Positions 1 to 64,000 of a stretch of DNA of 64,000 nt are shown here, one piece after another (positions within the stretch are counted from its first letter, which is position 1; every line of letters begins with the position of its first letter). The position numbers and the translations under genes are program-made. Below the pieces are notes generated by a model. The model worked only from the letters and a program-made list of their open reading frames with translations, did no database searches and had not been told where the DNA came from. The stretch is from assembly GCF_000214415.1 (NCBI RefSeq), contig NC_015562.1, positions 1,465,130-1,529,129 of the forward strand, written 5' to 3'. The stretch comes from Methanotorris igneus Kol 5. GTDB lineage: Archaea > AGJL01 > Methanococci > Methanococcales > Methanococcaceae.

Positions 1-3000
1 GAAGCTAAATTGGTTAGGGTAGTATTTACACCAGTGCAGTATAATCCAGTAGAGAAGAAAGCTTACATAAACAAAAAAGTTGTTTTTAAAATATCATATA
101 ACTTATTAGGCACCAGTTCCTCAACTGAAAAAGGATATGTGATGTCTCCACAGACATATAAACTACTGAATAACTATAATATCCTAAATAAAAATGTACT
201 AAAAGAAACTACATTACCAAATAGCAACACTAATGCCATATATGATTATGTAATTGTAACAACAAATGATATTGTAAAGTACTCAAGTCAATTAAATAAC
301 AATAACTTTGTTAATTATTTAAAATTTAAAGGATATAATCCTTTAATTATTACTGAAGATGATTATGGATATGAAACTGGACAGCAAAGAGCCATAAATA
401 TTAGAAACTGGCTTAGAAACCACTATCTGACTTACGGAATAAAATATGTGTTACTAATAGGAAACCCAGATCCTGATGACCCCTTGAATAGTTCAGATAG
501 CTATGGAGATATACCAATGATGATGTGTTATCCAAGATATGGTGCTGGGGACGACGATGAAGATTGTCCAACAGATTACTTCTATGCAGATTTAACCGGA
601 AATTGGGATTCTGACGGAAATGGTATATATGGTGATCCTAATGATACTGTAGATTTTTATCCTGAAGTATTTGTTGGTAGGATTCCTGTGTATAATAATG
701 ATTATGGGGCATTAGATGCTATATTATATAAAATAATGACTTATGGAAACACTTATGGAGATTGGAGAAAAAATGTAATGTTGCCAATGGCGATTTCAAA
801 TTATGAAAATGAAGATGGATATAATAGAACAGATGGTAGGGATTTACCAAAATATTTAATTGAAAATTCACTAAATCAAAATGGATTTTCTCATTACGTA
901 ATGTATGAAAGAAGTGGTATAAATCCAGTTCCTACTACTGCTCCATACTACAATGCACCAATAAATAAGTCAAATGTCATTAATGAATGGAACAATGGTT
1001 GTGGGATAGTATTTTGGTGGGGACATGGCTATCATAAAATAGTATATAGGGAAATATGGGTTGAAGATGATGGAGATGGTGTACCAGAATCTAATGAGAT
1101 GAGTTGGATAAGTTTCTTAAACTCTTATGATACTTTAAAGCTAAATAATGATAAACCAGCAATAACCTATCAATGTTCATGTTCAAATGGCTACCCAGAA
1201 GACAGTGATAATTTAGGATATGCTTTATTAAAAAGAGGGGCTATTGCTACAGTTTCAGCTTCAAGAGCATCTTGGTATAAACCAGGGTATTGGTCACCCA
1301 ATGGAGATCCAGACAATGCAGAAATTGGATACGAGTTTGTTAAAAGAGTGGTGGATGGACATCCTGTTGGTGAAGCTTTATATTTAGCAAAAAGTTCTTT
1401 TAGAAATAATCTTGATTCATGTGATATAATGAATTTAATGGATTTTAATTTATATGGAGATCCTTCTTTGACTATAAATGAAAATAGCAATTATACTCCA
1501 CCAAACTATTATGTAATTAATAAGCTTCCTTATACCATAATTCAAAGTGGATATTATGTGTTAAATACTTCCTGTGAAAACCTCAATACAACCGCTATAA
1601 CCATAGATGCAGATAATGTTGTATTGGATGGGAACGGGGAGGTTTTAGATGGATATTGTGCAGATACCTATCCTACTGGAATCATAGTAAATGGACATAA
1701 AAATATCACAATAAAGAATCTAACTGTTAAAGAATTTTGGGATGGAATCTCCCTTTACAGTTCATCAAATAACACAATAACAAATGTAAATGCTTCAAAT
1801 AATAATCATTATGGAATCCGCCTTGACAGTTCATCAAATAACACAATAACAAATGTAAATGTTTCAAATAATAATGATTGTGGAATCTTCCTTGACAGTT
1901 CATCAAATAACACAATATCAAATGTAAATGCTTCGAATAATAATGGTAGTGGAATCTACCTTTGGGATTCATCAAATAATAATACAATAACAGATGTAAT
2001 TGCTAATAACAATAAAGAGGGAATCCGCCTTGTCAGTTCATCAAATAACACAATCTATCTAAACAACCTAATAAACAACAGTGAAAATATTGGACTTTAT
2101 GGTTCATCAAACAACACTTTCCATTCACCAAAACCAATAACTTACATATACAACGGAACAAACTACACTAACTACTTAGGGAACTATTACTCAGACTACA
2201 ATGGAGCTGACTCAGATAAGGATGGAATTGGAGATACTCCATACACAATAGCCGATGGAGTATATGATCAATATCCACTAATAAAACCAATAGAGAATTA
2301 TATCGAAGTTAAATACATAAATAAATTACCATACAAAATAAGTCAAAGTGGGTATTATGTGTTAAATACTTCCTGTGAAAACCTCAATACAACTGCTATA
2401 ATCATAGATGCAGATAATGTTGTATTGGATGGAAACGGAAAGGTTTTAGATGGGAATCATACAAAATATACCACCCCTGGAATCTGTGTAGAATATTATG
2501 GAATCTATATAAGAAATCATAAAAATATTACAATAAAAAATCTAACTGTTAAAGAATTTTATGATGGAATCTTCCTTTGGAATTCATCAAATAACATAAT
2601 AACAAATGTAAGTGCTAATAATAATAATTGTGGAATCTCCCTTGGCAGCTCATCAAATAACACAATAACCAACAATAACTTTAAAAATTGTGGGTTAGAT
2701 GTGTATTATTCATTCAACAACACAATAACAAATAACACAGTTAATGGAAAACTACTGATTTACTTAGAAAATAAGGAAAATGTAGTAATAGATAGTAGTA
2801 GCAACGCTGGACAAGTAATTGCAGTAAATTGTAAGAATATAACCGTTAAAGATGTAGATTTAAGTAATACAACCGTTGGAGTAGAATTTTTGAATGTGTC
2901 AAAAAGTAAGATAATTAATGTAAATGCTTCAAATAATAATGATTGTGGAATCGTCCTTTGGATTTCATCAAATAACACAATAACAAATGTAAATGCTTCG

Positions 3001-6000
3001 AATAATGAAGATGGAATCGTCCTTTTGGATTCGTCAGATAATAACATAATATATCTCAACAACTTAATAAACAACAGTTGTAATATTGAAGGTTGGGATT
3101 CATCAAATAACATCCTCCACTCCCCAGAGGAAATAACCTACATTTACAACGGAAATCAATACACTAACTACTTAGGAAACTACTATTCAGATTACAACGG
3201 AACCGATAACGATGGAGATGGAATTGGAGATACTCCATACACAAAAGGAGGAGTATATGACCAATACCCACTAATAAACCCAGTAGAGAACTACATTATT
3301 GGAAATACAACCCATGAAACCCATGAAGTTAAATATATAAACTCTCTACCATACACCATAACTGAAAGTGGCTACTATGTGTTAAATACTTCCTGTGAAA
3401 ATCTCAATACAACCGCTATAACCATAGATGCTGATAACGTTGTCTTAGATGGGAACGGAAAGGTTTTAGATGGAGATAATACAAAATATACTATCCCTGG
3501 AATCTGTGTAGAATATTATGGAATCAATATAACTGGACATAAAAATATTACAATAAAGAATCTAACTGTTAAAGAATTTTATGAAGGAATCTTCCTTTGG
3601 AATTCATCAAATAACATAATAACAAATGTAAATGCTTCGAATAATAATGATTGTGGAATCCACCTAGGTGGTTCATCAAATAACAACATAATAACAACAG
3701 TAAGTGCTAATAACAATGGTTGGGATGGAATCCACCTTTACAATTCATCAAATAACATAATCTACTTCAACAACTTAATAAACAACAGTGAAAATATTGG
3801 ACTTTGGGGTTCATCATCAAACAACACCTTCCACTCTCCAAAACCAATAACCTACACTTACAACGGAAATCAATACACAAACTACTTAGGAAACTACTAT
3901 TCAGATTACAACGGAAATGATTCAGATGGAGATGGAATTGGAGATACTCCATACACAAATAACGGAATAAACGACTCCTATCCATTAATAAAACCAGTAG
4001 AGAACTACATTATTGGAAATACAACCCATGAAACCCATGAAGTTAAATACATAAACTCTCTACCATACACCATAAATGAAAGTGGCTACTATGTGTTAAA
4101 TACTTCCTGTGAAAATCTCTCTGGAACTGCTATAACCATAGATGCAGATAATGTTGTTTTAGATGGGAACGGAAAGGTTTTGGATGGAGTTGGTAAATAT
4201 AATGGAATCATTGTGAATGGACATAAGAATGTCACAATAAAGAATCTAACTGTTAAGGAGTTTTGGAGAGGAATCTGCCTTGACAGTTCATCAAATAACA
4301 CAATAACAAATGTAAATGTTGATAGCAATGAGGATGGAATCTACCTTGGCAGTTCATCAAATAACACAATAACAAATGTAAGTGCTTCAAATAATGATTG
4401 GTATGGAATCAACCTTTGGATTTCATCAAATAACACAATAACAAATGTAAATGCTTCCGATAATAATGAGTATGGAATTCTACTTTACAGTTCATCAAAT
4501 AACACAATAACAGATGTAATTGCTAATAACAATATAGAGGGAATCCACCTTGACAGTTCATCAAATAATAATATAATAACAGATGTAATTGCTAATAACA
4601 ATAATGAATCTGGAATCGACCTTTGGATTTCATCAAATAACACAATAACAAATGTAAGTGCTTCAAACAATGAAGTGGGAATCTACCTCGACAATTCATC
4701 AAATAACAACATAATATACCTCAACAACTTAATAAATAACAAAAATAGCATTATGATTAGGGATTCATCAAACAACACCTTCCACTCACCAACACCAATA
4801 ACCTACACTTACAACGGAAATCAATACACAAACTACTTAGGAAACTACTATTCAGATTACAGTGGAACTGACTCAAATGGAGATGGAATTGGAGATACTC
4901 CATACACAATAGCCGATGGAGTATATGACCAATACCCACTAATAAACCCAGTAAAGAACTACATCATTGGAAATGAAACAACAACCACATACATCGACTT
5001 ATTAGGAAACCTAAATTATAAAATCATAAATGAAACAGAAAATGCCACAACCTTCGAAATAACATTAACAGTAACAAACAACGGAAACTCAAATAGTGGA
5101 GAATTTAATACAACAATCTACATAAACAACAATCCAGTAAAAACCGAAAGATTATCATTAAATGCAGGAGAATCAAAAGAAATTAAAATCAACTATACAA
5201 CAAATTCAACAAACGACATTGAAATAAAAGCAGTTATTGATACAAATAACGAAGTTGATGAAGTTGATGAAAATAATAACATTATCCTAAAAACCATAAA
5301 ATTCCCAGATGTTGGAATTGCATGGACATACATACCAACAGCAGTAAAAATAAATGAAACCAAAAAATTATGGTTTGATTTAAGAAAAGAGGGCTATGGA
5401 ACTGTTGAAGCAAACTTAACAGTAAAATTAGACGATAAAATAATACACAACGAGAAAATAACATTTGATGAATGGTATTATGATTACATATATAAAGAAA
5501 TTCCAATAACTTTCAACGAATCAGGAACCCACAACATTACAATAACCATAACTCCAATAGGTACAAAAGACAGAAATGTGGCGGATAACACAAAAACCAT
5601 AAGTGTTACAGTAAAAGAGATAAAAGCAGACATTAAAGAAGTTTATGGATTGCCATACAACAATGTCTTACAGGCAGATGGAGAGTACTGGATAGATGTT
5701 TACTACAATGTCTCAGTTCCAAGTTACTACACAATTAAAATAAACACAACGAAAGGTATCCAAATAATTGGAGATTCTGAAAAAACAAGATACACTTGGA
5801 GATATGGATGGACATACTTCAAAATAAAAGCAGTTGATATTTCAAATGATGAAAATATATCAATAGAGATATTTGACAATAACAACAAATTATTGGCAAA
5901 TAAAACACTAACCGGAATAAAAATAACTGACCATCCAGTTGAAATTAAGTATTCGAACATCACTTGCACAAATTCATCAGCGAATTTAACATTTATGGTA

Positions 6001-7698
6001 TTTAATACAACAAAATACGATGTCGATAGACATATTGAATATATGGTAATGGTTGGAGAACAAGGAAGAATTCTAAAAGGAATTGAATACCTCGCTGAAT
6101 ATCCACACGGATGTATTGAGCAAACAACATCACCAATGGTTGCATCTATCTATGTTAAAAAATACTGTGAGCAAAACAATATTTCAACAAATATTGACTT
6201 TGATTCTATGGTAAATAATGGGATTGAAAGATTAACAACCGGAATCAGAAAACCAAAAGTAATCTCAAATAATGAATACGCCTGGGGACTTTGGGGATCA
6301 TTATATCCAAAACCAATCCACACTGGATATGTATTATACGGATTAACTACTGCAAATATGAGTGGTTATGCTGTAGATATGAAATATATTGAAAATGGAG
6401 CAAGATATTTAGTACATTCACAAAATAGCGATGGAAGCTGGAACACTGGATATACATATTACATGAGGGATGAATTCTCAAGCAATGCATTAATTACAAT
6501 AAGTTTGGCACAAACATACAACTTAACAACAAATGAAACACTGAAACAAGAAATCTTCAATGCAACAAACAAATCAGTAAGATACCTGATCAGTCAAAAC
6601 ATAGATAAAAATAACATCTACGACTTAGGATTCAAAGCATGGGCATTATCAGAAGCATACAATATGGGAATTAATGACTCAGAAGTTAAAGATGCATTAA
6701 ACCAAACAATTAAAGATATTGGAAACTGGATAAATGAACACAATAATGCAAATGTCATCTCATTATTCAGAGGAACTTCAAGTTACAGCGTATATGGAGT
6801 TGCATCAGAGAGTATTGCTGTAGCCTCAATTGGATGTCAAAAAGCAAAAGATATTATAGATAACGATGAATACATAACCCTAAACAACATGCTAATAAAC
6901 ATATACAGCAGATATGGCGGTTCTGGATGGGGTTCAACAAAATCCACTGGCTTAGCATTAAGGGCATTAACTGAATCAGGAAATGCAACAAACACCAACA
7001 ACATCCAAATAACTGTAAAAGTTGATGGAAATAAAATAGATACAATAACTGTAAATGCAACAAATCCAAAATTCATAGGAAAATACTACAACAACACACT
7101 ATTAACAAGTGGAGAACACAATATAACATTTGAATTTAGTGGAGACTCCAAAATATTATGTGGAGTTCTAATGTCACAAACAACACCATATTCAATAGCA
7201 ATAAAAAGTGATGGTAAGGATTATATCGACCCATTAGCAGAAGATTTCAACTTAACAATAACAACAACAAAAGCCATTGTTGGTAGGGAATTTAATGCAA
7301 CATTTACCATAATTAACAAAGATACTGAACCTATTGAAGTAGGAATTTTAGAAATAAAATTACCGAAAGGAATGAACTATACAAACATAACAAAATACAT
7401 GGATCTACCATACAGCATTAAATTCAACTCAACAACAAATGAAACGACACTATACATTTATCCTGAAATAGTAAATGCATCAAGCAGTTTATCAATAACA
7501 ATTCCATTAAATGTAACAGAAGAAAATGCAAATGATATTGAAGCCGTATTCTATCCGATGTACAATGAAGAAACAATAGCTCCAGCAAAAGCAACAATAA
7601 CCGTAACTCCAATAAGAAAAATGAATATAGCACTTCCAACAGGATGGACAATGGATGTTGAAGAAAAAGAAGATAAAACAATAATTACCATTAAATAA
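1..7698 (+). CDS. Giant secreted C25 peptidase / NosD beta-helix / thioester-domain protein (5' end outside window)
   Basis: The frame is open from base 1, so the true start and signal peptide lie upstream; about 2,565 residues are visible. Counting the TTG at base 10 as residue 1, residues 1-60 look like a C25 propeptide and about 75-500 like a gingipain-type catalytic domain, with His339 (WWGHGYH) and Cys391 (CSCSNGYP) as the likely dyad. Residues 500-1650 hold four NosD-like right-handed beta-helix modules; each opens with an SGYYVLNTSCENL-type motif and closes with YTNYLGNYYSDY plus a DGDGIGD-type turn. CARDB/Ig-like regions follow, then an alpha-2-macroglobulin-like thioester domain with GCIEQT (Cys2035), helical repeats and a C-terminal Ig-like region. 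There is no C-terminal membrane anchor. Many NxS/T sites suit a glycosylated surface protein. It probably cleaves or covalently attaches to external targets; this is inferred. The S-layer-like gene follows closely. Confidence 0.85.
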   Translation, partial: EAKLVRVVFTPVQYNPVEKKAYINKKVVFKISYNLLGTSSSTEKGYVMSPQTYKLLNNYNILNKNVLKETTLPNSNTNAIYDYVIVTTNDIVKYSSQLNNNNFVNYLKFKGYNPLIITEDDYGYETGQQRAINIRNWLRNHYLTYGIKYVLLIGNPDPDDPLNSSDSYGDIPMMMCYPRYGAGDDDEDCPTDYFYADLTGNWDSDGNGIYGDPNDTVDFYPEVFVGRIPVYNNDYGALDAILYKIMTYGNTYGDWRKNVMLPMAISNYENEDGYNRTDGRDLPKYLIENSLNQNGFSHYVMYERSGINPVPTTAPYYNAPINKSNVINEWNNGCGIVFWWGHGYHKIVYREIWVEDDGDGVPESNEMSWISFLNSYDTLKLNNDKPAITYQCSCSNGYPEDSDNLGYALLKRGAIATVSASRASWYKPGYWSPNGDPDNAEIGYEFVKRVVDGHPVGEALYLAKSSFRNNLDSCDIMNLMDFNLYGDPSLTINENSNYTPPNYYVINKLPYTIIQSGYYVLNTSCENLNTTAITIDADNVVLDGNGEVLDGYCADTYPTGIIVNGHKNITIKNLTVKEFWDGISLYSSSNNTITNVNASNNNHYGIRLDSSSNNTITNVNVSNNNDCGIFLDSSSNNTISNVNASNNNGSGIYLWDSSNNNTITDVIANNNKEGIRLVSSSNNTIYLNNLINNSENIGLYGSSNNTFHSPKPITYIYNGTNYTNYLGNYYSDYNGADSDKDGIGDTPYTIADGVYDQYPLIKPIENYIEVKYINKLPYKISQSGYYVLNTSCENLNTTAIIIDADNVVLDGNGKVLDGNHTKYTTPGICVEYYGIYIRNHKNITIKNLTVKEFYDGIFLWNSSNNIITNVSANNNNCGISLGSSSNNTITNNNFKNCGLDVYYSFNNTITNNTVNGKLLIYLENKENVVIDSSSNAGQVIAVNCKNITVKDVDLSNTTVGVEFLNVSKSKIINVNASNNNDCGIVLWISSNNTITNVNASNNEDGIVLLDSSDNNIIYLNNLINNSCNIEGWDSSNNILHSPEEITYIYNGNQYTNYLGNYYSDYNGTDNDGDGIGDTPYTKGGVYDQYPLINPVENYIIGNTTHETHEVKYINSLPYTITESGYYVLNTSCENLNTTAITIDADNVVLDGNGKVLDGDNTKYTIPGICVEYYGINITGHKNITIKNLTVKEFYEGIFLWNSSNNIITNVNASNNNDCGIHLGGSSNNNIITTVSANNNGWDGIHLYNSSNNIIYFNNLINNSENIGLWGSSSNNTFHSPKPITYTYNGNQYTNYLGNYYSDYNGNDSDGDGIGDTPYTNNGINDSYPLIKPVENYIIGNTTHETHEVKYINSLPYTINESGYYVLNTSCENLSGTAITIDADNVVLDGNGKVLDGVGKYNGIIVNGHKNVTIKNLTVKEFWRGICLDSSSNNTITNVNVDSNEDGIYLGSSSNNTITNVSASNNDWYGINLWISSNNTITNVNASDNNEYGILLYSSSNNTITDVIANNNIEGIHLDSSSNNNIITDVIANNNNESGIDLWISSNNTITNVSASNNEVGIYLDNSSNNNIIYLNNLINNKNSIMIRDSSNNTFHSPTPITYTYNGNQYTNYLGNYYSDYSGTDSNGDGIGDTPYTIADGVYDQYPLINPVKNYIIGNETTTTYIDLLGNLNYKIINETENATTFEITLTVTNNGNSNSGEFNTTIYINNNPVKTERLSLNAGESKEIKINYTTNSTNDIEIKAVIDTNNEVDEVDENNNIILKTIKFPDVGIAWTYIPTAVKINETKKLWFDLRKEGYGTVEANLTVKLDDKIIHNEKITFDEWYYDYIYKEIPITFNESGTHNITITITPIGTKDRNVADNTKTISVTVKEIKADIKEVYGLPYNNVLQADGEYWIDVYYNVSVPSYYTIKINTTKGIQIIGDSEKTRYTWRYGWTYFKIKAVDISNDENISIEIFDNNNKLLANKTLTGIKITDHPVEIKYSNITCTNSSANLTFMVFNTTKYDVDRHIEYMVMVGEQGRILKGIEYLAEYPHGCIEQTTSPMVASIYVKKYCEQNNISTNIDFDSMVNNGIERLTTGIRKPKVISNNEYAWGLWGSLYPKPIHTGYVLYGLTTANMSGYAVDMKYIENGARYLVHSQNSDGSWNTGYTYYMRDEFSSNALITISLAQTYNLTTNETLKQEIFNATNKSVRYLISQNIDKNNIYDLGFKAWALSEAYNMGINDSEVKDALNQTIKDIGNWINEHNNANVISLFRGTSSYSVYGVASESIAVASIGCQKAKDIIDNDEYITLNNMLINIYSRYGGSGWGSTKSTGLALRALTESGNATNTNNIQITVKVDGNKIDTITVNATNPKFIGKYYNNTLLTSGEHNITFEFSGDSKILCGVLMSQTTPYSIAIKSDGKDYIDPLAEDFNLTITTTKAIVGREFNATFTIINKDTEPIEVGILEIKLPKGMNYTNITKYMDLPYSIKFNSTTNETTLYIYPEIVNASSSLSITIPLNVTEENANDIEAVFYPMYNEETIAPAKATITVTPIRKMNIALPTGWTMDVEEKEDKTIITIK

Positions 7699-7737
7699 CT
7701 TTAAATTTTCTTTTTTTAAATTTTGGAGGTGGAGTTA

Positions 7738-8700
7738 ATGAAATATATTTATGTCATGTTAGGAATGATGCTTTTATTATTGATTCCAATGGTTGCAGGG
7801 GAGGTTAAAGAGATACCTCAAGGGAATGTTGAAATAAATATAATCCAATATAATGTATCGTTCAACTACACGCTTGAAGAAGATAAAAATCTAACAATAT
7901 TGGAACTAAACACTTCAAAAGAAGGTGATATTGTAGCATATTTTGATAATAAGCCATTATTTTTATATAGGCCATCTAATGATTCATCAGCAAAGACATA
8001 TAACATCTCTCTATTAAATGGGACAATTGCAATAGTGGGAGTTAATGCATCAAACTATAATAAAATTGAAGAAACTACAAATTGTACTTTTGTAGGATGG
8101 AATAAAACACTTGGATATGCATTTTTCTTATTTGATAATATAGGAGAATCAAAATCAGGAATTATTAAGTTAAAATATGAACCACAAGCATCAACAACTA
8201 CAACAACGACTACATCCTATAGTAGTGGAGGAGGAGGTGGCAGCCATCACATAACTACTACTGAGCAATACCCAGGAGTAGCAGAAGATATAAAATCAGA
8301 GAAAATAAAAGAAATGGTTTATAAGGCTAAGATAATAATCGGTTCAGAAGTAGATAACAACTTATCTGCAAAATACCTTAAGAATACCACTGAATTAGTG
8401 AATCAGTCATTAGAAATAAAAGAAGATTGTATTTTAATTGGAGGTCCTGTAGCAAATCCAGTAGTTAAAAAATGGCTATGGGCATTTCCAGTTAAAATAA
8501 CTAATGACTATCCAGGTAAGAATAGAGGAGTTATAGAAAAACAGATGATAAACGACCACATAGTAATACTCTTAGCAGGTTCAGACAGATGGGGAACAAA
8601 AGCGGCTGTAGAATACTTCAAGACATTAGATGATATTCCAGATGAACCAATATTCGTAGAATGGAAAGATGGAAAGGCTGTGAAGATTGAAAAACCATAA
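7738..8700 (+). CDS. S-layer-like secreted protein
   Basis: The 320-aa product starts at ATG 7738, preceded by a strong GGAGGTGG ribosome site; an in-frame TTG at 7723 lies in front of that site and is unlikely. Residues 1-21 form a signal peptide (MKYIYVMLGMM then a hydrophobic run, cut near VAG-E). After a beta-rich N-terminal domain comes a low-complexity linker of Thr and Gly (TTTTTTSYSSGGGGG). The C-terminal domain carries IGGPVANP and LLAGSDRWGTKAAVEYF, which resemble the repeat domain of methanogen S-layer proteins. It begins 39 bp after the giant peptidase gene and is probably co-transcribed, so the two may act together at the cell envelope. It is much shorter than a real S-layer subunit, so I call it S-layer-like only. 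Confidence 0.75.
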   Translation: MKYIYVMLGMMLLLLIPMVAGEVKEIPQGNVEINIIQYNVSFNYTLEEDKNLTILELNTSKEGDIVAYFDNKPLFLYRPSNDSSAKTYNISLLNGTIAIVGVNASNYNKIEETTNCTFVGWNKTLGYAFFLFDNIGESKSGIIKLKYEPQASTTTTTTTSYSSGGGGGSHHITTTEQYPGVAEDIKSEKIKEMVYKAKIIIGSEVDNNLSAKYLKNTTELVNQSLEIKEDCILIGGPVANPVVKKWLWAFPVKITNDYPGKNRGVIEKQMINDHIVILLAGSDRWGTKAAVEYFKTLDDIPDEPIFVEWKDGKAVKIEKP

Positions 8701-8826
8701 ATTAAAAATTCTTTTTTACTTTTTTATTTTAATTTTATTATTTTGGACATATAATGAAATTTTTTATAACAATTTTACCATTGAATTTATATGAGAAAAT
8801 AATTTTTTGTAAATATTGGTGAAATT

Positions 8827-10305
8827 ATGGCAAAATTTATAATGGTCGTTGGAACATCCTCAAATAGTGGAAAGACAGTATTAACTTCGGCGTTGTGTAG
8901 AATTTTAGCAAATAGGGGATATAAAGTTGCTCCATTCAAATCCCAAAATATGAGTTTAAACTCAAGAGTTGCAAAGGAAGATGGGGAGATTGCAGTTGCC
9001 CAATATACTCAAGCAAAGGCGGCAAAAACAGAACCTTCAATACACTTTAACCCTATTTTATTAAAGCCAAAAGGAAATTTTATCTCTCAAGTTATCGTCC
9101 ATGGGAAGCCATATAAAGATATGGATTACAACGAATATAGGAAAAATAAAGACTATTTCCTAAAAAAAATAAAAGAAAGTTTGGATTATTTGGATAAGAA
9201 TTATGATTATGTCGTTATGGAAGGGGCAGGAAGTTGTTGCGAGATTAATTTGTTGGATGATGACATAGCAAATTTGAGGATAGCGGAGATGGTTAATGCA
9301 AAGGCAATTTTAGTTGCAGATATTGACAGAGGAGGGGTATTTGCATCAATTTATGGAACTATTGAACTCCTCCCTAAAAATTGGAGAAAATTGATAAAAG
9401 GAATTGTAATAAATAAATTTAGAGGAAATGTTGATGTTTTAAAGAGTGGAATAGAGAAAATTGAGGAACTAACAGGCATTCCAGTTTTAGGGGTTGTTCC
9501 TTATGATGAACATCTAATTTTGCCAGAAGAGGATAGCCAAGCATTGCAAAGTAAAAAAACTTTTGGAAATTTAAATAGTAAGGTAGAGGTTAATGTTTTG
9601 AGATTTTCGAAAATCTCCAACTTTACAGATGTTGATGCGTTATCAAGGGATGCGTTTATAAAATTTATTGATTTTGGAGAGGACATAACGGGAGACATAT
9701 TAATCCTCCCAGGAACAAGGACATCGACAAAGGAGATGTATTTAATAAAAAAATATGGCATGGATAAGAAGATTTGGGAGTTTATTAGAAGGGGAGGTAT
9801 TGTTTTGGGGATTTGTGGGGGCTATCAGGTTATGGGAAAGATGTTGGTTGATGAAAACAAGAAGGAAAGTGAAGTTGGAACAATTGAGGGTTTGGGAATA
9901 TTTGATGCTGTAACTTACTTTGGTAATGAGAAGGCAATAAAAAACTCAAAAGGAGTTTTAGAGATTGACGGGAAGGTTTTTGAAGTCGAAGGTTATGAGT
10001 TGCATGAGGGAATTACGCATTCAAATGAAAAACCACTTATCAAATTAGAGAAGGGCTTTGGAAACAGAGGAGATGGCTTTGATGGCTCAATAAAGAAAAT
10101 AGGGGATGCTTATTTAATTGGAACTTATTTCCATGGAATTTTGGATAACTATGAGTTTAGGAATTATTTGATTAATATTGTAAGGAAAAGAAAAGGCCTA
10201 AAACCAATAAAAGGAGATAATTATAGGAAGGTTTTTGAAGAAAACATGGATAAATTAGCAAAAATTGTTGAAAATAGTGTTAACCTTGATTCAATAATAA
10301 ACTAA
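8827..10305 (+). CDS. cbiP: Cobyric acid synthase (adenosylcobyrinic acid a,c-diamide amidase)
   Basis: The 492-aa protein matches the usual CbiP/CobQ length. It uses glutamine and ATP to amidate four carboxyl groups of the corrin ring in cobamide synthesis. The N-terminal ATPase domain has the P-loop-like GTSSNSGKT and the QNMSLNS motif. The C-terminal class I glutaminase domain has the nucleophile Cys in [10 protein letters not shown] and the His in [11 protein letters not shown] 8827 is preceded by GGTGAAATT. It stands alone on the plus strand, about 125 bp after the S-layer-like gene, and converges on the DEAD-box helicase. Confidence 0.93.
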
Positions 10306-10447
10306 AATTAAAAAATTAATAGGTTTGATTTTCTTTCTTTGGGGTCTGTCCATCGTGAGGGTTAATTTAAGCGGGAGTACTTTTATCCACATTTACTCCT
10401 ATTAGCAATTATGCATATTTATCGTATATATAGTTTTCTAATACATA
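10306..10447. other. Intergenic region between convergent cbiP and helicase genes
   Basis: This 142-bp gap separates two convergent genes. It contains a GC-richer stretch at about 10340-10400, with a possible hairpin of GGAGTA and TACTCC arms around a 14-base loop (about 10373-10399). It may serve as a bidirectional 3' end, or the stretch may be a small RNA; the sequence does not decide. Confidence 0.3.
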
Positions 10448-11752
10448 TTAGTCACCAATAATCACCAACTTATCTTTAAATACATACTTTAAAAGAGCAG
10501 CTAAAGCCCTCTCCGCTCCGAACTCATTTATTAATTCTTGAGATATTTCAACATACTCTTGGTAATCCTCTGATTTGATAATTTCTACGATGTTATTCAA
10601 AATTTTTGATTTTTTTGCATTTATAACATCATCTATCTCAGGGAGTTTTTCTTTTCTAATATTTACCTTTGCAATTTTTTTGATATATTTGAGTTTTCTA
10701 TATTCATTAGGCGTAACAAAACTTATAGCAGTTCCTTTTTTTCCAGCCCTCCCTGTTCTTCCTATCCTATGCACATAAGATTCAGGATTTTGGGGAAGAG
10801 AGTAGTTTATCACGTGTGTTAAGTTGTTAATATCAATACCTCTTGCAGCAACATCTGTAGCAACTAAAATATTGATTCTCTTTTTCTTAAATCTATTTAG
10901 TATTCTTTCTCTTTGTTTTTGGGCAATATCACCATGCAATGCATCTGCTTCATATCCTTTTTCAATAAGTTTATTTGCGACTTCGTTCACATCTGCCCTT
11001 GTTTTACAAAATACCAATCCATAGAAATCATCTTCAACATCTATAACTCTGCATAGTGCCTCAAATTTCTTTGAGTTGGAGACCTCATAATAAATCTGCT
11101 CCACTAAATTTGTAGTGAGTGTTTCTTTTTTCACACTTACTAATCTATATTCTTCCATATACCTTTTTGCTAAGTTTAATATGGTTCTTGGCAATGTTGC
11201 AGAAAAGAGAAGAACTCTTTTATTTTTATTAGTGTGTCTTAAAATCTCCTCTACATCATCAATGAATCCCATGTTTAGCATCTCATCTGCCTCGTCCAAA
11301 ACCAAATAGGAGATATTTTTTAAATTTAAACTACCTCTTCTAATGTGGTCTAATATTCTCCCGGGTGTTCCAACCACTATGTGAACGCCCCTTTTTAATT
11401 GCCTAATTTGCGGTTCTATTGGTTGTCCTCCATATACTGGCAATATTTTTAGCTTTTTTTCTCCTTTTAAAGAATCTATTTCCTCTGAAACTTGGATAGC
11501 CAATTCTCTTGTAGGAGTGAGAATTAATGCCTGCACGTCTTTTGAATTCTCATCAATCTTTTCAATTAACGGTAATCCAAACGCTGCCGTCTTTCCGGTT
11601 CCTGTTTGTGCCTGCCCTACGACATCAACATCTCCATTTAAAAGAATTGGAATTGTTTTTTCCTGAATTTCAGTAGGTTCTTTAAATCCTTTTTTTTCTA
11701 AAGCTTTTAATGTATTTTCTGATAAACCTAATTCTTTAAAACTCAAATTCAT
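10448..11752 (-). CDS. DEAD-box ATP-dependent RNA helicase
   Basis: The 434-aa protein has the whole helicase set in order: Q motif (FKELGLSENT...FKEPTEIQ), motif I AQTGTGKT, Ia PTRELA, TPGR, II DEAD, III SAT, then ATDVAARGIDI and HRIGRTGRAGKKG in RecA domain 2. A C-terminal extension of about 65 residues, rich in Ile, Lys and Glu, follows the core, making it longer than the minimal M. jannaschii DEAD protein I recall (about 367 aa). It probably unwinds structured RNA in ribosome assembly or decay. Its 5' region contains the hairpins noted at 11795-11842. Confidence 0.93.
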   Translation of the reverse strand: MNLSFKELGLSENTLKALEKKGFKEPTEIQEKTIPILLNGDVDVVGQAQTGTGKTAAFGLPLIEKIDENSKDVQALILTPTRELAIQVSEEIDSLKGEKKLKILPVYGGQPIEPQIRQLKRGVHIVVGTPGRILDHIRRGSLNLKNISYLVLDEADEMLNMGFIDDVEEILRHTNKNKRVLLFSATLPRTILNLAKRYMEEYRLVSVKKETLTTNLVEQIYYEVSNSKKFEALCRVIDVEDDFYGLVFCKTRADVNEVANKLIEKGYEADALHGDIAQKQRERILNRFKKKRINILVATDVAARGIDINNLTHVINYSLPQNPESYVHRIGRTGRAGKKGTAISFVTPNEYRKLKYIKKIAKVNIRKEKLPEIDDVINAKKSKILNNIVEIIKSEDYQEYVEISQELINEFGAERALAALLKYVFKDKLVIIGD

Positions 11753-11822
11753 AATATACTCTCCTTTAAATTGAAATCTTAATTAAAAGCAGAAAAAAGT
11801 TTTTTCTGCCAAATAAAGATAT

Positions 11823-11842
11823 AAAAAAGAGGATTCCTCCTC
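11823..11842 (-). terminator. Hairpin with T-run downstream of the DUF35 gene
   Basis: Read on the minus strand, GAGGA and TCCTC pair around GGAA and are followed directly by TTTTTT, the shape of an intrinsic terminator for the mevalonate cluster ending at 11912. A second near-perfect inverted repeat (GCAGAAAAAA / TTTTTTCTGC) lies between it and the helicase start. Both could instead belong to the helicase 5' UTR. Confidence 0.5.
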
Positions 11843-11911
11843 GAAATTTATACTGAATATGATTTTATGCTTTATATTATTTTCCTTAATTCCTACAATT
11901 GGATATAATAA

Positions 11912-12307
11912 TTATTCTTTAACTGGTCTAAACTTGTATCCATAACTTATAATACCATCTTCTCCATCTTCTTTTATTCTCCTAAATACTGCCTCAACTG
12001 GCATACCAATGTAAATCTCATCTTTATCACAATCCACAATTTGGGCAGTTACCTTTGGCCCTTCCTCAAGCTCTACTATTGCTATGATGTATGGGGCGAT
12101 TTTTTCAAACTCCTTTGGTGGTGTATGGACAACTGAGTAAGTATAAACTTTCCCTTTTCCACTTAATTTTATCTCTTCCATTTGTGTCTTTCTTCTACAC
12201 TTTGGGCATAATATTCTTGAAGGGAAATAAACAGTTCCGCAATTTTTACATTTGACTCCTATTAAGTTGTATCTTTCCCTTATGTGCCTCCATGTTCTAA
12301 CTACCAT
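11912..12307 (-). CDS. DUF35 OB-fold acyl-CoA scaffold protein of the thiolase/HMG-CoA synthase complex
   Basis: The 131-aa protein has an N-terminal helix, a rubredoxin-like zinc ribbon (CKNCGTVYFPSRILCPKC, residues about 20-37) and a C-terminal OB fold (GKGKVYTYSVVHTPP, then VAQIV-like strands). In a methanogen, a DUF35 protein of this kind bridges acetoacetyl-CoA thiolase and HMG-CoA synthase and lets the intermediate be channelled (established for Methanothermococcus). Both partner genes lie just upstream on the same strand, which supports the same role here. It is the last gene of the cluster. Confidence 0.88.
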   Translation of the reverse strand: MVVRTWRHIRERYNLIGVKCKNCGTVYFPSRILCPKCRRKTQMEEIKLSGKGKVYTYSVVHTPPKEFEKIAPYIIAIVELEEGPKVTAQIVDCDKDEIYIGMPVEAVFRRIKEDGEDGIISYGYKFRPVKE

Positions 12308-12366
12308 GTTCTCAACCCCAAATATCTCCCTACATATGTTAAAAGGTTTGGATATTAACGCTTAAG

Positions 12367-12537
12367 TTATCCAATGATAATTTTATTGTTGTTTAAGTCA
12401 ATTTTTTTAATTTCTCCCTCAAATTCCTTCCTTTCCCCAAACAAATCAACTGCTATAATTTTGTTATCTTTTTTCTCTACTAAAATAACGTCTTCCATAA
12501 CTAATTCATCATTTAAGTAAAGGTTGCAACTGCACAT
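12367..12537 (-). CDS. CooT-like small protein, 56 aa
   Basis: This short gene encodes MCSCNLYLNDELVMED at its N-terminus and continues as a compact beta-rich protein ending in a KIIIG stretch; ATG is at 12537 and TAA at 12367-12369. GTGATTG lies at a ribosome-site distance. The start with Cys2 and Cys4, the length and the strand pattern fit the CooT family (PF10133), whose founding member binds nickel through its N-terminal Cys. The role in methanogens is not established. It sits between the membrane protein and DUF35 genes of the mevalonate cluster. Confidence 0.72.
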   Translation of the reverse strand: MCSCNLYLNDELVMEDVILVEKKDNKIIAVDLFGERKEFEGEIKKIDLNNNKIIIG

Positions 12538-12603
12538 AAACAATCACGCTTTTATTATTTGTTGTTGTTTCTTTGGTTATTTTTATGATATGGGTTTATT
12601 GTT

Positions 12604-12792
12604 CTAATAAATTGCCGTAATTTTTGTATATATTATAACGAGTATCATCAAAACCACAAATACCATTGCAGCAGAAACATACAGATAAACTGCTAATCCA
12701 TCAAATAAATAATACTCAACTACAAAATCCAATATAATAAATCCAATGAACAACACAAGGAATTTAATAAATAATTTTAAAATTTTGTCCAT
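12604..12792 (-). CDS. Small membrane protein, 62 aa
   Basis: The protein is almost entirely two hydrophobic helices (about residues 8-28 and 33-56) separated by a short EYYLFDG loop, with a basic N-terminus (MDKILKLFIK). It starts 12 bp after the thiolase stop, so co-transcription is likely. I recognise no family. It is probably an integral membrane protein of unknown function; its conservation in position would be the best sign that it is real. Confidence 0.6.
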   Translation of the reverse strand: MDKILKLFIKFLVLFIGFIILDFVVEYYLFDGLAVYLYVSAAMVFVVLMILVIIYTKITAIY

Positions 12793-12803
12793 AATCTCCC
12801 TAA

Positions 12804-14380
<1,577 letters not shown>

Positions 14381-14818
14381 TAAATCTCCTCCTCAAAAAG
14401 ACCTTCTCCCTCACACTTTCAAACTGATTCTCTCTAATCCTCTTTTCCATATCCTTCCAAGTCTTTCTGAATTTGTAGAAATACTCTGAAAGCTCCAATT
14501 CATTTCCCCAAATAACTTTATGGTTTTTTATAACATCCATTTTTATATAAAGTGGTAGATCTTCAAAGATTTTTATGTCATATTTATTCCCCAATTTTCC
14601 TAAGATTTCTAAGTAAATATCTTTTTCAGCCCCAACCAAACAAATATCCACATCACTTCTCTCTGTATATTCATTTTTTGCGTAAGAACCATATAACAAT
14701 ATACCAAATGCCTTATCTTTAAATTCCTCAAAGTCCTTCTTTATTTTTTCAATCATTATATCACATCTCAACTCATATCACCAAACATTTACATTATTTT
14801 CACATCTTAATTTTTCTT

Positions 14819-14840
14819 CGCAACCTTTAAAAAAGGTTGC
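14819..14840. repeat. Small palindrome between HMG-CoA synthase and mntA
   Basis: An inverted repeat (GCAACCTTT / AAAGGTTGC) sits between the HMG-CoA synthase stop and mntA. The same type of hairpin, followed by ATCCAAAT, occurs behind CRISPR array 1 (26321-26341). It therefore belongs to a dispersed class of palindromes in this genome. It may partly terminate transcription between the two genes. Confidence 0.4.
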
Positions 14841-14876
14841 ATCCAAATTAACAAGTATTTTGGCTCTACCACATCT

Positions 14877-15923
14877 TCACATTTTAATTTTCCCTCTAAA
14901 CTTGACGTAGGTTGCATAATCAATGTAAATTTTGTCATTGAGCATTTCCATTGTTTTTGGGGCTTTATCTTTAACTTCCTCAATTCTCTTTGTTACAGTT
15001 AAGTCAAATGCATCACTTCCTGCCCCACTTCCATAAGAGACAGCCAAAATCCTGTCCCCTTCTTTTGCATTATCTAATATATTGGATAATCCCAAAGGAA
15101 CTGCTCCTGAATATGTGTTTCCTAAGTAAGGAGTTAACAGTCCATTTTTGTATTGCTCTTCTTTAAATCCGAGCGTTTTTGCTGCCTTTATGTAGAATTT
15201 TCCATTTGGTTGGTGGAAAACACAGTAATCATAATCTTCTGGTGTTGTATCCATCTTTTCCATTAATCCCCTTGCTGCACTTAAAACATGCTTAAAGTAA
15301 GCTGGTTCTCCAGTAAATCTTCCCCCATGTCTTGGGTAGGGTTGTCCCTCTCTTCTCCAAAAGTCAGGCGTATCTGTTGTAAATGAGTAGGTTCCATTAA
15401 AAATAGCAATTAACTCGTCCTTTTTATTTCCAATTATATATGCAGCCCCACCAGCTGCTGCTGTATATTCCAGCGCATCCCCTGGGGCTCCTTGGGCAGT
15501 ATCTGCCCCAATAGCTAAACCATATTCAATAATCCCACTCCCAACCAATCCCATACACATTTGAATGCCCGCAGTTCCTGCTTTACATGCAAACTCCAAA
15601 TCAGCAGCAGTTAAGTCAGGAGTTGCCTCAATTGCCTCCGCTACAATAGTTGACGTTGGTTTTACAGCATATGGATGGCTCTCACTCCCCACATAGATAG
15701 CTCCAATTCTCTTCCCCTCAATCCCTGCCCTTTTTAAGGCATTTCTTGCTGCTGCAACTGCTATTGTTGCCGTATCTTCATCAGGGCCAGGAACACTTTT
15801 TTCATTAATGATTAATCCTTTCTTTATACTCTCTGGATTTTTTCCCCAAACTCTTGCAATTTCCTCAACCTTTATTCTATATTTTGGAATGTATGCCCCA
15901 TAACCAACTATTCCCACTTTCAT
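14877..15923 (-). CDS. Hydroxymethylglutaryl-CoA synthase
   Basis: The 348-aa archaeal HMG-CoA synthase condenses acetyl-CoA with acetoacetyl-CoA. The catalytic Cys lies in [13 protein letters not shown], the general-base Glu is probably in the VGSESHP region, and the active-site His in [10 protein letters not shown]. The C-terminal [13 protein letters not shown] stretch is typical of the family. It is on the same strand as thiolase and DUF35, and it starts 23 bp after the XRE regulator stop. Confidence 0.93.
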
Positions 15924-15945
15924 GATTTCACCAATTTATTCAAAT

Positions 15946-16635
15946 TCATTTTATATCTGATAATCTTTTTAACAACTCTTTTATATCCAATTTGGTAATT
16001 AGTAGGGGAATATTCTCAACCTCAGCCAATTTTATGGCAAGAGTATCTATCTCTTGAACCCCCTGAAAGACAACGACCCTTGGCTTCATATTGCTAACCC
16101 TTATAGCAACCATTGGGCTTCTTCCAGAAGAGACATTCGTAAATACTAAAGCCCTCTCAGTAGTCCAACCATAAAGGTTTAAAAAATCCTGCCCATCCAT
16201 TTCAAGGATGGCTTTTATGCTATCCACAACAGTGTGTCCATAAATCACATTGCCTAAATTTTCTCCATAGACAATCTTTGCATCAATGATATTGGCAAAC
16301 TCTTCAATACTTATTGGATTCTCATATTCCTTAATGGACAATATTGCTTTTATGGATGGGGATGTGTCCAATATTCTTTTCAATGCTTTAATTGTGTGTC
16401 CTCCTCTTTCTTTATCTATCTCAATTAAAGCATGGACATATTTTTTTATTATGCTGACTCCAGGATTTTTTCTCCTCCCGACTTCATAGTCACTTACAAC
16501 AGATGGAGAAACTCCTAAATACCTTGCTACTTCAACTTGCGGGATATTAAATAATTCCCGCCATTTTTTCATGGCTTTTCCAGGATTCTCTGACAATACT
16601 ATGTCCCCAGTAATGTGTATTGCTATCTTTTCCAT
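15946..16635 (-). CDS. XRE-family HTH transcriptional regulator of the mevalonate cluster
   Basis: The 229-aa protein begins at ATG 16635 behind GGAAGGT; an in-frame TTG at 16650 has no ribosome site. Residues 25-70 form a Cro/C1-type HTH (IPQVEVARYLGVSPSVVSDYEVG). The C-terminal domain (about 100-229) has VVFQGVQEIDTLAIKLAE and LLITKLDIKELL, an unknown sensor-like fold seen in archaeal regulators. It is the first gene before HMG-CoA synthase and may regulate the cluster; this is inferred from position only. Confidence 0.78.
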   Translation of the reverse strand: MEKIAIHITGDIVLSENPGKAMKKWRELFNIPQVEVARYLGVSPSVVSDYEVGRRKNPGVSIIKKYVHALIEIDKERGGHTIKALKRILDTSPSIKAILSIKEYENPISIEEFANIIDAKIVYGENLGNVIYGHTVVDSIKAILEMDGQDFLNLYGWTTERALVFTNVSSGRSPMVAIRVSNMKPRVVVFQGVQEIDTLAIKLAEVENIPLLITKLDIKELLKRLSDIK

Positions 16636-16782
16636 ACCAATACCTTCCAAACTTTTTATATAAAAACATTTCGATTTTGTTGTAATTGTATTCGTTATTT
16701 GACGAAATTGAGAATGAAAAAATAGAATATCGGAATTTTTGAAATTTAGAGGTTTTGAAATTCGACCTATTAGTTTTCTTAC

Positions 16783-17949
16783 TCAATGTCCTAAAAACTT
16801 TGGAATGAAATAAAGTGTTCCAATGGCACTTCCAAGGTTTGCCAGTGCAGCAACAAGTAAAATTCTCATAAGATTGTTGTTTAACAATTCTTTTACTGAA
16901 TTTGCGTGGAATAGGGCTATTATATCACTTTTTTTAATTTCTCTAAACTTTAACTCGGCAAGTCCTGCAATCCATCCTGCTCCAACAAATGGGATTAGTG
17001 AGGTTATTGGAGCAGAGAGAAATGCAACTAATGCAGAAATTACATGACCTCTTGCAATAACAACCCCCAATGCTGATAGGAAACCATTTATAATTACCCA
17101 CTCTAAGGTTAATTTCTTCAATGCATCAATATTTGAAGATATGCTATAAAAGCCATAGAGTATAACAAGAACTATTGCTACTGAAATAATTTTTCCAATA
17201 TATTTCCAAATCCTGCTTTTTTTGGTCATATTTAGTTCGTTTAAATCTATGTCTTCTCCTTTCTCTAATTTCTTTAAATAATTTATTATTCCCCTAATAT
17301 GCCCTGCACCAACAACTGCAACAATTTTTTCATTGCCCTTACTTAACTCGTACAAATTTTTTGCCATGTATCTGTCTCTTTCATCAACTAAAACTTCGTA
17401 AATTGTTGGAGAAATATCTTTTAAAAGTAGGACTAACTCATCCGCATTATTTACCATATCATTAATTGATTTATTGTCAATATCTATCTCCCCATTCTCT
17501 TCAAATAAGCTCAAAAAGAAATTTATCTTTTCTTTTAGTGACATTTTGTTTAGGAGTCTTGTTAATGTTATGTTTATTTGCCTATCTATTAATGATATTG
17601 GTTTTTGATGTTGTATTGCAATTTCAATGGCTTTTTTCATTTCACTTCCCGGCTTTACTCCTAACTCTTCACCTATCTTTTTTTGGAAATATGATAGTAT
17701 CATATGAAGTAAAAAAATTCCTACTCTTCCCTCTTTAATAACTCTTTTAATGTCAATGTTATCCATATTATCATTGTTTCCCATAATTGCTAAAAATCTC
17801 TCCCTATCCAACTCAACAGCCACAACATCAGGATTTATATTAATAATGGCTTCTTCAACTTTTCTCACACTCTCTTCAGAAACATGAGCTGTCCCAATTA
17901 AATAAATGTTACATTCATTGAAACCATTATTTATCTTAATATGCTTCAC
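16783..17949 (-). CDS. TraB/PrgY-family membrane protein
   Basis: The 388-aa protein has the TraB domain over residues 1-230 with IYLIGTAHVSEES, DVVAVELDRERF and VVGAGHIRGI; the conserved His and Glu suggest a metal-dependent hydrolase-like fold (Tiki/TraB). Residues about 255-385 carry four to five membrane helices. The family is named for pheromone shutdown in enterococci, but the archaeal role is unknown. It is divergent from the CBS-domain gene across a short promoter region with 13-bp direct repeats. Confidence 0.85.
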   Translation of the reverse strand: MKHIKINNGFNECNIYLIGTAHVSEESVRKVEEAIININPDVVAVELDRERFLAIMGNNDNMDNIDIKRVIKEGRVGIFLLHMILSYFQKKIGEELGVKPGSEMKKAIEIAIQHQKPISLIDRQINITLTRLLNKMSLKEKINFFLSLFEENGEIDIDNKSINDMVNNADELVLLLKDISPTIYEVLVDERDRYMAKNLYELSKGNEKIVAVVGAGHIRGIINYLKKLEKGEDIDLNELNMTKKSRIWKYIGKIISVAIVLVILYGFYSISSNIDALKKLTLEWVIINGFLSALGVVIARGHVISALVAFLSAPITSLIPFVGAGWIAGLAELKFREIKKSDIIALFHANSVKELLNNNLMRILLVAALANLGSAIGTLYFIPKFLGH

Positions 17950-17963
17950 AATCTCACCGTATT

Positions 17964-17990
17964 TATATTAGGTATTCTATATTAGGTATT
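17964..17990. promoter_or_regulatory. Tandem 13-bp direct repeat between divergent traB-like and CBS genes
   Basis: TATATTAGGTATT occurs twice (17964-17976 and 17978-17990), one base apart, in the only gap between two divergent genes. The pair could be an operator, or part of both promoters, because each copy contains a TATATTA-like box. Nothing further identifies a binding protein. Confidence 0.4.
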
Positions 17991-18015
17991 GCAATATATA
18001 AATTTGGTGATACTT

Positions 18016-18477
18016 ATGATAAAAGTTAGAGATGTTATGAAAAAACCCATAACTGTAAATCCTGATGATGACATAAGGGATGTTATAAGATTATTTAGAG
18101 AACATAAAATCAGCGGAGCCCCTGTTGTTGAAGATGGGAAATTAGTGGGTATTATATCTGAGAGTGATATAGTAAAAACAATAACTACCCATAATGAGTC
18201 AATTGGTTTGATTTTACCTTCCCCGTTAGATTTAATAGAACTACCATTAAAAACAACTTTGAAAATTGAAGAATTTAAAGAAGATATAAAAAAGGCATTA
18301 AAAACAAAGGTCAAAGATGTTATGACAAAAGACGTTATAACAATCTCTCCAGATGAAACTATAAATGATGCGGCAAAGTTAATGATCGAGAATAATATAA
18401 AAAGGCTCCCAGTTGTTGAAAATGGGAAATTGGTGGGCATTGTTACAAGGGGTGATTTGATAGAGGCATTATGCTAA
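18016..18477 (+). CDS. Two-CBS-domain protein
   Basis: The 153-aa product starts at ATG 18016 behind GGTGATA; an in-frame TTG at 17989 is rejected because it lies before the ribosome site. It is nothing but a CBS pair: VRDVMKKPITVNPDDDIRDV with GKLVGIISESDI in the first, and VKDVMTKDVITISPDETIND with GKLVGIVTRGDL in the second. Such pairs bind adenosine nucleotides or S-adenosylmethionine derivatives and act as sensors for other proteins. The partner is not evident. Confidence 0.88.
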   Translation: MIKVRDVMKKPITVNPDDDIRDVIRLFREHKISGAPVVEDGKLVGIISESDIVKTITTHNESIGLILPSPLDLIELPLKTTLKIEEFKEDIKKALKTKVKDVMTKDVITISPDETINDAAKLMIENNIKRLPVVENGKLVGIVTRGDLIEALC

Positions 18478-18538
18478 ATATCCCATATTATTTGGATTTA
18501 AATTAAATTTTAAAAATAAAATAATCAAAATAATCTAA

Positions 18539-18557
18539 AAATGATCCTTGATCATTA
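18539..18557. promoter_or_regulatory. Dyad upstream of mptG
   Basis: A perfect inverted repeat AATGATC-CTT-GATCATT lies about 45 bp before the mptG start. It could be an operator or a 5' UTR hairpin. It is the only dyad in this 122-bp gap. Confidence 0.3.
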
Positions 18558-18599
18558 TAATCGTGAGTAAAAAAACATTAAAAAATTTGGTGAGACAAG

Positions 18600-19601
18600 A
18601 TGGAAATTGTTTCCCCTTCAAGGATTCACATGGGACTTATTGATTTGAATGGAAGTATTGGAAGAGTGGATGGTGGTGTTGGTTTAGCTCTTGAAAATCC
18701 AAACTTAATAATTGAAGGAAAAGAAAGTGAGGAAATTGAGATTGAGTTTGATAAATCAATTCTTAAAAATTTTAATGAAAATTATATTAAAGATGTAGAA
18801 AGAAGGGTTAAAGATGCAGCAGAGAAAATATTAAAGCATATAAACGAAGATGGGGTAAAATTACTCATAAAAAAATCCTTTCCGTCCCATTCTGGGCTTG
18901 GTAGTGGAACACAGATAGCCCTTTCAACAGGAAAATTAGTATCCCTCATATATGGGAAGGAACTTAATGCCTATGAAATAGCAAAGATTACTGGGAGAGG
19001 AGGAACTTCTGGAATTGGAATTGGGGCTTTTGAAATGGGTGGATTCTTAGTTGATGGAGGACATTCATTTGGAAAGGGAAAAGATAAGGAAGATTTCAGG
19101 CCTTCATCAGCATCAAAAGGCGTAAAACCAGCACCAATAATATTTAGACATGACTTCAATTGGGATGTGGTTTTAATTATCCCAAAGGGAGAGCATGTTT
19201 ATGGTAACAAAGAGGTTGATATATTCAAAAAATACTGTCCCGTTCCTTTAAACGAAGTTCAGAGAATTTGTCACTTGATTTTAATGAAGATGATTCCAGC
19301 GGTTATTGAAGATGATTTAAATGCATTTGGGGAAGTGGTGAATGAACTTCAAACACTTGGGTTTAAAAAGGTGGAGGTCTCTTTGCAATCAGATATTGTT
19401 AAAGAACTTATAGAAGAGTTGCAGAGGGTAGGTTATGCTGGACTATCGAGTTTTGGCCCAACAATCTATGCACTTGGGAATGTGGATTTAATTACAGAGA
19501 AAGCAAACGAAATCCTTGACAAACATGGTGTTGATGGGGAAATAATAGTAACAAAAGCGAATAATGTGGGATATAGAGTAAAATATAACATTAATAAGTG
19601 A
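18600..19601 (+). CDS. mptG: Beta-ribofuranosylaminobenzene 5'-phosphate synthase
   Basis: The 333-aa GHMP-superfamily protein joins 4-hydroxybenzoate or p-aminobenzoate to PRPP, the committed step to methanopterin, the C1 carrier of methanogenesis. It shows SRIHMGLIDLNGSIGRVDGGVG near the start, the GHMP-like SFPSHSGLGSGTQIALS loop, and RGGTSGIGIGAFEMGGFLVDGGH. Length and motifs match the family. ATG 18600 follows GGTGA. It appears monocistronic. Confidence 0.92.
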   Translation: MEIVSPSRIHMGLIDLNGSIGRVDGGVGLALENPNLIIEGKESEEIEIEFDKSILKNFNENYIKDVERRVKDAAEKILKHINEDGVKLLIKKSFPSHSGLGSGTQIALSTGKLVSLIYGKELNAYEIAKITGRGGTSGIGIGAFEMGGFLVDGGHSFGKGKDKEDFRPSSASKGVKPAPIIFRHDFNWDVVLIIPKGEHVYGNKEVDIFKKYCPVPLNEVQRICHLILMKMIPAVIEDDLNAFGEVVNELQTLGFKKVEVSLQSDIVKELIEELQRVGYAGLSSFGPTIYALGNVDLITEKANEILDKHGVDGEIIVTKANNVGYRVKYNINK

Positions 19602-19749
19602 ATAAACATTTTGTCTATAGTCTATAATAAAACAACAAATCAAAATAAATAAAAATAATATATAAATGGTTTGAAACTTATTAAAATTACAAAGAAAAAT
19701 TTTGCTTTAATGGTAAAGCAATGAAACAGCAAATGACTAAGGGGAAAAT

Positions 19750-20127
19750 ATGTCAGTGGATGTTGATGAAATTATAAAAAAACTAAACCCAAAATTCAGA
19801 AACATTGAAGGTAAAAAGCTTCTCATTGCTATTGCAGTAGATGAGGATAAAAATGTCCTTATGACTGCTTTTATGAGTGAAGAATCTTTAAGAAAGACAC
19901 TTGAGACAGGACTGATGCATTATTATTCCACAAGCAGAGATAAGATTTGGATGAAAGGGGAAGAAAGCGGAAATATACAGAAAGTTAAGGAAATTTATAG
20001 GGATTGTGACGGTGATGCTTTGTTGTTTGTTGTTGAGCAGAAGGGAGTAGCATGTCATGAAGGTTATTATTCCTGCTTCCATAGAAAACTTGAGGATGGA
20101 GATATAGTTATTATTGACCGAAAATAA
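19750..20127 (+). CDS. hisI: Phosphoribosyl-AMP cyclohydrolase
   Basis: The 125-aa monofunctional HisI opens the purine ring of phosphoribosyl-AMP, the third step of histidine synthesis. The metal-binding signature DCDGDALL and the zinc ligands in [12 protein letters not shown] are intact, as is the [14 protein letters not shown] loop. As is common in archaea, no HisE domain is fused. ATG 19750 follows AAGGGG. A promoter-like TATATAAATGG (about 19660) precedes it. Confidence 0.95.
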
Positions 20128-20602
20128 TATATACTAAAATATATATAGATGATTGGACTTTTAATGCTTTCTTTTAAATTTAACTCCCCGGGCATTGGAG
20201 GGGCAGGGGCGCATTTATAGTCATTTGCGTTATAAGTGGTCATAGTTATTAATGAATTTAAAAGGACAAATATGCTTTATTTGAAATTTTACGAACGATT
20301 TATTGTTCTTTTAAAATTTATTGTAGTTAAATAAGTGCAAAGAATTCCGCGAACAACCATATTTTGAAATATTGCTAAATTTTGTTGCATGAGATTTTAA
20401 AGAGAATTTCAATTAACTAAAATTTTGCGAGTCTACATAATTTTCAATAATCCAAATAAAAACATACTTAAATAAATAATACAAGAGTTTAAAAGGGTTT
20501 AAAACTAATTTAAAACAAAAATATTATTGTAAATTCTTGAAATTAATTGGGGTAATCAAATAAAATTTAAAGTTAAAGTATTCAAAAGCGAGGTGATGTG
20601 AT
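20128..20602. other. 475-bp gene-free region with GC-rich island and degenerate MITE
   Basis: No plausible gene is seen here. It holds a short GC-rich island at about 20183-20213 (CTCCCCGGG then GGAGGGGCAGGGGCG), unusual in such AT-rich DNA, and a decayed copy of the 146-bp MITE-like element at about 20242-20361. The remainder, up to the ribosome site GAGGTGATG of the PIN-ATPase gene, is AT-rich and probably promoter and 5' UTR. Confidence 0.5.
20242..20361. mobile_element. Decayed copy of the TAGTTGTTCGCC MITE-like element
   Basis: The left end reads TAGTTATT and the right end is the complement of TGGTTGTTCGCGG. Internal CTTTATTTGAAATTTTAC matches CTTTATTTGGAATTTTAC of the intact copies. 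Other positions have diverged, so this is an old copy. Confidence 0.5.
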
Positions 20603-22564
20603 ATGAAATACACAATTGAGAATATTAATGATGATTACGAGTTCAATGAATTTTCAGAAGAAAAAAGCATAAATTTAGATAAAAAAGGTATACCTATTGA
20701 GGAATTAGATTTAAAAAATAAAAACATAACAGTAGACACTTGCGTTGTTATTGATGGAAGAATAACTGAGTTAATAAAGAAAGGGGTTATTAAAGACAGC
20801 AAAATAATAATTCCAGAGGCTGTGGTTTCTGAACTTGAATATCAAGCAAATAGGGGTAGGGAGATTGGTTATAAGGGGATTGAAGAGTTAAGGCATATGG
20901 TTGAAATTGCAAAGGAATACAACATTGAAATTGAATACTATGGGGAGAGACCTACAAGGGAAGAGATTGCACTTGCTAAAAGTGGGGAAATAGATGCAAT
21001 GATTAGAAAAGTTGCAAAAGAAACGAACTCTGTACTTTTAACAAGTGATTGGATTCAATATAATTTGGCATTGGCACAGGGTATAGAAGCATATTACTTA
21101 GAGGCAAAAGAGGAAAAGGTTGAATTAGTTTTAGATAAGTATTTTGATGAATTGACAATGTCAGTCCACTTAAAAGAAAACTGTGTTCCTTATGCAAAAA
21201 GAGGAAAACCAGGAGAAGTTAAACTTGTTCCTATTGGGGATAAAGAACTCACAAAAGAAGAGATGGAAGAAATTATTGATAACATTATAAAATACACTGA
21301 GCAAAATAACGGTCTCATTGAAATTCAAAGAAGAGGGGCAACAGTAATCCAGCTTGGAAATATAAGGATATCAATTGCAAGGCCACCTTTCTCTGAGGCT
21401 TTGGAAGTTACGGCAGTAAGACCAATAGCAAAGGTTTCCTTAGAGGATTATAATTTATCTGAGGAATTATTGGAGAGGTTAAAAGAGAGGGCAGAGGGTA
21501 TATTTGTTTCTGGAGCTCCTGGAAGCGGTAAATCCACATTCGTTTCAGCATTAGCAGAATTCTACAGACAGCAGGGTAAAATAGTAAAGACCATGGAAAG
21601 TCCAAGGGACTTGCAGGTGAGTAAAGAGATTACACAATACGCTCCTCTTGAGGGTAGTATGGAAAAGACCTGCGATATCCTTTTATTGGTTAGGCCTGAT
21701 TACACAATATATGATGAAGTGAGGAAGACGAGGGACTTTGAAATATTTGCAGATATGAGAATGGCTGGAGTTGGAATGATTGGAGTTGTCCACGCATCAA
21801 AACCAATTGATGCCATCCAAAGGTTAATTGGTAGAGTTGAGTTAGGAGTTATTCCTCAAATTGTTGATACCGTAATTTTCCTCAAAGATGGAAAAATAGA
21901 AAAGGTTTATGAGGTTGATTTCACAGTTAAAGTTCCTCATGGAATGAAAGAGGCTGATTTAGCAAGACCAGTAATTGAGATTAAGGACTTTGAGACAAAG
22001 AGGACAGAATACGAAATCTACACCTATGGAGAAGAAGTTATAGTAATGCCAATAAAGGAGGATGAGTTTGATAGACCACCAATTTATAAATATGCTGAGG
22101 AGAAGTTGGAAGAGATATTGAAGAAATTCCTTCCAAGAAGGGCAAAACCAAAAGTTAAGGTTTTAGACCACAATACCATTGAGTTAAGAGTTCCAGAAAA
22201 ATACATGGGTTCTATAATAGGAAAGGGTGGAAGAGAAATTTCAAAATTAGAAAATATCCTTGGATTAAAAATTAGTGTTAGGGCAAAAGAAGACGTTGAG
22301 AAATTTGAAAATGAAGAACTCTCTTATGAATATATATCAGAATATGAATTCACAAAACTCAAAGAGACAGGCAAACATATAGTTGTAGATGTTGGAGAGG
22401 ACTTTGCTGGAGCAAATATAAAGATTTATATTGATGGGGAATACCTCTGCTCAGCAACGGTAAGTTCTGATGGAACTGTTAAGATAAACAAAAAAACAAG
22501 TATTGGTAAGGAATTATTAAAGGCTATGAAAAAAGGTAGGGATATTTACGTGGATTTGACATAA
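20603..22564 (+). CDS. PIN domain - secretion-type ATPase - KH domain protein
   Basis: The 653-aa fusion has a PIN nuclease domain at about residues 45-185 with spaced acidic residues ([25 protein letters not shown]), a VirB11/PilT-like ATPase at about 255-480 with Walker [11 protein letters not shown] and [17 protein letters not shown], and a KH RNA-binding domain at about 510-570 ([15 protein letters not shown]). A small beta-rich domain follows. This arrangement is a conserved archaeal family. It probably acts on RNA in an ATP-dependent way; the substrate is unknown. ATG 20603 follows GAGGTGATGTG. Confidence 0.9.
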
Positions 22565-22671
22565 TTTAAGCTAAGAGTTGGAATTTTTGCTAAAAATAAT
22601 TTAATAAAACAATTAAAAAAAAACAATTAAATAAAAAAATAATTAAAATATGAGAAAGAGAAAAGATATTT

Positions 22672-23145
22672 TCATTTGAACATATTTTTAACTTTTTCAT
22701 CTGATTTCATGACTTTTTCTTTTTGTTTTTTTCTGTATTCAACTAACTTCTCGGCTATTTTTTCATCTTGCAATGCTAAAATTTCAAGTGCTAAAATAGC
22801 AGCATTTTCTCCCCTATCAATTCCTACTGCTGCTACTGGAATTCCTGGAGGCATTTGGACTACACTTAATAAAGCATCCATTCCATCCAGCTTGCTCTCA
22901 ACAGGGACTGCAATGACAGGTTTTGTTGTTAAACTTGCAATAACTCCAGGTAAGTGGGCAGCTAAACCAGCAATTGCTATAAAGACCTTTGCATTTGAGT
23001 TCTTAACAATCTCTTCAACTAACTCTGGGGTTCTGTGAGCTGAGGCAACTCTAACCTCAAATTCTACACCAAACTCCTTCAAAACATTAACTGCCTTTTC
23101 TGCAATTTTTAAATCACTCTCACTTCCCATAATTATGCAGATCAT
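22672..23145 (-). CDS. purE: PurE phosphoribosylaminoimidazole carboxylase/mutase subunit
   Basis: The 157-aa protein has the PurE motifs [41 protein letters not shown] and [25 protein letters not shown]. It carboxylates aminoimidazole ribonucleotide, or rearranges N5-CAIR, in purine synthesis. No purK gene is in the window, so which reaction it performs cannot be decided here. It converges on the PIN-ATPase gene and is divergent from rubrerythrin. Confidence 0.94.
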
Positions 23146-23241
23146 GTTTTCACCTACTTTTATTTTTTATTTCAACAATGAAACAATACGAAAGACTTTT
23201 ATTATTTGGGGCATATATATTTAGTTTGCGGAGGTGTTAAT

Positions 23242-23811
23242 ATGAAAACTCTTGAAAATTTAGTTAAGGCATTTGCCGGAGAAAGTATGGCAAGAAATAG
23301 ATATCAACTCTATGCAAAGATTGCAAAGGAAGAGGGATATATATTTGTGTCAAAAGTTTTCCTTGAGACAGCAGAAAATGAAAAAGAACACGCAGAAACT
23401 CTTTTTAAGCTTATTCAAAAATTGAGGAGAGGAGAATCTATAAAAACTGAAGTTAAGACTTCAATGGTTTGTGGAGATACTGTAGAGAATTTAAAGGCTG
23501 CAATAGATGGAGAACACCATGAAAATACCATCATGTATCCTGAATTTGCTGAAATTGCTGAAAATGAGGGGCTTAATGATATAGCGGGGAAACTTAGAGC
23601 AATAGCAAAGGCAGAAGAACATCATGAAAGAAGATACAGAAAAATCCTTGAAGCTATTGAAAATGGAACAATGTTTAAGAGAGATGAGGAAGTAGAATGG
23701 GTATGTCTTGAGTGTGGATATATTTTCAAAGGAACTGAGCCCCCAGAGAAGTGCCCATCATGTGGACATCCAAAGGGTTACTATGTTGCAACAGATATGC
23801 TTTCTCTTTAA
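23242..23811 (+). CDS. Rubrerythrin
   Basis: The 189-aa protein starts at ATG 23242 behind GGAGGTG; an upstream frame extension precedes the ribosome site and is not used. The N-terminal four-helix ferritin-like domain carries the diiron Glu and His ligands (AFAGESMARNRY, ENEKEHAET, EHHENTIMYPEFAEIAE, AEEHHERRY). The C-terminal rubredoxin domain binds one iron through CLECGY and CPSCGHPKGYY. It reduces hydrogen peroxide and so protects a strict anaerobe from oxygen. It is probably monocistronic. Confidence 0.95.
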   Translation: MKTLENLVKAFAGESMARNRYQLYAKIAKEEGYIFVSKVFLETAENEKEHAETLFKLIQKLRRGESIKTEVKTSMVCGDTVENLKAAIDGEHHENTIMYPEFAEIAENEGLNDIAGKLRAIAKAEEHHERRYRKILEAIENGTMFKRDEEVEWVCLECGYIFKGTEPPEKCPSCGHPKGYYVATDMLSL

Positions 23812-23881
23812 AAATAAAACCTTTTTAAAATCATTAAAATAAAAAATAAAATATAAAATAAAAAATATTTTTTGGGATATT

Positions 23882-24292
23882 ATGAAAGAAAGAACTTTTG
23901 TATTGTTAAAGCCTGATGCAGTTAGAAGAAAGTTAATTGGAAGAATTATACAAAGATTTGAGGATAAAGGGTTTGAGATCGTTGAGATGAAAATGATAAC
24001 ACTCTCAAAAGAAATGGCTGAGGAATTTTACAAAATGCATAAGGGAAAGGATTTTTACGAAAGATTAATAGAATTCATGACGTCTGGTAGGGTTGTGGCG
24101 ATGATTATTGAGGGGGAGAATGCAATATCAGTTGTTAGGAAGATGATAGGAAAAACAAATCCAGCAGAAGCAGAGCCGGGAACTATAAGGGGGGATTTTG
24201 CTCTATCTACGCCAGATAATCTAATTCATGCATCAGATTCAAAGGAAAATGCTGAAAGAGAAATAAAGTTGTTTTTTGGTAAATTAGAATAA
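23882..24292 (+). CDS. ndk: Nucleoside diphosphate kinase
   Basis: The 136-aa enzyme transfers the terminal phosphate from ATP to other nucleoside diphosphates. It shows TFVLLKPDAVRRKLIG, the GKDFYERL loop, MIGKTNPAEAEPGTIRGDF, and the phospho-acceptor His in NLIHASDS. The length is slightly under the usual 140-155. It lies 70 bp after rubrerythrin on the same strand and before infB. Confidence 0.95.
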   Translation: MKERTFVLLKPDAVRRKLIGRIIQRFEDKGFEIVEMKMITLSKEMAEEFYKMHKGKDFYERLIEFMTSGRVVAMIIEGENAISVVRKMIGKTNPAEAEPGTIRGDFALSTPDNLIHASDSKENAEREIKLFFGKLE

Positions 24293-24473
24293 TTATCCAA
24301 TTTTGCCATAATTTCTTAAAGGATAAATTAAAATTTTAGAAAATTAGAGATAATTAGGTATTTTGAATGTGGTCATTTTTAAGAGCAACTAATAAATATG
24401 AAGTGGAGTTTAATATAACCACCAACTATTTTGTTTAGTTATATCAATTTAACAATTTAATCAGGTGATTTTT

Positions 24474-26267
24474 ATGGCTTTAAGATGTCCAATAGTTAGT
24501 GTTTTGGGGCACGTTGACCATGGGAAAACATCGTTACTTGACAAGATAAGAAAAACACGTGTAGCAGCAAGAGAAGCGGGAGGAATTACACAGCATATTG
24601 GAGCGAGTGAAATACCGATTGATGTGATAAAGAAGGTGTGTGGAAACCTTTTGCAAATGCTTAAAGCAGATTTAACAATTCCTGGTTTGTTAGTTATAGA
24701 TACTCCAGGGCATGAGGCATTCACATCTTTAAGGAAGAGAGGAGGAGCATTAGCAGATATCGCAATTTTGGTTGTTGATATAAACGAGGGCTTTAAACCA
24801 CAAACTATCGAGGCAGTTAACATATTAAGGCAGTATAAAACTCCATTCGTTGTTGCAGCAAACAAAATCGACTTAATTCCTGGATGGAACTCAAAAGAAG
24901 GGCCATTTGTCTTAAACTTTAATGAACAAAACCAGCATCCTAACGCATTGACAGAATTTGAGATTAGGTTGTATGAAAATATAATAAAGCCACTAAATGA
25001 AATGGGCTTTAATGCGGACTTGTTTACAAGGGTTGAAGATATTACAAAAACTGTCTGTATTATTCCAGTATCAGCTAAAACAGGGGAAGGAATTCCAGAT
25101 TTGTTAATGATGATTGCAGGTTTGGCACAGAAATTCTTAGAGCAAAACTTGAAGTTGGATGTTGAAGGATATGCAAAAGGAACTGTTTTAGAAGTTAAAG
25201 AAGAGAAAGGTTTGGGTAAAACAATTGATGCTATTATTTATGATGGAATTGCAAGAAGAGGGGACTATGTTGTTGTTGGTGGACCAAATGGAATTGTTGT
25301 ATCAAAAATCAAAGCATTACTAAAACCAAAACCATTGGATGAAATGAGAGACCCAAGGGATAAATTTAAGCCAGTTAATGAAGTTGTGGCGGCAGCAGGG
25401 GTTAAGATAGCAGCACCAAACTTAGAAAATGTCATTGCCGGTAGTCCTTTGAGAATAGTCCCAGAAGATAAAATAGAAGAAGCAAAAGAAGAGATAATGA
25501 AGGAGATTGAAGAGGCCACAATAGAAACTGATGAGGAAGGAATTTTAATCAAAGCAGATACCCTTGGCTCACTTGAGGCTTTGGCAAATGAACTTAGAAA
25601 GATTGGGGTTAAAATTAAGAAGGCCGAGGTTGGAGAGGTCTCAAAGAAAGATGTTATAGAGGTTGCATCATTTAAGCAGGTAAATCCACTTTATGGGGTA
25701 ATTATTGCTTTCAACACCAAAATATTGCCAGATGCTAAAAAGGAGATTGAGAAATATGATATAAAGGTATTTGAGGGTAATATTATCTACAAACTTGTTG
25801 AAGATTATGAGGAGTGGTTAAAGGCAGAACTTGAAAAGATGAAATTAGGAGAAATGGCAAAATTAACAAAACCTGCAGTGATTAAGTTACTTCCTGGATG
25901 CATATTTAGGCAAAAGAACCCAGCAATTTGTGGAGTGGAGGTATTGTATGGAACTTTGAGGGTTGGGGTTCCACTTATGAGGGAAGATGGTAGAAGGTTG
26001 GGTATTGTGAAAGAGATTCAGAATAAAGGTGAAAGTGTTAAAGAGGCAAAAGTTGGAGAGCAAGTTTCCATTGCTATAGATGGAAATGTTGTCCTTGGAA
26101 GACATATAAAAGAGAACGACCTTATGTATGTTGAAATTTCAGAAAACGAGGTTAGAAAACTCTACCACGACTACATAAATGAACTTAGGGGAGATGAGCA
26201 GGAGGCACTTTACAGATACATGGAATTAAAGCAAAAATTAGAAAACAACCCATTCTGGGGTAGGTAA
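24474..26267 (+). CDS. infB: Translation initiation factor aIF5B / IF-2, intein-free
   Basis: The 597-aa GTPase promotes ribosomal subunit joining. ATG 24474 follows AGGTGATTTTT; the in-frame GTG 24465 lies within that ribosome site. G motifs are GHVDHGKTSL, DTPGHEAF, NKID and SAKTGEG; domains II-IV follow in the archaeal aIF5B order and the C-terminal helix ends FWGR. The M. jannaschii homologue, as I recall, is interrupted by an intein. Here the P-loop and switch regions are continuous and the length is that of the mature protein. Confidence 0.94.
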   Translation: MALRCPIVSVLGHVDHGKTSLLDKIRKTRVAAREAGGITQHIGASEIPIDVIKKVCGNLLQMLKADLTIPGLLVIDTPGHEAFTSLRKRGGALADIAILVVDINEGFKPQTIEAVNILRQYKTPFVVAANKIDLIPGWNSKEGPFVLNFNEQNQHPNALTEFEIRLYENIIKPLNEMGFNADLFTRVEDITKTVCIIPVSAKTGEGIPDLLMMIAGLAQKFLEQNLKLDVEGYAKGTVLEVKEEKGLGKTIDAIIYDGIARRGDYVVVGGPNGIVVSKIKALLKPKPLDEMRDPRDKFKPVNEVVAAAGVKIAAPNLENVIAGSPLRIVPEDKIEEAKEEIMKEIEEATIETDEEGILIKADTLGSLEALANELRKIGVKIKKAEVGEVSKKDVIEVASFKQVNPLYGVIIAFNTKILPDAKKEIEKYDIKVFEGNIIYKLVEDYEEWLKAELEKMKLGEMAKLTKPAVIKLLPGCIFRQKNPAICGVEVLYGTLRVGVPLMREDGRRLGIVKEIQNKGESVKEAKVGEQVSIAIDGNVVLGRHIKENDLMYVEISENEVRKLYHDYINELRGDEQEALYRYMELKQKLENNPFWGR

Positions 26268-26319
26268 TGACTTTTCTTAATTTTTTATTTTTTTCAATAG
26301 TTTATTTGTAAATTTAAAT

Positions 26320-26380
26320 GAAACCTTTAAAAAAGGTTTCATCCAAATCGGATGCACTGCCTCGCTACGCTCGGCAGTGC
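26320..26380. repeat. Two-hairpin trailer element behind CRISPR array 1
   Basis: On the leader-distal side of the array lie two inverted repeats: GAAACCTTT/AAAGGTTTC (26321-26341) and GCACTGCC/GGCAGTGC around TCGCTACGCTC (about 26353-26379). The same pair, with paired base changes, lies behind array 2. Read in the direction of array transcription it follows the last degenerate repeat, so it could be a 3' processing or termination signal. Confidence 0.6.
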
Positions 26381-26400
26381 CTCTTTTAGGTAAAAATAAA

Positions 26401-27598
26401 ATTTCCATCCTAAGGGTGATTTTAACTTGATTTTGTTTTATTTTTGATATTGATTTTATCGCTATTTCCATCCCCCTATGGGTCTGATTTTAACGTTGTA
26501 GCACCACAACAACAAGGTGGACAGCAACAACAAGACCCGAGTTTCCATCCCCCTATGGGTCTGATTTTAACTAAACAGAATCGGAGCAAACATAACAGCA
26601 ATGCTTGAGGTTTCCATCCCCCTAAGGGTCTGATTTTAACAGGATGATGTTAAGAAAATCGTAGAGTTTCTTTCTTCATAAGTTTCCATCCCCCTAAGGG
26701 TCTGATTTTAACTCAAGTTCAGCAATGCACTTAAGAAGTAAAATATCAGTTTCCATCCCCCTAAGGGTCTGATTTTAACTGTGAATGCGATGATGGATTA
26801 ACAGTTAAAGCATTGTTTCCATCCCCCTAAGGGTCTGATTTTAACTACATGAATGATGCTAAAAGGGTTGTTATAGTTGTTGAGAAGGGTTTCCATCCCC
26901 CTAAGGGTCTGATTTTAACGACAATGAAGAGCCAAACCCACTAAACAATAAACTTAGTTTCCATCCCCCTAAGGGTCTGATTTTAACACTTTCCAAACGC
27001 ATAAGTCCAAATACTGCTAAAAATGTTTCCATCCCCCTAAGGGTCTGATTTTAACGTAACTTTGCAAGTAACTCAAGAATTTCCAGTAACTTGTTTCCAT
27101 CCCCCTAAGGGTCTGATTTTAACCTCATTTATTATGTGCCACACTTAAAAAAAGATTATGTTTCCATCCCCCTAAGGGTCTGATTTTAACAATTTGAAAA
27201 TAAGCAGTTAAACAAATCTCTCAATAGTTTCCATCCCCCTAAGGGTCTGATTTTAACATAACTCCTCCTAATCCGCTGTCTAACATATTCGTTAAAAGGT
27301 TTCCATCCCCCTAAGGGTCTGATTTTAACAATTTGTTACAACCAAACAACTTGCAGAAGAGTGGTTTCCATCCCCCTAAGGGTCTGATTTTAACTATAGC
27401 CAGAAAATACCCATATTTCAAAACTCTACAGTTTCCATCCCCCTAAGGGTCTGATTTTAACGTATTATTTGATGATTCCGATGAGTATGCTAAAAAAGCG
27501 TTTCCATCCCCCTAAGGGTCTGATTTTAACTCGTACAGATTACCGTCTGAAATTTTGAAATTCTCAGGTTTCCATCCCCCTAAGGGTCTGATTTTAAC
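26401..27598 (-). CRISPR. CRISPR array 1: 18 repeats, 17 spacers
   Basis: The plus-strand repeat is 31 bases, starting GTTTCCATCC and ending GATTTTAAC. Read on the minus strand it starts GTTAAAATC and ends ATGGAAAC, the usual archaeal crRNA 5' tag, so the array runs right to left. Seventeen full repeats begin at 26464, 26541, 26610, 26682, 26749, 26815, 26889, 26957, 27025, 27093, 27160, 27227, 27299, 27364, 27431, 27500 and 27568. A shortened 26-base repeat lies at 26401-26426. Spacers are 34-46 bases. The first two full repeats carry CCTATGGG instead of CCTAAGGG, and the first also begins with A; this fits the old, leader-distal end. No cas gene is in the window. Confidence 0.97.
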
Positions 27599-28014
27599 AG
27601 GACAATATTTTGCTCTTTTTCCTATATAAAGGTTTCTATTTGCTTCTTTTCGAAACCTTAATTTTCAAAGGGGTATTAACAGTGTTCATTTATATACCTC
27701 TGCACTTCCCTAAAAATCGTTTAAATTCGAAATAATTTTTTAAAATCTATTTAAATCGTTAAATAAACTCTATCAATCGGGGAAAATTTGAAATAATTCC
27801 TATTATTCCTTAAAATCAAAAAATCTCAATAAATCCATAAAATTAAAGATTTGGATTATTCAAAATAAAGCACCCTCCGAAATTTGATAAAAATCCTTAA
27901 AATTAAAAAATAACCCCTAAAAATCAATTAAATCAAAAAATAAAAATTTTTAGCGAGGGAATGGTAGTAATACTTTTCATGAATTTTATAATACTAAAAT
28001 CCAAATCTTGGAAT
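27599..28014 (-). promoter_or_regulatory. Leader of CRISPR array 1 with TATA box
   Basis: The 416 bases after the last repeat match almost base for base the two leader pieces of array 2, which also sum to 416. On the minus strand a TATATAAAT box lies at 27688-27696, about 90 bp before the first repeat, suitable for driving pre-crRNA transcription with a start near 27664. The first bases at the repeat junction read AGGACAATATTTTGC. This intact leader suggests that array 1 can still acquire spacers. Confidence 0.85.
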
Positions 28015-28032
28015 CCAGAGCTAAGAAAACTA

Positions 28033-28174
28033 TAGTTGTTCGCCTTACAAATGCACTAAATCCTCATTAAATTATAGGGGATAATAACCTTTATTTGGAA
28101 TTTTACAATATGATTTATTACCTTTAAAAAATTTGATTGCATCTAAATCCGTGCAAAAAATTGGTGAATAACTA
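28033..28174. mobile_element. Diverged MITE-like element beside CRISPR leader 1
   Basis: The ends are TAGTTGTTCGCC and (complement) TAGTTATTCACC, flanked by TA on both sides (28031-28032 and 28175-28176). The interior (TTACAAATGCA, CCTTTATTTGGAATTTTACAATATG) matches the two identical 146-bp copies at 38.8 and 40.6 kb but has drifted. It encodes nothing. It lies between the leader and thrB. Confidence 0.8.
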
Positions 28175-28194
28175 TAATATTACACATTAAAAAT

Positions 28195-29190
<996 letters not shown>

Positions 29191-29210
29191 TTAACTTTAA
29201 AACGTAATGC

Positions 29211-29263
29211 TTATATATTACAATGTATTAAATTTGTTCAGAAAATTTTGAACATTTTGAACA
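29211..29263 (+). promoter_or_regulatory. Promoter and likely operator of the MarR-like regulator
   Basis: A TATA-like TTATATATTA lies at 29211-29220. About 25 bp on, where transcription should start, are an inverted half-site GTTCA (29236-29240) and two tandem copies of TTTTGAACA (29246-29254, 29255-29263). The GTTCA/TGAAC arrangement overlapping the start suggests autorepression by the winged-helix protein encoded next. Confidence 0.5.
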
Positions 29264-29287
29264 TATATATGTTGGGTTGGTGTAATT

Positions 29288-29737
29288 ATGGAGGAGGTAA
29301 AAAGGGCAGTTATAGAGTTATTTTCAGAAATTGCCAAGATTCATGGTTTGAACAAATCAGTTGGAGGAGTTTATGCGATTCTCTATTTGTCTGATAAACC
29401 ATTATGCATAGCAGATATAATGGATGAATTAGGTATTAGCAAAGGAAATGTGAGTATGGCATTAAATAAACTTGAAGAATTGGGTTTTGTAAGAAAGGTA
29501 TGGATTAAGGGAAAAAGAAGGAATTACTATGAGGCGATGGATGGATTTTCTTCATATAAGGATATTGTAAAAAAGAAACATGATGTAATAACCAAAACCT
29601 ACGAAAAATTAAAGGAATTAGAACAAAAATCTGAAGGAGAAGAAAAAGAGTTCATAAAAAGAAAAATAAAAGGTATTGAAAGGATGAAAAAGGTCTCAGA
29701 GAAAGTTTTAGAGCTTCTCAATAAATTAGAGGGCTAA
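29288..29737 (+). CDS. MarR/GbsR-type winged-helix regulator
   Basis: The 149-aa protein has a winged helix over residues 20-80 ([40 protein letters not shown], with the wing [10 protein letters not shown]) and a C-terminal dimerising coiled coil rich in Lys and Glu ([19 protein letters not shown]). ATG 29288 follows GGTGTAATT. It comes 20 bp before the RND-family gene and probably controls it. Confidence 0.85.
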
Positions 29738-29757
29738 TTATAAATTGTGGTGGTATA

Positions 29758-30918
29758 ATGCTTGAAAGGATATTGAAAAAAGTGGCACAGTTCTCAGATG
29801 AGAAGCCCTTTCTAATGCTTTTAATTATCCTTATTGTTACAATTCTTGCCGGAATTTCTGCAACAAACATCAAATCCCAGACAGCATTTGAAAAGATGCT
29901 GCCTCAAGATAACCCCATTATTAAGACATTATATGAAGTTAGGGATAACTTTGGAGGAACAGACATTATAACCATTTGTATAAAGTTGAAACCCTCTGAT
30001 AGCTCTGATAAAGTTGTTGATATAAGGGACCCAAGAGTTTTAAAGGCGATAAAGTATCTTGAAGATGATTTAAAGGGAATAGATGGAATAACAGGCGTTA
30101 GTTCTCCTGTTGATGCCATAATAACTGCAAACGGAGGGGTTGTACCTAACGACATTGATACTGTAAAGAAAATTTACAATTCCCTCCCAGAAGAGCAAAG
30201 AGCGAAGATATTTAATAATGATTTCTCGATGGTTGTTGTTAATGCCTATACCGATGCAGGGGGAGATCAGAAAAAGTTGATGAGGGTTTTGGATGATGTA
30301 AATGAGAGGATTGAAGAAGCTCCTTTCCCCCCTGGAGTTGAAGTTGTTTGCACAGGAACTCCACCTATGAGGAAGTTAATGGATGAGTTAATGAAAGAAA
30401 GCCAATCTTTCACAACAGTAGTGGGTTTAATTGGTGTTTTGTTGGTGCTGTTCCTATACTTCAAAAAGCCACTATCAACAATAATGCCTCTAATACCTGT
30501 TTTAATAGCAGTTATTTGGACTGGGGGAGCGATGGGGCTCTTAGGAATTCCGTTAGACATGGCAACAGCTGGGATAGGTTCATTATTACTTGGTATGGGA
30601 ATTGATTATGGAATCCACCTAATGCATAGGTATGAGGAGGAAAGAAAAAAGAAAAGACCAGTAAAAGAGGCAATAGAAACAGCAGTTGTCCAAACAGGTA
30701 CTGCAGTTATGGCCACAACAGCAACAACAGTTGTTGGTTTCCTTGCACTGACCTTAGCCCCCCTACCAATGATGGCAAACCTTGGGAAGGTTTGTGCTTT
30801 GGGAATCTTTTTCTGTATGATTGCAGTTCTGACTTTATTGCCAGCAATGATAATCATTGAAGAGAAATACATAATACCACTAATTAAAAAACTAAAAGGT
30901 GGTAATGATGCTAACTAA
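29758..30918 (+). CDS. Half-size RND-superfamily transporter (HAE3/MMPL type)
   Basis: The 386-aa protein has one membrane helix at about residues 18-36, a large extracytoplasmic domain (about 38-215) and five more helices (about 220-375), i.e. half of a classical RND protein. It carries the signature GMGIDYGIHLMHRYEEER in helix 4. Proteins of this archaeal group are thought to move hydrophobic compounds such as hopanoid- or lipid-like molecules; the substrate here is unknown. ATG 29758 follows GTGGTATA. It overlaps the CARDB-type gene. Confidence 0.85.
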   Translation: MLERILKKVAQFSDEKPFLMLLIILIVTILAGISATNIKSQTAFEKMLPQDNPIIKTLYEVRDNFGGTDIITICIKLKPSDSSDKVVDIRDPRVLKAIKYLEDDLKGIDGITGVSSPVDAIITANGGVVPNDIDTVKKIYNSLPEEQRAKIFNNDFSMVVVNAYTDAGGDQKKLMRVLDDVNERIEEAPFPPGVEVVCTGTPPMRKLMDELMKESQSFTTVVGLIGVLLVLFLYFKKPLSTIMPLIPVLIAVIWTGGAMGLLGIPLDMATAGIGSLLLGMGIDYGIHLMHRYEEERKKKRPVKEAIETAVVQTGTAVMATTATTVVGFLALTLAPLPMMANLGKVCALGIFFCMIAVLTLLPAMIIIEEKYIIPLIKKLKGGNDAN

Positions 30919-32482
30919 AATCAAAGAGACATTTAGATTTAAAAAATTATTTGTAATTCCACTGATTTTCTCCATACTACTCAGTGTCAATGCCTTGCAG
31001 ATAGACAACCCCCAATATCAGCCATTAACCATACATCCAGGAGATGATGTTGATATTTGGTTTAAAATAACAAACGATAACTATGATAATGAAATTAGGG
31101 ATTTAACTGTTAAAATAACCCCGCATTACCCATTTGAGTTAAGACAAGTAAATCCTGAGATAGGTAAAGCAACGATCTCCCACTTAAACCCAGGAGAAAG
31201 TGATACTGTTTACTTCAAACTGCATGTGGATGAGAACGCCCCTTCAAGGGATTATAGGATTGATGTTACGGTTAGTTATGATGAAGTTGAAGATGAAAAT
31301 GGGGAGGAAGTAGTAACTCACCATGAATTTACCAAGGTCTATTATTTGCCAGTTTATGGGATTGCAAACTTTGAGATAGATGCAAATAATTTAACCTTAA
31401 CCCCTGCAAAAACCCAAACAATCCCAATAACTGTAATAAATAAAGGAACTGGAACTGCAAAGGAAATATCTTTAAACATTGGAAATAACAACTTTATCTC
31501 ACCAGTGGATAAAACAAAGTTCTACTTGGGAGCATTAAAACCAGGGGAAAAGAAAACCGTATATATAAAACTTCATACATCAGATAATGCATTAGAAGGT
31601 TCCTACATAATTCCTTCAACAATAACGTGGATAGATGAAGATGGAACCCAGAGAACAGAAAATATAAATCTTGGATTCGTTGTGAGGGGGGATATTTTAC
31701 TTGGCATAAGTAATGTTGTGACTGAGCCAAAGGAAATTAAGCCAGGCAATACATACTGCAAGATAGAAGTAACAGTAACAAATAACGGTCATGGTGAGGC
31801 AAAGGATGTTGAACTTAATTTAATTGCCAAATATCCATTTAAAGATAGTTGGAGTAATTGCAATATAAAGAACATTGGAACCCTGCATGGTGGAGAATCA
31901 AAAACAGTAACCTTTTACATAGATGTTGATAAATATGCAAAATCTGGGCATTATGAAGTACCAATAAACATAACTTATTTGGATATATTCAATAAAGAAT
32001 ACTCTACAACAAAAACAATCAATATATATGTAAAACCAAAGCCAATATTTGAAATACTCACAAAAGAGGTTAAAGTAGAGGCGGGGAAGGAAAATAAGGT
32101 TTACATAACCATTAAAAACATTGGTAATGAAAAGGCAGAGAATGTTAAGATTTCTGCAATAAGAAACTCTGGACAACCATTTGACTATCCACAGAAGAGT
32201 GATACGATAGGAACTCTCTATCCTGGAGAGAATGGAACTGGAGTTATTGTTATTGATGTAGATAAAGATGCAAATCCAAAAGAATATATCATAACACTTG
32301 AAATTAGGTGTGCGGGAGATAGGGATGAAGGGGATGATAACGTTTATATTTCCCAAAAACCTTTAAAAGTGATTGTCGAGAATTCCAATGGAGGAAACTT
32401 CGGAACATTGGTGGGGTTAATAATAATCATAATTGCTTTAGTAGCAATAGGATATTACCAGTTGAAGGGAAAGAAACAGTAA
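30908..32482 (+). CDS. Membrane-anchored CARDB/NEW3-repeat surface protein
   Basis: About 524 aa. The GGTGGT ribosome site at 30898-30903 allows ATG 30905 or 30908. A signal sequence (KLFVIPLIFSILLSVNA) is followed by about four Ig-like NEW3/CARDB domains, each with the pattern PG(D/E)...V.F.I...N.A..., and a C-terminal membrane helix (TLVGLIIIIIALVAIGYY) with a KGKKQ tail. It is probably an extracytoplasmic partner of the RND protein, whose gene it overlaps by about 11 bp. Confidence 0.82.
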   Translation: MLTKIKETFRFKKLFVIPLIFSILLSVNALQIDNPQYQPLTIHPGDDVDIWFKITNDNYDNEIRDLTVKITPHYPFELRQVNPEIGKATISHLNPGESDTVYFKLHVDENAPSRDYRIDVTVSYDEVEDENGEEVVTHHEFTKVYYLPVYGIANFEIDANNLTLTPAKTQTIPITVINKGTGTAKEISLNIGNNNFISPVDKTKFYLGALKPGEKKTVYIKLHTSDNALEGSYIIPSTITWIDEDGTQRTENINLGFVVRGDILLGISNVVTEPKEIKPGNTYCKIEVTVTNNGHGEAKDVELNLIAKYPFKDSWSNCNIKNIGTLHGGESKTVTFYIDVDKYAKSGHYEVPINITYLDIFNKEYSTTKTINIYVKPKPIFEILTKEVKVEAGKENKVYITIKNIGNEKAENVKISAIRNSGQPFDYPQKSDTIGTLYPGENGTGVIVIDVDKDANPKEYIITLEIRCAGDRDEGDDNVYISQKPLKVIVENSNGGNFGTLVGLIIIIIALVAIGYYQLKGKKQ

Positions 32483-32585
32483 AAATTGAGCAATAATTAA
32501 TATAATTTATTTTTGTCGTTCTTTTTCCAAATATCCTTTTATTTTTCGTATTTTTTTATTTTTATTAATATTTTTAGGTGATGTC

Positions 32586-33743
32586 ATGGAAAAACCAGTA
32601 AGGAGTATGTTTGTTATTTGGGTTACGACTTTTGTAACTATGCTTGGTGTTGGTTTTATTGCACCTATTATGTCAATATATGCCCAAACTTTGGGAGCTA
32701 CGAACTTTGAAATTGGTTTAATATTTGGTTCATTTGCACTTGCAAGAACAATAGCTCAGATTCCAGCGGGTGTTTTATCGGATATATATGGGAAGAAGTT
32801 TTTTATTGTGAGCGGAGCATTTTTTTATGGAGTTTTTACACTGCTGTATAATTTTGTTAATACAGTTTTGGGCCTTTTAATTGTTAGAACTTTCACAGGA
32901 ATCTTTTCCTCTTTTGTAACACCAGTAGCAGGTTCTTATGTGGCAGCCATAGCACCAAAGACAAGATTAGGGGAATATATGGGAATCTTTAATTCTGCAA
33001 TTACATTGGGTTTTGGTGTAGGGCCGTTCGTAGGAGGAATTCTTGCTGATATGTATGGGATTAAAACACCATTCTACTTTTGTGGATTTTTGGGAATTTT
33101 GGCGGCAATTATAAGTTATACGAAGCTGGAAGATATTGCTTTTAAAAATATAGGAAATACAAAAAATAAAATTAAGTTATTTTCATTTGAATTCTTAAGA
33201 AATAGAAATTTTTTATCTTCTTTTGTTATCAACACATCTAATGTAATGGTAAATGCAGGGATAATTACTTATTTGGCATTATATGCAACCAACTATGGCA
33301 TAACCATGGGTCGTATTGGTTTCATGATTGCAGCAACTAATCTTTTAATGGCATTGCTCCAAAGGAATTTTGGAAAACTCTACGATAGATTGGGGAATGT
33401 AGTAATAATCTTTGGAATTTTTATAATGTCATTTGGAATGTATATGTTATCAATATCATCCTCATTTTTGAGCATGGTGGCTTCATTAACAATCGTAGCA
33501 ATTGGAAGTTCGATATGCACACCTGCTACAACGTCCCTTGCAATTAAAGATATTCCAACACATAGAAAAGGAGAAGCTATGGGGCTTTTTACAACAAGTA
33601 TAAACATAGGAATGTTTATAGGTTCAATATTCTTTGGATTTTTGGCTGATATTTTGGGAATAGCAAATATGTTTAAAGTTTCAGCCATATTTTCAAGTAT
33701 AATAGGCTTTATAAGTTATTTGAGAATAAAAAATAATAATTAA
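32586..33743 (+). CDS. Major facilitator superfamily transporter
   Basis: The 385-aa protein has 12 predicted membrane helices. Motif A occurs as GVLSDIYGKK between helices 2 and 3, and a related GFLADILG lies late in the second half. The substrate cannot be told; drug- or sugar-efflux-like MFS proteins look like this. The start ATG 32586 follows AGGTGATGTC. It is probably part of the regulon that begins with the MarR-like gene, although a 100-bp gap precedes it. Confidence 0.88.
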   Translation: MEKPVRSMFVIWVTTFVTMLGVGFIAPIMSIYAQTLGATNFEIGLIFGSFALARTIAQIPAGVLSDIYGKKFFIVSGAFFYGVFTLLYNFVNTVLGLLIVRTFTGIFSSFVTPVAGSYVAAIAPKTRLGEYMGIFNSAITLGFGVGPFVGGILADMYGIKTPFYFCGFLGILAAIISYTKLEDIAFKNIGNTKNKIKLFSFEFLRNRNFLSSFVINTSNVMVNAGIITYLALYATNYGITMGRIGFMIAATNLLMALLQRNFGKLYDRLGNVVIIFGIFIMSFGMYMLSISSSFLSMVASLTIVAIGSSICTPATTSLAIKDIPTHRKGEAMGLFTTSINIGMFIGSIFFGFLADILGIANMFKVSAIFSSIIGFISYLRIKNNN

Positions 33744-33746
33744 CAA

Positions 33747-34055
33747 TTAAATAGTCTCTTCATCAATCCACTTCAAAAATTCCTCTGAGCCATGAATTAT
33801 TGGTATTGCAATAATGCAGGGGTTTGTGTAACTGTGGAGTTTTTTAACTTCTTCAATAATCTTTTTTACCAATTTTTCCTTTGTTTTTAATATTATTGCC
33901 ACTTCGTTATCATTTTCAATCTTTCCCCTCCACCAATACATGGATTCTATCGGGAAGATGTTTGCACATGCCACTAATTTACTCTCCAAAAGATGTGATG
34001 CTATCTTTTTTGCCACTTCATGGTTGCTTGCAGTGATATAAACTAACACATACAT
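33747..34055 (-). CDS. cutA: CutA divalent-ion tolerance protein
   Basis: The 102-aa protein from ATG 34055 (behind GGTGTTAAAA) is a typical trimeric CutA. It shows ESKLVACANIFPIESMYWWRGKI, then EVAIILKTKEKLVKKI and HSYTNPCIIAIPI. Its role in metal tolerance is known mainly from bacteria. It converges on the MFS transporter, 3 bp apart. Confidence 0.92.
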   Translation of the reverse strand: MYVLVYITASNHEVAKKIASHLLESKLVACANIFPIESMYWWRGKIENDNEVAIILKTKEKLVKKIIEEVKKLHSYTNPCIIAIPIIHGSEEFLKWIDEETI

Positions 34056-34243
34056 TTTTAACACCAATTTTGGTTTTATTGGTTTTATTTGATTTTATAA
34101 TAAAAAAATATAAATTAAACTCCAAATATATTTAATGTAAATATCACATCACATACACTCCAATCTCATATTATTTTATAAAGAATAAAGTATATATACT
34201 ATAAAATGAACATATACAAATAGATACAGTGGGGTGATTGCCA

Positions 34244-34474
34244 ATGAAATTATTAAGAAAGTTAATGTCTAAAAGAGGGCAGGTCTCAATGGAAATAGGT
34301 ATCTTAGTTGCTGCTGCAGTAGCAGTTGCTGCTATTGCTGCGTACTACTATGTAACAAATGTTAAAACTTCAGCAAAAGGTGCAGGAGATACTGCAAATA
34401 AAACCATAATAAAAATAAATAAAACCGTTTATAGTGAAGTTGAAGGTTTAAATGACACAAGTACGGGTTGGTAA
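34244..34474 (+). CDS. Class III signal peptide pilin-like protein, copy 1
   Basis: The 76-aa protein has a basic start (MKLLRKLMSKRG), the class III cleavage site G-QVSMEIG typical of EppA substrates, one hydrophobic helix (ILVAAAVAVAAIAAYYYVT) and a short tail with NKT and NDT glycosylation sites. ATG 34244 follows GGGGTGATT. A promoter (TATATATACTATAAAAT) lies upstream. Such proteins form archaeal type IV pili. Its 3' half and flank are almost identical to the next gene. Confidence 0.88.
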   Translation: MKLLRKLMSKRGQVSMEIGILVAAAVAVAAIAAYYYVTNVKTSAKGAGDTANKTIIKINKTVYSEVEGLNDTSTGW

Positions 34475-34848
34475 TTGTCTGAAGTGTTAATAGGTATGCT
34501 AAGTAGTTTAGGTATCTATAATAATAAACTATAAAAATATAAATTACTTATTTTTTCTTTTTGGGTGTCTTTATGCATAAAAAACTTTTTTCTAAAAGAG
34601 GGCAGGTTTCAATGGAAATTGGTATTTTGGTTGCATCTTCAATAGTAGTTGCAACAATTGCATCTTATTATTATATCACTAATTATCTAAATTCACACCC
34701 TGAGAATGCGGGTAAATCTGCAAATAAAACTATAATAAAAATAAATAAAACCGTTTATAGTGAAGTTAAAGATTTAAATGACACAAGTACGGGTTGGTAA
34801 TTGTCTGAAGTGTTAATAGGTATGCTAAGTAGTTTAGGTATCTATAAT
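34393..34848 (+). repeat. 130-bp near-identical direct repeats covering pilin 3' ends
   Basis: Bases 34393-34522 and 34719-34848 differ at only a few positions. They include the last part of each pilin gene, its stop codon and about 48 bases behind it, ending in GGTATCTATAAT. The 5' halves of the two genes are much less alike, so recent duplication or gene conversion affected only the 3' part. Confidence 0.85.
34573..34800 (+). CDS. Class III signal peptide pilin-like protein, copy 2
   Basis: The 75-aa protein starts at ATG 34573 behind GGGTGTC. It has MHKKLFSKRG, then the QVSMEIG processing site, one hydrophobic helix (ILVASSIVVATIASYYYIT) and a tail that is the same as copy 1 over its last 30 residues apart from two changes. 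It is probably a second minor pilin or a recent paralogue. The truncated membrane gene begins right after its copied 3' flank. Confidence 0.86.
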   Translation: MHKKLFSKRGQVSMEIGILVASSIVVATIASYYYITNYLNSHPENAGKSANKTIIKINKTVYSEVKDLNDTSTGW

Positions 34849-34889
34849 TAAGCAACCATAAATAAACACACCCATTATACATTAGATAA

Positions 34890-35684
34890 TCTAAATCTGG
34901 AAAAATACTTGATAATGAATATACATTTACAATCTCCCTTGGACTTATATTTTTATTCATTGTTGGGACTTATAGGCTAATTAAAGGAAATATAATAGAA
35001 AAATCGTTCTTTGGTTTGTTAATACTCTTAATATTGAATATGCTAAATATTGAGATTTTCCACATTTATATACCATTTTTTAGTAATCAATATGATAGCG
35101 TAAGAATGGGCTGCCATATTCAAATAATAATGCCTATAATTTATGGAATGGGATTATATTACATAAATAATTTAATAAATAACATTAAAAATCCTAAGAA
35201 ACATAGAATTTTGAGGACGGTTTTTGCAATTGCTATTTTATCCTATTTTTCCTTTTCCACAGTAACAAATTACACAATTCAGAAAGAACACATCGAAAAT
35301 ACCCATTATTTTGTTATTGATGATAATGACTTGAAACTATACGATTGGATAAATAAGAATAACATAACAAACCAGGAGTTTTTAAATTTTGGAGAAGATG
35401 CTGGGCAGTATTTACCATTATACACTAAAAACATGCCTTACTATTATTTTACTAAATTTTCATCCAACAAAACAAAATTTGGAAATCTGACCTTTAACGA
35501 GCTCTGTCAATTGGTGGATAATAAAAATTATGAGAAATTTGTGAATGTATGTAAAGAAGAAAACATAAGTTATATATTTATTTCAGATTATATAGGTCAG
35601 TATGATGGTGGATTTTTTAACAACACTAAATACTTTGAAATATTGTATCAAAGTGGTAATGCAAAGATAGTAAAAGTTAAATGA
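34890..35684 (+). pseudogene. 5'-truncated multi-spanning membrane protein
   Basis: The frame is open for 264 codons from 34890, but there is no good start or ribosome site near its 5' end; the first plausible internal start leaves about 222 residues. It encodes membrane helices (FTISLGLIFLFIVGTYRLI, FFGLLILLILNMLNI, a third near IIMPIIYGMGLYYI, a fourth near VFAIAILSYFSFS) and a soluble tail with GEDAGQYLPLYTKNMPYYY and ISYIFISDYIGQ. Such tails end large archaeal membrane proteins related to glycosyltransferases. The front seems lost where the duplicated pilin segment ends. Exact family uncertain. Confidence 0.6.
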
Positions 35685-35790
35685 ATATAATAATTGATGA
35701 ATAATTAGAATTTGAATAAAAATTTACAACTTTTAAATTTAATAACTTATTAAGTTTGCTTATAATTTTTAATTAAATTGGGTGTCAAAA

Positions 35791-36435
35791 ATGAGAATAA
35801 TGGGTTTAACTGATTTACATGGAAAATTAATAAACTTTAATAAAATTTTAAGATACAAACCGGATGTTATATTAATCTCAGGAGACATAACTCACTTTGG
35901 GAGAGATTTTAGGATAATAGACCTTTTAAAAAGCGTCAATGAAAATGTTAAGGTCTTAGCAGTTCCAGGAAATTGTGACACAAAGGAAGCAATAGAAAAA
36001 TTAAACAAATACAATTTAAATATTGATGAAAAATGCAACGAAATAAATGGAATAAAGTTTGTTGGAATTGGAGGGAGCAATAGAACACCATTTAACACTC
36101 CAAACGAATATGAAGATGAAGAATTATTCAATAAATTTCTAAAAGGAATAAAGGACATTGATAAAAATACTCTAAAAAATAATTTCATTTTAGTTACTCA
36201 TGCTCCACCAAAGAATACAATGGCTGATAGAGTTGGGGATACCCACGTTGGTAGTGAAGCTGTAAGAAAAATAATTGAAGAATATCAACCAATCCTTTGT
36301 GCATGTGGGCATATCCATGAAAGTAGGTGTATAGATAAGATTGGAGAAACCATAATCGTAAACCCATCACCAGATGCCTTTTTTGTATTTGATACAAAGA
36401 CAAAATATTTAGAGATTATAGAGTTAAAACCCTAA
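35791..36435 (+). CDS. Calcineurin-like metallophosphoesterase
   Basis: The 214-aa protein from ATG 35791 (behind GGTGTC) has all metal-binding motifs in order: GLTDLHG, ISGDITH, VPGNCDTKE, VTHAPPKNT and CGHIHES. It is a single-domain archaeal phosphoesterase with an unknown substrate (possibly phosphodiester or nucleotide). It stands alone, 106 bp after the truncated membrane gene. Confidence 0.9.
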   Translation: MRIMGLTDLHGKLINFNKILRYKPDVILISGDITHFGRDFRIIDLLKSVNENVKVLAVPGNCDTKEAIEKLNKYNLNIDEKCNEINGIKFVGIGGSNRTPFNTPNEYEDEELFNKFLKGIKDIDKNTLKNNFILVTHAPPKNTMADRVGDTHVGSEAVRKIIEEYQPILCACGHIHESRCIDKIGETIIVNPSPDAFFVFDTKTKYLEIIELKP

Positions 36436-36565
36436 TTGAGTGAAAATATAGTCATTTATTTATACATAAAAATTTCTAAAAATTTCCTTATGGTTTTAAT
36501 TATTGGTGAATATGGTCAATTTTAACGCAAACTTGATAAATATCAAAAATTAAAAAATACTAAAA

Positions 36566-36661
36566 TATAGTTAGTGATAAAAAGTATTGCATTCAATATG
36601 GTAAAAATGACTGCCAGTCAATATTCCTTATTCAATTCAGAAAGTTTTGTCACTAACTATA
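36566..36661. mobile_element. Small MITE-like element of a second type
   Basis: About 92 bp are bounded by TAGTTAGTGATAAAA and its near-complement TTTTGTCACTAACTA, with TA on both outer sides. There is no coding content. The ends begin TAGTT as in the 146-bp family, but the rest differs. It lies directly before the acylphosphatase-like gene and supplies the A-rich start of its ribosome-site region. Confidence 0.7.
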
Positions 36662-36676
36662 AAAAAGGTGCTTCTG

Positions 36677-37156
36677 ATGACAATCACTTATGAATTAATA
36701 ATTTATGGGAAAGTCCAACATGTGGGATTTAGGGAGCGACTTGAAGATATTGGAAGAGGTTTAGGAATTGATGGGATTGTTTATAACTACGAGGATGGGA
36801 GTGTTAGGATTTTAGCAAACTTCCCATCTGAAAGGAAAAAACGACTGTTCAAAGAATTCATAAAGGATTTGGAAGAAGAAGATAAATTAATTAAAATTAA
36901 TAAAATTGAGGAAAAGGAGTTAAATGCATATATTGAATTTCCAAAAGGATTGAATAGAATCTCTGCGGATGACTTATTGGAGTTGAATAAAAAGTTAGAT
37001 GAAGGGGTTAAATATATTAAATTAATCTTTAATGAATTGGAAGAACATAAAAGGTTATTGATTGAAATTAAGGATAGTATGAATGAATTAAAAGAAGGAA
37101 TTAATGAATTAAATAAAAAATTTGATGTTTTAATTGATATTTTGAAAAATAAATGA
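36677..37156 (+). CDS. Acylphosphatase-domain protein with C-terminal coiled coil
   Basis: The 159-aa protein from ATG 36677 (behind AAGGTGC) has an acylphosphatase fold in residues 1-90: [13 protein letters not shown] with the catalytic Arg, and [11 protein letters not shown] with the conserved Asn. About 70 residues of Lys/Glu-rich coiled coil follow ([20 protein letters not shown]), so it is longer than plain acylphosphatase (about 90 aa). The coiled coil probably drives oligomerisation or partner binding; function unknown. Confidence 0.82.
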
Positions 37157-37161
37157 GTTTT

Positions 37162-38544
37162 TTACAATCTCTTTTCTAAATGCTTAATGAACTCATCTAC
37201 ATCTGGAACATAAGCCCCACATGCGAACTTATGCCCCCCTCCACTTCCACCAACTTTATAGGAGGCATATCTTATTGCATCTGCCAAATTTATGTCCTTA
37301 GCAAATGCTAAGAGCTTTGGACATCTTGCAGAGACCTTATATCCATCCCCATTATCCGCAATTGCAAATATTGGTTTTTTCCAATCAACCTTTTCTAAGG
37401 AATATGTTAAACTTGCAACAATTCCCACTATTTCCGCCTTTATTTTGTCTGTCTCAAAGTATTGGAATTTATCTTTTTGTATAACCTCTACTTCATCTTT
37501 AACATGATTTAATGATTTTGCTAAATTTTTCCTATGCTTCCTCAACATTGAGAGCATTTTTTTATAATAACTCTCTCTATCCCCCCTCAAAACATTCAAC
37601 GCTATCTCATACTCCCCATATCTTGCACATGCATTTATGCAGGTTGAAAATTCCTCCAAATCCCGTAGTGGTGTTTTAAATTCCTCATGAACAAACTCAT
37701 AGACCTCTCCAAAAATAACCTTTGGTAAGTATATACTCCACTCCCTTGGGACATATTTGTTACATTTATGCAAAAACTCACTTCCTAAGGCCCTCTTACA
37801 TTCAAATGGAATCTCGCACAACGATAACGTTGGATTTATGTCCAAGTTGTATTTTTCACCAACATTCATAATAAATCTAATGATTCTTGAATCATTGTTG
37901 ACCAAATCAGTCCTAACATCTGTAAAATACTTCATGGAAATAAATAAAGGCCTTGTTTGCTTTCCATAGAATTGTAAATCCATGTATTTTTTAACATCCC
38001 CTCTTTCAATCGCATCCTTTAAAATTTTCTCATTTAATCCCTTGAGTTTTCCCTCAAAGTTCTGAATATCTCCAATAGAGCCAAGGACAGCATATTTCGC
38101 CAAGTCCGTCCATCTTGGATTGCATATTTTTGCAAAGAAATAACAAACTCCTGCCCCACAGATCTCTTTTCCACCATCTTTATTTAAATTCCACGGATTG
38201 ACGTTTATTATATTTTCTGGAATTTTTACATTCTCGACCATGTGATGGTCTAATATGATTACTTTTTTATTGGTGTTTTCAATTTTTTCTTTTATTAAAC
38301 TTAACTGCCCACTCCCCAAATCGGCAAATATTATCAAATCGTAATCAGAAAATGGGATTTCTTCAATGCTATTAACATTAATCTGCCTCAAAAACATAAA
38401 ATCTGCATCAATATTTAATCTTTCCATTAGTTTTTCCAATATAATTCTTGAAGTTATTCCATCAGTATCTATATGTGTGCATATCAAAATATTTTTGTCT
38501 TTATTTTTCCTTAGCGTTTTTACGGCTCTTTTTAAATTTTCCAT
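37162..38544 (-). CDS. Archaeal RecJ-like DHH-family nuclease
   Basis: The 460-aa protein starts at ATG 38544 behind GGTGACT. Motifs of the DHH superfamily are [23 protein letters not shown] and GSIGDIQN; the DHHA1 domain has [14 protein letters not shown]. It is a 5'-3' or 3'-5' single-strand nuclease; archaeal RecJ (GAN) proteins associate with the CMG replisome. It converges on the acylphosphatase gene, 5 bp apart. Confidence 0.85.
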
Positions 38545-38556
38545 GATAGTCACCAA

Positions 38557-39218
38557 AGGATGAAAATTTTAACATCACATTAATTTTTAAAAACATGTAT
38601 TGTTTGCGTAAAATCCATCACTATTTTAAAGCATTATTTTTACAATATTTTTATGTTGTTTCTTAGAATTTATCATAACACCCATTTTTAGTTTTAATTT
38701 ATAGTCATCTACTAACCGCTCCTCTAATCAAAAACAACATAACCACATATCAGCCAATAAAAACAATAAAAAATATAGTTGTTCGCCTTACAAATGCATG
38801 AAATCCCTATTAGATTATATAAGGGATAATTAACCTTTATTTGGAATTTTACAATATGGTTTATACCTTTAAAAAATAAATGGCAAAACAAAGTTTTGCC
38901 GTAAAATTTGGCGAACAACTATATCAAGACTCATCCGTATATTTTTTGACAAAACTTTAGGTTTTGCTGTATTATATTTTTAACTCCTGGGGGGTATTTA
39001 TAGTTCATAATGAAACTTTTTAAACCATGATAAATTTGTTATGCACAATATTTAAAATGCACTAATACTCTCAAAGATTCGTGGTTTATTTCAAATTTTT
39101 TGGCAAAACCTTTTGGGTTTTGCCGTATATTTTAAGGAAGAATAATATTCATACTTTGCTATATATTATGCATTGATCATAAAATATTTTTAACAAGTCC
39201 ATCCTTTAAAGTGCCGTC
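38557..39218. other. 660-bp gene-free region with MITE and palindromes
   Basis: No gene is supported. The region holds the first identical 146-bp MITE, a perfect hairpin of GGCAAAACC and GGTTTTGCC (39102-39124), a weaker one near 38950, and a short AACTCCTGGGGGG island at about 38982-38994. That island shares the context TTTAACTCC...TTTATAGT with the GC-rich island at 20.2 kb. Otherwise it is AT-rich. Confidence 0.6.
38776..38921. mobile_element. 146-bp MITE-like element, copy A
   Basis: Terminal inverted repeats TAGTTGTTCGCC and GGCGAACAACTA, flanked by TA on both sides, bound a 146-bp non-coding element with an internal hairpin (GGCAAAAC ... GTTTTGCC). It is identical, base for base in reverse orientation, to copy B at 40566-40711. 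A TA target suggests movement by an IS630/Tc1-type transposase, which is not in this window. Confidence 0.88.
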
Positions 39219-39263
39219 TTGAATGAACATAAGCGTTGCCGTATAAAATTTACGGTGAAAACC

Positions 39264-40514
39264 ATGTTTAAAGAGGATACAAAATTCGCATCAAAATTTG
39301 AAATAGATGTATTAAATGAACTTACAAATGGGAATTTTGCGTATGATGATTTGATATTGTTGGAAAAAATGAGTGGTTTAGATTATAGGAAGAGAGTATA
39401 TTTAAATAACACACAAATTGGGACGTTAGAGTTTGATTTAGTTGATTTGAAGTGGAAATTCATCCCATCTGCTGGTTATTATTTAATTGAAGAACCAAAA
39501 ATAAAAATAAAACCTACAAAGAGAAAACTGAAAGGAAAGTGGGTCGATGAAAGTTTAATTGAAAATATTGAAGAATTAAATCAGATAGATGATGAGGAAT
39601 ATGTTGGTGTATCAGTTGGCAAATTTGTTGGTGTGGCAGTTAAGAGAAAAGGGAAGTTAAAGGTTAAAGACCTAACATTTAAGAGAGAAATAGAAACGAA
39701 AAAAATACAGGACTTTTTAAAGGAAAATGAAGACAGAATAAGAAAAATGGAAAAGAAGTCCATAGAATTTATTAGAAGATATGTCGAGAAGTATAAAAAT
39801 AAAAGTAACTATGTCATAAATGCCTCATTCAGCGGGGGGAAAGATAGTTCCATCTCTACATTGTTGGCTACGAAGGTCGTTGAGGATATTGATGTCCTTT
39901 TTATAGATACTGGGTTGGAGTATCCGGATACCATAGATTTTGTAAAGAAATTTGCTAAGGAATATGATTTAAATCTCCATGTTATAAAAGCAGGCGATTT
40001 TTGGAAAGAACTTGAAAAAGAAGGCATTCCAACAAAAGATAATAGATGGTGCAATAGCGTATGCAAACTAATCCCACTAAAGGAATTCTTTGAGGAAGAA
40101 TATAAAAACAAAAAAATTATAACCATAGATGGCACGAGGAAATACGAGAGTTTTACAAGGGCGAAGTTAAAATATGAAAGAAGAAACCGATTTATACCAT
40201 TTCAAACATCAATTTTCCCGATTTTGGATTGGAATGCCTTAGATGTGTGGAGCTACATCTATATTAACAACATACTTTACAATCCATTGTATGATAAAGG
40301 ATTTGAGAGGATTGGGTGTTATCTCTGCCCTGCTGCTTTAAATAGTGAATTTTTGAGAGTTAGGGATTTGTATCCAAAATTATTCAATAGATGGTTTAAT
40401 TATTTGAAAAAATTCTATGCTGAGGAGGATGCATTGAGAGGATTTTGGAGATGGAAGGAATTTCCACCTAAGATGAAAGAATTAAGAAAGATATTAGAAG
40501 AAAAAAACAAATAA
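39264..40514 (+). CDS. PP-loop (PAPS reductase-like) protein
   Basis: The 416-aa protein from ATG 39264 (behind ACGGTGA) has an N-terminal region with a PUA-like stretch (EEYVGVSVGKFVGVAVKRKG), then a PP-loop ATP pyrophosphatase domain with SFSGGKDSSIS, VLFIDTGLEYPDT, RWCNSVCKLIPL and TRKYESFTRAKL, and late Cys in GCYLCPAAL. It resembles the methanogen PAPS reductase-like family whose substrate is unknown; sulfur transfer or RNA modification is possible. A TTG at 39219 would extend it by 15 residues but lacks a ribosome site. Identical inverted MITEs flank it. Confidence 0.82.
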   Translation: MFKEDTKFASKFEIDVLNELTNGNFAYDDLILLEKMSGLDYRKRVYLNNTQIGTLEFDLVDLKWKFIPSAGYYLIEEPKIKIKPTKRKLKGKWVDESLIENIEELNQIDDEEYVGVSVGKFVGVAVKRKGKLKVKDLTFKREIETKKIQDFLKENEDRIRKMEKKSIEFIRRYVEKYKNKSNYVINASFSGGKDSSISTLLATKVVEDIDVLFIDTGLEYPDTIDFVKKFAKEYDLNLHVIKAGDFWKELEKEGIPTKDNRWCNSVCKLIPLKEFFEEEYKNKKIITIDGTRKYESFTRAKLKYERRNRFIPFQTSIFPILDWNALDVWSYIYINNILYNPLYDKGFERIGCYLCPAALNSEFLRVRDLYPKLFNRWFNYLKKFYAEEDALRGFWRWKEFPPKMKELRKILEEKNK

Positions 40515-40565
40515 AATAATAAAACAAAAAATAAAGATAAAATAAAATAATATATTCAGTAAATA

Positions 40566-40711
40566 TAGTTGTTCGCCAAATTTTACGGCAAAACTTTGTT
40601 TTGCCATTTATTTTTTAAAGGTATAAACCATATTGTAAAATTCCAAATAAAGGTTAATTATCCCTTATATAATCTAATAGGGATTTCATGCATTTGTAAG
40701 GCGAACAACTA
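40566..40711. mobile_element. 146-bp MITE-like element, copy B (inverted)
   Basis: This copy is the exact reverse complement of copy A and is likewise flanked by TA (40564-40565, 40712-40713). Together the two copies form 146-bp perfect inverted repeats about 1.65 kb apart, enclosing the PP-loop gene. A 48-codon stretch in the element is open in one frame, but it occurs in both copies only because they are identical DNA. Confidence 0.88.
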
Positions 40712-40746
40712 TAAAGCCAATAAATTATCAGTGGGGAGGGGACTTA

Positions 40747-41604
40747 ATGCTATCAAAAGAAACTATCATCAAAAAAATAAAATCCTATAAGCCATGTAAA
40801 AAATGCAACAAACCGCTACCAAAAACAGTCCCCATAGAAAAATTAAACCTAAAAAATAGAAAAAACATTTGTGAATGCGGAAAAAGGCATATAGATGATG
40901 TCATGCTGAATGTTTATGAAATAATGAATAATTTTGGGGAATTCAAAAGTGAAAACGTCTCCTTGAAAGATGTTGGGGTCCCACTAATAGAGGTAGGGTA
41001 TCCATTGAAATACCTTCCAGTGCTGAGAGAAAATGAACTTATCATAATGGCAGATGTTTCAAGGGAATGTGCAGAAGAGATTGTTAAGATAAAAGAAATA
41101 AAAGGAGTTCTTTCCACTAATCAAAAATTTTCCTCAAACTCATCAGATATAAACAAACTATTGGCTGGAGATGATTTTAGATGTGATGTTTTTCCACTTG
41201 GAAATGATTGTATAATAGTTTGCAAAAACCAATCAAAAGTCCATATAGAATTTCCAAGACCCTATAATCCAAAAGTTTCAAAGATAAAACGCCTTAACCT
41301 TAAAAATAAGGTTGTTATTGATGGATTTTGTGGTGTTGGGACATTGGGAATGGTTGCATTAAAAATGGGGGCAAAGAAGGTAATTTTTTGTGATATAAAT
41401 AAACATGCAATAGACAACCTGATTTACAATATGGAATTAAATTTTGGGGAGGAGATTTTTGAGCGTGTTGAGATTTTTAACGCCGATTTTTTGGATTTGG
41501 ATGTTAAAGGAGATATATGCTTTGTAGATTTATTCCCATACATGGAACCAGATATTTATTTAAAAAAAGCAAAAGAGATTGCAGATGAAGTGGTTATTAT
41601 TTAG
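40747..41604 (+). CDS. SAM-dependent methyltransferase with zinc ribbon
   Basis: The 285-aa protein has an N-terminal zinc-ribbon-like region (CKKCNKPLPKT and CECGKRH) and a C-terminal class I methyltransferase domain with VIDGFCGVGTLGMVAL (SAM loop), VIFCDIN and ICFVDLFPYMEPD (the NPPY-like site is replaced by VDLFPY). It is probably a methanogen-specific enzyme; RNA modification is possible given the ribbon, but the target is unknown. ATG 40747 follows GGGGAGGGGACTTA. Confidence 0.75.
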   Translation: MLSKETIIKKIKSYKPCKKCNKPLPKTVPIEKLNLKNRKNICECGKRHIDDVMLNVYEIMNNFGEFKSENVSLKDVGVPLIEVGYPLKYLPVLRENELIIMADVSRECAEEIVKIKEIKGVLSTNQKFSSNSSDINKLLAGDDFRCDVFPLGNDCIIVCKNQSKVHIEFPRPYNPKVSKIKRLNLKNKVVIDGFCGVGTLGMVALKMGAKKVIFCDINKHAIDNLIYNMELNFGEEIFERVEIFNADFLDLDVKGDICFVDLFPYMEPDIYLKKAKEIADEVVII

Positions 41605-41606
41605 CA

Positions 41607-42143
41607 TCAATAAGCGTCAATAAATTTTCTCATAAAATAGTCAAATGATTTGTTTTTCTTTCTTGCAATTTCAATAGAATAATGCTTTAAAATTTCTATC
41701 ATAAAATTGATACGAGAGTCATTTTTTGGTATTAGATTATTAAATTGCTCTTTTGTTATAGTATTGGCATCAATATTATGTGTAAGCTTTATTTTTAATT
41801 TTTTAGCAAGTTCTGGACTAATACCTGCAATATACCAACTTTCAATTTTTTTAATTACTATGATAATTTTATTATTATCTACATTTTTATAACGTTGTTT
41901 TATTTTTTCCTTTCTTCTAGTTATACATGGGGAATTATTAATATCCGCAACATAAATATAATCCGCCCAATCCATAGATTCAATACTTTTTATCCAATTA
42001 ATTATTTTTTCATCTTTTTCTTCAGCATATTTTATTATTTGTACATGGTCATATTTCTTTTCAAGAAGTGGTTTTATAACCCTTTCAAAAAATCTTTCAT
42101 CATCATTTCCCTCAACAAAAACATATAGTAGTTTGTAGGTCAT
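41607..42143 (-). CDS. TOPRIM-like protein paired with AAA ATPase
   Basis: The 178-aa protein has VFVEGNDDERFFERVI at the start, an acidic YVADINNSP strand, and KKIESWYIAG, an arrangement seen in TOPRIM-fold nuclease-like proteins such as DUF4435/DUF4276. Its ATG (42141-42143) directly abuts the TAA of the ATPase gene, so the two are translated from one message. In known defence systems (PARIS, OLD-type), an ABC-like ATPase works with a TOPRIM effector; the same is inferred here. The exact Pfam assignment is uncertain. Confidence 0.65.
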   Translation of the reverse strand: MTYKLLYVFVEGNDDERFFERVIKPLLEKKYDHVQIIKYAEEKDEKIINWIKSIESMDWADYIYVADINNSPCITRRKEKIKQRYKNVDNNKIIIVIKKIESWYIAGISPELAKKLKIKLTHNIDANTITKEQFNNLIPKNDSRINFMIEILKHYSIEIARKKNKSFDYFMRKFIDAY

Positions 42144-43394
42144 TTAGATGCCCCCCAAAATATTCTTAACATATAATTCTTCAATTCCTATTTCGTTTTC
42201 CAAAAATACTTTAATTTCTTTTTTGTCTAATGGTCTTGAAATTGTAGAAAATCCTTCTTTATTTCTTGAAACTACCAGAATGTTATCCAAACCTGCATAT
42301 TTTACCATTTCAGGATTATGTGTTGTTACAATAATCTGTTTTTTACGGGAAGCATCTTTCATCATTTCAATGACTTTCGAAATAAGATAAGGATGTATAT
42401 TTCTTTCTGGTTCTTCAATAATTGTTAAGGGTTTCTCTTCAAAATATACTGCAATAATTAAAGCAGTTATATTAATAGTCCCATCAGAAATTAAAGATGC
42501 TGGCAAATATTGTTCTTTAAAGTATTTTTCTCGTAGTTTAAATAATAAAGATTTGTCTTCAAATTTTTCTACATTTAAGTCATCTACAAACGGTAAAAGC
42601 TCACTAATTAAATTATAGAGCTTTCTTTTTTTCTCTTTATTTTCAATAAGATTCTTAAGAACAATAGATAAGTTACTTCCATCTTCTTCTAATTCAAATT
42701 TACCTGTAATTTGTGTAGCTTTTTTTGAAAGTTTTGGATCTATATCATATATAGCCGCGTTTTGCAAATCGTCAATTATAGGTATTAAAGGCAAAATTGC
42801 AAAAGATACTTTAAGAATAGATATATTATTAGGTAATTTACTTTCTAATAATTTTAATGATGGTGGGAACACAATATCCTCTTTTTTTAATGGTAATTTT
42901 GAGGGAGTTTCTAATTTAATACGCAATTTCCCTTTATTAAGTGAACAAATTAATTTTCCTTCTCCCAACTTTTTATTAGTATTTTCTTCAATAAAATTAC
43001 ATTTCAAAGTTAGTCGTTCATTAACACTCTTAAATCCCAAACCTCTTTTTTTGAATTCCATAACAAAATCATAAATAACTTCACAAACTTCCATTGAAAA
43101 CTTTTGGTTTTTTTCGGATAATATTGGTACGTTAAATTTTTTATCAAAAACTACTCTTATTGATAAGTTTTCGGACGGGCCTATTTTCATATTTCTTAAG
43201 TACTCAATACCCCCTTGCATGGATATTGCGTTATCTAATCCATACATAGATAAATCTCTTAAAAATTTAAATATTTGAATAAAATTTGATTTTCCTGAAG
43301 CATTAGGCCCAATTAACACATTAAATTTCCCAAGGTCAACATCCAATTCTTTAAAACTTTTGAAATTTTTGACACATATTCTTTTTATAACCAT
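42144..43394 (-). CDS. AAA_21/SMC-type ATPase of a probable two-gene defence system
   Basis: The 416-aa protein begins with the ABC-ATPase N-terminus IKRICVKNFKSFKELD and Walker A GPNASGKSNF (about 32-41). After a long middle region come the signature-like LISDGTINITALIIAVYF, Walker B LTIIEEPERNIHP, and the switch His in VTTHNPEMV. This is the layout of OLD/PARIS-type ATPases, not of transporters. It begins 10 bp after glmS on the same strand and is followed at once by the TOPRIM-like gene. Confidence 0.82.
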   Translation of the reverse strand: MVIKRICVKNFKSFKELDVDLGKFNVLIGPNASGKSNFIQIFKFLRDLSMYGLDNAISMQGGIEYLRNMKIGPSENLSIRVVFDKKFNVPILSEKNQKFSMEVCEVIYDFVMEFKKRGLGFKSVNERLTLKCNFIEENTNKKLGEGKLICSLNKGKLRIKLETPSKLPLKKEDIVFPPSLKLLESKLPNNISILKVSFAILPLIPIIDDLQNAAIYDIDPKLSKKATQITGKFELEEDGSNLSIVLKNLIENKEKKRKLYNLISELLPFVDDLNVEKFEDKSLLFKLREKYFKEQYLPASLISDGTINITALIIAVYFEEKPLTIIEEPERNIHPYLISKVIEMMKDASRKKQIIVTTHNPEMVKYAGLDNILVVSRNKEGFSTISRPLDKKEIKVFLENEIGIEELYVKNILGGI

Positions 43395-43403
43395 AATTAT
43401 CCC

Positions 43404-46400
43404 TCACTCAACTGTAACACTCTTAGCTAAACCTCTTGGCTTATCAACATCCCTACCGAGGTCAACGGCCTTATAATAAGCCAACAATTGGCATGCTGGG
43501 GCATAGACGAATGGGCTAACCTCCTCCATGACATCTGGGACTTTTATAATTTCATCAACCTCAACATCTATTGGAGAGATTGCAACAACCTTTCCATTTC
43601 TCGCTTTAATTTCTTCTATATTAGATAAAACTGAATTTAGGAGCTTGGAGTTTGATGGTGGGACTAAAGCAACGGTATCCATGTTCTCATCAATCAATGA
43701 AATAGTTCCATGCTTTAAGAACCCACTACTCATTCCCTCTGCATGCAAATAGGTAATTTCCTTAAACTTCAAAGCCCCCTCCAAAGCATTTGGTAGATTT
43801 ATCCCCTTGGATATAAAGATGTAGTTATGAACTTTTAAGTTCTCTGCAATCCTTTTTATCTCATCCTTTTCATTCAGCACTTCTTTTATATAGTTAGGGA
43901 TTTTCTCAATCTCTGCTCTATATTTGCTCATATCCTTGCCAATAACTTCCCCATATTCAATAAACAACCTATATAGTATCATTAACTGGGCCATATATGT
44001 TTTTGTTGCACATACCGCAATCTCAATTCCTGCTCCCATCATGATTGTTATATCCGCCTCTCTTGTTGCAGTGCTTCCCAAAACATTTACAATTGTTGCC
44101 GTCTTTGCATTTTTACTCTTTGCATACCTTATTGCCTTTATTGTGTCGTAGGTTTCCCCACTTTGAGTTATTGCAATAACCAAGGTTTTTTCATCAACAA
44201 CTCCCTTAATTAAAAACTCTGATGCGTCTATTGGAATAACTACCTTTCCCATCATGGCAAACCAATACTCAGCAACCATTGCTGCATGTAGAGATGTTCC
44301 CATAGCAACAATATACACTCTTTCATAATCCTTCATCAATTTTGCAAGTTTTTTTATTTCTTCTCTTGAAATTTTGGCAGAGATTTTTAATATCTCTGGT
44401 TCTTCCATAATCTCTTTTAGCATGAAGTGTGGATAACCCCCCTTCTCAGCACTTTCTATGTTCCACTCTATCTCCATAACTTCTCTATCTATTTTTTTGC
44501 CGTTGTTTTCAATTGTCAATGAAAAACCATCTCCTCTTTTAATAACCACGAAATCCCCATCTTCTAATGGTATTGCCTTATTTGTAAATTCCAAGAAGGC
44601 GGATATATCACTTCCTAAGAAATATCCATCCTCTTCGACACCAACCATCAATGGACTTTCATTTCTCGCTCCAATGAGAACATTTGGGAAGTTTTTATTT
44701 ATTATTGCCAATGCATAAGTACCATTTAATTTTTTTATGGCATTTTTAACGGCATTTATGTATTCATCCTCAGAGGGGTTTTCATATTTCTTTAGCTCCT
44801 CTTCAATTAAATGAGCAACAACTTCTGTATCCGTCTCTGATTTAAATTCATGACCTTTTTTAATTAATTCCTCTTTTAATTCTTTATAATTACTTATAAT
44901 TCCATTATGAACAACTGCGATTTCATTTTTACAATCAGTATGTGGGTGGGCATTTTGTTTGCTTATCCCTCCATGTGTTGCCCATCTTGAGTTATGATTA
45001 ATTATTAGATTTCCAATAAAATTATGATAATCTTCAACCTCTAAATCATAAACATACTCAACATCTGATTCAATCTTTTCAATCTCAAATTTTGTCCAAA
45101 CCACATCTCCATCTAAGAATTTTTTTAGGTAATTTGCTTTGTCATATAATCCCCTACTGTTTAGTTCTTCGATAATCTTTTCTATTGTGTAATCAGTACA
45201 ATAGTTATCTCCATTTTTTATTGTTTTTAATGGAACTCCCACAAACTCTATTATTTCTTTTTTAGTCAGTGGAACTGAAATATATCTAAAGTTAAGTCCT
45301 TTCATTTTGTTTAATATGCCGTTTAATTTTTCCATTTTGTCCTTTGCAGTAAAGCCAATGTATTTTTTAAATAATTCAAAGGATTTTTTATCACTTATAA
45401 GAAGTTTATGGGAATCATTCCAATTTTTCTCTTTTCTCTCCATTTTTGAATATGATGCTAAAATTCCAAATCTCAACAACAAGAACTGAATTTCTTTTAT
45501 AAGGCATTCGGAAGTCATTTCTATACCAATTTGCTTAGTATTAACTCCCATATAACCTTCTGCATCAAATATTCCCCTTAAATATGATGCAACTAAATCA
45601 TTATTTAATCTAAATACAAATTTTGGAGTTCTCTCATTACCTGTTTTATTAAATAACTCTGGAATGTTCTCTTTAAACCAATCAACCAAGTATTTGCTGT
45701 TTATTTCCAATATGTAATGATTACCTTCTCCTTTTTTGATATTTCCTTCTAAGTTAAAGACATTTTTAAATAGTTGGTTGTATTCCTCCAAAACTTCTTT
45801 TCTTTCATCTTTTAATCTTAATGTTCTATTTGAAGAGAAATATCCGTCTCCAATAATATAACCAATAATTTGCATTAATTCAGGAGTAGGAGTTTTTGGG
45901 AATTTAACTGGATTTGTATAATGTAAATTATTCTCATTTATAACCTCTTCAAAGTTGATGCCATAGAGAGAGCATAATTTCTTTAATCTCTCTTCTTCAA
46001 TGCTTTCCAATTTCCCATTCTCAATTTTTGTAATATATATTTCTTTTACCCCTTCCAATTTTTCAATATCTTTTCTTGTTAATCTCAATTTTTCTCTAAC
46101 TTTTCTTAGTTTATTTCTTATTGTCTCATCCAACTTATAATGCCTTTCAACATATACATCCTTAAACTCAACACTATCATTAAAATTATAATTCAACTTT
46201 CTCACTATACCAATCAACTCATTTCCATTCAAATCCTTAACACATTTCTCAACTATCTTTCCATTCTCTACAACAAACAGTTTATGCTCTCCAGTTGTAA
46301 TAAGTTCAGAAAAAGCAGTTTTTATCTTATATAATATCTTTGGTGCTTTATGTTTAAACTTTTTGATTTTTTTGTTATATAGTTTCAAATCTTCAAAATT

Positions 46401-46700
46401 AACTGATAAAACCTCATCTTTATCAATTTCAGAAATCTTTTTCATTCTTCCATCTGGTAGTATAACATAAGTGTCTGGATGCAAACAATGCCCTACACCA
46501 ATATTTCCCTCGACACTCAAAAAATTCTCCTTCTTTGCAACTTCTTCAACTTTTCCAACGTTCTTTTTTATTGTTAAGTTGTTGTCATTCACAACCCCAA
46601 TCCCACAACTGTCATATCCCCTATATTCCAATCTTAATAATCCTTTTAATAAAACTTCAGATGCCTTTTTATTTCCAATATATCCAATTATTCCACACAT
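43404..46700 (-). CDS. glmS: Glucosamine-fructose-6-phosphate aminotransferase with intein
   Basis: The 1,098-aa precursor yields a 599-aa GlmS after splicing. GlmS makes glucosamine-6-phosphate from fructose-6-phosphate and glutamine for surface polymers. The glutaminase part starts MCGIIGYIG with nucleophile Cys2; RWATHGG follows the intein. Two SIS domains carry TQSGETYDT and AVCATKTYMAQ, and the C-terminus ends LAKSVTVE. Residues 72-570 are the intein. It starts 34 bp after the cytosine methyltransferase stop and is followed by the ATPase and TOPRIM-like genes. Confidence 0.95.
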   Translation of the reverse strand: MCGIIGYIGNKKASEVLLKGLLRLEYRGYDSCGIGVVNDNNLTIKKNVGKVEEVAKKENFLSVEGNIGVGHCLHPDTYVILPDGRMKKISEIDKDEVLSVNFEDLKLYNKKIKKFKHKAPKILYKIKTAFSELITTGEHKLFVVENGKIVEKCVKDLNGNELIGIVRKLNYNFNDSVEFKDVYVERHYKLDETIRNKLRKVREKLRLTRKDIEKLEGVKEIYITKIENGKLESIEEERLKKLCSLYGINFEEVINENNLHYTNPVKFPKTPTPELMQIIGYIIGDGYFSSNRTLRLKDERKEVLEEYNQLFKNVFNLEGNIKKGEGNHYILEINSKYLVDWFKENIPELFNKTGNERTPKFVFRLNNDLVASYLRGIFDAEGYMGVNTKQIGIEMTSECLIKEIQFLLLRFGILASYSKMERKEKNWNDSHKLLISDKKSFELFKKYIGFTAKDKMEKLNGILNKMKGLNFRYISVPLTKKEIIEFVGVPLKTIKNGDNYCTDYTIEKIIEELNSRGLYDKANYLKKFLDGDVVWTKFEIEKIESDVEYVYDLEVEDYHNFIGNLIINHNSRWATHGGISKQNAHPHTDCKNEIAVVHNGIISNYKELKEELIKKGHEFKSETDTEVVAHLIEEELKKYENPSEDEYINAVKNAIKKLNGTYALAIINKNFPNVLIGARNESPLMVGVEEDGYFLGSDISAFLEFTNKAIPLEDGDFVVIKRGDGFSLTIENNGKKIDREVMEIEWNIESAEKGGYPHFMLKEIMEEPEILKISAKISREEIKKLAKLMKDYERVYIVAMGTSLHAAMVAEYWFAMMGKVVIPIDASEFLIKGVVDEKTLVIAITQSGETYDTIKAIRYAKSKNAKTATIVNVLGSTATREADITIMMGAGIEIAVCATKTYMAQLMILYRLFIEYGEVIGKDMSKYRAEIEKIPNYIKEVLNEKDEIKRIAENLKVHNYIFISKGINLPNALEGALKFKEITYLHAEGMSSGFLKHGTISLIDENMDTVALVPPSNSKLLNSVLSNIEEIKARNGKVVAISPIDVEVDEIIKVPDVMEEVSPFVYAPACQLLAYYKAVDLGRDVDKPRGLAKSVTVE
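44991..46487 (-). other. LAGLIDADG intein in GlmS, 499 aa
   Basis: The intein starts with Cys after GVGH and ends HN before Ser of SRWATHGG, giving the normal Cys / His-Asn / Ser splice chemistry. Block B is TTGEH (about residues 64-68). Two dodecapeptides, IIGYIIGDGYF (about 207) and LRGIFDAEGYMG (about 302), make it a potentially active homing endonuclease. Residues about 125-180 resemble an XRE-type HTH (RLTRKDIEKLEG...ITKIENGKLE). The insertion point and length match the GF-6P intein I recall from M. jannaschii. Confidence 0.92.
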
Positions 46701-46734
46701 TGTTTCTACCTTTGTAATTTTTCTTTGAAACCTT

Positions 46735-47673
46735 TCATAGATTATCTTTAATTACTTCAGCTATTGCTCTTGATAATGTTGGTGGAACGCTCTCTCCAAT
46801 CATGTTATATTGTGTATTTCTCCCACCAAAGAATACAAAATTATCATCAAATCCCATTAATCTCGCTTGCTCTCTAACAGTTAAGAGCCTATCTTCAAAC
46901 GGATGGATAAACCTTCCCTTTCCTTTAACTGTGGGGGCTAATTTGTAAGGATGTAGTCGGAACCAATTTTCCATGATTTTATTCTTTCCCTTAAATTTAT
47001 ATAAACTTTCCCCCCACTTTAATTTTGAAATTAATGCCAATTTTTTTGGAGAGAGTTTTTGTATCTCGTGGTTTGGGGCATTTTCATCTATATTGCTGAG
47101 AGCATCAATGACAACTCTCTTTTCACGTTTTTTTGGTTTTAATTTTATGTTGGATATGAACATCCTTGCTCTTTTAGATGGATTTCCATAATCCTCTGCC
47201 CTCAGTATATTAAAGTATACTTTATGTCCAATATCTCCAAACAATTTCTTTAGTTCATCCTTTATTTCCTTTATGTGGGGAACGTTTTCCATGATAAATA
47301 TTAAATCATCATTCTTTTTTGTGAAGTAATCTACATAATTTATATAGTAGAGGACAAGTTGTCCTATTTTATCTTTATATAACCTATCCACTGGATTATC
47401 TTTAATTTTTATATTTGCTTTTGTAAATGGTTCACATGGGGGAGAGCCGATAATTACATCAACTTTCTCTTTATTTATAAATTCATCAAACGCCATTGGA
47501 GGAATCCTCTTAATATCGTCCACCCAAACCTTTGCACCAACGTTATACATGTATGTTTTTGCAGAGGGTTTAAAGTTTTCGATTCCTCCCAATATGTTAA
47601 AATGTTTTTTAAATCCTATAGAGAAACCACCACATCCGCAGAATAAGTCTATAACGTTTGGTTTTTCTTCCAT
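46735..47673 (-). CDS. DNA (cytosine-5)-methyltransferase
   Basis: The 312-aa protein from ATG 47673 (behind GGTGGAT) has the m5C methyltransferase set: motif I DLFCGCGGFSIGF, motif IV with catalytic Cys in GSPPCEPFTKAN, motif VI MENVP, motif VIII (NPSKRARMFI), and late motifs TVREQARLMGF and MIGESVPPTLSRAI. No restriction endonuclease gene is adjacent, so it looks like an orphan methylase. The target cannot be read from sequence. It is the first of four same-strand genes with gaps of 34 bp or less. Confidence 0.9.
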   Translation of the reverse strand: MEEKPNVIDLFCGCGGFSIGFKKHFNILGGIENFKPSAKTYMYNVGAKVWVDDIKRIPPMAFDEFINKEKVDVIIGSPPCEPFTKANIKIKDNPVDRLYKDKIGQLVLYYINYVDYFTKKNDDLIFIMENVPHIKEIKDELKKLFGDIGHKVYFNILRAEDYGNPSKRARMFISNIKLKPKKREKRVVIDALSNIDENAPNHEIQKLSPKKLALISKLKWGESLYKFKGKNKIMENWFRLHPYKLAPTVKGKGRFIHPFEDRLLTVREQARLMGFDDNFVFFGGRNTQYNMIGESVPPTLSRAIAEVIKDNL

Positions 47674-47823
47674 ATAATCCACCAAAGTTTTTTATAAACT
47701 AAGATTTATTTAAATTATAATAGATATTAAATTATATAGACAATATATTTAAATTTAGGATTGGATTTATTCCTTATTTAAAGATTTTTAAAATTTTCTT
47801 TACAAAGTTGTCAAGGTATTTCC

Positions 47824-48696
47824 ATGAGTGGAAAGGAAGAGTTTAATCCAACAATAAACATAGAATATAAAGGAAAAATTATAACCTCTAATCAAATAAA
47901 TATCCTAAAGGCTATTCTAAGGACAAAATCTCAAAACAAAGCAGCAAAGATGTTAAAAGTCCCACCTTCCTCAATAAATATACAAATAAAAAGGCTCGAG
48001 AGTAAGTTAAATACTAAATTAATCTACTCATCTCCCTCTGGGACAATGCTAACTGAGGAAGGCATAAGAATCATAGATTACTTTAACTCAATACAGAATA
48101 GGTTGAATGAGGGGGAATTTATTGCTTGTGGATTTGTTAGTGGGGAAATTGGGAGAATCTTGTTTGATGATGTTATCATTTCCTCATTTGATAATGTTTT
48201 AAAGTTATACAACATGGGATTGACAAAGATCATTGGTGTTGATGATCCATATTGGAGTTTTAGAGTAATGGATAGTAGGTTTTTAAGGAGTGAGGGTGGA
48301 TTAGGTGTTGAGAGTGAGGGGGAAGTTTATCCAGTTGCTTATGATTACTTTGTTATGGTTTATAAGGATGAATTTGATTTCAAAAATTTGGTTGGGATTA
48401 GATATTCTGCCCAAAGGATTGTGTGGAAGATATTAAAGAATGAGGGCATATCATTTAAAATAACAAAATGTGTCAAAAATCCATTTCAAGCCATTGAATC
48501 GGTTGAAGAGGGATATAGTTTATTTTTAAATAAGAGTTTTTCAAAATATATTAATAATTATAACATAGAAGAGCCAAAATTCTATGAAAAAACAAAACAT
48601 ACCATAAACTTTATTGGTGATTTAGAGGGGATGAATGAATTAATTGAAAAGAAAAAGAAAGAAATTAAAAATGCTGGATTTGAGGTTATCTGTTAA
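47824..48696 (+). CDS. LysR/ModE-type transcriptional regulator
   Basis: The 290-aa protein has a LysR-like HTH over residues 20-80 (KAILRTKSQNKAAKMLKVPPSSINIQIKRLESKLNTKLI) and a C-terminal region with the fold of periplasmic-binding effector domains, including GLTKIIGVDDPYWSFRVMD. The effector is unknown. The gene is divergent from the cytosine methyltransferase. Its stop lies immediately next to the nikR stop. Confidence 0.85.
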   Translation: MSGKEEFNPTINIEYKGKIITSNQINILKAILRTKSQNKAAKMLKVPPSSINIQIKRLESKLNTKLIYSSPSGTMLTEEGIRIIDYFNSIQNRLNEGEFIACGFVSGEIGRILFDDVIISSFDNVLKLYNMGLTKIIGVDDPYWSFRVMDSRFLRSEGGLGVESEGEVYPVAYDYFVMVYKDEFDFKNLVGIRYSAQRIVWKILKNEGISFKITKCVKNPFQAIESVEEGYSLFLNKSFSKYINNYNIEEPKFYEKTKHTINFIGDLEGMNELIEKKKKEIKNAGFEVIC

Positions 48697-49122
48697 TTAC
48701 TGTGGTACTTTACCCCCCGGCACCATAACGGTTAATTTAACTTGCTTAACTCCTTTTTGGGCAGTTAATTTATCAGTTAATTCTTTTATTTGCTTTGCAT
48801 CTCCTCTAACCAATATAACTTCCATACAGTGGTCGTGATCTAAATGCACGTGGAGAGTTGCGACAATAATATCTGTATAGTCGTGCTGAATCTCTGTTAA
48901 TTTTTCTGTAACATCTGACATGTGGTGGTCGTAAATAACATTAATTGTTCCGGCTCTTTCCCCCTCTAAGCTGTGTATCCACTTGTGCTTTATTATATAA
49001 TCCCTTATAGCATCCCTTATTGCCTCACTTCTACTTGCATAACCTCTCTCTGCAATAATTTCATCGAATTCGTTGAGTAATTTTGTTGGGAGGGATATAC
49101 TTATTCTATCCATGTCCACCAT
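48697..49122 (-). CDS. nikR: Nickel-responsive regulator
   Basis: The 141-aa protein has a ribbon-helix-helix domain (DRISISLPTKLLNEFDEII, GYASRSEAIRDAIRDYI) and an ACT-like nickel domain with the ligands His-x-His and Cys in LHVHLDHDHCMEV. NikR represses nickel uptake when nickel is sufficient; methanogens need nickel for F430 and hydrogenases. ATG 49122 (behind GGGGTAG) is the likely start; ATG 49113 is possible. It is divergent from the DUF2121 gene. Confidence 0.92.
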   Translation of the reverse strand: MVDMDRISISLPTKLLNEFDEIIAERGYASRSEAIRDAIRDYIIKHKWIHSLEGERAGTINVIYDHHMSDVTEKLTEIQHDYTDIIVATLHVHLDHDHCMEVILVRGDAKQIKELTDKLTAQKGVKQVKLTVMVPGGKVPQ

Positions 49123-49233
49123 ATTACTACCCCTTTATAGTTTTTACGATTCTTCATTAATAATAATTGATAATATATATTATTAACTGATATATAAATT
49201 CTTGCATACATCATAATACCAAATGGTGATACA

Positions 49234-50112
49234 ATGAGTTTGATAATAGGATATTATGGAAGAAATGGGGCTGTATTAGGTGGAGATAAGAGAAACATTA
49301 TGTTTAGGGGGGATATAGAGAAAAGAAAAAAGCTTGAAGAGATGTTGTATAATGGAGAAATTAAGGATGATGAAGAATTATTAAAGAAGGCAGAGGAATT
49401 TGGTATTAAACTACACATTGAAGACAATAGGAAAAAGGTTAGAAAAATAGGAGATGATGTTTTAGTTGGGGAGGTAAAGTCCATTGGTATAGATTCTGAA
49501 AGGAGAAGAGTTTACTTAACAAAAGGAAAATGTATAATTGTTGATGTATTTAATGATGAAATAAGAAACAAATGGACAAAAACGGGTTCTGGAGTTGTAG
49601 TTTTTGGAAATAGATATGTAAAGAAAATAGCTGAAGAGGAATTTAGAAAAGCTGGATATAGATTAACTATGATGAGTTTGGAAGAAATTAGGGATTTAAT
49701 TGAAAATATCTTCAAAAAATGCAATACTCCTTCAGTGAGTAAGGGATATGATATTATATACACAACAAAAGAATGCAAAAATTTAGAGGAGGTCGTAAAG
49801 AAAGATTTAGATGCATTATTTGAATACAGAGAAACCTTAAGAAAAAAGATGATTGATTTTGGTAAAGTCATGACTATAGTGAATAAGATTGTAAAAAATG
49901 GAGAGATTGGAGTAATAAAAAACGGAAAACTTGTTCTATATGACAAATACATAGCAATAGACAAAATTTGCCCAAATCCAAAAATGTTTAATGAGATAGA
50001 GGTTAAGGGAGACGTTGAGGATGGTGATGTAATAGTCATTGAAAATGGAGAGATGAAGGTTAAGGGAAAGAACACGCCTGTTTTTGTTGATTACACTATC
50101 TGTGAAAAATAA
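49234..50112 (+). CDS. DUF2121 family, proteasome-like N-terminal-nucleophile fold protein
   Basis: The 292-aa protein begins [20 protein letters not shown]. Once Met is removed this lines up with the proteasome beta N-terminus (TTTVGIV.KDGVVLAADRR): Ser at position 1, Gly5 and Asp17 fall in the same places. The rest is a methanogen-conserved family that I take to be DUF2121, without known function; [15 protein letters not shown] and a C-terminal beta domain follow. A nucleophile Ser1 is inferred, not shown. ATG 49234 follows GGTGATACA. It ends just before the array 2 trailer. Confidence 0.65.
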
Positions 50113-50135
50113 AATATATTGCGTTTGTGTTATTA

Positions 50136-50166
50136 GTTTCCATCTCCCTATGGCTCTAATTGAAAC
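50136..50166. repeat. Solitary divergent CRISPR-like repeat
   Basis: A 31-base unit starts GTTTCCATC and ends TAATTGAAAC. It has the same length as the array repeat but differs at about six positions. It stands alone, about 75 bp from the array 2 degenerate repeats. On the plus strand it ends ATTGAAAC, and on the minus strand ATGGAAAC, both plausible crRNA tags. It could be the relic of another array. Confidence 0.55.
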
Positions 50167-50222
50167 TTTAGAAAAGTTTCGTCAAAATGGGATGCATTGC
50201 TTCGCTTCGCTCAGCAATGCCT
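50161..50222. repeat. Two-hairpin trailer element behind CRISPR array 2
   Basis: Two inverted repeats, GAAACTTT/AAAGTTTC around AGA (50162-50180) and GCATTGCT/AGCAATGC around TCGCTTCGCTC (about 50193-50219), correspond to those behind array 1. Two stem positions of the second hairpin change together (C:G to T:A), so the pairing itself seems to be kept. CTCTTTTAG and AAAATAAAATTTCC-like bases follow in both copies. Confidence 0.6.
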
Positions 50223-50240
50223 CTTTTAGATAAAAATAAA

Positions 50241-50674
50241 ATTTCCATCCTAAGGGTGATTTTAACAAATAACTTAATTTTGATAAAAAACTTCTTTTTT
50301 CTATTTTCATCCTTAAGGGCTGATTTTAACATGGTGGTGAAGAAAGTTATTATTATGAAAAATTCTTATTTCCATCCCCCTATGGGTCTGATTTTAACAT
50401 GGTTAATAAAAAATGTTATGGATATTTGGTTTTAAAAATTTCCATCCCCCTAAGGGTCTGATTTTAACTGGATATAATATACCTTTAACATCTACATACC
50501 AATTTCCATCCCCCTAAGGGTCTGATTTTAACAAAAGGTATCATGTATTCTCTAATTATTTTGATTATTCGCAATCATTTCCATCCCCCTAAGGGTCTGA
50601 TTTTAACACGAATGATAAGAGCCTTAAGGTTCGCATGCAAATTATTTCCATCCCCCTAAGGGTCTGATTTTAAC
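50241..50674 (-). CRISPR. CRISPR array 2: 7 repeats, 6 spacers
   Basis: The repeat is that of array 1 but begins with A (ATTTCCATCC). Full repeats begin at 50368, 50438, 50502, 50577 and 50644; shortened repeats lie at 50241-50266 and 50303-50330 at the leader-distal end. Spacers are 33-44 bases. The orientation is right to left as in array 1. The leader joins at 50675 and is interrupted by the IS. The array is probably no longer extended. Confidence 0.93.
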
Positions 50675-50712
50675 AGGACAATATTTTGCTCCTTTTCCTA
50701 TATAAAGTTTTC

Positions 50713-51752
50713 TATTTGCTTGAGGTTGTCGAAAAATACGAATACTATAAATAATAGTAATAATAATTATGAGCGGCAGAAAAACCAAAAGAAAAGGATA
50801 CTGGAAAGCCTACGATAAGAGGTTTAAGATATTCAATATTAAGTACACTTATGATTTTGTTTCATTTATTATAAATATTTTACTTCCATATAAAGAAAAA
50901 CGCAAAGTAGGAAGGCCTTTAGCTATAAGTTACAATGAATATATAGCTACTCTAATAATAAAACACATTTTTAGAATTAGTTTAAGAGATTTAGAAACTC
51001 TTTCCGATTATTTACATAAAAAGCATATAGATAGCTCCACATACGGAAAAGCTTTTCAGAGGATTAAAATAAGCGATTTAACTAAAATAATCGTTGGATT
51101 ACACTTAATTATTGCTAATTCGTTAAAATCATCGGTTATAATTTACATAGCTGATTCCACTGGAGTCCATTTATTAAGAGTGTATTGTGAAAGAATCAGA
51201 GTTGTGAATAATGAAATAAAAAAGGTAAAGTATCGGGTTTTTGACAAAATGCACGTATTAGCTTGCTATTATAAAGATTATGGATTAATTTCGATTGTTA
51301 TGGTAAAATGGGATAATGGATATAGTTCAGACAGTAAAAACTTACTAAAAATGATAAAATCTTTAGATTTTGTGAAAGGTGCGATAATATTGTTGGATGG
51401 TGGTTACGATGATGAAGATTTACTTAGAGAGTTGTTATCCATAGACCTCATTCCAATAGTTAAAACAAAAGAGTTTAAATGGGATTACGGTATTTCTAAA
51501 ATCAGAAAGAAAGTTAAAAAATTGTTTGATAAGAAACTGTATAAAATTAGAGGGGTAATAGAAGCGATATTTGGAGGGCTAAAAACTAAATTTAGATTAA
51601 CTCTAAATGAAAAACTACCTGAAAGTAGATGTAGAGCTACTTTAGCAGTAGCAATCGTTCATAATATTTTAACACTAATGAGAGTTATTAGTATTAGAGA
51701 GTAATATTTAAATTCATTGATGAAATAATTTTTCGACAACCTCTATTTGCTT
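50713..51752 (+). mobile_element. Insertion sequence with 9-bp target duplication
   Basis: The element spans 50722-51743 (1,022 bp) with 16-bp perfect terminal inverted repeats GAGGTTGTCGAAAAAT. TATTTGCTT is repeated directly on either side (50713-50721, 51744-51752), while leader 1 has this 9-mer once at the same place. So the insertion is precise and recent enough to keep its duplication. It carries one transposase gene. Confidence 0.95.
50769..51704 (+). CDS. IS4/IS5-type DDE transposase
   Basis: The 311-aa protein has the DDE residues in IYIADSTGVH, ILLDGGYDDEDLL and RGVIEAIFGGLKTKFR; the last fits the R-E-K pattern of DDE_Tnp_1 transposases. The N-terminus is basic (MSGRKTKRKGYWKAYDKRFK). 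The gene is intact and complete, so the element may still move. No ribosome site precedes ATG 50769, which suggests leaderless translation. Assignment to IS4 or IS5 needs comparison with ISfinder. Confidence 0.9.
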   Translation: MSGRKTKRKGYWKAYDKRFKIFNIKYTYDFVSFIINILLPYKEKRKVGRPLAISYNEYIATLIIKHIFRISLRDLETLSDYLHKKHIDSSTYGKAFQRIKISDLTKIIVGLHLIIANSLKSSVIIYIADSTGVHLLRVYCERIRVVNNEIKKVKYRVFDKMHVLACYYKDYGLISIVMVKWDNGYSSDSKNLLKMIKSLDFVKGAIILLDGGYDDEDLLRELLSIDLIPIVKTKEFKWDYGISKIRKKVKKLFDKKLYKIRGVIEAIFGGLKTKFRLTLNEKLPESRCRATLAVAIVHNILTLMRVISIRE

Positions 51753-52239
51753 CTTTTTGGGACGTTAATTTTCGAAGGGGTATTAACAGTGTTCATTTAT
51801 ATACCTCTGCACTTCCCTAAAAATCGTTTAAAATCGAAATAATTTTTTAAAATCTATTTAAATCGTTAAATAAACCCTATCAATCGGGGAAAATTTGAAA
51901 TATAATCTATTAGGTTTTTAAATTAAAAAATCTCAATAAATCCTTAAATTTAAATACCCAAATCTTTCAAAATAAAGCACCCTCCGAAATTTGATAAAAA
52001 TCCATAAAATTAAAAAATAACTCCTAAAAATCAATTAAATCAAAAAATAAAAATTTTTAGCGAGGGAAGGGTAGTAATACTTTTCATGAATTTTATAATA
52101 CTAAAATCCAAATCTTGGAATATAATGGCAAACCCTGGGGTTTTTGCTGTTAAATTTGGAATGGTTTCAGCCATTATTTTCCACTTATCAATGTCACTAT
52201 TAAATAACTCATATAAATTCTGCAAAACAACTATAAAAC

Positions 52240-52587
52240 TCAAAAGAATTCTAATTTTTTTCCAATCAACTTCTCAACATCAATATTTCCACTTTTCATT
52301 TCCAGCATTGCGTTTGAGTAGTTTTTGCATTTGTATGTTCTCCATGGTTTTAGGTTTTTCACGACTTCAACAACTCTATTATCTTTAAGAAATATTACAT
52401 CTATTGGATATTTCATAAAAAAGGTGTGAATGTGGAGTTTTCTGTTTTTGTATAGGAAAAGCATTGCTTCATTATCTTTAATATCCTTAAACATCAGTCC
52501 AAATGCTCGTTTTAAAAAATTATCTGCCAGTATTATCTTATATTCTTTATCATCCAATTTAACTTTTTTTATTTTTTTATTTGTCAT
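52240..52587 (-). CDS. DUF192 protein
   Basis: The 115-aa protein matches DUF192: [13 protein letters not shown] near the start, then [24 protein letters not shown] and a Pro/Trp turn (LKPWRTYKC). The function of the family is unknown; some members are secreted, this one lacks a signal peptide. It begins 9 bp after the SDH/Clp-fold protease stop and is probably co-transcribed. Its stop lies near the far end of CRISPR leader 2. Confidence 0.88.
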
Positions 52588-52596
52588 AATTTCCCA

Positions 52597-53418
52597 TTAA
52601 CGCTTTGGGTGGTATGGGACAGGTATGTATTGAACTGAAGGTCTCTGATTTACTGGTTGTTGGTATAAATCAAACAACTCATAGACCTTCTTCGGAACGT
52701 TGGTATTAACTTCTATTCCCAACTCCCTTAATTTTTTAACCGTCAATGGATAATCGTGTGTCCATTCTCCATGTGATAATGTCTTAGCCAATTTTCTTGC
52801 TTTCTCTTCGTCCATCTTATCCTTTAACAACTCAAACACAAACTCCTCAACTTGATTAATTGCCTTTTTTGAAATATCTGCTAAGATGAGAGTTTCATCA
52901 TCCAACTCATCAGCATGTTTCATCTCTAAGGTTTTTAATATGGATGCTGCTGGATATTGACCAATCTGAGGATCTACTGGGCCCATGACGGCATTTTTAT
53001 CCATTATTATCTCATCCGCTGCCAAGGCTATCAAAGTTCCCCCACTCATTGCGTAGTGTGGAATTATTGCCGTTGTTTTTGCTTTATGCTCCTTTAAAGC
53101 CATTGCTATTTGTTCTGCCGCTAAAACCAAACCCCCCGGTGTGTGGAGGATGATGTCTATTGGCATATCATCTGGTGTCATCCTAATAGCCCTTAACACT
53201 TCTTCAGAATCCTCAATACTTATAAACCTGTATATTGGAATTCCAAATAAAGCCAATTGCTCCTGTCTATGAATTAAAACAATAACTCTTGTTTTTCTCT
53301 CTGCCTCTAATTCTTTTATGCACTTGTATCTCTGTAACAATCTGAATTTAAACATCATTTGTGGGTAGATTAGCATGAATATGAAAAACAACCAAAATAA
53401 ACTGGAAAGCGGATCCAT
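52597..53418 (-). CDS. Membrane-anchored SDH-type Clp-fold serine protease
   Basis: The 273-aa protein from ATG 53418 (behind AAGGTGC) has an N-terminal membrane helix (SSLFWLFFIFMLIYPQMMF), then a Clp-fold domain with ILHTPGGLVLAAEQIA, the nucleophile Ser in HYAMSGGTLIAL, and Asp and His in the MGPVDPQIG and LSHGEWTHDYP regions. Such proteins (the SppA/DUF114 group) are archaeal membrane proteases. The C-terminus is Pro/Gln-rich. It is divergent from an AAA+ ATPase gene. Confidence 0.88.
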   Translation of the reverse strand: MDPLSSLFWLFFIFMLIYPQMMFKFRLLQRYKCIKELEAERKTRVIVLIHRQEQLALFGIPIYRFISIEDSEEVLRAIRMTPDDMPIDIILHTPGGLVLAAEQIAMALKEHKAKTTAIIPHYAMSGGTLIALAADEIIMDKNAVMGPVDPQIGQYPAASILKTLEMKHADELDDETLILADISKKAINQVEEFVFELLKDKMDEEKARKLAKTLSHGEWTHDYPLTVKKLRELGIEVNTNVPKKVYELFDLYQQPVNQRPSVQYIPVPYHPKR

Positions 53419-53545
53419 GATCTGCACCTTATTCCATATTTTCAATATTTAATATTTAATTGTTGTCACAATAATATTTAAATATCAGTATACCAATACC
53501 AAATTAATGTATTTAAATTATAATAACTATTTATGAGGTGTGCCA

Positions 53546-54658
53546 ATGAGCAACATCAATGTAAACACCATTAGGATTAAACCTTTATTCTCAAAATCAC
53601 TCCCATTACCTGATGAGACTATGGCTCTCAAATATGTTGTATTGGAGCCTGTGGGATTTCCTATAAAAGTAAATAGCGAGAAAGTTAAAGTCACTACTGA
53701 TGATCCAAAATTATTCAATGTTTATGCGAGAGACCAGTGGGCTGGCGAGATTGTTAAAGAGGGTGATTATTTATTCGACAATACAATCATCCCTGATTAT
53801 GCATTTAAAGTTATCTCAACATACCCAAGAGAAGGTGGAATTGTAACAAAAGATACTTTATTCAAATTAGAGACTCCAAAAGTTGTTAAGAGAGACTTTA
53901 AAAAGGCGAGATTTAGTGATGTTATTGGTCAAGAAGAGGCAAAGAGAAAATGCAAAATTATTATGAAATACCTTGAAAATCCAAAATTATTTGGAGAATG
54001 GGCTCCAAAGAATGTCCTCTTCTACGGCCCTCCAGGAACAGGGAAGACCTTATTAGCGAGAGCATTGGCAACAGAGACCGATGTTCCACTCTTCCTAATA
54101 AAAGCACCAGAATTGATAGGGGAACATGTTGGTGATGGTTCAAAGCAGATTAGGGAGTTATATGAAAATGCCTCAGAAAATGCTCCATGTATTGTGTTTA
54201 TTGATGAACTTGATGCCATAGCATTGAGTAGGCAGTATCAATCATTAAGAGGAGACGTTTCTGAGGTAGTTAATGCTTTATTAACTGAACTCGATGGAAT
54301 TAAGGATAATGAAGGGGTTGTAACCATTGCCGCAACAAACAACCCAAATATGCTTGACCCTGCAATTAGAAGTAGGTTTGAGGAGGAGATTGAGTTTAAA
54401 TTACCAAATGATAAGGAAAGATTAAAAATTATGGAACTCTATGCAAAGAAGATGCCAATTCCAATTAAGGCAGATTTGAGAAAGTATGTTGAAAAAACCA
54501 AAGGTATGAGTGGTAGAGACATAAAAGAAAAATTCTTAAAACCTGCATTGCACAAGGCAATATTGGAGGATAGGGATTACATTAGTAAAGAGGACTTAGA
54601 TGCTGCATTAAAGAAAATCCTTGGGGATAAAAAAGAACCATTACACTTGTATGGATAA
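53546..54658 (+). CDS. AAA+ ATPase related to proteasome-activating ATPases
   Basis: The 370-aa protein from ATG 53546 (behind GAGGTGTGCC) has one AAA+ module: Walker A GPPGTGKTLLA, Walker B IVFIDELDAIA, sensor 1 IAATNNPNML and the arginine finger region SRFEEEIEF. The N-terminal 120 residues are beta-rich and unlike the coiled coil of PAN. Its role as unfoldase or remodeller is inferred. It is divergent from the membrane protease, with a shared promoter region of about 125 bp. Confidence 0.9.
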   Translation: MSNINVNTIRIKPLFSKSLPLPDETMALKYVVLEPVGFPIKVNSEKVKVTTDDPKLFNVYARDQWAGEIVKEGDYLFDNTIIPDYAFKVISTYPREGGIVTKDTLFKLETPKVVKRDFKKARFSDVIGQEEAKRKCKIIMKYLENPKLFGEWAPKNVLFYGPPGTGKTLLARALATETDVPLFLIKAPELIGEHVGDGSKQIRELYENASENAPCIVFIDELDAIALSRQYQSLRGDVSEVVNALLTELDGIKDNEGVVTIAATNNPNMLDPAIRSRFEEEIEFKLPNDKERLKIMELYAKKMPIPIKADLRKYVEKTKGMSGRDIKEKFLKPALHKAILEDRDYISKEDLDAALKKILGDKKEPLHLYG

Positions 54659-54816
54659 ATCTGTTATATTCCTTATTCTTTCTTTTCTTCTTTTTTATCT
54701 TAGTATATTTATATATTCAAATTTATTATTTAATTTAATACTTAAAAATGTTGTTCTTATAAATTAAAAATTAATATTGAATTATTGCGTATTAACAGTC
54801 ATAACAAAGGGAAATC

Positions 54817-55434
54817 ATGATACCAGTATTTGTTAATTTGGAAGGTTTTAGAGTTGCTATTTTTGGATTTGGAGAAGTTGGGAAAAGAAGAGCAAAGAAG
54901 TTATTAAAAGCAAATGCAAATATAGACATCTATTCAAAAACATTTGATGATGAAGAATTTGAAAAAAAGATTAATTTTATAAAATGCGATGTAAATGAAA
55001 TATCTGATGGAGATTTGGAAAAAATTATTAAGAAATATGACATAATAGTTACTGCAATTGATAAAAAAAACAATGAGAGGATTGTAAAAATTGCGAGAAA
55101 GTTGGGAAAGTTTGTAAATTCCGCCACATTTGAAGATGAGGCGAATTTGATTATTCCCGCATGTACTGAGGTTGATGGCGTTTTATTTGCAGTGTATACA
55201 AAGGGAAAAAGTCCATTAATAGCAAGAGAAATAAGAAAGTTAGTTGAGAGTTATCTGTTGTATCATGAGGAAGATTTAATCATTCAAAGTTATGTAAGAG
55301 AGAAATTAAAAGAAAAAATTAGTAACCAAAAGGAGAGAAAGGAAATCCTTGAAAAATTATTCAAAAACGATGAATTTAAAAAGGAGTTATCAAAATTAAT
55401 TGGAAAATATGGAAAAATTGAAAATCATTTATAA
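54817..55434 (+). CDS. Precorrin-2 dehydrogenase (siroheme synthase, Met8 type)
   Basis: The 205-aa protein has the NAD-binding loop FGFGEVGKRRAKKLL, then DIIVTAIDKKNNERI, the FVNSATFEDEANLIIPA region and a C-terminal helical domain. It oxidises precorrin-2 to sirohydrochlorin, leading to siroheme, F430 and cobamides. hemA, which starts the same tetrapyrrole pathway, follows 83 bp downstream. Confidence 0.92.
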   Translation: MIPVFVNLEGFRVAIFGFGEVGKRRAKKLLKANANIDIYSKTFDDEEFEKKINFIKCDVNEISDGDLEKIIKKYDIIVTAIDKKNNERIVKIARKLGKFVNSATFEDEANLIIPACTEVDGVLFAVYTKGKSPLIAREIRKLVESYLLYHEEDLIIQSYVREKLKEKISNQKERKEILEKLFKNDEFKKELSKLIGKYGKIENHL

Positions 55435-55517
55435 GAGTGTAGTGAGGTTCTCTATGTTCTTTTACCTAATTTTTAGAGTTCATGAAATTTTTATGCTAAA
55501 GGTTGAATGGTGATTCT

Positions 55518-56702
55518 ATGATTCTACTCAAGGCAGATTATAAAAAATACCCCACATCGAAACTTGAAAAACTTAGAATGGATGAAGATGAGTTTTATGA
55601 GAAGTTTGATGGGTGTGTTTTGTTGCAGACGTGTAATAGGGTTGAGATATATTTTGATGTTGACAATCTTGATGAAATAGATATTGATGTTGACAAATTT
55701 GATATTTTGGAGGGAGATGAGGCAGTATTGCACCTTTTAAGATTAGCATCTGGATTAGAGTCAATGATTGTTGGAGAAGATCAAATACTCGGGCAAATTA
55801 AGAAGAGTTATTTAAAAGCAAAGGAATTGAAAAAAACAACTAAATTCCTTGACACAATTTTTTTAAAGGCGATACATGTTGGGCAGAGAGTGAGGAGTGA
55901 GACAAAAATAAATGAGGGCGGAGTTTCAATTGGAAGTGCTGCTGTTGAGTTGGCAGAGAAGATTTTTGGATTAAAAAATAAGAACGTCCTACTAATCGGT
56001 GCTGGGGAAATCGGAACACTTGTGGCTAAGGCATTAAAAGAGAGACATATAAAAGCCATCATAAAAGCCATCATTATAGCAAATAGAACATATGAAAGAG
56101 CAGAACGTTTAGCAAAGGAATTGAGTGGTATTGCAATACATTTTGATAAGTTAAAAGAGGCATTGAAATATGCGGACATTGTTATAAGTGCCACAGGAGC
56201 CCCCCATCAAATTTTAACTAAAGAAGATTTGGTGGATGTTGGAGAGACAATAATCATCGATATCGCTAACCCAAGGGACGTTGATGATAGTGTTAGGGAA
56301 CTCCCCCACATTAAGCTTTTTACCATTGATGACTTAAAACTCATTTCCGAAGAGAATTTGAAGAAAAGAAAGGAGGAGATTCCAAAGGTTGAAAAAATTA
56401 TAATGGAAGAGTTTGAGAATTTGAAGAGACAAATTAAAAAACTTGAAATTCAGGACTTTATAAAGAATTTCACAACCTACATTGAAAGTATTAGGAGAAA
56501 GGAAGTTGAAAAAGCAGTTAATATGCTAAAAAATAAAAACAAAAGTCCAGAGGAAATTTTGGAGAACTTTTCAAAGGCATTCTCTAAGAAAATTATCTAT
56601 GATTTTGTAAATGTTATTGAAGAGAGACACTTGCATGGAAAAGATTTATTTGTTGAAGAGGTTATTAAAGAAATATGTGAAAAAACAAAGTATAGTTCAT
56701 AA
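55518..56702 (+). CDS. hemA: Glutamyl-tRNA reductase
   Basis: The 394-aa enzyme reduces Glu-tRNA to glutamate-1-semialdehyde, the first committed step to tetrapyrroles. ATG 55518 follows GGTGATT. The catalytic Cys39 is in [12 protein letters not shown], then [15 protein letters not shown], the NADPH loop [14 protein letters not shown], and a C-terminal dimerisation helix. An in-frame 12-bp tandem duplication (56049-56072) makes the protein read KAIIKAII before IANRT. Otherwise it is complete. Confidence 0.94.
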
Positions 56703-56719
56703 ATAAATGAGGGAAGAAT

Positions 56720-56892
56720 ATGAAAACTCTAAATGAAATCATAAAAATTCTAAGATGCATAAAAAAGAATTAAAAGAAAAATACAAAATTAAATCTATTG
56801 AGATTTTTGGTTCTTATACAAGAAATGAGCAAAAAGAAACATCGGATGTTGATATTTTAGTTGAGTTTTATGAAGCTCTTGATTTAATTTAG
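56720..56892 (+). pseudogene. Broken MNT-type nucleotidyltransferase
   Basis: One frame gives MKTLNEIIKILR then a stop; the next frame (ATG 56755) gives a 45-aa piece with IEIFGSYTRNEQKETSDVDILVEF, which contains GSX10DXD, and stops at LDLI. A full MntA is about 100-140 aa. So a frameshift and a loss of the C-terminal half are likely. No hepT-like gene follows. Its GAGGGAAGAAT ribosome site is still present. Confidence 0.75.
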
Positions 56893-56963
56893 AATATTAT
56901 TTATCTGATTTATTAATATTGTAAAGAATTCACAAATAACTATAAATTGAAAATGGTGACAAA

Positions 56964-58184
56964 ATGCCAAAGAATAATGATGAAATTGTAGAAAAAATGA
57001 TTAAAGGCGAAATAAAACCTTACCAACTTGAGAGCATGTTTGATGCAAAGAAAGCAACGGAGATAAGGAGAAGATTTATTGAAAAGGTAACGAACACAAC
57101 ATTTGGCTATATAGATAAATACTCAATAGATGAAGAGATGGCAATGAAAAAGAATATAGAAAATATGATTGGGGCTATTCAAATTCCTCTCGGCTTTGCT
57201 GGACCATTAAAGATTAATGGGGAGTATGCAAAAGGAGAATTTTACATACCATTGGCTACAACAGAAGGGGCTTTGGTGGCGTCTGTTAATAGGGGATGTT
57301 CAGTTATCACCAAATGCGGTGGGGCAACAGTTAGAGTTATAGCGGATAAGATGACAAGAGCCCCAGTAATAAAAACAAACTCCGTTGTTGATGCAATAAG
57401 GTTGAGGGATTGGATAAAAGAGAACTTTGAAAAAATAAAAGAGGTTGCTGAATCCACAACAAGGCATGGAAAATTAATTGATATAAATCCAATACTCATT
57501 GTTGGGAGATATGTTTATCCAAGGTTTGTCTATAAAACTGGGGATGCTATGGGAATGAACATGGTCACAATTGCAACAGAAAAGGCATGTAACTTTATTG
57601 AGGAGGAATTAAAGAAAGAGGGAATAACTGTCCATACTGTTGCTTTGAGTGGAAATGCATGTGTGGATAAAAAACCCTCAGGAATAAATTTAATTGAAGG
57701 AAGAGGGAAGAGCATTGTTGCGGAGGTATTTTTAAAGGAAGGATATGTCCAAAAGTATCTAAAAACAACATCAAAAGCAATAGAGCAAGTGAATATGTAT
57801 AAAAACCTTATTGGTTCAGCAATAAGCAATTCAATGGGGTTCAATGCACACTATGCTAATATTATTGGTGCTATCTTTTTAGCAACTGGGCAGGATGAGG
57901 CACATATTGTTGAGGGTAGTTTAGGGATAACAGTTGCTGAGGCAACAGAGGGGGGATTGTATTTCTCAGTCACACTTCCAGATGTTCCAATTGGGACTGT
58001 TGGAGGAGGAACGAGGGTGGAAACGCAGAGGGAATGCCTTGAAATGCTTGGGTGTTATGGAAGTGATAAGGCATTAAAGTTTGCTGAAATTGTTGGGGGA
58101 GCGGTTTTAGCAGGAGAACTCTCATTACTTGGAGCATTGGCAGCAGGGCATTTGGCAAAGGCACATGCTGAATTGGGAAGATAA
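56964..58184 (+). CDS. hmgA: 3-hydroxy-3-methylglutaryl-CoA reductase
   Basis: The 406-aa class I enzyme reduces HMG-CoA to mevalonate with NADPH, the step after the complex encoded at 12-16 kb. Motifs include ENMIGAIQIPLGFAGPL, TTEGALVASVNRGC (catalytic Glu), DAMGMNMVTIATE, GQDEAHIVEGS and the C-terminal His in AGHLAKAHAELG. There is no membrane anchor, as in other archaea. ATG 56964 follows AATGGTGACAAA. The SpoIIM-like gene follows after 15 bp. Confidence 0.95.
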   Translation: MPKNNDEIVEKMIKGEIKPYQLESMFDAKKATEIRRRFIEKVTNTTFGYIDKYSIDEEMAMKKNIENMIGAIQIPLGFAGPLKINGEYAKGEFYIPLATTEGALVASVNRGCSVITKCGGATVRVIADKMTRAPVIKTNSVVDAIRLRDWIKENFEKIKEVAESTTRHGKLIDINPILIVGRYVYPRFVYKTGDAMGMNMVTIATEKACNFIEEELKKEGITVHTVALSGNACVDKKPSGINLIEGRGKSIVAEVFLKEGYVQKYLKTTSKAIEQVNMYKNLIGSAISNSMGFNAHYANIIGAIFLATGQDEAHIVEGSLGITVAEATEGGLYFSVTLPDVPIGTVGGGTRVETQRECLEMLGCYGSDKALKFAEIVGGAVLAGELSLLGALAAGHLAKAHAELGR

Positions 58185-58199
58185 TTTTGGTGAATTTTT

Positions 58200-58817
58200 A
58201 TGAGTAGGGCAGTTTACGAAATTTTGGAAATAATGGAAGCATTGAAAAGACACAAACATACAATAGGCTTTACAGCATTTGTGTTCGTCTCTGCCTTTAT
58301 ATTATCATATATTTTAATACACCAATCTGAATATTTGAGGTATTTCGGGGAGTTAATGTATAGCAATTTTAGAGATAAGGTAAGTTCTCTTGGAATTTCA
58401 AAAGAGACACCATCATTAGTTTTAATTTTAGTTATATTATCCAACAATATTTCAGTTGCAATCATTAACTACATTGGAATGATTATGTCATTAGCTATTT
58501 TAATTGTTAATGCCTTTTTATTGGCTTATGTTCTTTATATTTCAAATCCTCTGGATTTCTTTTTGCTAATTGCTCCCCACGGAATCTTTGAGATTCCTGC
58601 ATTGATACTTTCCGCATCAAGTGGTTTGGTATTGTTTAGAGGAATTTTATGCCTGATAATCTCAACAATTAAAATAAAACCATTAAAAAAGCACTTTGAA
58701 TACAAAAGAGAAGATTTAAAAGATTCGTTAAGGATATTTTTGGTGTCAATTTTATTGTTTGTTATTGCTGCTGTAATTGAGGGGACTATAACTAAACTTA
58801 TCTCAAATTGGGTATAA
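58200..58817 (+). CDS. SpoIIM-like (DUF95) membrane protein
   Basis: The 205-aa protein has about five membrane helices (e.g. TIGFTAFVFVSAFILSYIL, NYIGMIMSLAILIVNAFLLAYVL, FLVSILLFVIAAVIEG) and the family core LIAPHGIFEIPALILSASSGL. Archaeal SpoIIM/DUF95 proteins have no proven function. It is 15 bp behind hmgA and likely co-transcribed, as I recall for M. jannaschii. It converges on secF. Confidence 0.85.
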   Translation: MSRAVYEILEIMEALKRHKHTIGFTAFVFVSAFILSYILIHQSEYLRYFGELMYSNFRDKVSSLGISKETPSLVLILVILSNNISVAIINYIGMIMSLAILIVNAFLLAYVLYISNPLDFFLLIAPHGIFEIPALILSASSGLVLFRGILCLIISTIKIKPLKKHFEYKREDLKDSLRIFLVSILLFVIAAVIEGTITKLISNWV

Positions 58818-58882
58818 AATAAAAAATGGACGAAAAATAAAAGTAAAAAATAAAATAAATTGAGAAATAAAGTAGATTGGAA

Positions 58883-59728
58883 TTATTTCTCTTTTCTATA
58901 TTCACTTATGTAATACCTAAGTATCCCAGCATTTGTAAGCCATGTTGTCATTAAATCCGCTATCAAACCAATTAACAATACTGCTGCAATGTTTTTCAAC
59001 GTCTCTGCAACTGGGACAAAGAAAGTAACAACCAAATAAAGCACCATCATCGCCACAATGGTTGTTACTGACATCGTTATTCCTGTTTTCATAGCATCTT
59101 TAATTCTCTCATCTAAACCGTCAGATTTTCTTTTCAGTACTCTTGTTGTTAGCATGATGTCAGTATCAACGCTATAACCAATGAGCATTAACAATGCGGC
59201 AATTGTTGCAGTTGAGAGAGGAATGCTAAATAAACTCATTCCCCCAAGTGCCAATATAATATCCGATAACGCCGCAAGAATCACGGCACCACTTGGTATT
59301 GGGTTTCTAAACACAAAGTAAACCACAGCGGCCATGAACAAAAATGCAAATCCTACTGCTTTAATCCCTTCTTCCCAAAACTTCTCACTTAGTGAAGGTC
59401 CAATTTGTTTTTCACCATAATCTAACTTACTTAAGTCATCAACACCAAAGAATTCTTTTAATACTTTTCTAACTTCGTCAATATTTGTGTTTTTATCCAC
59501 TCTAATAACAATAAATGTTCCTGATTGGGATTCAAGTTTTTTAACTTCTGCATTTTTTAGGATTTCTTTTAGTTGTTCAATATTGGTATCTTTGGGGGCT
59601 TTTATGGTAATTTCTGTTCCTCCAACAACATCAATACTCTTTGGAATGCCATGCACTGCTACAAAAATAGCGGAAAGAAGGGTTAGTATTATTGGAACTA
59701 TTGTCAATATCTTGTAGTTTATTTTCAT
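58883..59728 (-). CDS. secF: Protein-export membrane protein SecF
   Basis: The 281-aa protein from ATG 59728 (behind GGTGGAGGG; the codon in front is TTG) has one N-terminal helix, a periplasmic-type domain (VVGGTEITIKAP at about 35) and five C-terminal helices with IGYSVDTDIMLTTRVLKRK and the ALLMLIGY region. It assists protein translocation together with SecD. secD is not on either side in this window, so the usual adjacency is missing here unless the gene lies elsewhere. Confidence 0.93.
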   Translation of the reverse strand: MKINYKILTIVPIILTLLSAIFVAVHGIPKSIDVVGGTEITIKAPKDTNIEQLKEILKNAEVKKLESQSGTFIVIRVDKNTNIDEVRKVLKEFFGVDDLSKLDYGEKQIGPSLSEKFWEEGIKAVGFAFLFMAAVVYFVFRNPIPSGAVILAALSDIILALGGMSLFSIPLSTATIAALLMLIGYSVDTDIMLTTRVLKRKSDGLDERIKDAMKTGITMSVTTIVAMMVLYLVVTFFVPVAETLKNIAAVLLIGLIADLMTTWLTNAGILRYYISEYRKEK

Positions 59729-59933
59729 CAAATTCCCTCCACCAAAAATATTAAAAACAAGGATTTAAACAAATATCTTATAATCAAAACCTTATTTATA
59801 AGAAACTTTTAAAAAGTTTAATCAAAGGGTTGGGATGTAGGGGCTTTGCTTATAATTTTCTCTTATGAGGTTATTCATTACAAACACTTTTCGGATATAC
59901 TATAAATATTTTAGTGTTAAAAGCCTTCAAAGG

Positions 59934-61271
59934 GTGGGTAACATAAAGCTCAAAAAAATATGCCTTTTGCTTTTAATAATGTTGTTTTTGAATACTGGGT
60001 TTGGAATATCCTTTGAGAAATATGAAGTAGTGTGCGATGTGGATGCAAACAACAATGTCCATGAGACCATAACACTCTTAATATTCAACAACAATTCTGA
60101 AGATATTAAGGATATAACCTACATCGTTCCTCAAACACTAAAAAATTTGGAGGTTTATTCAGACAGGGGGGTTAAATCATATTCTGCAAAGTTAATTGAG
60201 GGAGCCACTGAGATATATATTGAATTAGAAAATCCAATAAAAAAGGGAGAACGTGGAGAGATAAAGTTAGAATTTGATAGCAATAATTTAGTTTGGGATA
60301 AAGAAAATGGGGAAAAATTACTGTCTATAAGTGTCCCAGCCGTTAAATCAAAGTTTGAATTAATTATAAAACTCCCCCCAGGAGCAGCGGTAGTTTCCCC
60401 CCAAGGATTCCTAAGCATAACTCCACAAGGTTATGTTGTTGACACAGATGGGAAAAGAATCGTTATTAAATGGGAAAAGGTACTGGAAAATGAGAAATCA
60501 TTCACAGCAACAGTGGCCTATGCAATAATCACAAAGCCCATAACCAACAATACATTAACTTATGGGTTTGTAGGTGTGTCTTTACTATTGATGATTTCAA
60601 TAATCTTCCTTGTAATCACAACAAGAAAAAACAAACTATACAAAAACAAAATAAGTGAAATGCAAAATGAGATTGAAAATTTAAGTAAAATTTTGGAGAA
60701 AAAAGATGAAGAAGTTAAAAAATTAAATGAGATAAATAACTTATTAAACAACGATTTAAAAAATGTAAATAAGAACATTGAAGCATATAAAAAAGAAATT
60801 CTTGAAAAAGACAATGAAATAGAAAAAATTAAGGAAGAATATGAAAAATGTTTAAGGAAAATTGAAGAATTGAAAAAAGAATTATCAAAAATTGATGAAA
60901 TAAAAGATGAACTTGAAGCATATAAGGAATTGTCAGAAAGATACAAAAAAGAACTGGAAACACTAAAGGACTCAATAAACAAAAAAGACGAATACATAAA
61001 AATGTTGGAAAACAAAATTAAAGAATATGAATCCAATAAGAGAGACATATTAATGAATGTTTTAACAGATGAGGAGAAGGAGATTATTGATTTAATAGCA
61101 AAGCATGGTTCAATAACGCAAAAGGAAATTGTTGAAATTACTGGAATGACAAAACCTAAGGTTTCACGTCTTGTATCTGATTTGGAGCAGAGAGGCATCA
61201 TAAAAAAGATAAAGATTGGAAGGATAAACAAACTGATCCTTTCTGAAGATGTTCTGAAGGAAAATGACTAA
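59934..61271 (+). CDS. Membrane-anchored protein with extracellular domain, coiled coil and C-terminal HTH
   Basis: About 445 aa from GTG 59934; an ATG at 59865 is in frame, but a TATA-like ACTATAAATATTTT lies inside that extension and the later start gives a normal signal peptide (KLKKICLLLLIMLFLNTGFG). Order: beta-rich extracellular domain (about 30-200), membrane helix (GFVGVSLLLMISIIFLVITT), long coiled coil (about 235-365), and a winged helix (EIIDLIAKHGSITQKEIVEITGMTKPKVSRLVSDLEQRG). It seems to link the cell surface to DNA. The start is uncertain. Confidence 0.75.
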   Translation: MGNIKLKKICLLLLIMLFLNTGFGISFEKYEVVCDVDANNNVHETITLLIFNNNSEDIKDITYIVPQTLKNLEVYSDRGVKSYSAKLIEGATEIYIELENPIKKGERGEIKLEFDSNNLVWDKENGEKLLSISVPAVKSKFELIIKLPPGAAVVSPQGFLSITPQGYVVDTDGKRIVIKWEKVLENEKSFTATVAYAIITKPITNNTLTYGFVGVSLLLMISIIFLVITTRKNKLYKNKISEMQNEIENLSKILEKKDEEVKKLNEINNLLNNDLKNVNKNIEAYKKEILEKDNEIEKIKEEYEKCLRKIEELKKELSKIDEIKDELEAYKELSERYKKELETLKDSINKKDEYIKMLENKIKEYESNKRDILMNVLTDEEKEIIDLIAKHGSITQKEIVEITGMTKPKVSRLVSDLEQRGIIKKIKIGRINKLILSEDVLKEND

Positions 61272-61331
61272 AATACTTAATTTTTCTTAAAATAATTAAT
61301 TATTTTTTAAACTTTTAATGGAGGGGTTGTT

Positions 61332-62345
61332 ATGAGATATCTAAAATTAATAACAATAATACTAATACTAATTCCATGCATTGACGCATTAACAATTGGG
61401 GAAAAGCCATCTTTAGTTGATACTGTAATAATTACCAATGACAATTGGGCAGATTGTTTGGCAGTAGCAAATTACGCGTATCAATCAGATGCCATAATCC
61501 TCCAAACGGAAAAAGACAATCTAAATCCAAAAGTGGAAGAGATAATAAAAATCGTTAATCCAAAAAATATAATCATTATTGGAGGGCCAGAGGCAATATC
61601 TGAAAATGTTGAGAGAAAGTTGGAGAAATACGCCCCAACAGTGAGAATTTGGGGAAATGATAGGGCAGAAACTTTTGAAAAAATAATTGATTATCAATTA
61701 AAAAATAAAAAAGTTTCAAATGAAAGCATCTATCTAAATTACTGCCTTGTGAATGGTTATGATTTTGATGATGTTGTCACTGTTTCAAATTTCTATGTGC
61801 CATATTATGCATCTTTAAAAATCTTAAACCCAAAATATACAATTAGAGTTTATGAGAATGATACTGTTAAAATCTATGAAATGCACAAAAACCACAAAAT
61901 ATTTGTTGGGGAATATAGCAAAGATTGTGTATTTGAATTTCCTGGAAAGATTATAATATTTAAAAAACCAAAGTATAATGTAAAGTATTGCTACAACAAT
62001 AACCTCTGTAAATTTGGATATGAGAAAATAGAGGTTAGGGATTTTAGAGAAGGCATCTTAATAACTAAAAATACACCAACTGCTATGCTATTATCAAAAT
62101 ATCTTAAAGTCCCAGTAATATTAGATGGGCACACAATTATATACTTGGAAGATGACCCTATCGAAAGCAGTATTGCAGTTGCAGTTGATATCCTTGTATT
62201 AAAAAAGGCAAAAGAACTTTATGAAAATAGTGGAAATGCAAAACAGGCAATTGATGAAGCAAAAACACAACTTTGGGCTAAAAAATTACCAGTTGAGAAA
62301 TATAACATTCCCTACGAATATGCTAGGAGGTATATTGAAAAATAA
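61332..62345 (+). CDS. Secreted cell-wall-binding-2-like protein
   Basis: The 337-aa protein has a signal peptide (MRYLKLITIILILIPCIDA) and a domain like CWB2/S-layer binding repeats: VIITNDNWADCLAVANYAY, IIIIGGPEAISENVERKL and VRIWGNDRAETF. The middle is Cys-containing and the C-terminal part repeats the pattern once more (KVPVILDGHTIIYLEDD). It follows the HTH membrane protein by 60 bp and may be in its operon. Function unknown. Confidence 0.72.
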   Translation: MRYLKLITIILILIPCIDALTIGEKPSLVDTVIITNDNWADCLAVANYAYQSDAIILQTEKDNLNPKVEEIIKIVNPKNIIIIGGPEAISENVERKLEKYAPTVRIWGNDRAETFEKIIDYQLKNKKVSNESIYLNYCLVNGYDFDDVVTVSNFYVPYYASLKILNPKYTIRVYENDTVKIYEMHKNHKIFVGEYSKDCVFEFPGKIIIFKKPKYNVKYCYNNNLCKFGYEKIEVRDFREGILITKNTPTAMLLSKYLKVPVILDGHTIIYLEDDPIESSIAVAVDILVLKKAKELYENSGNAKQAIDEAKTQLWAKKLPVEKYNIPYEYARRYIEK

Positions 62346-62483
62346 AATTGAGGAATAAATATTATTTATGGTATAAAAATATTCTATCTTGCGAATACAT
62401 TGAGATATTTGTGATACCTTCATGTTATTATGTTCATGTTTAATAATGATATCTCTTATGGAAGCTGAACGATGGTGAAACTT

Positions 62484-63656
62484 ATGAAAATATTAATCTC
62501 CGTTTGTGGGGAAGGGTTTGGACATACGACAAGATGCATTGCAGTAGCAGAAGAATTAAAAAATCACTACGATATAGCATTTATTGCCTATGGAAAAAGT
62601 AAAAATTACATTGAATCTCTTGGGTATGAGGTTTTTGAAACATATCCGGAAATCAAATTAACGGGGTATGAGGGGAAATTTGATATTAAAAAGAGCATAT
62701 TTAATAAGGAATACAACCCAACTAAGGCAATTAAAAGGGAAAGGGAAATAATAAAACACTACAACCCTGATTTAATAATCTCCGATTGCAAGTATAGCAC
62801 TATTATAGCATCAAAGTTCTTAAAAAAACCCTACTACATTATAACAAACCAAAACTACACAAAAACTGATAAAAAAGAGAAGTTCATTGTTTATCCTGTT
62901 ATGAGCATGTTGAATGTTATTAACAGGTCTGCTGAGGAGGTTTTAGTTCCAGATTTGCCTTTGCCTTACACTATATGTGAATACAACCTAAAAATTATTG
63001 ATAATTTAGAGTTTATTGGGCCTTTAATAAGATACAAACCAAAAAATATCAAAGATGGGGGCTACATATTGAGTGTCATTGGTGGATTTGAGTATAGGTA
63101 TAGAATTTTGAAGTATTTAGCAGAAATTGCAGTGAAAAATGATTTAAATGTTAAATTGGTTTGTGGAAGTTGGGGGGTAGGGAGAGAATTGGAAAGTTAT
63201 GTAAATAAATTAACGGATAATCCAAAAAATATTGAGATAATCCCATTTACGAATAATATGGAAAAGTTAATAAAAAACTGCTCCTTTATAGTGTGCCATG
63301 GTGGACATTCAACAATAATGGAGGGTATCTCATTCGGTAAGCCACTCATTGTTATACCTGACTTAAACCACCCAGAGCAGGAAAACAACGCCAAGAAAGT
63401 GCAAGATTTAGCATGTGGGATAACTATTTCTCACAACGAAATTGAAAAATTGGAAATGGCTATAAATGAAATTCAAAACAACAAAATCTACGCTGAAAAT
63501 GCTAAAAAACTTAAAAAACTCTGCAAACAATACAATGGAAGAGAAAATATAAGAAAGATAATATCTAAGAGGCTAAAACGCAAAAAAAGGAATCTAATGA
63601 CACGCATAAAGCAAGAGTATTTAAGAACAATACATAAAATCAGAACAAAAATATAA
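62484..63656 (+). CDS. Glycosyltransferase, MurG/GT28-like
   Basis: The 390-aa protein from ATG 62484 (behind ATGGTGA) has the GT-B fold with [25 protein letters not shown] and DLIISDC in the N-terminal half, and [25 protein letters not shown] in the sugar-nucleotide-binding half. It resembles archaeal UDP-sugar transferases with an unknown acceptor, perhaps in surface glycan assembly. The C-terminus is very basic ([18 protein letters not shown]). cofD follows after 58 bp. Confidence 0.88.
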
Positions 63657-63714
63657 TACATTTTTGGAAATCAAAGTTTTCAAAATACATGTGGATGCTT
63701 AGGGCGGTGAAATA

Positions 63715-64000
63715 ATGAAAATATCTGTTCTCTCAGGAGGAACTGGAACACCAAAACTCATTCAGGGGTTAAAAGAGGTTATTCCACAAAAAGATATTTC
63801 AGTTATCGTCAATACTGGGGAAGATACCTGGATAGGGGATTTATATTTGTCTCCTGATGTTGATACCGTTTTATATACTTTGACGGATTTGATAAATGAA
63901 GAAACATGGTATGGAATAAGGGGAGATACATTCTACTGCCATGAACAACTGAAAAAACTTGGATTTGATGAGGTTTTGAGGATTGGGGATAAAGATAGGG
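63715..64000 (+). CDS. cofD: 2-phospho-L-lactate transferase, 5' part
   Basis: ATG 63715 follows GGGCGGTGA. The first 95 codons read [19 protein letters not shown], then [20 protein letters not shown], which is CofD: it joins phospholactyl-GDP (or the PEP analogue) to Fo in coenzyme F420 synthesis. The gene runs off the end of the window in an intact frame. Confidence 0.95.

What the first reader, a model, noticed from the sequence alone, without database searches (positions are those of the whole stretch)
1..7698. C25 peptidase, four beta-helix modules and a thioester domain in one surface protein
One chain joins a gingipain-type cysteine protease with its dyad in place (His339, Cys391), four near-repeat NosD-type modules, and an alpha-2-macroglobulin-type domain with GCIEQ. 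In known proteins, C-x-E-Q forms an internal thioester that binds targets covalently. A protease and a covalent trap in the same archaeal protein suggest attachment to, or attack on, other cells or surfaces. The four modules share long DNA-level similarity, so recombination may change their number.
Basis: partly seen in the sequence, partly recalled or inferred. Interest (0 to 1): 0.68.

Follow-up and report, generated by a model that had tools for sequence, protein, structure and literature searches.

The report
Archaeal surface protease with complement-like domain
A heat-loving methane-producing archaeon carries a giant cell-surface protein that joins a protein-cutting enzyme to a domain like the one complement proteins use to bond to targets, and a related species carries the same bonding part with a different enzyme attached.

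Summary
The open frame continues upstream: the protein is 2,719 aa, with a signal-peptide-like start and a C25 propeptide. C25 (E 2e-42; its His aligns with the GHG histidine of gingipain R), four NosD modules (77-88% DNA identity), CARDB and an A2M/complement TED with GCIEQ (E 1e-14; PDB hits C5, C3, TEP1, A2M, YfhM) lie in one chain. Archaeal TED proteins with CxEQ were already reported (PMC8416519), so the domain is not new. New here: (1) a C25+TED fusion, in 1 of 36 Methanococcales genomes. (2) At the same hisC-cobQ locus in another genus, the same CARDB-TED base carries an M6 metalloprotease instead. (3) A ~3.2 kb block (CARDB-TED plus the N-terminal domain of the next, S-layer-linked protein) has 83-93% identity at 4-fold sites between the genera, against 44-51% in flanking genes, with sharp edges at module borders: it moved as a unit. 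(4) That next-gene domain occurs only beside this TED subtype (3 of 36 genomes). Best reading: an S-layer-linked thioester base with an adapter and exchangeable protease heads, for attachment to or attack on other surfaces. Thioester formation, target and protease activity are untested.

The parts
1..129 (+). 3' end of the C25 propeptide (residues 45-197 of the full protein; the start of the gene lies outside the window at L002:9539)
   Evidence: Pfam Propeptide_C25 E 3e-12; gene start
247..1473 (+). C25 (gingipain-type) catalytic domain; His496 codon at 1024-1026, Cys548 codon at 1180-1182
   Evidence: Pfam E 2e-42; genome search places it at G000:C1:1465376-1466602; gingipain R best PDB hit
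1516..2316 (+). NosD-type beta-helix module 1
   Evidence: Pfam/NCBIfam, repeats
2317..3336 (+). NosD-type beta-helix module 2
3337..4050 (+). NosD-type beta-helix module 3
4051..4977 (+). NosD-type beta-helix module 4
5029..5283 (+). CARDB (Ig-like) domain
   Evidence: Pfam CARDB E 3e-15
6070..6975 (+). A2M/complement-type TED domain; GCIEQ (thioester motif) at 6109-6123
   Evidence: Pfam TED_complement E 1e-14; PDB profile hits; motif invariant in four genomes
6976..7695 (+). C-terminal region after the TED, conserved with G034 and G018; possible second half of a CUB-like and a receptor-binding-like domain
   Evidence: alignment; domain names inferred, no Pfam match
7738..8700 (+). Next gene: secreted partner. 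N-terminal domain 7801-8187 found only beside this TED subtype; C-terminal S_layer_C-type domain about 8230-8697
   Evidence: physical interaction not testable here
4978..8206 (+). Block shared at about 90% DNA identity with G034, from the end of NosD module 4 to the end of the partner's N-terminal domain

Best explanation
It is a secreted, S-layer-linked modular protein. A C25 cysteine protease head, made with its own propeptide, sits on a long beta-helix stalk (1,154 residues, at most about 50 coils of 23). The base is an Ig-like/TED unit whose GCIEQ forms an internal thioester. The base is held at the cell surface by the next gene's product: the partner's N-terminal domain pairs with the TED protein, and its C-terminal S-layer-type domain fixes the pair to the archaeon's own S-layer. 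When the thioester is exposed it bonds covalently to amines on a neighbouring surface or molecule, while the protease cuts. The protease head is an exchangeable part; recombination at module borders swaps heads and moves the TED-plus-adapter block between lineages. Shown by sequence: the architecture, intact motifs, the C25/M6 difference at one locus, the block transfer, and the strict TED-adapter linkage. Inferred: thioester formation, adapter binding, S-layer anchoring, targets, and the role (attachment to or attack on other cells).
For: Architecture and motifs. G034 carries an M6 metalloprotease with NosD repeats at the same hisC-cobQ locus, before the same CARDB-TED and partner gene. The block 4978-8206 is about 90% identical between G000 and G034 with sharp edges; 4-fold site identity is 83% (CARDB-TED) and 93% (partner N-domain) against 45% HisC, 50% CobQ and 38% for the partner's S-layer-type domain. 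The partner N-domain occurs in 3 of 36 genomes, each time directly after this TED subtype. The S_layer_C-type domain ends many large surface proteins of the order. The gene is sporadic: C25 in 3 and TED in 4 of 36 genomes, cassette absent from the sister species.
Against: No chemistry, expression or localisation data. The position of the complement catalytic His is Met. In G034 the M6-NosD part and the TED part are in different frames, so the M6-TED fusion may be broken or mis-sequenced there. Two relatives of the C25 gene are broken, so the head is dispensable. Internal thioesters are heat-labile in animal proteins (general knowledge), and this organism, if M. igneus, is grown at 85 C (PMC7935968). 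Only one genome has the C25+TED fusion.
Confidence: 0.5

Rival explanations
1. Self-anchoring: the thioester is used in cis and links the TED protein covalently to its own adapter or S-layer, a sortase-free way to fix a protease on the cell surface. The targets of the protease are then a separate matter.
For: TED and the partner's N-terminal domain travelled together while the S-layer-type domain stayed local, and they occur only together. The TED protein has no other visible anchor at its C-terminus.
Against: Co-transfer is equally explained by non-covalent pairing. In G024 the TED protein carries a dockerin instead, so covalent linkage to this adapter is not general.
Confidence: 0.2
2. Self-contained activation: the protease cuts its own chain or the target and thereby exposes the thioester, as C3 convertase does for C3, so protease and TED act in sequence as a complement-like tagging device.
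For: Two unrelated protease types (C25, M6) stand upstream of the same TED base, which suggests that proteolysis as such matters.
Against: The TED proteins of G018 and G024 have no recognised protease domain. No bait region or cleavage site is recognisable.
Confidence: 0.15
3. Ordinary surface proteolysis or S-layer maintenance: the TED is a structural relic without a working thioester and the protein is a surface protease on a stalk.
For: C25 enzymes in other archaea are discussed as extracellular protein degraders (PMC6461988). NosD and S_layer_C modules are general surface parts in this order. Thioester stability near 85 C is uncertain.
Against: GCIEQ is invariant among TED proteins whose identity to ours falls to 32%. 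The gene is sporadic and absent from the sister species, unlike a house-keeping gene.
Confidence: 0.15

Closest known systems
Archaeal alpha-2-macroglobulin/TEP homologues (PMC8416519)
   Same: Secreted archaeal proteins with a TED and an intact CxEQ motif, reported in 27 proteins of 24 genomes with differing domain organisations; proposed roles in immunity or conflict
   Different: The text does not mention Methanotorris, NosD or a C25/M6 fusion (supplements not readable, so this protein may be among the 27). Protease-head exchange and the co-transferred adapter domain are not described there.
Bacterial and animal A2M, complement C3/C4/C5, insect TEP1
   Same: TED domain homology over about 300 residues; Cys and Gln of the thioester motif in place
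   Different: No recognised MG1-6 or bait region; Met where complement and TEP1 have His; fused to a protease and a beta-helix stalk
Gingipains (peptidase family C25, Porphyromonas)
   Same: C25 propeptide and catalytic domain, His and Cys in place
   Different: Archaeal, no type IX secretion context, fused to NosD modules and a TED, preceded by a small lipoprotein gene
VARTIG modules of Thermococcales (PMC8416519)
   Same: Large archaeal surface protein with Ig-like domains diversified by recombination, suggested role in conflict or self/non-self recognition
   Different: In VARTIG the C-terminal Ig domain varies; here the N-terminal enzyme head varies and the C-terminal base is kept

Membership tests
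Peptidase family C25 | Catalytic domain matches the family model over its length | tested here: met
   Pfam E 2e-42, positions 1-373 of 374
Peptidase family C25 | Catalytic His and Cys in place | tested here: met
   WGHG aligns with gingipain R GHGSE; Cys548 in CSNG matches C-x-N-G by eye and from memory of RgpB; both residues kept in two broken relatives
Peptidase family C25 | Proteolytic activity | not testable with these tools
   needs an enzyme assay
A2M/complement/TEP (thioester-containing) family | TED domain homology | tested here: met
A2M/complement/TEP (thioester-containing) family | CxEQ motif at the aligned position | tested here: met
   GCIEQ on GCGEQ of TEP1; invariant in four genomes
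A2M/complement/TEP (thioester-containing) family | Alpha/alpha-toroid fold around the motif | tested here: inconclusive
   single-sequence model pLDDT 36; supported only by profile alignment
A2M/complement/TEP (thioester-containing) family | MG1-6 domains and bait region | tested here: not met
   no such Pfam match in the protein; so it is a TED-bearing protein, not a full A2M
A2M/complement/TEP (thioester-containing) family | Catalytic His of complement and TEP1 | tested here: not met
   aligned residue is Met, Ile in G024; weak stretch of alignment. Not a defining feature of A2M itself.
A2M/complement/TEP (thioester-containing) family | Internal thioester actually formed | not testable with these tools
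   needs amine labelling and mass spectrometry
S-layer-linked surface complex | Partner with S_layer_C-type domain encoded next to the TED gene | tested here: met
   G000, G034, G018 directly; G024 two genes on
S-layer-linked surface complex | Physical binding of TED protein, partner and S-layer | not testable with these tools
   needs pull-down or imaging

The most novel reading that the evidence does not exclude
Methanococcales have a cassette-exchange surface system: a mobile thioester base with its own S-layer adapter, on which different protease heads (C25, M6) are mounted by recombination at module borders, acting as a covalent capture-and-cut device against other cells or as a covalent self-anchor, in a hyperthermophile.
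Probability: 0.35. Interest if true: 0.8.

Novelty: new variant of a known kind. Interest (0 to 1): 0.63.

Why it matters
If the thioester is real, this is complement-type covalent chemistry in a hyperthermophilic archaeon, fused to a protease and subject to exchange of parts between genera. It gives a concrete, testable case for the proposed archaeal complement-like or conflict systems, raises the question of how an internal thioester survives near 85 C, and offers a possible sortase-free way to fix enzymes on an S-layer.

Tried and rejected
Structure prediction of the TED and C25 regions from single sequences: mean pLDDT 36 and 35, not used, so no fold search was run. Relatives taken with the genome search are not among the sources the folding tool lists as allowed, so no alignment was supplied. 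Rfam: nothing in the region. A classical A2M protease trap was rejected: no MG1-6 or bait domains. Donor NosD copies elsewhere in this genome: none, all NosD hits lie in this gene. Simple vertical inheritance of the 90% block was rejected, because its 4-fold sites are far more alike than those of the flanking genes.

Full report
What is there. The window begins inside a gene. The frame is open upstream, and the gene starts at an ATG at L002:9539 that overlaps the stop of a small lipoprotein gene as TGATG. The product has 2,719 residues with a signal-peptide-like start (by eye) and 111 N-glycosylation sequons. Pfam finds Propeptide_C25, C25, NosD/beta-helix, CARDB and TED_complement, all over cut-off.

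The protease. The C25 match covers the whole family model. A profile built with two relatives finds gingipain R as its best PDB hit and places WWGHG on YTGHGSE, which holds the catalytic His (identity of the catalytic residue from general knowledge). Cys548 sits in C-S-N-G, matching the C-x-N-G of gingipains from memory of the RgpB sequence. The only other C25 genes in 36 genomes of the order are broken: G030 by one frame change (possibly an error in a draft genome), G024 by many stops. Both keep the GHG histidine and the CSCxNG cysteine.

The TED. Profile A1 hits complement C5, C3, C4, TEP1, A2M and bacterial YfhM; the best alignments run about 300 residues, from the GCIEQ segment to GWGST. 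GCIEQ is invariant in four Methanococcales TED proteins whose identity to ours falls to 32%. The histidine that assists the complement reaction aligns with Met (Ile in G024), which points to A2M-like rather than complement-like reactivity. That stretch of alignment is weak, so this is a lead.

Protease exchange. In G034, a different genus, the same place between hisC and cobQ holds an unrelated lipoprotein, an M6 metalloprotease (E 1e-30) with NosD repeats, then CARDB-TED and the partner gene. The M6-NosD and TED parts are in different frames there, overlapping at ATGA. In G018 the TED protein has CARDB but no recognised protease; in G024 it has PKD, CARDB and dockerin domains. In the sister species G035 hisC and cobQ are about 70 bases apart with no cassette, and in four genomes of another genus hisC also lies directly beside cobQ.

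Block transfer. Identity between G000 and G034 is 83-96% in every 150-base step from 5060 to 8206, mostly near 90%, and the alignable stretch begins at the end of NosD module 4 (window 4978). It drops at once to 54-80% outside. At 4-fold degenerate sites: CARDB-TED 83%, partner N-domain 93%, partner S-layer-type domain 38%, HisC 45%, CobQ 50%, two further flanking genes 44% and 51%. So the TED base and the adapter domain were exchanged recently as one unit, while the protease head and the S-layer-type domain stayed local. The direction is unknown.

The adapter. The partner's N-terminal domain occurs in 3 of 36 genomes, exactly those with this TED subtype, each time as the next gene. If independent, full overlap of three and three among 36 has probability 1/7140. 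The S_layer_C-type C-terminal domain is common in large surface proteins throughout the order. In G024, whose TED protein carries a dockerin, the next gene has a cohesin-like start (by eye; Pfam finds only CARDB) and the one after it an S_layer_C domain. Together this suggests that the TED protein is held on the S-layer by a second protein in each case; binding itself is not shown.

Stalk. The four NosD modules (77-88% DNA identity, exact matches up to 68 bp) consist of 23-residue coils. At about 0.48 nm per coil (textbook value), 1,154 residues would give at most about 24 nm, enough to carry the protease out from the surface. This is an inference.

Prior art. Archaeal TED proteins with CxEQ are known and were proposed to act in immunity or conflict (PMC8416519). 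C25 in archaea is known (PMC6461988). Dockerin, cohesin and S-layer combinations are known from ANME archaea (PMC9012536). A search for papers combining gingipains, archaea and alpha-2-macroglobulin found none. The fusion, the C25/M6 exchange and the co-transfer with an adapter domain appear unreported, with the caveat that subscription papers and supplements were not searched.

Verdict. The domain claim is solid. The exchangeable-head and block-transfer claims are well supported by sequence, with one species on each side. Thioester chemistry, anchoring and purpose are inferred. It is a new variant of archaeal thioester proteins rather than a new kind of system.

Noticed in passing
L002:9072-9539 (just upstream of the window): Small lipoprotein (P0003) translationally coupled to the big gene (TGATG). 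Good relatives occur only beside C25 genes (G030, G024); G034 has an unrelated lipoprotein in the same place before its M6 protease. Possible inhibitor or chaperone of the protease head.
   Followed up: partly
window 8230-8697: The S_layer_C-type C-terminal domain of the partner recurs in large surface proteins of all 36 genomes, up to 23 matches in one genome, and within this genome two copies are nearly identical (L090), suggesting a general surface-anchoring module that is homogenised within a genome.
   Followed up: partly
L090:747-5701: The same genome encodes a 1,147-aa protein with cohesin-like repeats and the S_layer_C-type end, followed by a protein with a dockerin-like start: a possible scaffoldin-like pair (read by eye).
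   Followed up: no
L012:7640-7680: Frame break in G034 between the M6-NosD and TED parts, with an ATGA overlap and no long homopolymer; real mutation, coupled two-chain gene or sequence error.
   Followed up: no
L002:8974-9040: What looks like a remnant of another signal-peptide start (MRKYLILS, then a stop) upstream of the lipoprotein gene, perhaps debris of an earlier surface gene at this locus.
   Followed up: no
L013:4239-12400: In G024 a TED protein with a dockerin is followed by a gene with a cohesin-like start and then by an S_layer_C-domain gene, which suggests dockerin-cohesin docking of a TED protein on the S-layer.
   Followed up: partly
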